Positions 1-32,673 of a stretch of 32,673 nt of DNA are shown here, piece by piece. The notes beneath the pieces are model-generated. The model was not told the origin of the DNA, did not search any database, and worked only from the letters and a program-made list of their open reading frames with translations. Each line of letters begins with the position of its first letter. Position 1 is the first letter of the stretch. The translations under genes and the position numbers were made by a program. Source of the stretch: Paracoccaceae bacterium (GTDB lineage: Bacteria > Pseudomonadota > Alphaproteobacteria > Rhodobacterales > Rhodobacteraceae); assembly GCA_024763335.1 (NCBI GenBank), contig JANTFS010000008.1, positions 1-32,673 on the forward strand, read 5' to 3'.

Positions 1-50
1 CAAGAAACCGGGATGTATCTCTCGAACGATGCATGGATTTCGAAAGCACT

Positions 51-74
51 GGTCGCCTGCGGCCGGTGTTTTTT
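51..74 (+). terminator. Rho-independent terminator of an upstream gene outside the window
   Basis: A short GC stem (GGTCG, loop CCTG, CGGCC, one G-T pair) is followed by GGTG and six T residues. It would end transcription arriving from the left edge. I could not identify the gene it serves: the first 50 bases show no convincing coding frame and no 5S or 23S rRNA sequence that I recognise. Confidence 0.55.
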
Positions 75-167
75 GTTCGGCTGACTCACAATAATCAGCG
101 CCATCGGCGCTGAGATGGCGTCGACGTGAAACATGTCAGTTTTCCAACGGAATTCCCGGATCGGCCC

Positions 168-196
168 TTGCAGTCCCCAGCAAGCTGCAATACATC
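168..196 (+). promoter_or_regulatory. Sigma-70-type promoter of tRNA-fMet
   Basis: TTGCAG and TACATC are separated by exactly 17 bases and end 14 bases before the mature 5' end of the tRNA. The fit to a housekeeping promoter and the position directly ahead of a stable RNA gene support the call. It suggests this tRNA is transcribed independently, because a terminator lies upstream at 51-74. Confidence 0.6.
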
Positions 197-210
197 ACCC
201 GGGTGATTGG

Positions 211-287
<77 letters not shown>

Positions 288-385
288 ACTCACATACGCC
301 GATAGACGGCGCCAGATTGGCCCGCAACGGCGCACTCCTGACAGCTTTCCAATGCCTTGCGGCCGCGTCCCGCTCACATCAACGC

Positions 386-415
386 TTGACACGTTGGCCA
401 CATCTTCCGGATATG
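386..415 (+). promoter_or_regulatory. Probable promoter of the first DUF302 gene
   Basis: A perfect TTGACA box is followed after 18 bases by GATATG, a moderate -10 match. It lies about 35 bases ahead of the start codon at 450. The -35 element is convincing and the -10 is weaker. The remaining 288-385 stretch after the tRNA shows only a short CGCCG/CGGCG hairpin without a T tract. Confidence 0.45.
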
Positions 416-449
416 GACGCGAGCGGAGAGAAACAGGGAGGCTCGTCGC

Positions 450-1016
450 ATGAAAGCAATTCGCGCCATTTTGATGGTCATCGGTCTGATCGCAATTCTT
501 GCGACGGCCTGGGTATTCTGGACATTCCGCGGGTTCGACCCGCAAGCACCGGCCGTCTACTGGAACATGGCGATGCGTCTGGCGGAGACCGGTAACTCCG
601 CCGAGGCAACGGTGTGGAAGCGCAAGGTGGCCGAGGGTCTCACCTTCGAGGACGTCGACGAATCGATCCAGTCAGTGGCGCTTGAACAGAACATTCGCGA
701 CGTTGGCAACCTGCCCCTTGGCGACCAGGTCGGCCTGATGATGGGCAGCGATTGGCGCAAGCTCAAGATCTACCTCTATTGCAACCCGCTCACCGCCGCG
801 AAGATGGTGGAGCATTCCGAGGCCTACTCGGCCTACCTGCCTTGCCGGGTCGCGTTGGTCGAAGACGATAACGGCGATCTTTGGATCTATTCGCTCGACA
901 TGGACATGATGATCCATGGCGGCAAGCCGCTTCCGGACGACCTCTTGCAGGAAGCGCTTCAGGTCAAGCAGACCATCCTCACGATCCTGAACGACGCGGC
1001 TGAGGGGAGCTTCTGA
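450..1016 (+). CDS. Membrane-anchored DUF302-type protein
   Basis: A 188-residue protein with one N-terminal membrane segment (about residues 6-25) and a domain that resembles DUF302 in its second half: a hydrophobic strand ending in Cys, a short helical part, then a strand with PCRVAL, followed by an acidic stretch and WIYSLDMDMM. The start at 450 is supported by AGGGAGG nine bases upstream. DUF302 has no established biochemical activity, though members are often seen beside sulfur-oxidation genes. It converges on a second DUF302 gene that follows soxS, so a role connected with the Sox system is plausible but inferred. The family call is from pattern recognition and needs a profile search to confirm. 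The segment between the anchor and the domain is not recognised. Confidence 0.8.
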   Translation: MKAIRAILMVIGLIAILATAWVFWTFRGFDPQAPAVYWNMAMRLAETGNSAEATVWKRKVAEGLTFEDVDESIQSVALEQNIRDVGNLPLGDQVGLMMGSDWRKLKIYLYCNPLTAAKMVEHSEAYSAYLPCRVALVEDDNGDLWIYSLDMDMMIHGGKPLPDDLLQEALQVKQTILTILNDAAEGSF

Positions 1017-1037
1017 CCCCCTCATCAGCGCCGCGTC

Positions 1038-1487
1038 TCAATAGCCGGTGAGCGCCTCGTCGATGATACCGTCGAGGAGGTCGCTCACCTGGTCCATCGT
1101 GCCTGCGGGATAGGTGCGGCGGCCAACCGTGATTTCACCCACGGCGCCCGGCTGCTCCATCACGAAAATGGTGTAGGGGCAAAACTGAAGGTTCATCGGG
1201 TCAGCTTCCATGACAGCGCGGCTGACCTCGGCGGAACAGAAGTTGAAGACCTGCGCATGGGTGAAGATCGTTGTCGTGCTTCCGACATCCGCCTTCGTTC
1301 GTTCGAGCATGTCGCCCACGTGGTTGACCGCATCGATGACGAGCCCGGCATTGGTGATCGCGGTTTCGACGTCGAACATCACGTCGTCGTAGCTTCCTTG
1401 AACCGTGCGAACGACAGGACCATGCGACTCGGCGAGAGCCGGAGCGGCGGCAAGAAAAGCAGCGGCGGCAAGTGCGAGGTGTTTCAT
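1038..1487 (-). CDS. Exported DUF302-type protein downstream of soxS
   Basis: A 149-residue protein with a clear signal peptide (hydrophobic core, cleavage near ALA-ES at residue 19-20) and a DUF302-like domain with a Cys at the end of a strand (FNFC) and a second Cys in FCPYTIFV. The ORF track begins at 1523, but the ATG at 1487 has AGAGGGG seven bases upstream and starts the signal peptide directly, so it is the better start. The gene follows soxS on the same strand after only 22 bases, so the two are probably co-transcribed. A periplasmic role with the Sox proteins is therefore likely by context. The function of DUF302 is not established, and a heme, metal or sulfur-binding role would be speculation. 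Confidence 0.82.
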   Translation of the reverse strand: MKHLALAAAAFLAAAPALAESHGPVVRTVQGSYDDVMFDVETAITNAGLVIDAVNHVGDMLERTKADVGSTTTIFTHAQVFNFCSAEVSRAVMEADPMNLQFCPYTIFVMEQPGAVGEITVGRRTYPAGTMDQVSDLLDGIIDEALTGY

Positions 1488-1509
1488 GGATATTCCCCTC
1501 TGTTGTGTT

Positions 1510-1902
1510 TCAGGAATCGCCAAGGTCTGCCTTGGCGAGAATCTCGTCGAGCAGGAACCAGAAAAATTCTGGGCCCGGGTAACCCTCGATCCGACCCACT
1601 TCGCTGTTTTCGGACAGGAGCACGAAGGTCGGCGTCAGATAGGCGGGGCGGTCCAGCACCATGCCTTCGGGTAAGGGGTCATGGATATTGAGCATGGTCA
1701 GGGGGGCCGCCGCGCCCTGCTCCGTGTTGGGATAGGCCGGACCAATCTCTTTTTTCCAGCGGGCACACCAGATGCACCCGGTTTCCTCGAACATGATAAG
1801 GCGCAGATCTCCAGCGAACGCGGGCCCGGTCAGCAGCGCGAGGCAGAGCATGAAAGCCCCGATCGACCGCGACCATGCCGCAGGTGCGAAATGATATTTC
1901 AT
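1510..1902 (-). CDS. soxS: SoxS, periplasmic thioredoxin-like protein
   Basis: A 130-residue protein with a signal peptide (cleavage near AFA-GD, residue 30) and a small thioredoxin fold with the redox motif CIWC at residues 43-46, followed by the cis-proline element LTPTFV. The size, motif and position divergent from soxV match SoxS of Paracoccus pantotrophus, which keeps the Sox system reductively active by acting on SoxY. It is read from the minus strand in an apparent operon with the exported DUF302 gene. Only 67 bases separate its start from soxV, a region known in P. pantotrophus to be bound by the repressor SoxR. The soxR gene that often accompanies soxS is not in the window. Confidence 0.9.
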   Translation of the reverse strand: MKYHFAPAAWSRSIGAFMLCLALLTGPAFAGDLRLIMFEETGCIWCARWKKEIGPAYPNTEQGAAAPLTMLNIHDPLPEGMVLDRPAYLTPTFVLLSENSEVGRIEGYPGPEFFWFLLDEILAKADLGDS

Positions 1903-1906
1903 TGAC

Positions 1907-1951
1907 GCCTCATGTACCGAACATAAAGAATGCTAAGCCATGACATGAGGC
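1907..1951. promoter_or_regulatory. Inverted repeat in the soxS-soxV divergent promoter region
   Basis: GCCTCATGT (1907-1915) and ACATGAGGC (1943-1951) are perfect 9-base inverted arms separated by 27 bases. They fill most of the 67-base region between two divergent sox genes. In P. pantotrophus the ArsR-family repressor SoxR binds the corresponding region, so an operator role is reasonable. The spacing is wide for a single dimer, so the arms could be two separate sites or mark a looped arrangement. Confidence 0.45.
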
Positions 1952-1969
1952 CGGACAAGGAAAACGCAC

Positions 1970-2719
1970 ATGGGATTTGACCCAACATTTGGCGGAGCAG
2001 CTCTGGCGGGACTGCTGTCGTTCCTTTCCCCCTGTATCCTGCCGATCGTTCCCTTCTATCTGGCCTATATGGCCGGCATCTCGATGCAGGAGCTGCGCGG
2101 AGACGAGGGCGGGCCCGCGATTCCGCCGGGCGCACAACGACGGCTGATCTTTTCGTCTATCGCCTTTTCATTCGGCGTGACGACGATCTTCGTCTTGCTC
2201 GGCCTCGGGGCCACCGCGTTGGGCTCGGCATTCATTCAGTGGAAAACCCAGCTTTCGTGGGTGGCGGCAGCGATCCTGTTCCTGTTCGGCCTGCATTTTC
2301 TCGGGATATTCCGGCTGAAATTCCTCTACCGTGAAGCCCGGCTGGAGGCCTCATCGGACCCGACAACCGTGGCCGGTGCCTATGTCATGGGCCTTGCTTT
2401 CGGGTTTGGATGGACCCCGTGCGTCGGCCCCGCGCTCGCGGCGATCCTGATGGTCGCCAGCGGCACGGGCGACCTGTTCCGGGGGGCAATGCTGCTTCTC
2501 GTCTACGGCCTGTCGATGACCTTGCCGTTCGTGCTGGCCGCCGCCGCGGCGCGGCCCTTTCTCGCTTGGGTCGGGCGCAATCGCCGTTTCATGGGCTATG
2601 CCGAAAAGGCGATGGGGGTGATGATGATCCTCTTCGCCTTGCTCATCGCGACCAACTCGGTGGGCTACATCGCCGAATGGATGATCAACAATTTCAGCTG
2701 GGACAACACGCTCGTCTGA
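1970..2719 (+). CDS. soxV: SoxV, CcdA-family transmembrane thiol-electron carrier
   Basis: A 249-residue integral membrane protein of the CcdA/DsbD-transmembrane family with about six hydrophobic segments. The two redox cysteines sit in conserved Pro-Cys contexts, LSPCILP (Cys22) and TPCVGP (Cys151). In the Sox system it moves electrons from cytoplasmic thioredoxin across the inner membrane to periplasmic SoxW. It is divergent from soxS and followed by soxW after 21 bases. The length agrees with the family. CcdA of cytochrome c maturation is the alternative for the sequence alone, but the sox context settles it. Confidence 0.93.
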   Translation: MGFDPTFGGAALAGLLSFLSPCILPIVPFYLAYMAGISMQELRGDEGGPAIPPGAQRRLIFSSIAFSFGVTTIFVLLGLGATALGSAFIQWKTQLSWVAAAILFLFGLHFLGIFRLKFLYREARLEASSDPTTVAGAYVMGLAFGFGWTPCVGPALAAILMVASGTGDLFRGAMLLLVYGLSMTLPFVLAAAAARPFLAWVGRNRRFMGYAEKAMGVMMILFALLIATNSVGYIAEWMINNFSWDNTLV

Positions 2720-2740
2720 GCGTGAAACAGGGAGGAACAC

Positions 2741-3322
2741 ATGAAACTATTCGCAATTCCCGCGGCGGTTCGTTCACTGGCCGGGGTGATTCTGATCGGG
2801 CTCGCCACCCCGGCATTGGCCGACGTGCCACTTGGTGACGACGGCCTGCACAAACCCGACTGGCTACAGGAAACCTTCCTCGATCTGCGCGAGGATCTCG
2901 CCGATGCGAATGCCCAAGGCAAGCGGATGATGATCATGATCGAGCAGCGCGGATGCATCTATTGCACCAAGATGCACGAAAAGATCCTGCCCGATCCCCG
3001 AATCGACGCCCTGATTCGCGAGGCGTTCTTCATCGTGCAGATGAACCTCTACGGCGATCTTGAGGTTACCGATTTCGATGGCACCGTGCTGAGCGAAAAG
3101 GATATGGCGCGGCGATGGAACACGGTGTTTACGCCGACGATGATCTTTCTGCCCGAAGAAGTTCCCGAGGGCGAAACTGCCGTCGAAGCGGCGGTCGCAA
3201 TCATGCCCGGCGCGTTCGAACGCCTGACGACCTTGGCCATGTTTACTTGGGTTCGTGACAAGGAATACGACAACATCGACTTCCAAAGATACTTCGCCGA
3301 GAACTTCAGCCCGCCGCAATAG
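2741..3322 (+). CDS. soxW: SoxW, periplasmic thioredoxin
   Basis: A 193-residue exported thioredoxin-fold protein. The signal peptide ends near ALA-DV (residue 28), and the redox motif CIYC lies at residues 72-75 in a long helix context, with the cis-proline loop FTPTMIF further on. SoxW is the partner reduced by SoxV. The start has GGAGG eight bases upstream. It is directly downstream of soxV and is followed by a 187-base gap before soxX, so soxVW is probably one transcript and soxX begins another. Confidence 0.9.
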   Translation: MKLFAIPAAVRSLAGVILIGLATPALADVPLGDDGLHKPDWLQETFLDLREDLADANAQGKRMMIMIEQRGCIYCTKMHEKILPDPRIDALIREAFFIVQMNLYGDLEVTDFDGTVLSEKDMARRWNTVFTPTMIFLPEEVPEGETAVEAAVAIMPGAFERLTTLAMFTWVRDKEYDNIDFQRYFAENFSPPQ

Positions 3323-3509
3323 ACCGGAGTTTTCTTGGCCCCGCGAGGTCGTCAACTCAAAAAACCATGCAAAAAATCAAATATTTTTGTTGTTTGGCTT
3401 TGGGTCGTGTGGTTATTGTCCGATCCCAGCGGTGCGTCAAATGAGGCATATCGCCACAGAATAAGCGGCACAACGCCGCAGCGAATAGAACGAGCTAGGG
3501 AGGGCTCTT
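3323..3509 (+). promoter_or_regulatory. soxW-soxX intergenic region, likely promoter/operator of soxXYZAB
   Basis: This 187-base gap contains a distinctly AT-rich block around 3357-3420 (runs of A, then AAATATTTTTG with the 8-base palindrome AAATATTT) in otherwise GC-rich DNA. In P. pantotrophus the repressor SoxR binds this intergenic region as well as soxS-soxV. The heptamer ATGAGGC occurs here (about 3440) and also as the right arm of the soxS-soxV inverted repeat. I could not fix a -35/-10 pair. GGGAGGG precedes the soxX start. Confidence 0.5.
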
Positions 3510-3992
3510 ATGAGAACACTGTTTGCGCTCTGCGCAGCAGCCGTGACTGCATTTCCGTCCATCCTCAGCGCCGAAACCATGCCCAGAGACGTGATGTTCT
3601 CTGACCATGGAGAGGTGGCTGAATCCCTCACCGGGGTGCCCGGCAATCCGGAGGAAGGGTTTAAGACGGCAACCACGAAAAGCCTCGGTAACTGCGTGGC
3701 CTGCCACGTAGCCAACGGGTGGAAAGACCTGCCGTTCCCCGGCAACATCGGCCCTGATCTGACGGGCGTGGCGCATCGCTACGACGAGGCGCACCTGCGG
3801 GGCATTCTGGTCAATTCCAAGAAAACGTTCCACGAAACGGTGATGCCGGCGTTCTACAACGTCGATGACATCATCCGCCCGGGGGATCGTTACACCGGCA
3901 AGCCCGCGAAATCGCTCGACGTGACGATTCTCACGGCGCAGCAGATCGAGGACATCCTCGCTCTGCTCATGACCTTCAACGAAGACCACTGA
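3510..3992 (+). CDS. soxX: SoxX, c-type cytochrome subunit of SoxXA
   Basis: A 160-residue exported monoheme cytochrome c. A signal peptide covers about residues 1-21. The heme-binding motif CVACH is at 62-66, and Met112 in VMPAFY is the likely distal ligand. SoxXA oxidatively couples thiosulfate to the C-terminal cysteine of SoxY in the periplasm and passes electrons to small cytochromes c. The length and motif order agree with SoxX of alphaproteobacteria. It is first of the soxXYZAB series and lies downstream of a long, AT-rich upstream region that is probably its promoter. Confidence 0.93.
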   Translation: MRTLFALCAAAVTAFPSILSAETMPRDVMFSDHGEVAESLTGVPGNPEEGFKTATTKSLGNCVACHVANGWKDLPFPGNIGPDLTGVAHRYDEAHLRGILVNSKKTFHETVMPAFYNVDDIIRPGDRYTGKPAKSLDVTILTAQQIEDILALLMTFNEDH

Positions 3993-4027
3993 GCCCGCGC
4001 GTCCATCCAACGGGAGATCAACGAGAA

Positions 4028-4447
4028 ATGACTTACACGAGAAGAGAAACCCTGGTTCTCGGTGCCAGCAGCATCGCCATGCTTGCGGTTGCACCGGCAG
4101 CCTTTGCCGCCACGACCGACGAGGAAATTGCGGCTTTCACCGGCGGTGCAGCCGCAGGTGAAGGCGGTATCGAAATCGGTGCTCCGGAAATCGCCGAAAA
4201 CGGCAACGTCGTGCCGGTCGAAGTGACCGCACCCGGCGCCGAAGAGATCATGCTGCTGGCCACCGGCAACCCGTCTCCGACCGTTTGCAAGGTGAAGTTC
4301 GGCCCGGCCGCTGGCTCGCAGCGCGTGTCGACCCGCATCCGTCTCGCCAAGACGCAGGACGTGCTCGCCATGGCCCGGATGGGCGACGGCAGCTTCGTGC
4401 AGGCGACGCGCACGGTGAAGGTCACCATCGGCGGCTGCGGCGGCTGA
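4028..4447 (+). CDS. soxY: SoxY, sulfur-carrier subunit of SoxYZ
   Basis: A 139-residue protein with a twin-arginine signal (TRRETLVLG) and the diagnostic C-terminal swinging arm GGCGG, in which Cys137 carries the sulfur intermediates. SoxYZ ferries covalently bound thiosulfate between SoxXA and SoxB (and SoxCD where present). The body has a beta-sandwich, Gly/Ala/Val-rich composition usual for the family. It lies 35 bases after soxX with AACGGGAG upstream and is followed by soxZ. The C-terminal tail is intact, so the carrier should be functional. Confidence 0.96.
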   Translation: MTYTRRETLVLGASSIAMLAVAPAAFAATTDEEIAAFTGGAAAGEGGIEIGAPEIAENGNVVPVEVTAPGAEEIMLLATGNPSPTVCKVKFGPAAGSQRVSTRIRLAKTQDVLAMARMGDGSFVQATRTVKVTIGGCGG

Positions 4448-4508
4448 GGACGCACCCGCGGCTCAGACGCTGCGGGGCATGAACCAACGAGAATTTAGGA
4501 GACCCGAA

Positions 4509-4835
4509 ATGGCAGCTTCCAAACCCCGCGTGAAGGTTCCCGGTTCGGCCAAGGCCGGCGAAGCCTTCACCATCAAGACCCTGATCAGCCACCCGATGGA
4601 ATCGGGCCTGCGCAAGGACAAGCAAGGCAACCCCATCCCGCGCAAGATCATCAATCGCTTCACCTGCGACTTCAACGGCACCAATGTGATCGACATGGAG
4701 ATGCACGGCGCGGTTTCGGCGAACCCGTATATCGAGTTCGACGCCGTGATCGACGCGGCCGGCGAGTTCACCTTCAACTGGTATGACGATGACGGCTCGG
4801 TCTACACCGCGTCCAAAGCGATCAAGCTGGCCTGA
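4509..4835 (+). CDS. soxZ: SoxZ, scaffold subunit of SoxYZ
   Basis: A 108-residue protein with no signal peptide. It is expected to be exported in complex with SoxY, whose twin-arginine signal serves both. The ORF track starts at 4479, but the ATG at 4509 is preceded by TAGGAGA at proper spacing and begins with the family-typical KPRVKVP stretch, so it is preferred. The sequence ISHPMESGLRKD and the C-terminal beta strands ending FTFNWYDDDGS are recognisable SoxZ features. It completes the heterodimer that presents the SoxY cysteine to the other enzymes. Confidence 0.95.
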   Translation: MAASKPRVKVPGSAKAGEAFTIKTLISHPMESGLRKDKQGNPIPRKIINRFTCDFNGTNVIDMEMHGAVSANPYIEFDAVIDAAGEFTFNWYDDDGSVYTASKAIKLA

Positions 4836-4874
4836 GAAGTGAAAAATAAGAAAGAACGTCAGGGAGGAGACGCG

Positions 4875-5741
4875 ATGACCACTCGCGCGAAGAAGACAGC
4901 GGTTCTTGCCGCGGTCATGACGGTCGGGTTCGGGGGTGCGGCAATGGCCGAGCCCGATCTCGATGCCAAGCTCGTGATCAATGATGAGCTGGAAATGACG
5001 ACGATCGTCGAACCAGCGCCCTACCTCGATGGTGCGCTCGATCAGGTGATCTCGGGTTGGCATTTCCGTGACGCCGCTACCCGCGCCATGGAAATGGACG
5101 ACTTCGAGAACCCCGCGATGAACTTCGTCGAAGACGGGCTCGCCGCCTGGGATGCCGTTGACGGCACCGAGGGCAAGTCCTGCGCCTCATGCCACGGTGC
5201 GATCGAAGAAGGTATGCGGGGCGTGCGCGCCGTGATGCCGAAGTACAACGAGGAGGCCGGCGATCTGTGGTCCCTCGAGGAGTACATCAACGATTGCCGC
5301 GTGAACCGGATGGGCGCGGAAGCCTGGAACTGGGACAAGACGCCGATGAAGGTGATGACTGCTGCGATCGGGGTTCAGTCGCGCGGCATGCCGGTCAACG
5401 TGGCGATCGACGGTCCGGCCCGCCCCTACTGGGAACAGGGCAAGGAAATGTTCTACGCCCGCACCGGTCTGCTGCAGATGTCTTGCGCGAGCTGCCACGA
5501 GGAAAACTATGGCAATTACATCCGCGCCGACCACCTCAGCCAGGGTCATCTCAATGGCTTCCCGACGCTGCGTTTGAAAAAGGGCAGCCTCGTGTCGACC
5601 CACAACCGTCTGTTCGGTTGCGTGCGCGACACCCGCGCCGAGAGCTACCCGAAGGGCAGCGCGGAGCTTAAGGCGCTTGAGCTCTACGTGGCCTCGCGCG
5701 GCAACGGTCTTTCGGTCGAAACGCCGGCCGTGCGCCCGTGA
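4875..5741 (+). CDS. soxA: SoxA, diheme cytochrome c subunit of SoxXA
   Basis: A 288-residue exported cytochrome. The start at 4875 has GGGAGGAG upstream and opens the signal peptide, whereas the track start at 4839 adds a charged tail. Two heme motifs are present, CASCH at 103-107 and CASCH at 204-208, so this is the diheme form as in P. pantotrophus. Cys141 (NDCRVNR) and Cys249 (LFGCVRD) are in position to be the axial cysteine ligands; Cys249 corresponds to the active-site cysteine, which is a persulfide in known structures. It joins thiosulfate to SoxY. A strong terminator-like hairpin follows it, before soxB. Confidence 0.94.
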   Translation: MTTRAKKTAVLAAVMTVGFGGAAMAEPDLDAKLVINDELEMTTIVEPAPYLDGALDQVISGWHFRDAATRAMEMDDFENPAMNFVEDGLAAWDAVDGTEGKSCASCHGAIEEGMRGVRAVMPKYNEEAGDLWSLEEYINDCRVNRMGAEAWNWDKTPMKVMTAAIGVQSRGMPVNVAIDGPARPYWEQGKEMFYARTGLLQMSCASCHEENYGNYIRADHLSQGHLNGFPTLRLKKGSLVSTHNRLFGCVRDTRAESYPKGSAELKALELYVASRGNGLSVETPAVRP

Positions 5742-5758
5742 TGACATGAAAATCGGAG

Positions 5759-5791
5759 GGGCGGCGGCCTGAGATGGCCGTCGCCCTTTTT
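5759..5791 (+). terminator. Terminator-like hairpin between soxA and soxB
   Basis: GGGCGGCGGCC pairs with GGCCGTCGCCC over 11 positions (one G-T pair) around a six-base loop and is followed directly by five T residues. This is a textbook intrinsic terminator placed inside the sox series, so soxB is probably expressed at a lower level than soxXYZA or from its own start. Confidence 0.78.
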
Positions 5792-5833
5792 CGTCCGCAT
5801 CCATCGAAATCCTGACTATCGAGAGGGGAAGAC

Positions 5834-7525
5834 ATGATCTCGCGCAGAGACTTCCTTCAAGCCACGGTCGCCGCGTCGGCCATCTGGGGGGGCAGCGGTG
5901 TTGGCGCATGGGCGCAAATCGCCGCCCGGCAACAACTCACCCAAGATCAGTTGCTTGAATTTGATACTTTCGGCAACGTGACCCTCATTCACGTGACCGA
6001 CATCCATGGCCAACTCAAGCCGATCTGGTTCCGCGAGCCCGAGATCAACCTCGGCGTTGGCGAGGTCCGGGGTCTTCCGCCGCATGTCACCGGACAGGAC
6101 TTCCTCAAGCTCTACAACATCGAGCCCGGCTCGCCCGAGGCCTACGCGCTGAGCTACAATGACTTCGACGCGCTTGCCCGGACCTATGGCAAGATGGGCG
6201 GGCTCGATCGGGTGGCGACAGTCATCAAGGCAATCCGCGCCGCACGGCCGGACGCGCTTTTGCTCGATGGCGGCGACACGTGGCACGGGTCCTACACGGT
6301 GCTCAAGACCGGCGCGCAGGACATGGTCGACGCGATGAACCTGCTTGAGACAGATGCGATGACCTCGCATTGGGAATTCACCCTCGGCATCGACCGGGTG
6401 ACCGAGATCGTCGACAACCTGCCCTTCCCCTTCCTCGGTGCCAACATCTTCGATGCCGAATGGGACGAGCCGGCCTACGAACCCTACAAGATGTTCGAGC
6501 GCGGCGGCGTGCAAGTGGCGGTGATCGGCCAGGCCTTCCCCTATCTGCCGATCGCCAACCCGCGCTGGATGTTCCCCAACCTCAGCTTCGGCGTGCGCGA
6601 GGAGCGCATGGCGGAAGTGGTGCAGGAGGTGCGCGATGCCGGGGCCGATGTCGTCGTCGTGCTCTCGCACAACGGTTTTGATGTGGACCGAAAGCTGGCG
6701 AGCCGCGTGCCGGGGATCGACGTGATCCTCACCGGGCACACCCATGATGCGCTGCCCGAGCCGGTTCAGGTGGGCAACACCATGTTGATCGCTTCGGGCT
6801 CGAACGGCAAGTTCGTCAGCCGGGTCGATCTGGATGTGCGCGACGGCGAGATGAAAGGCATCCGCCACAAGCTGATCCCGATCTTTTCCGACGTGATCGC
6901 GCCCGATGCCGAGATGACGGCGCTGATCGACGGCCACCGCGCGCCCTACGAAAGCGAGATGCGCGAAGTGATCGGACGCACCGGCTCGACGCTCTACCGC
7001 CGCGGTAACTTCAACGGCACGTGGGACGACCTGATCTGCAACGCGCTGATTGAGGAACGCGAGGCTGATATTGCGCTGTCGCCCGGGTTCCGCTGGGGGC
7101 CGAGCCTGATTTCCGATACGGATATCACCCGCGAGGACATCTACAACGCGACTTCGATGAGCTACCCCAACGCCTACCGCTCCGAGATGACCGGCGAACA
7201 GCTCAAGGTGATCCTCGAGGATGTGGCCGACAACCTGTTCAACCCCGATCCCTACTATCAGCAGGGCGGCGACATGGTCCGCGTTGGCGGCATGGGCTAC
7301 CGCATCGACGTGACCAAGCCGCAGGGCGAACGTCTGAGCGAGATGACCGTGCTCAAGACCGGCGAGGCGGTCGATCCGTCGAAGACCTATGTGGTTGCGG
7401 GCTGGGCCAGCGTCAACGAAGGCACGGAAGGTCCGCCGATCTGGGACGTGGTCGAGAACTGGGTGCGTGGTCAGGGCACGGTTAACATCGACCCGAATGA
7501 ATCGGTCGATGTCATCGGTGGCTGA
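5834..7525 (+). CDS. soxB: SoxB, dimanganese thiosulfohydrolase
   Basis: A 563-residue periplasmic enzyme of the 5'-nucleotidase/metallophosphatase superfamily that hydrolyses the terminal sulfate from SoxY-bound thiosulfonate. The Tat signal SRRDFLQA begins the protein. The metal-binding elements are in order: VTDIHGQ (about 53-59), LDGGDTWHGS (144-153), SHNGFD (278-283) and GHTHD (301-305). A C-terminal 5'-nucleotidase domain fills the remainder. GAGAGGGG lies just ahead of the start. Its length matches family members of about 560 residues. It is the last sox gene here; soxC and soxD, which usually follow in the same order in related bacteria, are missing. Confidence 0.96.
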   Translation: MISRRDFLQATVAASAIWGGSGVGAWAQIAARQQLTQDQLLEFDTFGNVTLIHVTDIHGQLKPIWFREPEINLGVGEVRGLPPHVTGQDFLKLYNIEPGSPEAYALSYNDFDALARTYGKMGGLDRVATVIKAIRAARPDALLLDGGDTWHGSYTVLKTGAQDMVDAMNLLETDAMTSHWEFTLGIDRVTEIVDNLPFPFLGANIFDAEWDEPAYEPYKMFERGGVQVAVIGQAFPYLPIANPRWMFPNLSFGVREERMAEVVQEVRDAGADVVVVLSHNGFDVDRKLASRVPGIDVILTGHTHDALPEPVQVGNTMLIASGSNGKFVSRVDLDVRDGEMKGIRHKLIPIFSDVIAPDAEMTALIDGHRAPYESEMREVIGRTGSTLYRRGNFNGTWDDLICNALIEEREADIALSPGFRWGPSLISDTDITREDIYNATSMSYPNAYRSEMTGEQLKVILEDVADNLFNPDPYYQQGGDMVRVGGMGYRIDVTKPQGERLSEMTVLKTGEAVDPSKTYVVAGWASVNEGTEGPPIWDVVENWVRGQGTVNIDPNESVDVIGG

Positions 7526-7547
7526 ACCGAAAAGATGACCTTGTGAG

Positions 7548-7580
7548 ACGCGGCGCCTTTCCGGCGCCGCGTTCGTCTTT
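7548..7580 (+). terminator. Terminator of the sox operon
   Basis: A perfect 10-base stem (ACGCGGCGCC / GGCGCCGCGT) with a TTTCC loop is followed by the T-rich TCGTCTTT. It sits just after soxB and before the convergent MetF-like gene, so it closes the sox transcription unit and may act in both directions. Confidence 0.7.
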
Positions 7581-7590
7581 CAGGGCCTGT

Positions 7591-8469
7591 TCACGCCCGG
7601 TGTTCAGCGATCCACTCGGCGCTGGCCCGGATGCCGCCGAGCGGGAAAATATGCGCTTGCTCGATCAGGCTGTCGGGGTTGGTGCGCTTGTGGTCGGCCA
7701 GCGCCGTGAGCACCTCGGTCGGTTCGAACGGCCGAAGAAGCTTGGTGAGGTCACGCGCACGCCGTTGGAGAACGCCGAGCGAAGCGCCGACGCCACAGGC
7801 CACGGCATATTTGATCAAGGTCTGAAGCTTGGCGGGGCCAGCCACGCCCGCATGTATCGGCAGGGATATGCCGTTGGCTTTGAGCCTGTCGGCCCAGTCG
7901 ATCACAGGCCTTGCGTCAAACACGAACTGCGTCACCAGCGCCATCCGGGTGCCGGTGGCTTCGGCATAGGCCTGTTTCCACTGCACCGCGGCGTCGACGT
8001 TCGTCGTCGAGCCGTCGGGGTCGATATCGGCGTTGCCCTCGGGGTGCCCGGCGACATGCAGGCGCCTGAACCCGTGCTTTTCAAACAGGCCGGTATCGAG
8101 CAGCTGCATGGAATTGTCAAACTGCCCAACGGGGTGAGCCACGCCTCCGGCCAGAACCAGCGCCTCGCGAACGTCCGCTTCGCCGGCATAGCGTTTGATC
8201 CAATCCTCCAAGGTGGTTGCGTCGGCGATGATCCGGGCGGGAAAGTGCGGCATCACGGAAAATCCATCCTCCGCAAGCCGGCGCGCGGTTGCGACCATGT
8301 CGTCAATCGGTGTGCCTTCGATATGCGCGACGTAGACCCGGCTACCGCTGGGCAGGAGCGCCGGGAAGTCGTCGATCTTTTCGGCGGTGCGCGGCATGAC
8401 TTCGATCGACACGCCTTCGAGAAAGGCCTTCAGCGGGCTTTGGGCGCTGAGGATGTTCATCACGGCCAT
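7591..8469 (-). CDS. Methylenetetrahydrofolate reductase, MetF-like
   Basis: A 292-residue TIM-barrel flavoprotein of the MTHFR family, as found in Rhodobacterales. The beta-1 segment VSIEVMPR keeps the glutamate equivalent to the catalytic Glu of E. coli MetF (SFEFFPP), and the downstream patterns HIEGTP, LAGGVAHP, QFVFDARPV and PIHAGVAGP fit the fold. The enzyme interconverts 5,10-methylene- and 5-methyl-tetrahydrofolate. The ORF track opens at 8922, but the ATG at 8469 has AAGGAGGA directly upstream and starts the conserved protein. It faces the sox operon tail to tail. In marine relatives such genes can serve methyl-group catabolism as well as methionine synthesis, and context here does not decide. 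The leader is unusually structured. Confidence 0.88.
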   Translation of the reverse strand: MAVMNILSAQSPLKAFLEGVSIEVMPRTAEKIDDFPALLPSGSRVYVAHIEGTPIDDMVATARRLAEDGFSVMPHFPARIIADATTLEDWIKRYAGEADVREALVLAGGVAHPVGQFDNSMQLLDTGLFEKHGFRRLHVAGHPEGNADIDPDGSTTNVDAAVQWKQAYAEATGTRMALVTQFVFDARPVIDWADRLKANGISLPIHAGVAGPAKLQTLIKYAVACGVGASLGVLQRRARDLTKLLRPFEPTEVLTALADHKRTNPDSLIEQAHIFPLGGIRASAEWIAEHRA

Positions 8470-8773
8470 GGCCTCCTCCTTTGGTTGGGCTCCGGCAGGC
8501 GGAGCCGTTGCCTCGGGGTGCAAACGAGGTGCGGCAGCACCTATACGGTTTGATGTAGACTGTCGCGACCCGCCTGCCCCTGCCGTAACCGGCGCTTCGC
8601 GACCGAATTCCGCCACCGCACCTTGACGGCAGGTCAATTGAACACCCTTGCGACAGCGAATAGATCTTCCTGATGACAAACGCCGTGCGATTCGAAACTG
8701 TCGGCCTGTTTGGCCCGGGGGTCCGCGTGGCGATACCAAGCGGCCCGGCAAGGGGTGAAGTGGTGGTTGATCC
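8470..8773. other. 304-base divergent intergenic region between the MetF-like gene and the kdtA-like gene
   Basis: No convincing gene lies here. On the MetF side it holds clustered hairpins (8488-8541), described separately. At 8633-8647 there is a palindrome TTGAC-GGCAG-GTCAA that may be an operator or overlap a -35 box on either strand. I see no clear -10 partner and no known riboswitch class. The kdtA-side leader has no strong ribosome-binding site. Confidence 0.6.
8488..8541 (-). promoter_or_regulatory. Structured RNA leader of the MetF-like gene
   Basis: Read on the minus strand, the mRNA would contain GGTGC-TGCC-GCACC, then CCTCG-TTTGCACCC-CGAGG, then GGCTCC-GCCTGCC-GGAGCC, ending 18 bases before the start codon. 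The first GGTGC can pair with either of two GCACC copies, one of them in the loop of the second hairpin. That gives mutually exclusive folds or an H-type pseudoknot. This is suggestive of a cis-acting RNA switch but matches no class I can name. Confidence 0.4.
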
Positions 8774-10072
8774 GTGAAACGCGACTCGAGTTTCCCCCTT
8801 TCCCTGCATCTCGCCGCCACAAAGGTCCGCGGCCACGCGCGCGCGCAAAAACGTCTGCACGCCGGCATCCACGGCGGCGGGGAAGACCCGAACAGGGGCC
8901 AGGAACGGCTTGGCATCAGCACGGCGCCGCGCCCGAATGGGCCGTTGATCTGGATACATATCGGCAGCGAGGCCGAGGCGCTGGGTGTCCCCGACCTTAT
9001 CGATCGGTTGCGAGAAGAGCGCGGCGATCTGGCGATCCTTCTATCGGTGCAACGCCATGGGCCGGATGCGCTTCTGGCTGCGCGGCTTCCGCGCGATGTG
9101 CTGGTGCAACTTGCCCCCTACGGGCTCGGCCGGGGGCCTGCCAAATTCCTCGCGCATTGGCGCCCGAATGTCGCGATCTGGGCTGACAACCGGCTTGAGC
9201 CAGCGCTGATTGATGCGGCGAACCGGGCCGGTGTGCCGATACTCCTTGTCGATGCGCGGGTGCCGGAGCGGCCGGGCTGGCCCCGGCTCCCGGGCGTCCG
9301 GCGCGCGCTTCTCAAACGGTTCAGGCATATACTTGCGGGCGATGAGCGCTCGGCAGAGGGGCTGCGGGCGCTGGGCGTTTCCGTCGACCGCCTCGAGGCA
9401 CTTGGGTTTCTGCAGGAAGGCGCCTCGCCGCTCCCATGCAGCCAGGCCGAACGGGATATGCTGGCCGAAATCCTCGAGGCCCGGCCGGTCTGGCTGGCCG
9501 CCGATGTGACCGCGCGCGAAATCGAAATGGTGACGGCGGCGCACCGGCAGGCGATGCGCCGGGCCCACCGGCTGTTGCTCGTTCTGGTCCCGGAGCGGGT
9601 GGAGGATGGAGCACGGATCGCGGCGGAACTGGAGGCCGAAGGTTGGGTTGTGGGGCAGCGTTCGCTGGACGAGGAACCCGAGCCGGAAGTCGAGATACTC
9701 ATCGCCGACCAGAGCGATGAGCTTGGGCTATGGTATCGTCTCTCGCCGGTATCGCTGATCGGCGGAACCCTGCTCGGGGAGGCGCGGGAGGGTCCGCGTA
9801 ATCCCTATGAGGCCGCGGCGCTCGGATCGGCGGTTCTGCATGGTCCCCACATGGGGATGTGGCGCGAAAGCTATGCAAGGCTGCGCGAAGCGGGGGCGGC
9901 GCGCACGGTGATGGATACCGCATCCCTTGCGCGTGCGGTGGAATACCTTCTCGCACCGGACAAGGTCGCCGAGATGGCCGCAGCGGCATGGGAGGTGACC
10001 ACCTCCGGCGCCGAGGCCACCGATCGTGTCGTCGCGCTGGTGAATGAGTTGCTCGACGAGCAGGAGGTCTGA
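8774..10072 (+). CDS. Kdo transferase-like glycosyltransferase (WaaA/KdtA family)
   Basis: A 432-residue protein of the glycosyltransferase-N family (GT30). WaaA moves Kdo from CMP-Kdo to lipid IVA. The segment IWIHIGSEAEALG aligns with the canonical WIHAVSVGE motif and keeps the catalytic glutamate. A C-terminal half with NPYEAAALGSAVLHGPH matches the nucleotide-binding part of WaaA proteins. The GTG at 8774 is the only usable start, because a TGA lies two codons upstream. No N-terminal membrane anchor is visible, which is unlike E. coli WaaA, and the first 45 residues are basic and divergent. It overlaps lpxK by one base, so the two are coupled. It may be a second, specialised Kdo transferase, since Rhodobacterales can carry more than one. 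Confidence 0.82.
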   Translation: MKRDSSFPLSLHLAATKVRGHARAQKRLHAGIHGGGEDPNRGQERLGISTAPRPNGPLIWIHIGSEAEALGVPDLIDRLREERGDLAILLSVQRHGPDALLAARLPRDVLVQLAPYGLGRGPAKFLAHWRPNVAIWADNRLEPALIDAANRAGVPILLVDARVPERPGWPRLPGVRRALLKRFRHILAGDERSAEGLRALGVSVDRLEALGFLQEGASPLPCSQAERDMLAEILEARPVWLAADVTAREIEMVTAAHRQAMRRAHRLLLVLVPERVEDGARIAAELEAEGWVVGQRSLDEEPEPEVEILIADQSDELGLWYRLSPVSLIGGTLLGEAREGPRNPYEAAALGSAVLHGPHMGMWRESYARLREAGAARTVMDTASLARAVEYLLAPDKVAEMAAAAWEVTTSGAEATDRVVALVNELLDEQEV

Positions 10073-11028
10073 TGATGCGGCCGGGCTTCTGGTATCGCAA
10101 GCCGGGGCGATTATTGCGCTTGATCGGCCCGCTTGCCCGTGGCGTGGCTGTCAGCCGAGCCCGGGCGCGGCGACTGGAGATGCCGGTGCCGGTCGTGGCC
10201 ATCGGCAGTCTTTCGATCGGCGGCACCGGCAAAACGCCCACGGTGATTGCGTTGGCACAAAGGCTCGCGATGAAGGGGCGAAACGTGCATGTGGTGACCC
10301 GGGGGGCAGGTCCGCCGCTGCGGATCGAAGAGCGCCGGCACGCGGCGGAAGATGTCGGCGATGAGCCGCTCCTCATTGCAGCCTTTGCGCCCACGTGGAC
10401 CGCCGGAAATTTGGCCCAGGGCGTTCACAGCGCCATCGCCGAAGGGGCAGAAATCATCGTTCTGGATCGCGGCCTGCCCGATGGGCCGATCAAGGCAGAC
10501 CTGAACATCCTGGTGGAGGACGCGCACCGCGGGTTCGGCAATGGATTTGCCTGGCCGCTTGGTCCGTTGAACCGGGTCATTGCACCGGGAGTGGCCGGTG
10601 CCGATCTGCTGGTTGCGGTCGGTTCCGAGGCCGCGCAGGAGCGGTTTCGTGCGAAATGGGGGTCAGCCGTGTCGTGCCCAATCGTCACTGGCCGGCTCGA
10701 GCCGCTCCCCACCGGCATGGAATGGGCCGGGCTCGATGTCGTTGCCTTCGCCGGCATCGGGGCGCCGGAACGCTTCTTCGCGACCTTGCGTGGCCTGGGG
10801 GCAAACCTGCTTCGGACACAGGCGCTTTCGGATCATCAGGAGCTCACACCCGCCTTGCTCGCGCGGCTGGACAAGGAGGCGCAGTTGCGCAGCGCGCAGC
10901 TCGTCACCACCGAGAAAGATGCGGTGCGCCTGCCGCGGGACTACCGCGCGCGGGTCGTCAGCCTGCCCGTGCGCCTCGAACTCGACGACTGGGCGGCTCT
11001 GGATGCCCTGCTGCCGGCGCCGGTCTAG
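10072..11028 (+). CDS. lpxK: Tetraacyldisaccharide 4'-kinase LpxK
   Basis: A 318-residue inner-membrane kinase that phosphorylates the 4' position of the lipid A disaccharide, the step just before Kdo transfer. The P-loop GSLSIGGTGKT is at about 46-56, followed by the family patterns VHVVTRG, VGDEPLLIA and the LDRGLPDGPIK region. The C-terminal TTEKDAVRLP is characteristic of LpxK. Its ATG overlaps the stop of the Kdo-transferase-like gene (TGATG) and AGGAGG lies upstream. Functional adjacency of two lipid A steps supports both calls. The stop codon overlaps the stop of the convergent DsbA-like gene. Confidence 0.94.
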   Translation: MMRPGFWYRKPGRLLRLIGPLARGVAVSRARARRLEMPVPVVAIGSLSIGGTGKTPTVIALAQRLAMKGRNVHVVTRGAGPPLRIEERRHAAEDVGDEPLLIAAFAPTWTAGNLAQGVHSAIAEGAEIIVLDRGLPDGPIKADLNILVEDAHRGFGNGFAWPLGPLNRVIAPGVAGADLLVAVGSEAAQERFRAKWGSAVSCPIVTGRLEPLPTGMEWAGLDVVAFAGIGAPERFFATLRGLGANLLRTQALSDHQELTPALLARLDKEAQLRSAQLVTTEKDAVRLPRDYRARVVSLPVRLELDDWAALDALLPAPV

Positions 11029-11717
11029 TCGGCAAGGGCGGCGTCGATGATGTCCTTGAGCGCGGCATAGCTCATGTTGGAATGCTTGGTGCCATTGATG
11101 ACGAGCGACGGCGTTGCGTTGATTTCATGAGCTTCGGCGGTGGTCTGATAGGTTTCAACCAGACGGGTGGCCATGGACTGATCAGAGAAACATGCGTCGA
11201 TCTCCGCGTCCGTCAGACCGGCCGTCTTCCCAAGGGTGCGCAGATTGGCGAGGATCTCGTCGCCCTGTCCCGAGCCGATCCATTCGCGCTGTTTGTCATA
11301 GAGCATCCCCGAAATGCCGAAATACCGCTCCTCGCCGCCGCAGTTCGCGATCAGGCCGCCCCACAGCCCATAGCGATCGAAATAGACCTCGCGGTGAATG
11401 AATTTCACCTTGCCTGTGTCAATATATTCGGACTTCAGCTGCTTGAACTGGTCGGCATGGAAATCTGCACAATGCGGGCAGGTGTAAGACGCGTATTCGA
11501 TCACCGTGACTGGCGCATTTTCGTCTCCCAGAACGTGGTCGGGCAGAATGGACGGCGCGGGCTCTTCGCTTTGCGCAGCGGTTTCGCCGGTGCCGTCGGA
11601 TGAATCCGACGTCGCGGTGGAGAGTTGTGAGGTTTGGGTCGAGGGCTGGGTGAAATACCAGGCGCCACCGCCAATGGCGAGCAACAGCACTGCGATGATC
11701 GGGAGAAAACGGGTCAT
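11025..11717 (-). CDS. DsbA-like thiol-disulfide oxidoreductase (DsbA family, anchored)
   Basis: A 230-residue protein with an N-terminal hydrophobic segment (about residues 5-22), a Ser/Thr/Glu-rich linker to about 55, and a thioredoxin fold with insertion whose active site is CPHC at 80-83. The cis-proline element ATPSLVING is near the C-terminus. Such proteins introduce or shuffle disulfides in the periplasm. The ATG at 11717 is preceded by AAGAGGA and starts the membrane segment, whereas the 11960 start of the track adds unrelated sequence. It lies 10 bases after the dciA-like gene on the same strand. Lack of a visible lipobox suggests a membrane anchor or cleaved signal. The partner is unknown. 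Confidence 0.87.
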   Translation of the reverse strand: MTRFLPIIAVLLLAIGGGAWYFTQPSTQTSQLSTATSDSSDGTGETAAQSEEPAPSILPDHVLGDENAPVTVIEYASYTCPHCADFHADQFKQLKSEYIDTGKVKFIHREVYFDRYGLWGGLIANCGGEERYFGISGMLYDKQREWIGSGQGDEILANLRTLGKTAGLTDAEIDACFSDQSMATRLVETYQTTAEAHEINATPSLVINGTKHSNMSYAALKDIIDAALAD

Positions 11718-11727
11718 GGAGATCCTC

Positions 11728-12258
11728 TTATTCGGCCGGGTCGTTGCGGCGAGATAGGACGTTTTGCGCCAGAGCTTCAAGTGCCAGGCGCAGTGACTCG
11801 TCACGCACGCCCTCGGCACTCTTGCGCGCGCGCGCGATGGTCTTGGGGTCAGCTCCACGCTCAGGCTGTGGGGCAGGGCGCGCAAACTGGGCCTGCCCCT
11901 CGGAAAACCCGGTGGGCGCGGTCTGGGTAATCCGGATTCGCGAAATGGCCGCATAGCCATAGGTCGCGTTGACGCGATCGCGGATCATTTCTTTCTGCAT
12001 CTCGAGAATTGGCGCATTCGCGCCGGTTGTCAGGAGAACCAGGGTGGCGCCAAAGCCGCCGTCGCGCCCGTAACTGACCTCCACAGGCCGCGCCGTGCCA
12101 GCGACATCGGGGCCCGCGATCTCCTCCCAATGCGTCAACAGCCGGGTGACGGCGAAGCCGCGGGATTCGCCCGCCTTCCGGATGCGCGACGTCAGCAGGT
12201 TCGACGTTCGTTCAAAGCCGCGCATGCGCCGGTCTGGCTGTTTTTCCCGTGTGGCCAC
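11728..12258 (-). CDS. DUF721/DciA-family protein
   Basis: A 176-residue protein whose first half (about 10-110) matches the DUF721 pattern: a helix, then HWEEIAGPDVAGTARPVEV, then hydrophobic strands ending APILEMQKEMIRDRVNATYGY. Proteins of this family include DciA, the ancestral bacterial helicase operator that helps load DnaB. The C-terminal half is basic and probably disordered. The TTG at 12264 used by the track is poorly spaced from GAGAGGA, while the GTG at 12258 lies seven bases after it and is preferred. The gene is divergent from mutY with a 79-base gap and is followed by the DsbA-like gene. Confidence 0.82.
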   Translation of the reverse strand: MATREKQPDRRMRGFERTSNLLTSRIRKAGESRGFAVTRLLTHWEEIAGPDVAGTARPVEVSYGRDGGFGATLVLLTTGANAPILEMQKEMIRDRVNATYGYAAISRIRITQTAPTGFSEGQAQFARPAPQPERGADPKTIARARKSAEGVRDESLRLALEALAQNVLSRRNDPAE

Positions 12259-12337
12259 TGGCAAGTCCTCTCAACGCTGCGATACTACGGGCTTCGTTGC
12301 AGGGGTGCCACTTCAAATGGGAAGGGCGGGATAAAAC

Positions 12338-13396
12338 ATGCGTGACGCGGGCATTCTGGCGGCCGAGCTTCTCGACTGGTACGATCAGCACGCCCGCGAC
12401 CTGCCCTGGCGCGTGAGCCCGGCCGACCGCAGGGCGGGCGTGCAGCCTGACCCTTACGCCGTCTGGCTGTCGGAGGTGATGTTGCAGCAAACAACCGTCG
12501 CGGCGGTGCAGGGCTATTTCACCCGGTTCACCGAGCTTTGGCCGACGGTCGAGGCGCTGGCGGCGGCGGAGGATGCGAGGGTGATGGGCGAATGGGCCGG
12601 GCTTGGATACTACGCCCGGGCCCGAAACCTGCTCAAATGCGCCCGCGTGGTGACGGCCGAGTTGGGGGGGCGCTTCCCCGACACGATCGAGCGCCTGCGC
12701 GCGTTGCCCGGCATCGGCCCCTATACCTCGGCCGCGATCGCCGCGATTGCCTTTGACCGGCCAGAAGCGGTGGTCGACGGCAATGTCGAGCGCGTCATGG
12801 CACGCCTCCATCGCATCGAGGCGCCATTGCCCAAGGCAAAGGCCGAATTGCGCGCGCGCGCCGCGGAGATGACGCCGCTGGCGCGCCCGGGCGACTATGC
12901 TCAGGCGGTGATGGATCTTGGGGCAACAGTCTGCACAGCCAGATCACCGGCCTGCGGGCTCTGCCCCTGGCGCGGGGCATGCCGCGCGCGCGCTGCCGGA
13001 GTGGCGTCCGGCCTTCCGCGGCGCATGGCAAAACCGCCCAAACCCACACGCTGGGGCCTCGCATATATCGGGCGCCGGGCCGACGGGGCGTGGCTTCTGG
13101 AGCGTCGGCCGGACCGTGGGCTCTTGGGCGGCATGCTGGGCTGGCCGGGCGGCGACTGGGGCGAGACCGCTGAAGGTCTGCCGCCGGTGGCAGCCGACTG
13201 GCGCGACATCGGCGCCGAGGTGCGCCATACCTTCACCCATTTCCATCTTCGGCTCGGCCTTCGCGTGGCCAACCTTCCGCAGCATTGCGAGCCGGCGCGC
13301 GGAGAATTCATTGCCGCGCTGGAACCGGACGATCTGCCGACCGTCATGCGCAAGGCCTATGATCTTGCGCGCGCCGAGCTTGGCGGTCCTGTGTGA
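12338..13396 (+). CDS. mutY: Adenine DNA glycosylase MutY
   Basis: A 352-residue base-excision repair enzyme that removes adenine mispaired with 8-oxoguanine. Catalytic Glu46 is in SEVMLQQT, the helix-hairpin-helix LPGIGPYTSAAI is at 123-134, and the catalytic Asp147 is in VVDGNVERV. The iron-sulfur cluster cysteines are spaced C-x6-C-x2-C-x5-C (199, 206, 209, 215). The C-terminal NUDIX-like domain that recognises 8-oxoguanine runs from about 240 and includes HTFTHFHL. All key residues are present. GGGCGGG is the nearest purine stretch upstream, a modest ribosome-binding site. Confidence 0.96.
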   Translation: MRDAGILAAELLDWYDQHARDLPWRVSPADRRAGVQPDPYAVWLSEVMLQQTTVAAVQGYFTRFTELWPTVEALAAAEDARVMGEWAGLGYYARARNLLKCARVVTAELGGRFPDTIERLRALPGIGPYTSAAIAAIAFDRPEAVVDGNVERVMARLHRIEAPLPKAKAELRARAAEMTPLARPGDYAQAVMDLGATVCTARSPACGLCPWRGACRARAAGVASGLPRRMAKPPKPTRWGLAYIGRRADGAWLLERRPDRGLLGGMLGWPGGDWGETAEGLPPVAADWRDIGAEVRHTFTHFHLRLGLRVANLPQHCEPARGEFIAALEPDDLPTVMRKAYDLARAELGGPV

Positions 13397-13410
13397 AACC
13401 GCCGCACCCG

Positions 13411-13439
13411 TTGAGCCGGTGACGGCACCGGCGTATGCT
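13411..13439 (+). promoter_or_regulatory. Probable promoter of alkB
   Basis: TTGAGC and TATGCT are separated by 17 bases in the 73-base gap between mutY and alkB. Transcription would begin near 13446, leaving a leader of about 24 bases before the ATG at 13470, which supports that start over the one at 13455. Confidence 0.45.
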
Positions 13440-13469
13440 TGGGCTCGCAAGAGCATGAAAGGTCTCACC

Positions 13470-14609
13470 ATGGTTCCTGCTTCCAAGGTCGCTCGGTTCA
13501 CGAGTGCCGCGCCCTTCTGGGTTTCGCTTCTGCTCCTGCCATTGGTCTTTCTCTCGGCGCGGTATGGTGGCTGGGCGATCCTCCTGCCGCCGCTGGCCGC
13601 GTGGTATCTCTACACCGCGCTTGATGTTGTGCTTGGGCGCAATACCGAGAACCCTGATCTCGAAACGCCGGACAAGGCGCTTTTCTGGTACAAGCTTCTG
13701 ACCTGGATCTGGGTGCCGATCCAGCTGGTGATGATCTTCGGCACGATCTGGTATGTGACCGGGGCCGATCACCTGAACGGGTGGGAGAAGCTCGGGGTGA
13801 TGCTCGGGGTCGGTATCCTTTCGGGCGCGGTCGGGGCGGTCTATGCCCATGAGTTGATGCACCAGTCCGACCGGTTCGAGCGACTGCTGGCCGACATTCT
13901 GCTGGCTACGATCCTCTATGGCCACTTCCGCACCGAGCATCTTCTCGTGCATCACCCCTGGGTTGGCACGCCGCGTGACGGGGTGACGGCACGCTACAAC
14001 GAGGGGTTTCACCGCTATTTCATCCGGGTGCTTCTGACCGGGCCGATCTCGGCATGGAAGGCCGAGAAGGCGATGCTTGCCCGGCGCGATCTTTCGCCTT
14101 GGGATGGGGCGAACCCGTTTTGGCATTACATTGCCTTGCAGGTGGGTGCGGTCACGCTCGCGTTGCTGGTCGGTGGTTGGGAGGGGCTGGGGCTCTTTGT
14201 GTTTCAGGCGCTGGTGGCGATCTGGCAGCTCGAGTTGACGAACTACGTCGAACACTACGGGCTGACGCGGAAATACCTTGGCGACGGAAAGTATGAGCCG
14301 GTGCGCCCGCATCACAGCTGGAACTCCGACCATCGGGCGACGAACTGGCAATTCATCAATCTTCAGCGCCATTCCGACCACCATTACAAGCCCGCCCGAC
14401 GTTATCCGCTCCTGCAGACCTACCCCGACAGCGAGGCGCCGCAATTGCCACTGGGCTATACGGGGATGACTTTCTTGGCGATGATCCCGCCGCTTTGGCG
14501 CCGGGTGATGAACCCGAAGGTGCGCAAGTGGCGCAAGGATCACTACCCCGAGATCACCGATTGGAGGCCCTACAAGCGCGGTGAATTTCCGGCGCCGAAG
14601 ATCCGATAG
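13470..14609 (+). CDS. alkB: Alkane 1-monooxygenase, AlkB family
   Basis: A 379-residue integral membrane diiron enzyme that hydroxylates terminal carbons of n-alkanes. The histidine boxes are all present: HELMH (127-131), HFRTEHLLVHH (152-162) and LQRHSDHH (298-305), as well as the AlkB marker NYVEHYGL (258-265). About six membrane segments precede and separate them. The track's ORF begins far upstream inside mutY. Starts at 13455 and 13470 are possible, and 13470 has AAAGG at good spacing and a promoter in place. Rubredoxin and rubredoxin reductase, its electron donors, are not nearby and no rubredoxin is fused. A broader fatty-acid hydroxylase role is the alternative, but the motifs favour AlkB proper. 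Confidence 0.92.
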   Translation: MVPASKVARFTSAAPFWVSLLLLPLVFLSARYGGWAILLPPLAAWYLYTALDVVLGRNTENPDLETPDKALFWYKLLTWIWVPIQLVMIFGTIWYVTGADHLNGWEKLGVMLGVGILSGAVGAVYAHELMHQSDRFERLLADILLATILYGHFRTEHLLVHHPWVGTPRDGVTARYNEGFHRYFIRVLLTGPISAWKAEKAMLARRDLSPWDGANPFWHYIALQVGAVTLALLVGGWEGLGLFVFQALVAIWQLELTNYVEHYGLTRKYLGDGKYEPVRPHHSWNSDHRATNWQFINLQRHSDHHYKPARRYPLLQTYPDSEAPQLPLGYTGMTFLAMIPPLWRRVMNPKVRKWRKDHYPEITDWRPYKRGEFPAPKIR

Positions 14610-14702
14610 GGCTGGAAAATCGTGCGGCTGCGCCGCGCAGGTTTGATTGCCGGGGGCGTTGCCCCCGGACCCCGAGGTATTTTCGGACCAAAGAAGACGA
14701 TG
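14610..14702 (+). repeat. GC-rich hairpin element after alkB, intergenic repeat-like
   Basis: The gap contains GCGGC-TGC-GCCGC followed by CCGGGGGC-GTT-GCCCCCGG (14650-14668, a perfect 8-base stem) and then CCCCGAGGTATTTTCGGACCAAAG. From memory this composite resembles a recurrent intergenic element of Roseobacter-group genomes. Only one copy is present here, so the repeat status cannot be shown from the window. It may serve as terminator for alkB, with TATTTT as a weak T tract. Confidence 0.45.
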
Positions 14703-15956
14703 TTACAGCTTGGAGGCGATGCGGTCGACCAATTCGACTGCGCGCGCGACGCCGTCTTCGCTCTGCATCTCGTCGCCGATCGCTTCTGCCCGGGCCCGGG
14801 TTTGTTTGGACAGGGCTGTCTCCAGCGCGCGGGCCAGTTTTTCCGCGGTAAGCCGCTTGAGGGGGATGGGTGTGGGCCCCGCGCCGAGTGCTGCAACGCG
14901 CGCGCCGAAAAATGGTTGATCGGCAAGCACGGGGCAAATGATCGATGGCCGGCCCCAGCGCAGGCCTTCGTGCGTGGTGCCCGATCCGCCGTGGTGGATG
15001 ACGGCGTCCATCCTTGGAAAGAGCCAGGTGTGGGGGGCAAAATCGAGCGGCAAGATCTGGTCACTTGTCTCGACGTGCCCGATGCCACCCCAGCCGGTTG
15101 CGGCAACCGCGCGAAGCCCTGTCAAGCGCAGGGCACCGAGGAGAGCCTCGGTGGTGCGGGCGGTGTCGATGCCGGGCATGGAGCCGAAACCGGCATAAAC
15201 GACAGGATCACCGGCGGCGAGGAAGCTTTCGAGCGCCGCGGGCGGGCTCCAGTTTTCGGGCTTGGTGAACAGATAGCCCGTCTGGATCTCGGTGTCGGGC
15301 CAGGTGGCGGGCCGGGGGAAAAGATGCGGCGAATAGGCGTGCAGGCGGTTGGCTTTGCCATGCGCAGAGTAGCCGCCCAGCGGATCCATTTTCGGGCCGA
15401 TGTCGGTTCCCGTGGCCTTTGTCCAACGCCGGATCATCATTCGCGAGCCCATCCGCATGGCGGCCATGATCAGCTTGTGGCTGGCGAGGTTCCCCAGCCG
15501 TCCGAGAGACCGGGATGAGATGAGGAATTGTGGGTAGTCGCTCGTGGGCATGAAGCCGGGCTGGAGCATGACGGGGATCGAGATCGCCCCGAGGTGCCGG
15601 GCAAGCTGGGGCGCGATGCCGGCCTTGAAGTGATGGAGGATGAGATCGGGGGCAACATCCAGGCCGATGGTCCATACGGCCGAGAGCTGCTGGTTCATCA
15701 GATCGCTTGCCCAGCGGTAGGCCATGACCCGACCCGCAAGTGAGGTCATCGCGGCCTTGATCTCGGGCCTTTCCACCAGCTCCTGCATGTCCATGGGCAG
15801 GGGATGGAAGGCAAGGCCGGCAGCCTCGATCATGCCGGAGAAATTTTTCGGAGCGGCAAGCGTGACCTTGTGGCCCTGCGCCGCAAGGCCATCCCCGAGG
15901 GCAACGAAGGGCTGCACGTCACCGCGCGTGCCGCTGGCGATGAGGAGGATCTTCAT
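14703..15956 (-). CDS. UGT-like glycosyltransferase (GT1, sterol/lipid glucosyltransferase type)
   Basis: A 417-residue GT-B enzyme. The N-terminal half starts with MKILLIASGTRGDVQPFVAL, the typical acceptor-domain opening of sterol glucosyltransferases and macrolide-type GT1 enzymes. The C-terminal donor domain has YAGFGSMPG and HHGGSGTTHEGLRWGRP, the UGT signature that binds the nucleotide sugar, followed by DQPFFG. The acceptor cannot be named from sequence. The ATG at 15956 is preferred because the track's GTG at 15989 lies within a terminator hairpin. No clear ribosome-binding site is visible ahead of either start, and only about 16 bases lie between the terminator T tract and the ATG. 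Confidence 0.85.
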   Translation of the reverse strand: MKILLIASGTRGDVQPFVALGDGLAAQGHKVTLAAPKNFSGMIEAAGLAFHPLPMDMQELVERPEIKAAMTSLAGRVMAYRWASDLMNQQLSAVWTIGLDVAPDLILHHFKAGIAPQLARHLGAISIPVMLQPGFMPTSDYPQFLISSRSLGRLGNLASHKLIMAAMRMGSRMMIRRWTKATGTDIGPKMDPLGGYSAHGKANRLHAYSPHLFPRPATWPDTEIQTGYLFTKPENWSPPAALESFLAAGDPVVYAGFGSMPGIDTARTTEALLGALRLTGLRAVAATGWGGIGHVETSDQILPLDFAPHTWLFPRMDAVIHHGGSGTTHEGLRWGRPSIICPVLADQPFFGARVAALGAGPTPIPLKRLTAEKLARALETALSKQTRARAEAIGDEMQSEDGVARAVELVDRIASKL

Positions 15957-15972
15957 GCAGGCAGTAGCCCAC

Positions 15973-16000
15973 AAAAAAGGCCCCGCCACAAGGGCGGGGC
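15973..16000 (-). terminator. Rho-independent terminator of ccrM
   Basis: On the minus strand GCCCCGCC pairs with GGCGGGGC around a five-base loop and is followed by C and six T residues. It ends 17 bases before the start codon of the next gene on the same strand, an unusually tight placement. Confidence 0.85.
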
Positions 16001-16055
16001 TTCAGTTGGAGTGCCTTGGCACATGGCCACAGGCACAGGCGGTACCTCATTGAAT

Positions 16056-17238
<1,183 letters not shown>

Positions 17239-17240
<2 letters not shown>

Positions 17241-17877
17241 AGTCACTTACAGATTTTTCTTGATACAAGATATTGTGCACGGGCTTGAACGAACGCCTAT
17301 GGTGTGGGGTGACCCCAAGACTTTGAAGCGCCGAAATATGGCTTTTTGATGGATATCCGGCGTTCCTCTCCCAGCCGTAGCCGGGATGCTGTTGCGCAAG
17401 ATCCACCATGATCCGGTCACGGGTGACTTTCGCCACGATCGAGGCCGCCGCGATCGAGACAGCACGGCCATCACCTTTGACGATTGCCTCGGCGCTGATC
17501 GTGAGGCCACGGGGGATCATGTTGCCATCAATCAGCAGGTGATCGGGCTGCGGGGAGAGCCCGGCCACGGCGCGCTGCATCGCCAGATGTGCGGCGCGCA
17601 GGATGTTGAACTCGTCGATTTCGGCAACGCTGGCGTGCGCCACCGAAACTCGGGCGCGCGTCATGATCTCGTCGAAGAGCACCTCTCGCCGCTTCGCGGT
17701 CAGTTTTTTTGAATCATTCAGACCGGGCGGTATATCGTCGGGGTTCAGGATAACCGCCGCAGCGGTCACGGGTCCGGCAAGCGGACCCCGGCCGACTTCA
17801 TCGACTCCGGCGACGCGACCGGCACCGGTGGCCAGGGCGCGGGATTCGAGCGAGAAATCGGGGGTGTTTGGCATCAT
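17239..17877 (-). CDS. rnhB: Ribonuclease HII
   Basis: A 212-residue enzyme that cuts RNA in RNA-DNA hybrids and removes misincorporated ribonucleotides. The active-site pattern [13 protein letters not shown] (about 24-36) supplies the first Asp and Glu, and LIDGN supplies another catalytic Asp. The later [20 protein letters not shown] and GYPSKSH are RNase HII signatures. The ATG at 17877 begins the conserved protein, while the track's TTG at 17907 adds ten residues with no better ribosome-binding site. The rnhB-ccrM pairing is familiar in Rhodobacterales. Confidence 0.94.
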
Positions 17878-17997
17878 GGAGTCTGGGTCGCGCAAAGCCG
17901 GGCGCAACGCAAGACAATTTGGGCGGGGGGCCGAAGCCCGCCCGCCCGAGGCGCGGTTACCTGCGACGATCCGCGCCCCTGCTCGAAAGATGCTGGA

Positions 17998-18501
17998 TCA
18001 ACGGCGCGACGTCCGCTGGCCGTCGCCGCGTTCGCGGTAACCGAAACGCGACAGGCATTGGGCGTCATAGGCGTTCACGTTGCGGTCACGGCGCGGGACC
18101 CAGACGCGTTCTTCGCAACGCTTCGGCAGGGATTGCCAGTAATCGAAATTCCGCTTCAGGCAGGCGCGGCGATAGTAGGTTCCACGATCCGGCCCACGGT
18201 GCACCACGAGTTCGCAGCGGGCAGGGAGCACCTTGCGGCGGTTGACACGCGGCCTTTCGCGGTCGCCGCGGCTCGGGCGCGTGTTGGGCGGTGTGATCAC
18301 CACCCGGCGATCACCGTGCTGGTTGGCCGACGCAATGATCCCAGCCGTCAGAAGTGCAAAGAACGAGGCCGCAGCGAAGGCGGCGGCATCGTCATTGCCG
18401 GCCTTGGCGGGGGTGGCGGCGATCGGGGAGAGCGCGAGCGAGGCCGAGAGAACCGTGATGATGCCGGTGCGGGCGAGGGACTTGGGGAAGAAGCGTGTCA
18501 T
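17998..18501 (-). CDS. Secreted basic Cys-containing protein of unknown function
   Basis: A 167-residue protein with a long signal peptide ending near AKA-GN (about residue 36), a hydrophobic Ala-rich segment (about 39-58), and a highly basic C-terminal half. The C-terminal part has four cysteines (RCELVV, ACLKRN, RCEERV, QCLSRF) with Tyr and Arg between them, which may form two disulfides. I do not recognise the family with confidence. The start at 18501 has GGAAAGGAC upstream, while the track's start at 18720 runs through the divergent promoter region and is rejected. It is divergent from the small exported-protein gene at 18680. Confidence 0.7.
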   Translation of the reverse strand: MTRFFPKSLARTGIITVLSASLALSPIAATPAKAGNDDAAAFAAASFFALLTAGIIASANQHGDRRVVITPPNTRPSRGDRERPRVNRRKVLPARCELVVHRGPDRGTYYRRACLKRNFDYWQSLPKRCEERVWVPRRDRNVNAYDAQCLSRFGYRERGDGQRTSRR

Positions 18502-18591
18502 GTCTTGTCCTTTCCAGAAACTGAGGACCCGGGGGCGGGCCACGATGAAGATCGAGGTGGGACAAACCTGAGCCATGGGCCGGCGGACAAA

Positions 18592-18652
18592 CAATAACGG
18601 CCGGTTGTTATGAGATATCACCGGGTCGCGAGGGGGTTTGTTATTGAATAAC
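18592..18652. promoter_or_regulatory. Repeated GTTATT/AATAAC elements in a divergent promoter region
   Basis: CAATAAC (18592-18598) and GTTGTTATG (18604-18612) form a loose inverted pair, and GTTATTGAATAAC (18640-18652) is a 13-base palindrome with one central base. All lie in the 178-base gap between the minus-strand gene ending its 5' side at 18501 and the plus-strand pair starting at 18680. They are AT-rich islands in GC-rich DNA and are good candidates for operators, perhaps of the winged-helix regulator encoded just downstream. Confidence 0.4.
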
Positions 18653-18679
18653 CGTCCGGGTGGGCGCAGGTTCGAGGGC

Positions 18680-18982
18680 ATGACCCGCCTCCTTGCCATC
18701 CTCGGGCTCAGCGCCCTCACCGCCGTTACCGCCTTGCCTGCGGCCGCGGAGTGTTATGCCGACTACAAGGCCAAACGCGACAATCCCTTGAAACTGCACT
18801 ACGGTGTGATCGCGCTGCCCGACGCGGCATGCGAAACGACCGAGGCAGCCGAGGCGGAGATCGCGGCACGCATTGCTCCGGACGGCTGGACGTTGCTTGA
18901 CGTGGTTTCGATCTTCGGGTCCGACGGGCTGGAGAATGAGGCGAGGAGAGAGAGTGCGGGAGACTACTTCCTCCGTTACTGA
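18680..18982 (+). CDS. Small exported protein of unknown function
   Basis: A 100-residue protein with a clear signal peptide (cleavage near AAA-EC, residue 19-20) and a mature part of about 80 residues with two cysteines (ECYADYKAKR and DAACETTEAAE) that could form a disulfide. It ends in GDYFLRY. The ATG at 18680 is chosen because it opens the signal peptide and follows CGAGGGC, while the track start at 18638 adds residues from the operator region. The 3' end overlaps the winged-helix membrane protein gene by 29 bases, so the two are translated together. A role as periplasmic partner of that regulator is inference only. Confidence 0.72.
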   Translation: MTRLLAILGLSALTAVTALPAAAECYADYKAKRDNPLKLHYGVIALPDAACETTEAAEAEIAARIAPDGWTLLDVVSIFGSDGLENEARRESAGDYFLRY

Positions 18983-19655
18983 GGCGCGCCTGGCCGGCAG
19001 CCGGGTAGCGTTGTTCGGGATCATTGCCGTGGTCGCGATTCTCGCGGCGGCGGCGGTATTCCTGTTTCTCAACCTGCCCGACGCCAACGCCTTCAACGCC
19101 CGGGTGGAGCGGATCTTTGTCGAGAATGACCTGACCAGCGAGGCCGAGATCAAGCTGCTGGAAATTCTCGCGCAATCGGGAACCGCCTTTTCTGATACGC
19201 TCACCGGCTACAGGGTGGTGATCTTCGTTCTGATGGTCTTCGCCGCCGGGCTTCTCGTGGCGGCGCTGGTCTTCGTGCTCACGATCATCGCGCTGAACCG
19301 GCGGATGAGCGAAATCGAGCGCGCGGGCATCCAGGTGAATTCGCTGATCATCAGCCGGGCGGACCGCACCGTCTATCTCAACAACATGGAATTCACCCTC
19401 ACCGAGGCCGCGATCGAAACGCTCGCCGTTCTCGCAGAGGCGCGGATGGATGATGACGTGATGACGGGTGCCGAGATCGAAGCCGTGATCTCGGGCCGAA
19501 ATGCGGCCGATTGCGACGAGGCCGCCGGGGCGACGAGGATCAAGCGTCTTCGCGATGCCTTGGGCAATCAGCTGATGTCGGAACTGCTGGTGCGCACCAT
19601 CGCCCGGCGCGGCTACATGCTGTCGATCGACAAGGACGTTATCCGCATGGTCTGA
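18954..19655 (+). CDS. Two-pass membrane protein with C-terminal OmpR-type winged helix
   Basis: A 233-residue protein. The N-terminus is short and basic, a first membrane segment spans about 18-41, a loop of some 45 residues should be periplasmic, and a second segment spans about 86-114. The C-terminal part (about 130-226) has the layout of an OmpR/PhoB DNA-binding domain: VYLNNMEFTLTEAAIETLAVL, a helix pair, then TRIKRLRDALG as recognition-helix region and VRTIARRGYML as the wing. No receiver domain exists. The GTG at 18954 has GAGGAGAG at correct spacing and overlaps the preceding gene. It looks like a membrane-bound transcription regulator, comparable in logic to ToxR but with domains in the opposite order. 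The DNA-binding role is inferred from the fold pattern. Confidence 0.8.
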   Translation: MRETTSSVTEARLAGSRVALFGIIAVVAILAAAAVFLFLNLPDANAFNARVERIFVENDLTSEAEIKLLEILAQSGTAFSDTLTGYRVVIFVLMVFAAGLLVAALVFVLTIIALNRRMSEIERAGIQVNSLIISRADRTVYLNNMEFTLTEAAIETLAVLAEARMDDDVMTGAEIEAVISGRNAADCDEAAGATRIKRLRDALGNQLMSELLVRTIARRGYMLSIDKDVIRMV

Positions 19656-19664
19656 GTGCGCCGC

Positions 19665-20000
19665 TCAAAGCTCGAGGAAGTAGGGATCGACCCGCCGCCA
19701 GAAGTGCAGCAGGTCATCCGCCTTGACCAGCGTTTTGCGCATGCTTTCCACGGCGAAGACATCGGCTGCGAGCAGGGCGGCGAGGCGATAGCCATAGGTG
19801 GCGATCTCAGCCGAGCTGCTCTCGCGGTCCAGATTGTCTTCGATCCGCGATGCGGCCGAGGTCAGGGCGAAGACAATCTCAAGGGCCGGCTGATCGGGCC
19901 ATCGCCCGCACAGGTTGCGCACTAAGGCCCGCCGGCGCCTGTCACTCCCCGAAAGAAGCTCGCTGAGCGCATACTCGACTATGTCGTCAATAGGAGTCAC
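19665..20000 (-). CDS. Hypothetical cytoplasmic protein
   Basis: A 111-residue helical protein with no signal or membrane segment and no motif I recognise. Features are LLSGSDRRRRALVRNLCGRWPDQPALEIVFALTSAASRIEDNL and a C-terminal FWRRVDPYFLEL. The likely start is the GTG at 20000, with GCGAGG five bases upstream; another GTG lies six bases earlier. It ends 9 bases from the convergent winged-helix gene. Coding status rests on codon composition and a plausible soluble protein, not on family membership. Confidence 0.6.
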   Translation of the reverse strand: MTPIDDIVEYALSELLSGSDRRRRALVRNLCGRWPDQPALEIVFALTSAASRIEDNLDRESSSAEIATYGYRLAALLAADVFAVESMRKTLVKADDLLHFWRRVDPYFLEL

Positions 20001-20140
20001 TGGCACCTCGCCACACGGCACGTTTCTAGAGGCTGGCCGGTCGAATCCCCAATGAAAAGTGAAACCGTCGGCGGAATCTGGCGATCGCAAAGCCGGATCT
20101 CATGCCGGCGTGGCGTGATGGCATTTGCAGGACGCAGTCA

Positions 20141-20217
20141 TGGCGACCCCGGCAGGATTCGAACCTGCAACCTGCCCCTTAGGAGGGGGCTGCTCTATCC
20201 AGTTGAGCCACGGGGCC
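20141..20217 (-). tRNA. tRNA-Arg (CCU)
   Basis: On the minus strand the cloverleaf reads: acceptor GGCCCCG with CGGGGTC, D arm GCTC-AACTGGAT-AGAGC, anticodon stem GCCCC with loop CTCCTAA (anticodon CCU) and GGGGC, and T arm GCAGG-TTCGAAT-CCTGC. Discriminator G and an encoded CCA follow. It decodes AGG, a rare codon in GC-rich genomes. Confidence 0.96.
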
Positions 20218-20226
20218 GTGCGAAAA

Positions 20227-20255
20227 CTAATGATGCGTCATCGCGGCTTTGTCCA
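20227..20255 (-). promoter_or_regulatory. Possible promoter of tRNA-Arg
   Basis: On the minus strand TGGACA and CATTAG are separated by 17 bases, with the -10 ten bases ahead of the tRNA 5' end. The -35 is good and the -10 weak. It fits between the stop codon of the LacI gene and the tRNA. Confidence 0.35.
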
Positions 20256-20257
20256 CG

Positions 20258-21331
20258 CTATTCCGGGTAGTCCCCGTGGGCCGGTCTCAGACGCAGGGTC
20301 TCGCCCCGTCGGATGGTCGGGCTCAGTTCAATCCGTTCGCCATGGGCGCCGCCGGTTTCCGCCGCCTGCACATCGACACTTCGCGCCACGATTTCAGCTG
20401 CTCTGCGGCCGATCTCGGCGCGGCAGGAATCCATCGTCGCAAGTTGCATCGACAGGCCATCGAGAAGGTCAATGCCATTGAACCCCGCAAGGCCGAGTTC
20501 GGTCGGCACATCGATGCCGGCGTCGATGCAGTGCAGCAGCCCGCCCGCCCCGATCATATCGTTCGAGTAATAGAGAAAGTCGATCTCGGGGCTGCGCGCG
20601 AGCATGGCGGCGGTCATCTCCCGGCCCTTCGCCAGCGCCGAGCCGCCGGCATAGAATTCCTGGTCGATCACCTCGAGCCCGGCTTTGGCCAGTGCCTCGG
20701 TGAACCCTTCGAAACGCTTGCGGGCACGGTGGTCGAGCGGCATTTTCGTGCCGAGAAATCCGATCTTGCGGTAGCCAGCCTTGATGATCGCCTCGGCCAT
20801 CATCCGCCCGGCCCGGCGATGCGAGATCCCGACGACGGAATCGATCGGCCGGCCATCCGTGTCCATGATCTCGACGACCGGAATGCCGGCCGCGCGCAGC
20901 ATCGCTTTGGACGCGTCGGAATGCTCAAGCCCGGCAATGATCACGCCGGACGGGCGCCAGGACAGCATCTCGTACAGCACCTTTTCCTCACGCTCCGGCA
21001 TGTAGTTTGTGACGCCGACGACCGGTTGCAGCGGGGTGTTGTCGAGCACTTCCGAAATGGCGGAAAGAACCTGCGGAAAGACCATGTTGGAGAATGACGG
21101 GATGATCACCGCAACAAGGTTGACGCGCTGGGACGCCAGTGCGCCGGCGATCTTGTTGGGCACATAGCCCAGGTCCTTGGCCGCGGCGAGCACGCGCTCG
21201 CGGGTTGTTTCGCTGACATCGCCGCGATTGCGCAACACCCGGCTCACCGTCATTTCCGACACGCCGGAAGCCTCAGAGACGTCACGCAGAGTCAGCGGGC
21301 GCTTCTGCGGTGCATGGGTTTCATCGTTCAC
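20258..21331 (-). CDS. LacI-family transcriptional regulator (GntR-like)
   Basis: A 357-residue repressor. The N-terminal LacI headpiece is TLRDVSEASGVSEMTVSRVLRN (about 14-35) with the hinge helix YVPNKIAGALAS (56-67). A periplasmic-binding-protein-like effector domain follows, with NLVAVIIPSFSN and GYRKIGFLG. The sequence resembles regulators of gluconate metabolism, but the inducer cannot be set from sequence. The GTG at 21331 lies after AAAGGGGGAG and starts just before the headpiece; the track's TTG at 21358 would place that purine run inside the gene. No sugar-catabolic operon is adjacent, so its targets lie elsewhere or it is autoregulatory. Confidence 0.9.
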   Translation of the reverse strand: MNDETHAPQKRPLTLRDVSEASGVSEMTVSRVLRNRGDVSETTRERVLAAAKDLGYVPNKIAGALASQRVNLVAVIIPSFSNMVFPQVLSAISEVLDNTPLQPVVGVTNYMPEREEKVLYEMLSWRPSGVIIAGLEHSDASKAMLRAAGIPVVEIMDTDGRPIDSVVGISHRRAGRMMAEAIIKAGYRKIGFLGTKMPLDHRARKRFEGFTEALAKAGLEVIDQEFYAGGSALAKGREMTAAMLARSPEIDFLYYSNDMIGAGGLLHCIDAGIDVPTELGLAGFNGIDLLDGLSMQLATMDSCRAEIGRRAAEIVARSVDVQAAETGGAHGERIELSPTIRRGETLRLRPAHGDYPE

Positions 21332-21372
21332 GGAGCTCTCCCCCTTTGGTTCGCGCAACTGGGTAGACGGAT

Positions 21373-21432
21373 GTTAGCGACAAAACCAGGCCTTGTCCAA
21401 GCGTTGAAACACAGGGAGATACCGCTAACGAA
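21373..21432. promoter_or_regulatory. Two LacI-type half-palindromes upstream of the LacI gene
   Basis: ATGTTAGCG (about 21373-21381) and CGCTAAC (about 21424-21430) are inverted copies of the half-site of the palindrome ATGTTAGCGCTAACAT, which I associate with GntR-like LacI regulators of alphaproteobacteria. Each is one good half with a degraded second half. They lie between the LacI start and the 3' end of the phosphatase gene and may be autoregulatory sites. Confidence 0.38.
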
Positions 21433-21438
21433 ACGCGA

Positions 21439-22230
21439 TCAGGTGCGCGAAGTTCTGGCGAGCCGGTCAAGGAGCTTCTGGTGCAGAACCGGCCCTGCCG
21501 CAACCACGCCGTTGACCTGAGGGGAAGGGGCGTTGAAGCGCAGGCGGGCACCAAGCCTGTCGGAGACCCGCCCGCCTGCCTCGCTGACGATGAGGGCGCC
21601 GGCAGCCACATCCCACTCCCAGGTTGGTCGAAGGGTCAGCATGGCATCAAAGCGGCCTTCGCCGACGAGGCTCATCCGGTAGGCCAGCGACGACCGGAAC
21701 TGGCGGTCAACCTTCGGGACATCCGCTCCGGCCCAGAACCACGGCTCGAAATTCGACCGCGTGGCGAGCACGGTGGCGCCGTCAAGTTCATCGGGTGTGG
21801 ACACCGAGATCCGGCGCCCGTTCAGCGTGGCGCCATGGCCACGCGCGGCGGCATAGAGCTTGTCGGACATCGGAAGATACACGACCGCCGCCACCGCCTC
21901 GCCATCGTCGACCACGGCCAGCGAATGCGCCCAGTTGTGATCGCCCTCGATGAAGGCGCGGGTGCCGTCGAGCGGGTCGATGACAAAGGCCCGCGCCGCC
22001 TCGAGCCGCTCGGGCGTGTCTGGGGTTTCTTCCGAGAGCCAGCCATAGCCCGGGCGGGCGCCGCGCAGGCGTTCGGCCAGCATGTCGTTCACCGCGATAT
22101 CGGCCTCGGTCACCGGCCCGGCGCCGGGCTTTTCCCAGCTGCGATGGCCCTGCTCGAAAAACCCGCGCGCAATTTCGCCGGCCGCGCGCGCCGCTTCGAT
22201 GAGCAGGGGGAGATCGTCAGCCGCCGGCAA
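21439..22230 (-). CDS. Inositol monophosphatase superfamily phosphatase (CysQ/SuhB-like)
   Basis: A 263-residue Mg-dependent, lithium-sensitive-type phosphatase. Metal-binding motifs are LSEETPD (about 65-71), DPLDGTRAFIEG (85-96) and WEWDVAAGALIVSEAGG (about 207-223). These are shared by 3'(2'),5'-bisphosphate nucleotidase CysQ, inositol monophosphatase and HisN, and the exact substrate is not decided by them. If CysQ, it removes pAp made during sulfate assimilation. The start is a TTG at 22230, which overlaps the 3' end of the PmbA gene by 14 bases, so the pair is translationally coupled. Confidence 0.88.
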   Translation of the reverse strand: MPAADDLPLLIEAARAAGEIARGFFEQGHRSWEKPGAGPVTEADIAVNDMLAERLRGARPGYGWLSEETPDTPERLEAARAFVIDPLDGTRAFIEGDHNWAHSLAVVDDGEAVAAVVYLPMSDKLYAAARGHGATLNGRRISVSTPDELDGATVLATRSNFEPWFWAGADVPKVDRQFRSSLAYRMSLVGEGRFDAMLTLRPTWEWDVAAGALIVSEAGGRVSDRLGARLRFNAPSPQVNGVVAAGPVLHQKLLDRLARTSRT

Positions 22231-23563
22231 GGGTCAACCCTTCGACGAGCAGCGAGGGCACCATGCGGGAGCGGTGCGGCAGGGCATCATTTGCGGGCAC
22301 GAGTTTCATGAACATGTCGAGGAGGTTCCCCGCCACCGTGCATTCGTTGACGGGATAGGTGATCTCGCCGTTCTCAACCCAGAACCCGGCCGCACCGCGC
22401 GAGTAATCACCGGTATTGGGGTTCACCGTTGAGCCGATCAGCGAGGTGATCAGCAAGCCCGTTCCCATGTCGGAGATCAAATCGTCGCGGGTCTTGTCCC
22501 CCTGAGTGAGGGCTACGTTCGAAACGCTTGGGGAAGGCGGCGACGAGGTGCCGCGCGCCGCGTTCGCCGTGCTGTCCATCCCAAGCTTGCGGGCGGTGGC
22601 AAGATCGAGCGTCCAACCGGTAAGCACGCCTTCATCGATGATTGCACGCCTGCGCGTGGGCAGCCCTTCGCCATCGAAAGGGCGCGACCCCGAGATGCGC
22701 GGGCGGTGCGGGTCTTCGATGAGCGAGAGTGCGGCGGGCAGGACCTGCTTGCCCAGATGGTCGCGAAGAAACGAGGCGCCTCGCACGATCGACGCGCCGT
22801 TGACGGCCATGAGCAGGTGACCGATCAAGGACGCCGCCACACGTTCGTCAAACAGCACCGGGAAACTCCCGGTCGGAGGTTTTCGCGCCCCGGCCCGCGC
22901 CGCGGCGCGTTCGCCAGCAATGCGCCCGATCTCTTCCGCGCTGGGCAGGTCGGCCTGGAACAGGCGGCTTTCGCTATTGTAATCGCGCTCCATTTCCGCG
23001 CCGGTTCCCGAGATTGCGGCGAGAGAAATCGCCCGGTCGGTGCGGCCGTATCCGCCGGAAAAGCCATTGCTGGCGGCAAGGTGGATCTGTCGCCGACCGT
23101 AGCCGGCGGAGGTGGATTGCACCTGCGTCACACCGTCAACCGCCAGTGCTGCTGCCTCGGCGCGGCGGGCATCGTCCTCAAGCTGGGCCGGTGCCGGCTC
23201 CGGTGCCGGGTCTTCCAGTTCGAGGCTTTCGAGGTCCCAGCCCTTTGCCAGCTGCGACGGATCGGCAAGCCCGGCCGTGGGGTCTTCCGGCGCTTCGCGT
23301 GCCATCGCAACGGCACGTTCGGCCATCGTGGCGATCGTGTCGGCGGAGGTGTCGGAGGCGGAGACGTTGGCCTGTCTGCGGCCTATGAGCACCCTGAGGC
23401 CGATGTCGATCCCTTCGGAGCGCTCGGCATGTTCGAGTTTGCCCTTGAGCACGTCGATCGAGAGTGACGTCCCGGAAACCGCGATGGCGTCGGCGGCGTC
23501 GGCGCCTGCATCCTTCGCGGCATCCAGAAGTTGCTGGGTCAGGCTTTCGAGTTGATTGGGCAT
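22217..23563 (-). CDS. pmbA: TldD/PmbA-family protease subunit
   Basis: A 448-residue protein of the TldD/PmbA family, the metalloprotease pair that processes microcin precursors and helps degrade the antitoxin CcdA in E. coli. Recognisable stretches are RSEGIDIGLRVLIGRRQANVS near the N-terminus, PVLFDERVAASLIGHLL in the middle, and the C-terminal GLLITSLIGSTVNPNTGDYSRGAAGFWVENGEI. There is no HExxxH motif, so this is the PmbA-type subunit and a TldD partner is expected elsewhere. The ATG at 23563 has GAGGAG upstream; the track's longer start is rejected. The next gene overlaps its end. Confidence 0.9.
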   Translation of the reverse strand: MPNQLESLTQQLLDAAKDAGADAADAIAVSGTSLSIDVLKGKLEHAERSEGIDIGLRVLIGRRQANVSASDTSADTIATMAERAVAMAREAPEDPTAGLADPSQLAKGWDLESLELEDPAPEPAPAQLEDDARRAEAAALAVDGVTQVQSTSAGYGRRQIHLAASNGFSGGYGRTDRAISLAAISGTGAEMERDYNSESRLFQADLPSAEEIGRIAGERAAARAGARKPPTGSFPVLFDERVAASLIGHLLMAVNGASIVRGASFLRDHLGKQVLPAALSLIEDPHRPRISGSRPFDGEGLPTRRRAIIDEGVLTGWTLDLATARKLGMDSTANAARGTSSPPSPSVSNVALTQGDKTRDDLISDMGTGLLITSLIGSTVNPNTGDYSRGAAGFWVENGEITYPVNECTVAGNLLDMFMKLVPANDALPHRSRMVPSLLVEGLTLAGG

Positions 23564-23679
23564 ATGAGCTCCTCGTGCTTGCGAGTGAGGTAAACGCCCA
23601 AAGGCGATCCCGCAAGTCACGCTGCCACTGGAATGCCCCCGTGCCATGCGGTAGCCATGAAGAAACGGGAGGGATTTGA

Positions 23680-24432
23680 ATGGATATGAACGGCAAAACC
23701 GTGGTGATCACCGGGGCGAGCCGCGGGATTGGCGAAAGCGCCGCGCGTGCTTTTGCCGATGCCGGCGCCAACGTGGTTCTCCTCGCCCGCAGCGGCGAGG
23801 CGCTCGGCCATATCGCAAACGAGATCGGCGAAACGGCCCTTGCGGTGAGTTGCGATGTCTCTTCATGGAGCCAGGTGAAAACCGCCGTCGACCAGGCGAC
23901 CCGGCGCTTTGGCACGGTTGACGTGCTGATCAACAATGCCGGCGTGATCGAGCCAATTGCGATGTTGCGCGATTCCGATCCGGCGGGTTGGTCCAAGGCC
24001 TTCGATATCAATCTCAAGGGTGTCTATCACGGGATGCGGGCCGTCGTGCCGCTGATGCGGGCGGCTGGCGGGGGCACGGTCCTGACGGTGAGTTCCGGTG
24101 CCGCCCACACCGCGCTGGAGGGCTGGAGCCACTACTGCGCATCGAAGGCGGCGGCCCACATGATGACGATGGTGCTTCACAAGGAGGAAGCGCGGGCCGG
24201 AATTCGCGCCATCGGCTTGTCGCCGGGGACGGTGGCCACCGAGATGCAGCGCGAGATCAAGGCCTCGGGCGTGGGGCCGGTGGCGGCGTTGGACTGGACC
24301 GACCATATCCCGCCGGAATGGCCCGCACGGGCCCTGATGTGGATGTGCACACCCGATGCCGACGCGTTTCTGGGCGGCGAGGTTTCGCTCGGCGATCCCG
24401 AGATCCGCAAACGGGTCGGTGTCGGCCCGTGA
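23680..24432 (+). CDS. Short-chain dehydrogenase/reductase
   Basis: A 250-residue SDR enzyme with all classical elements: cofactor motif TGASRGIG (11-18), NNAG (85-88), the catalytic Ser in TVSSGAA (about 138), and YCASK with Tyr152 and Lys156. The middle VVLLARSGE suggests NADP preference, since an Arg follows the second strand. The substrate is not evident. GGGAGG lies upstream of the start. The gene is divergent from pmbA and overlaps the crotonase-fold gene by four bases (GTGA), which implies a shared pathway, perhaps an acyl-CoA or hydroxyacyl conversion. Confidence 0.92.
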   Translation: MDMNGKTVVITGASRGIGESAARAFADAGANVVLLARSGEALGHIANEIGETALAVSCDVSSWSQVKTAVDQATRRFGTVDVLINNAGVIEPIAMLRDSDPAGWSKAFDINLKGVYHGMRAVVPLMRAAGGGTVLTVSSGAAHTALEGWSHYCASKAAAHMMTMVLHKEEARAGIRAIGLSPGTVATEMQREIKASGVGPVAALDWTDHIPPEWPARALMWMCTPDADAFLGGEVSLGDPEIRKRVGVGP

Positions 24433-25040
24433 TCCGGCTTGCACGGTCCGGCGGGTTTTGGACGGCGACGATCGACCGACCGGACAAGGCGAATTCACTG
24501 ACCGGCGAGATGCTCGAAACCTTGGTCGGATTTGCCGAGGCGGCGGCCGGTGAGGCGCGGGTTCTGGTCATCACGGGCGCGGGAAAGGTGTTTTCCGCTG
24601 GCGCCGATCTGGATGAAGCGCGCGCGGGACTGGCGACGAGTCCGGTGTGGGAGCGGCTGTCCGGTGCGATCGCGGCAGCACCCTGCCTGACCATCGCGGC
24701 CCTCAACGGCACGCTTGCCGGGGGCGCCTTTGGCATGGCCCTCGCCTGCGATCTCCGTGTTGCAGTGCCGGAGGCGAAATTCTTCTACCCGGTGATGCGG
24801 CTCGGGTTCCTGCCGCAGCCGTCCGATCCGGGCCGGCTCTCGGCCCTTGTGGGCCCCGCGCGGGCCAAGATGATTCTCATGGCAGGGCAGAAAATCACCG
24901 CCGATGAGGCGCTGGCCTGGGGTTTGGTCGATCGCGTTGCACCGGGAGCAGACCTCGCCGGTGTCATCGATGCCCTTGCCGCCGATGCACTCGGGGCAGC
25001 CCCGGCACATGTGGCGGCAATCAAGGCGCTGTTGAGCTAA
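24429..25040 (+). CDS. Short crotonase-fold protein, probably not a classical enoyl-CoA hydratase
   Basis: A 203-residue member of the crotonase superfamily. The CoA-binding and oxyanion elements FSAGAD (55-60) and GGAFGMALACDLR (98-110) are intact. The protein is about 55 residues shorter than usual, with the C-terminal helical domain missing. Where enoyl-CoA hydratase has PEI with catalytic Glu144, this has YPVM, and the second glutamate (Glu164) is also replaced. The GGTQRL segment is changed to SDPGRL. It starts with GTG in the GTGA overlap with the SDR gene. Isomerase, thioesterase or another CoA reaction is possible. Confidence 0.85.
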   Translation: MIRLARSGGFWTATIDRPDKANSLTGEMLETLVGFAEAAAGEARVLVITGAGKVFSAGADLDEARAGLATSPVWERLSGAIAAAPCLTIAALNGTLAGGAFGMALACDLRVAVPEAKFFYPVMRLGFLPQPSDPGRLSALVGPARAKMILMAGQKITADEALAWGLVDRVAPGADLAGVIDALAADALGAAPAHVAAIKALLS

Positions 25041-25336
25041 CGAGCGCGCCGGTTCCCCGCCGAGCGCGACGAAAACCCCGGCGGCCGCTTTGCCACCCAC
25101 CGGATGAATTTCGCCAGCCGCGGATGGGCGCGCAGCGCGTCGATCGTGCTGTAGTCGCGCGCCAGATCCGCCTCGCTCAGGCTCGCGTGGATTTCCTTGT
25201 GGCAGATGTGGTGGAGCAACACCGTTTCGCCGCCTTTACCGCCCTTCAATCGGGGCACCAGGTGATGGCGGCTTTGCGGAACGCCGGGTGGAATCGCGCG
25301 GCCGCAGAGCGGGCAGACCGGATGTGCTCTTGCCAT
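25037..25336 (-). CDS. HNH-type nuclease-domain protein
   Basis: A 99-residue protein with a Cys-x2-Cys pair (CPLCGR, residues 8-13), then RHHLVPRLKGG and a HICHKEIH segment, the layout of a small HNH fold with zinc and catalytic histidines. The C-terminus is basic. Such small HNH proteins are common in Proteobacteria and their role is not established. The ATG at 25336 follows GGGAAAG. It converges with the crotonase gene, sharing three bases at the stops. No phage, toxin or restriction gene adjoins it. Confidence 0.85.
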   Translation of the reverse strand: MARAHPVCPLCGRAIPPGVPQSRHHLVPRLKGGKGGETVLLHHICHKEIHASLSEADLARDYSTIDALRAHPRLAKFIRWVAKRPPGFSSRSAGNRRAR

Positions 25337-25643
25337 AGCTTTCCCTTGCCATGAACCTGCTTCGATGCGACAGCGTAGGCGGAATTTTCACGCGTGCAAC
25401 TCGAAGGCAGAAGCGGTTGGAACCGGTGACACATAAGGTCGGGGCGCGGGTCCCGCAGGCTTGGCCCACCGCGCGGCGCTGGGTCACCTCACCGGCCGGG
25501 TTGTCGCGATTTGCGTTACTGACATTGTTTTGGCGGGGGTTCTGGCCGACCCACTCGTCCGACACCTCGGGCGCGTTGAAACCGGTCGGTTTCGAATGCC
25601 CCCTCGGCGCCGGGGGGCTTGAGATGAAACCGGAGCGGTGCGC
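25337..25643. other. 307-base intergenic region with no supported gene
   Basis: Both strands remain open over most of this stretch: a 98-residue frame on plus and part of a 138-residue frame on minus. Neither has a good ribosome-binding site, a recognisable domain or a hydrophobic pattern, so I treat it as non-coding. The divergent genes on each side must be expressed from promoters here, but I could not fix them. Confidence 0.5.
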
Positions 25644-26834
25644 GTGACGCAAGCGCTGGTGATCGGGGCCGGCCCGGCGGGGTTGATGGCTGCGGGCGAG
25701 CTGGCGCGGGCTGGGCTTGACGTGATTGTTGCCGAGGCGAAACCCACGGTCGGGCGCAAGTTTCTCATGGCCGGGAAATCGGGCCTCAATCTGACAAAGG
25801 ACGAGCCGCTTGACCGGTTCGAGGCGGCCTACGAGGGAAGCACGGCGGATCTCGTGCGCGCGGCCGTGGCAGAGTTTCGGCCAACCGATGTTGCCGACTG
25901 GGCCCGCGCCCTTGGGCAGGATGTGTTTACCGGTTCGTCGGGCCTCGTCTTTCCGCGCGTGATGAAAGCGTCGCCGCTGCTGCGGGCATGGCTTTTGGAG
26001 TTGTCGGCCCTCGGCGTCGAGATCCGCACCAAGTGGCGCTGGGCGGGCTTCAGCGATGGCGACAGCTCGTTCGACACGCCCAGCGGGCGCGTGACACTGC
26101 GCCCCGGGGTCACGGTTCTTGCCCTTGGGGGCGTGAGTTGGCGGCGGCTCGGATCAGACGGGACATGGGCGCCGATGCTGGCACGCGAAGGTGTGGAGCT
26201 TGCGCCTTTCAGGCCGGCGAATGTCGGGCTCGGCGTGACGTGGTCGGCGCACATGGTAAAGCATTTCGGCGCGCCCGTGAAAGCCGTGCGGCTGGCTGCC
26301 GGCGCGGTCTCGGTCCGTGGCGAATTCGTCGTGTCGCGGCGCGGTCTGGAGGGCAGCGCGATCTATGCGGTAAGCCGGGCCGTGCGTGAGGGCGAGACGC
26401 TGCAGCTCGACCTTTGCCCGGACTGGACGGAAGCTGAGGTCACCAGCCGCATCGCACGGCCGCGCGGCAAGGCGACGGTGGCGGCCCATCTGCGCAAGAC
26501 CCTTCGGCTCGATCCGGTCCGCCTCGCGCTGCTGATGGAGTTTGGCCGGCCGCTGCCCGAGGGAGGGGCGCTTGCCCGCCTGATCAAGCGCCTGCCGGTG
26601 CGGCACGAGGGCCTGCGCCCGCTTGACGAAGCAATCTCGACGGCGGGCGGGGTGACTGCGGCCGCGCTGGACGGCTACATGCTTAGAGCCATGCCGGGTG
26701 TTTTCGTCGCGGGCGAAATGCTCGACTGGGAAGCGCCGACGGGCGGCTATCTGCTGACCGGGTGCCTTGCGACGGGGCGGCAGGCCGGACGCGCGGCGGC
26801 GGCCTGGTGCACGTCGGTGGGGCCGAACAGGTAG
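25644..26834 (+). CDS. NAD(P)/FAD-dependent oxidoreductase (BaiN/HI0933-type, TIGR03862-like)
   Basis: A 396-residue flavoprotein. The FAD dinucleotide fold is ALVIGAGPAGLMAAGELA at the N-terminus, followed by KPTVGRKFLMAGKSGLNLT, which is typical of the HI0933/YhiN/BaiN group. The C-terminal GVFVAGEMLDWEAPTGGYLLTGCLATGRQAG closes the FAD site. The physiological substrate of this group is unknown in most bacteria. The GTG at 25644 is preferred because GGAG lies eight bases upstream, whereas the track's GTG at 25638 is too close. It ends five bases before the convergent holA stop. Confidence 0.88.
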   Translation: MTQALVIGAGPAGLMAAGELARAGLDVIVAEAKPTVGRKFLMAGKSGLNLTKDEPLDRFEAAYEGSTADLVRAAVAEFRPTDVADWARALGQDVFTGSSGLVFPRVMKASPLLRAWLLELSALGVEIRTKWRWAGFSDGDSSFDTPSGRVTLRPGVTVLALGGVSWRRLGSDGTWAPMLAREGVELAPFRPANVGLGVTWSAHMVKHFGAPVKAVRLAAGAVSVRGEFVVSRRGLEGSAIYAVSRAVREGETLQLDLCPDWTEAEVTSRIARPRGKATVAAHLRKTLRLDPVRLALLMEFGRPLPEGGALARLIKRLPVRHEGLRPLDEAISTAGGVTAAALDGYMLRAMPGVFVAGEMLDWEAPTGGYLLTGCLATGRQAGRAAAAWCTSVGPNR

Positions 26835-26838
26835 ACCG

Positions 26839-27861
26839 TCAGCGCCGCGCCATATGGGCGAGCCGGATCAGGGCGCGTTCCATCAGGGCTGTCTGGGGCG
26901 CCTTGGACGAGGAGCGCAGCTGGAGGTCGGTGTCGATCAGCAACTCCAGCGCCGTTTCGAGCCGATGCGCGCCCCAGGCCTGAGCTTGCCGGATCATCCG
27001 GTCACGCACCTTGAAATTCACCGGCGGGCGGGCGCGCGCGATGCCCTTCGCCGGGCCTTCCCGGTCGGAGGCGGCGAGATGCAGGGTGCGGAAGTGCCGG
27101 GTCGCGGCGATGCAAAGCGTCACCGGCTGCACGCCCTGCGCCTCGAGACGCGAGAGCAACGGCCCCAATGCGGCGGGATTGCCTTCGGCGGCGGCGTGCA
27201 GAACGTCATCCATCTCGGCCTCCGTCGAGGCCGGGGCACAGGCGAGCACGTCGGCGGGAGATACCGGCGTTGGATCGTTGAGCTTGTAAAGCGCGAGCTT
27301 CTCGACCGTCTGGCGAAAATCGCCGGGATCAAGCGCCGAGGCCAAGCCGCGAAGATCGGTCATGGCCTCGCGGCTGACTACACCGAGGCCTGCCTTTTGC
27401 AACTCGGCTTCGATTTCGGCCGCCGACAGCGGGTCGTCATAGATCGCGGCGGCATAGGCGGATCTGTGGGCCTCGAAGTACTTGCGAAGCGCCGAGCGCG
27501 GGGTGAGGCTTGCCGCGGTGACAACCACGGTCGCGTCGCCCGCGGCCCAGTCATCGAGCGCCGGGGTGATGACCTTGGCGAGCGCATCGGTGGCCTCTTC
27601 GACAAAGGCGACGCGCGGGCCGGGGAAGAACCCTTGCGCCTTGATCGCATCGCCGAGCAGCGCCGGATCCTTGCGCAAGTCGGAGGCGGGGATGCGGGTG
27701 ACCCGCATTTCTTCCTCGCCCTGGGGGCCGACGAGACCCGCGATGAGTTCCTGCCTTTTGAGCGCGACGCGCATCGCGTCGGCACCGTAGATCAGCACGC
27801 CCGCGAGGCCCGGATCCGGCTTCGCGAAGAAGCGGGGGGCATCGCGCGGCGCGAGCTTCAT
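26839..27861 (-). CDS. holA: DNA polymerase III delta subunit HolA
   Basis: A 340-residue protein matching the alphaproteobacterial HolA pattern: an N-terminal LAGVLIYGADAMRVALKRQEL nucleotide-fold remnant, GFFPGPRVAFVEEATDAL, and the middle SREAMTDLRGLASALDPGDFRQTVEKLALY. The C-terminal helical collar follows. Delta opens the sliding clamp in the clamp loader. Its ATG overlaps the leuS stop (TGATG), so it is coupled to leuS. In many alphaproteobacteria lptE stands between leuS and holA, and here it does not. Confidence 0.92.
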   Translation of the reverse strand: MKLAPRDAPRFFAKPDPGLAGVLIYGADAMRVALKRQELIAGLVGPQGEEEMRVTRIPASDLRKDPALLGDAIKAQGFFPGPRVAFVEEATDALAKVITPALDDWAAGDATVVVTAASLTPRSALRKYFEAHRSAYAAAIYDDPLSAAEIEAELQKAGLGVVSREAMTDLRGLASALDPGDFRQTVEKLALYKLNDPTPVSPADVLACAPASTEAEMDDVLHAAAEGNPAALGPLLSRLEAQGVQPVTLCIAATRHFRTLHLAASDREGPAKGIARARPPVNFKVRDRMIRQAQAWGAHRLETALELLIDTDLQLRSSSKAPQTALMERALIRLAHMARR

Positions 27862-30407
27862 CAGGCGACCACGTTGACGATGCGGCCGGGCACCACGATG
27901 ACCTTCTTCGGCGGCTTGCCGTCAAGCGCGCGCTGCACACCGGCGGTGGCCAGCGCGAGGGCTTCGACCTCATCCTTGGGCATGTCCTTGGCCACAGTAA
28001 TCTCGTCGCGGCGCTTGCCGTTGACCTGGACGGCCAAGGTGACCGTGTCTTCGACCAGCATCGCCGGGTCGGCCTCGGGCCACGGTGCCTTGGCCACCAG
28101 CCCCTCGCCGCCAAGATGCGCCCAGATTTCTTCCGCGAGGTGCGGGGTCATCGGGCTCATCAACTGCGCCATGATCTTCATGGCTTGTTTCTTCGCCTCG
28201 GCCCCGGCTTTCGACTTCGCCAGGGTGTTGGTGAAGGCATAGAGCCGGGCGATGGACGTGTTGAACAGGAAACCCTCGATGCCCTTGGTCACCGCGTCGA
28301 TGGTCTTGTGCATCTCGCGCAGAAGCACATCATCGCCCTCGCCTTCGCCCGTGGTCTCGGCAATCTCCACCGCGAGGCGCCAGACGCGGGCGAGGTGCTT
28401 GGCGGCGGCCTCGGCGCCGGAGGCGGTCCATTCGACATCGCGTTCCGGCGGGCTGTCGGACATCACGAACCAGCGCGCGGTATCGGCGCCGTAGCGCTCG
28501 ACGATGTCGACCGGATCGACCACGTTTTTCTTCGACTTCGACATCTTGGCCGAGGGAATCACCTCGACCGGCTCGTCCGTCGCCTTCAGCCGGGCGCCGG
28601 TTTCGGTCAGCTCGACTTCCTCGGGATAGTGATAGACCGGCCGACCGTCGGCGTCGCGCGTCTGGTAGATCGCATGTGTCACCATGCCTTGCGTGAACAA
28701 CGCGTTGAATGGCTCTTTCGACTTCTCCGGCAAATGGCCGGCGATGTGCATCGCGCGGGCGAAGAAGCGGGAGTAGAGCAGGTGCAGGATCGCGTGCTCG
28801 ATGCCGCCGATATACTGATCGACGTTCATCCAGTAATCGACATCCTCGGGCACGGTGGGCGTGTCGGCATGCGGGTTGGTGAAGCGCGCGTAATACCACG
28901 AGGAATCGACGAAAGTGTCCATCGTATCGGTCTCGCGCTGGGCCGGGCCGCCGCATTGGGGGCAGTCGCAGTGGCGCCATGTCAGGTGCCGGTCGAGCGG
29001 GTTGCCGGGCACGTCGAAGCTCACGTCATCGGGCAGGCGGACGGGGAGGTTCTCTTTCTTCTCGGCCACCGCACCGCAATTGTCGCAGTGGATCACCGGG
29101 ATCGGGCATCCCCAGTAGCGCTGCCGCGAGAGCCCCCAGTCGCGCAGGCGGTATTGGGTGACGCCAGTCCCCCAGCCCAGCTCCTCCGCGAAGCGGATCG
29201 TGGCCTCGACGGCCTCCTCGCCGGTGTTTTCATCAAGACCGGCGAAGTGGTTGATCCATTTCACCTTTTCCGTCTTCGGCGGCACGAAGGCCTCGTTTTC
29301 GACGGGCTTCGGATCGTCGAGCGCGAAGAAGGTGTCGATCACCGGCAGGCCGTATTTGCGGGCGAAATCGAGGTCGCGTTGGTCATGGGCCGGGCAGGCG
29401 AAAATCGCTCCGGTGCCGTAATCCATCAAGATGAAATTGGCGATCCAGACGGGCAGCTCCCACTCCGGGTTCAGCGGGTGGCGCACCCGGATGCCGGTGT
29501 CATAACCCAGCTTGTCGGCCGTCTCGATCTCTTCCTCGGTGGTGCCGCCCTTGCGGCACTCGTGGATGAAGGCGGCGACGTCGGGGTTGTCCTCCTCGAG
29601 CGCCTTGGCAATCGGATGATCGGGCGAGATGCCCACGAAGGATGCGCCCAGAAGCGTGTCGGGCCGGGTGGTGAACACTTCGATCGGCGCGCCGCCATCG
29701 GTGCGCTCGAAGCCAAACTTGAGGCCGCGCGATTTGCCGATCCAGTTGGCCTGCATCAGCCGCACCTTCTCGGGCCAGTCCTTCAGCCCATCGAGCGCCT
29801 CCAGCAGTTCCTCGGAGAAATCACTGATCTTGAAGAACCATTGCGTCAGCTCGCGCCGCTCCACTTCGGCGCCGGAGCGCCAGCCCTTACCGTCGATCAC
29901 CTGTTCGTTGGCCAGCACGGTCATGTCCACCGGATCCCAGTTGACCACCGCGTTCTTGCGATAGACGAGGCCCTTTTCCATGAAGTCGATGAACATGGAT
30001 TGCTGCTGGCCGTAATACTCCGGGTCGCTGGTGGCGAACTCGCGTGTCCAGTCGAGCGACCAGCCCATCGGCTTCATCTGCGCCTTCATGTCGGCGATGT
30101 TCTGGTAGGTCCAGTCCTTCGGGTGCCCGCCCGAGGCCATCGCGGCGTTTTCGGCGGGCATGCCAAAGGCGTCCCAGCCCATCGGGTGCAGCACCGAGAA
30201 GCCCTTGGCGAGCTTGTAACGCGCCACCACGTCGCCCATCGTGTAGTTGCGCACGTGGCCGATATGGATGCGCCCCGAGGGGTAGGGGAACATCTCGAGC
30301 ACGTAGTATTTCGGCTTCGCGGGGTCGCGTTTCGCCTCGAAGGTGCCGGCCTCTTCCCAGGCCCTTTGCCATTTCGGCTCGATCTTCGCTGCGTCATAGC
30401 GGGACAT
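27861..30407 (-). CDS. leuS: Leucyl-tRNA synthetase
   Basis: An 848-residue class I aminoacyl-tRNA synthetase. The HIGH motif is at 48-51 ([10 protein letters not shown]), the editing domain includes [14 protein letters not shown], and the zinc-type insertion carries CDNCG and CDCPQCGG. The KMSKS motif is in [13 protein letters not shown]. The C-terminal anticodon-binding part ends with [22 protein letters not shown] lies eight bases ahead of the ATG. A terminator separates it from the upstream lipoprotein gene, only some 22 bases before the start, and holA overlaps its stop. Confidence 0.98.
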
Positions 30408-30428
30408 TGCTCTGGTCCTCTAGGAAAT

Positions 30429-30453
30429 GAAAACGCCGGGCTTGGGCCCGGCG
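30429..30453 (-). terminator. Rho-independent terminator between the DUF3576 gene and leuS
   Basis: On the minus strand CGCCGGGC pairs perfectly with GCCCGGCG around a CCAA loop, followed by TTTTCATTT. It should end the lipoprotein transcript. The leuS promoter must overlap it, or leuS is reached by read-through, because only 21 bases lie between the T tract and the leuS start. Confidence 0.82.
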
Positions 30454-30494
30454 CTTGTGTAGTCTGACGAATCGGTGCGGTCCAGTGCCGGAGA

Positions 30495-30989
30495 TCAGAG
30501 GTTGCGATCCTGAATCCGAAGCTGCCGGGCGCGGGCGAGAATCGCGTCCTCGACCTTGTGCGCGGCCTCGGTGGAGACCGGCCCGCTGCGCGATTGCAAC
30601 GACACCTCGATCGAACGCGCATCGAGCGCCGGGTCGCTCACATAGACGGTGGCCTTGTAGGCGCGCCCGCCGCCCGGCGGGGTGCCGTAGCCGAAGACCA
30701 TGACGCCGGTAAACGGGTCGGCAGCCTGAAGCGGCAGGAAATTCAGCACGTCGCGCGCCGCATTCCAAAGATATTTGTTCACCTCGACGGTGGTGTTGGG
30801 GTCGTTCCGGTCGGTAAACAGATCCCAGATCGTCTCGCGTGCGGGCTGAGCGCGTTCGCGTGCCGGACGTTCGTTGTTGGCCGGCGCGGCTTGCGTGCCG
30901 CTGCCGAAAAGGCCGCCGCCTTCGCAACCCGCAAGGCCGATAAGCCCCGCGATGACAAGGACCTTGGCCGTGGTCTGCCCGATGTGCAT
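30495..30989 (-). CDS. DUF3576 lipoprotein
   Basis: A 164-residue protein with a lipoprotein signal (VIAGLIGLAGC, with Cys at about residue 21 as lipidation site), a low-complexity linker rich in Ala, Pro and Arg, and a conserved domain from about 55 with TIWDLFTDRNDPNTTVEVNKYLWNAARDVL and VFGYGTPPGG. This pattern fits DUF3576, a family common in alphaproteobacteria and usually found next to leuS. The function is unknown, and an outer-membrane or envelope role is probable. AGAGGGG lies eight bases ahead of the ATG at 30989, which is preferred to the track's 31010. Confidence 0.88.
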   Translation of the reverse strand: MHIGQTTAKVLVIAGLIGLAGCEGGGLFGSGTQAAPANNERPARERAQPARETIWDLFTDRNDPNTTVEVNKYLWNAARDVLNFLPLQAADPFTGVMVFGYGTPPGGGRAYKATVYVSDPALDARSIEVSLQSRSGPVSTEAAHKVEDAILARARQLRIQDRNL

Positions 30990-31080
30990 GAAAAAGCCCC
31001 TCTGACCCAAGTTCTCCCCCTAAGTAACCAAGCCAAAAAGCCCGGGCAAGCGTTTTCCCTGCCGCAGCCCCTGGGGGGAG

Positions 31081-31120
31081 GGCAAAAAGCATGTCCCTAT
31101 ATATGGAGACGGCTTTTGCC
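31081..31120. repeat. Nested inverted repeat upstream of the porin gene
   Basis: Outer arms GGCAAAA (31081-31087) and TTTTGCC (31114-31120) enclose an 18-base near-palindrome GTCCCTATATATGGAGAC (31093-31110) with TATATA at its centre. The whole forms a 40-base symmetrical block in the 299-base gap between divergent DUF3576 and porin genes. It could be an operator or a hairpin. Apart from this and the repeat at 31231-31256, I see nothing else definite in the gap. Confidence 0.5.
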
Positions 31121-31230
31121 GGCTGGCACAGGCGTCAACTGTGGCATTGCTGCACCAGACCCGCGCTCAATGGCGGGGACCGGTTTGGAGCGCTTGCAAT
31201 GGCCCCGCGAAAGAGGGAGGAAACAGCATA

Positions 31231-31256
31231 CTCAATTCGGATTCCCCTGAATTGAG
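31231..31256 (+). promoter_or_regulatory. Inverted repeat in the porin leader
   Basis: CTCAATTC and GAATTGAG are perfect 8-base inverted arms around a ten-base spacer, ending 32 bases before the porin start. A GATTC (GANTC) site lies in the spacer. In mRNA this would make a hairpin just ahead of the ribosome-binding site, and in DNA it could be an operator. Confidence 0.5.
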
Positions 31257-31288
31257 GTGCACCTTTAGAAAAAAACGAGGGAAACGAA

Positions 31289-32251
31289 ATGAAAAAGATC
31301 CTTCTCGCTTCGACGATCCTGGTGGGTTCCGCCGGTGTCGCCGCTGCTGAAAATGCCAACTTCACCTTCTCGGGCGATGCCTACATGGGTGTCGGCTGGT
31401 CGACCAACGCTGGCTTCGGCATCGAAGTCACGTCGAGCGCCACCCTGGGTATGAAGATCATGTCCGACGGCGGCCTGGAAGGCGGCGCTTCGGTCAAGGT
31501 CAGCGCGCCGGGCATCTCGTTCGGCGACGACAACACCGCCGCCACGTTCGGCACCTACACCAACAGCGGGATGAGCGTCTCCGACTCGAGCGTCTACATC
31601 TCGGGTGACTGGGGCAAACTCACCGTCGCCTATGACGCTGATGGCAACGGCATCGCGATGGTTCCGGTCAATACGACCGACATCTGGGACGTGCGCGGCG
31701 CGGCTGCCCAGAACGCGGCCAACGACTGGGACATCAATCTCACCTACTCGAACACCTGGGGTGATTTCTCCTTTGAGGCCTACTACACCTTCGCTCCGAA
31801 CGTTCCGGCCCCGATCGTCGCTGGCGCTCCGGGCGGCCTGACCGACACCGCCGTGGGCACCTCGACCTCGACCAACGGCGACTTCGGCGCCATGGTGACC
31901 TACGCGTTCGCTGACTACAAAGTCTACCTCGACTACGACTTCGATCGCTCGGACCCGTCGCACAACATCGGCGTCGGCGGTAGCGCGACGTTCTCCGGCT
32001 TCACCGCTGGCGTGGACTTCGACTGGGCTTCCGACACCGGCGTGATCGGCGTTGGCGTCAACGGTTCGTACACCACCGGCGCGATCACCGTGGGTGCCTT
32101 CGCGACGAACGAGCGCATCGGGACCCCGTGGGACTTCGGTGCCAACGGCGCATACGATCTCGGCGGCGGCATGAAGGTCGTCGGCGAAGTCAAGTGGGAC
32201 GGCGACACCGGCCGCGCCCTCGCCACCGGCGGCGTTTCGCTCGCCTTCTGA
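31289..32251 (+). CDS. Outer-membrane porin, Rhodobacter type
   Basis: A 320-residue beta-barrel porin with a signal peptide (cleavage near VAAAE, residue 20), strands rich in Gly, Ser, Asn and aromatic residues, and a terminal Phe (VSLAF), the usual outer-membrane assembly signal. Acidic composition and a loop with VPAPIVAGAPGG suit a general diffusion porin of Rhodobacteraceae. GAGGGAAACG lies upstream. Codon use is strongly biased to C-ending codons, as for a highly expressed gene. Control elements upstream include two inverted repeats, and a strong terminator follows. Confidence 0.92.
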   Translation: MKKILLASTILVGSAGVAAAENANFTFSGDAYMGVGWSTNAGFGIEVTSSATLGMKIMSDGGLEGGASVKVSAPGISFGDDNTAATFGTYTNSGMSVSDSSVYISGDWGKLTVAYDADGNGIAMVPVNTTDIWDVRGAAAQNAANDWDINLTYSNTWGDFSFEAYYTFAPNVPAPIVAGAPGGLTDTAVGTSTSTNGDFGAMVTYAFADYKVYLDYDFDRSDPSHNIGVGGSATFSGFTAGVDFDWASDTGVIGVGVNGSYTTGAITVGAFATNERIGTPWDFGANGAYDLGGGMKVVGEVKWDGDTGRALATGGVSLAF

Positions 32252-32275
32252 TCCCACTCGGGATAGAAATCAGGG

Positions 32276-32308
32276 AAGAGCGGGCTTCGGCCCGCTCTTT
32301 TCTTTTTT
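32276..32308 (+). terminator. Rho-independent terminator of the porin gene
   Basis: GAGCGGGC and GCCCGCTC, extended by two A-T pairs, form a ten-base stem with a stable TTCG tetraloop, followed by TTTTCTTTTTT. It lies 25 bases after the porin stop. Confidence 0.93.
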
Positions 32309-32350
32309 GACCGTCTGTGGTCTTTCGGGGCGAAACCTTGGAGGACCGCC

Positions 32351-32673
32351 ATGCCCCTTGCCGACGTTCTGGACCGGATTCGCGCCGAGGAGGCCCGGGT
32401 GGGCCGCGAGCCGGGGTCGACGAAACTCATCGCCGTGTCGAAGGTGCAGCCAATCGAGCGGGTGATTGCCGTGCTTGAGCAGGGGCACCGGCTGTTTGGC
32501 GAAAACAAGGTGCAGGAAGCCGCCGGCAAATGGCCGGATCTGCGCGCGCGCTTCCCGGATGTTGAGCTTCACCTGATCGGCCCGTTGCAGACCAACAAGG
32601 CCCGCCAGGCGATGCAGCTCTTCGACGCGATCGAAACGCTTGACCGCCCCAAGCTCGCGCGCACGATTGCGCG
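32351..32673 (+). CDS. YggS-family PLP-binding protein, 3' end cut by the window
   Basis: The first 107 codons of a protein of the YggS/PROSC family, which binds pyridoxal phosphate and keeps vitamin B6 and amino-acid pools in balance. The motif AVSKVQP carries the PLP-binding lysine, followed by FGENKVQEA and HLIGPLQTNKAR, all family signatures. GGAGG sits six bases ahead of the ATG. The ORF track does not list it because it runs off the window end. About half of the usual 220-230 residues are visible and intact. Confidence 0.93.
   Translation, partial: MPLADVLDRIRAEEARVGREPGSTKLIAVSKVQPIERVIAVLEQGHRLFGENKVQEAAGKWPDLRARFPDVELHLIGPLQTNKARQAMQLFDAIETLDRPKLARTIA

Follow-up and report, generated by a model that had tools for sequence, protein, structure and literature searches.

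A Sox cluster without soxCD beside a reverse Dsr–Soe cluster suggests branched thiosulfate oxidation in a genus of Rhodobacteraceae

A genus of Rhodobacteraceae appears to oxidize thiosulfate by a branched route of the Allochromatium type, in which a truncated Sox system would hand sulfur to reverse Dsr (rDsr), the cytoplasmic reverse sulfite reductase route of purple sulfur bacteria, and then to the sulfite dehydrogenase Soe, with sulfate as the end product. From the genes present, we put the probability of this reading at roughly 85%. Three observations carry it: the gene content of the sox locus, the absence of soxCD across the genus, and an intact dsr–soe cluster.

The window, 32,673 nucleotides in length, is contig C8 of a 3.0-Mb genome bin of 296 contigs that is 89.9% complete. 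Its sox cluster and the adjoining features are as follows.

450..1016, plus strand: DUF302 protein (Pfam DUF302, 1e-11)
1038..1487, minus strand: divergent DUF302-like secreted protein, a second copy (weak Pfam DUF302 match, below cut-off; synteny kept)
1510..1902, minus strand: soxS, periplasmic thioredoxin-like protein with a CIWC motif (tblastn to Ruegeria/Paracoccus SoxS, 120 bits)
1970..2719, plus strand: soxV, CcdA/DsbD-type membrane electron carrier (Pfam DsbD_TM, 3e-18; reference SoxV, 339 bits)
2741..3322, plus strand: soxW, periplasmic thioredoxin with a CIYC motif (Pfam Thioredoxin_2; reference SoxW, 248 bits)
3510..3992, plus strand: soxX, monoheme cytochrome c with one CxxCH (TIGR04485, 81.5 bits, cut-off 61)
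4028..4447, plus strand: soxY, sulfur carrier with a C-terminal GGCGG (TIGR04488, 138.6 bits, cut-off 125)
about 4509..4835, plus strand: soxZ, carrier partner (TIGR04490, 103 bits, cut-off 76)
about 4875..5741, plus strand: soxA, diheme cytochrome c with two CxxCH (TIGR04484, 225 bits, cut-off 110)
5756..5789, plus strand: strong hairpin and T tract in the gap between soxA and soxB (fold -30.7 kcal/mol, z = -4.6)
5834..7525, plus strand: soxB, thiosulfohydrolase, the final gene of the cluster (TIGR04486, 845 bits, cut-off 550)
7548..7572, plus strand: terminator-type stem-loop with a T-rich tail (fold z = -3.6)
7591 to about 8472, minus strand: distantly MetF-like gene, the next after soxB (TIGR00676, 31 bits, cut-off 294)

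In profile searches SoxX, SoxY, SoxZ, SoxA and SoxB all exceed their NCBIfam equivalog cut-offs, and SoxB retains its Tat motif and metallophosphatase-type motifs; by equivalogs and motifs, SoxXA, SoxYZ and SoxB are intact. The order soxS<>soxVWXYZAB at 1510–7525 agrees with the original prediction in arrangement and coordinates, as does the terminator after soxB. The gene beyond it had been called MetF-like: the gene is there, but its likeness to MetF is distant. A chance or fragmentary cluster is ruled out, all sox genes being intact and their order kept across the genus. The hairpin between soxA and soxB is a possible attenuator or processing site. The first DUF302 gene occupies the same sox-adjacent place in G001, G004, G005, G006 and L021. 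The second lies 3' of soxS on the same strand, and a 52% similar counterpart of its product is encoded 3' of soxF in G070 and G248.

Neither soxCD nor soxR is present in the window, as predicted. The accompanying claim that relatives usually carry soxCD after soxB holds as well: soxC lies within the fetched flank at 73 of the 80 closest named SoxB loci, on the opposite strand in 2 of the 73. Most of the 80 loci also have soxR and soxT beside soxS, and both are missing here. Measured against the complete Paracoccus/Ruegeria-type cluster (soxTRS-VWXYZAB-CD-EF-GH), the window preserves the order and sequence of soxS<>soxVWXYZAB, but soxCD, soxR and soxT are gone from the locus and soxEF sits on another contig. 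The hairpin at 7548..7572 occupies the site where soxC begins in relatives.

This reduced layout is shared with the closest locus (L009, from a MAG deposited as Maritimibacter sp. HKST-UBA93) and with that of Rhodobacteraceae RI_331 (L021). G005 and the genome behind L009 appear to be one and the same, since the coordinates of the dsrA fragment are identical in G259 (from L009) and G005. In genus members with soxB the DUF302/soxSVWXYZAB block is constant, whatever unrelated genes come after it vary from member to member, and soxB is the end of the cluster in every congener examined.

Had soxCD been located elsewhere in the genome, the locus would be only a split cluster, a possibility raised with the original prediction. 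Searches of the genome and of six congeners rule this out. The SoxC model reached at best 28 bits (cut-off 420) in the window's genome, which is 90% complete, and a concatenated Ruegeria SoxC/SoxD/SoxF/SoxR/SoxT query found neither SoxC nor the N-terminal region of SoxD there. Run against six congeners, among them G001 (100% complete) and G006 (99%, in two contigs), the same query never found SoxC or the SoxD N-terminal region, and in most of the six it recovered SoxEF and the SoxR-like repressor. The genome and its six congeners thus encode a truncated Sox system lacking SoxCD, not the complete Paracoccus type in which the sulfane dehydrogenase SoxCD completes thiosulfate oxidation on the carrier protein.

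Could soxCD exist and have been missed in a 90% complete MAG of 296 contigs? The 89.9% completeness leaves some room for this, but the contig continues without a gap for 25 kb beyond soxB, the nearly and fully complete G006 and G001 also have no SoxC or SoxD N-terminal part, and every congener examined has a cluster ending at soxB. We consider a missed soxCD extremely improbable. Because soxCD is absent from the congeners too, including those that are 99–100% complete, its lack is, on these searches, a genus-level trait and no assembly gap.

The same genome holds a reverse-Dsr/Soe set comprising dsrABEFHCMKLJOP, dsrN, dsrE2, an arsR gene, soeABC and a YeeE-type transporter gene, spread over three contigs in this order.

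C59: dsrA and the 5' part of dsrB
C96: the 3' part of dsrB, dsrE, F, H, C, M, K, L, J, O and P, a glycosyltransferase-3-like gene and the 5' part of dsrN
C91: the 3' part of dsrN, dsrE2, the arsR gene, soeA, soeB, soeC, a Mrp-type ATPase gene and the YeeE-type transporter gene

Adjoining contigs share exact end overlaps of 75 bp inside dsrB and 21 bp inside dsrN, and the joined C59-C96-C91 gene order is that of a single contig of G006 as far as the transporter. At 572 bits, dsrA (C59:920-2125) scores far above its cut-off. Curated models are matched above cut-off by eight of the proteins (DsrA, B, E, F, H, C, K and O) and below it by DsrM and DsrP. DsrL falls into a general NAD(P)-binding family and was identified from its position and motifs; DsrJ was recognized by its position and heme motifs. 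With these assignments the rDsr complement consists of DsrAB together with DsrEFH, DsrC, DsrL and DsrMKJOP, and the C-terminus of DsrC keeps both conserved cysteines.

SoeABC was assigned from domains and gene order, no curated Soe model being found in the libraries used. Pfam Molybdopterin, Fer4_11 and DmsC fall in consecutive genes of C91, giving a cytoplasmic molybdopterin subunit, an FeS subunit and a DmsC-type anchor in one operon. Within the genus, dsrA is over the cut-off in G000, G001 and G006 and present as split fragments in G004 and G005. G003 has no dsrA and also no SoxB over the cut-off. The linkage of DsrEFH, DsrL and SoeABC suggests that this Dsr runs in the oxidative direction.

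Gene content is our guide to flux, the transport step, the direction of Dsr and regulation, all of which are given here as predictions. SoxXA would bind thiosulfate to SoxYZ, and SoxB would split off the sulfone sulfur in the form of sulfate. The sulfane sulfur remaining on SoxY would, for lack of SoxCD, escape periplasmic oxidation and presumably reach the cytoplasm by way of sulfur, polysulfide or a YeeE/SoxT-like transporter. A candidate for this transporter is the YeeE-type gene that closes the genome's own dsr cluster, and transient sulfur perhaps forms on the route. DsrE2/DsrEFH would relay the sulfur to DsrC and on to DsrAB, which with DsrL and DsrMKJOP would produce sulfite, and SoeABC would convert sulfite to sulfate. 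SoxEF, a pair of the flavocytochrome c sulfide dehydrogenase type, and a persulfide dioxygenase (PDO) would be auxiliary. The truncated Sox plus rDsr pathway is itself of a known kind: the branched logic, in which a SoxCD-less Sox system sends sulfane sulfur onward, has been described (PMC4068000, PMC10451225), and Sox–Dsr–Soe has been named a core pathway (PMC6397845).

If soxCD was not elsewhere, the original prediction expected partial oxidation products, and it also mentioned that organisms lacking SoxCD may feed other pathways. The complete rDsr–Soe cluster fits the latter; because that cluster is in the same genome, partial products are not the best reading and are less likely than a switch to rDsr. 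Incomplete oxidation would give sulfate together with sulfur or tetrathionate that is stored or excreted, and Sox would serve only detoxification or mixotrophy. Sulfur is indeed an intermediate of truncated Sox systems (PMC4068000, PMC10451225), but here a full rDsr–Soe set is encoded for the remaining steps, and we regard this outcome as very unlikely. A TsdA-type tetrathionate route was rejected: the SoxA/TsdA domain search returned only the SoxA proteins encoded at sox loci and a SoxA-like protein of a second G001 cluster, and no TsdA candidate.

The auxiliary genes lie on two other contigs. With the Ruegeria query, SoxF (76%) was found together with SoxE on contig C218. Contig C35 encodes a SoxR-like repressor that is 69% identical to Ruegeria SoxR and has both persulfide-sensing cysteines (in MILC and MFC). 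Its best PDB matches are the ArsR chains 13ct/6o8l, which we take to be SqrR; an ArsR fold with two conserved cysteines places it with the sulfane-sensing SoxR/SqrR proteins. A persulfide dioxygenase adjoins it (C-terminal part of NF040641, 388 bits; PDB 4ysk, 336 bits), and a rhodanese-like TIGR01244 protein is encoded beside the two. This repressor supports the expectation that the regulator must come from another locus, and it probably regulates sox in trans. The search for an operator common to the sox promoter and the repressor locus yielded a weak GAACATAAAGAATG-like motif, conserved in only three soxS–soxV promoters of the genus and partially matched upstream of the repressor gene.

The same genes could be read as a competing route, in which glutathione persulfide formed from SoxY sulfane sulfur would be converted by PDO to sulfite, the sulfite would be recycled to thiosulfate or oxidized, and rDsr would serve sulfide or sulfur only. 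Such a side route through PDO is real: in Cupriavidus pinatubonensis deleted for soxCD, PDO takes over the job (PMC9959259). The window's genome encodes a PDO-like protein, its rhodanese-like partner and a SoxR/SqrR-like repressor, and RI_331, which has no dsrA, carries the same soxCD-less cluster. However, PDO is widespread, including in species with SoxC (PMC9959259), so it leaves the loss of soxCD unexplained, and the complete rDsr–Soe cluster in the same genome also speaks against it. We judge this competing route unlikely and retain the transfer of sulfane sulfur to rDsr and Soe as the preferred reading.

One of the closest known systems is that of Allochromatium vinosum and further purple and green sulfur bacteria, which pair SoxXYZAB without SoxCD with dsrABEFHCMKLJOP-type genes (PMC4068000). 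As in A. vinosum, sulfane sulfur is expected to pass through rDsr. Unlike the A. vinosum system, the present one belongs to a Rhodobacteraceae lineage, retains the alphaproteobacterial soxSVW and soxEF, has its Soe genes inside the dsr cluster, and includes PDO. Hyphomicrobium denitrificans is likewise an alphaproteobacterium whose truncated Sox feeds a cytoplasmic pathway controlled by a sulfane-sulfur-sensing SoxR, but its cytoplasmic part is sHdr, where here it would be rDsr (PMC10451225).

Another comparable system comes from the same family-level group. A Roseobacter-clade fosmid described by Lenk et al. (2012, ISME J 6:2178) reportedly carried Sox, rDsr and SoeABC, and it is said to have included soxCD, which would make it an earlier example of soxCD and dsr together. 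The combination of rDsr and SoeABC with Sox is common to the fosmid and the window's genome; soxCD, which the fosmid reportedly had, is gone here, as are the local soxR and soxT. Lenk et al. 2012 is cited for this fosmid in passages of PMC4818494 and PMC6397845.

How soxCD and dsr are distributed in the family was surveyed by comparing SoxB, SoxC and DsrA model tables across one sample of 249 genera of Rhodobacteraceae. SoxB occurs in 160 genera, SoxC exceeds its cut-off in 152 and DsrA in 19, and 17 genera have both SoxB and DsrA. SoxC is absent in 6 of these 17 (G000, G070, G075, G094, G117 and G213) and kept in the other 11 (G009, G011, G037, G050, G066, G076, G102, G115, G176, G248 and G252); G009 has soxB, soxC and dsrA together on one contig. 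Although soxCD and dsr have been called mutually exclusive (PMC6397845), strict exclusion is rejected for this family by those 11 genera.

Nine genera have SoxB without SoxC, and six of them are dsrA-positive. The remaining three are a genus whose sequence breaks off at soxB (G163), one with only a partial soxB (G167) and one with an atypical soxYZB set (G060). dsrA is enriched among SoxC-less sox clusters (6/9 against 11/151; Fisher p = 4e-5, ignoring phylogeny), but the association is not significant by phylogenetically independent pairs (median p = 0.25). That rDsr forces the loss of soxCD is unsupported by this test, and because 11 dsr-bearing genera keep soxCD, it does not do so.

Loss of soxCD seems to have occurred repeatedly. 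An unrooted tree of 66 SoxB sequences shows five or more switches in soxC status, all on well-supported branches, and soxC-less entries are also scattered on a DsrA tree of within-family sequences. Unrooted counts cannot tell gain from loss, and it is gene order that argues for losses. In three other dsr-bearing genera (G117, G094 and G070), soxEF comes immediately after soxB, as though nothing but soxCD had been excised. The uncultured 52_120_T64 (L059), which has dsrA and no SoxC, can be aligned with NORP23 (L045) as far as base 11709 of each, and the alignment resumes at 11713 and 13560, respectively; the gap is clean, about 1.85 kb long, and holds exactly soxC and soxD.

RI_331, which the SoxB tree places as sister to the window's genus and which is the closest relative outside it, has neither soxCD nor dsrA. 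Loss of soxCD therefore does not strictly require that rDsr be kept, and in the window's lineage it may have preceded or outlived rDsr. On balance we lean slightly toward a family history in which soxCD and rDsr coexist in most rDsr-bearing genera and soxCD has been repeatedly and cleanly deleted in several, converting a Paracoccus-type Sox system to branched oxidation of the Allochromatium type.

A marine Rhodobacteraceae bacterium without SoxCD thus probably still makes sulfate, by another path. What is noteworthy is that rDsr-bearing Rhodobacteraceae appear to have lost soxCD repeatedly, in some cases very cleanly. Three states are found among genera: complete Sox, complete Sox with rDsr, and truncated Sox with rDsr, the last being that of the window's genus. 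A soxB survey in marine Rhodobacteraceae cannot tell which end pathway is in use. Where close pairs differ in soxCD, what SoxCD contributes can be tested directly, and repeated deletion of soxCD, if true, would be a natural before, during and after series for what SoxCD is worth beside rDsr.

Compared with the NORP23 sox locus (L045, 11709-13560), the sox locus of strain 52_120_T64 (L059, 11709-11713) carries a clean natural deletion of ~1.85 kb that removes exactly soxCD; near relatives of this strain retain the two genes. The strain bearing the deletion has dsrA. In the soxCD-less sox locus of Rhodobacteraceae RI_331, two genes that appear transposase-like from their sequence lie immediately 3' of soxB (L021, 11837-14167), and these are possibly a trace of how soxCD disappeared there.

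One congener (G001) has a second sox-like set on contig C13 (L161, 5946-9774), within which are encoded:

a fused SoxY-SoxZ protein of 294 aa
the flavoprotein of a flavocytochrome c sulfide dehydrogenase
a SoxX-like cytochrome and a SoxA-like cytochrome

The Maritimibacter sp. HKST-UBA93 sox cluster contains two soxW-like thioredoxin genes in tandem (L009, 6265-7489).

Within the window, the gap between soxA and soxB (5756-5789) holds a very stable hairpin (z = -4.6) with a T tract, possibly serving attenuation or processing of the sox message. One gene of the window is ordinary for the group:

16056-17150, minus strand, CcrM-like DNA methylase with a RAMA domain

The ArsR regulator adjoining dsrE2 and soeA (L108, 1645-1989) keeps the first sulfane-sensing cysteine and lacks the second, and may therefore sense differently from SoxR. 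Finally, two DUF302-type proteins adjoin soxS (window 450-1487), an arrangement found throughout the genus, and DUF302 proteins are also encoded 3' of soxF in sox clusters elsewhere; together, these placements suggest a sox-linked role for DUF302 proteins.
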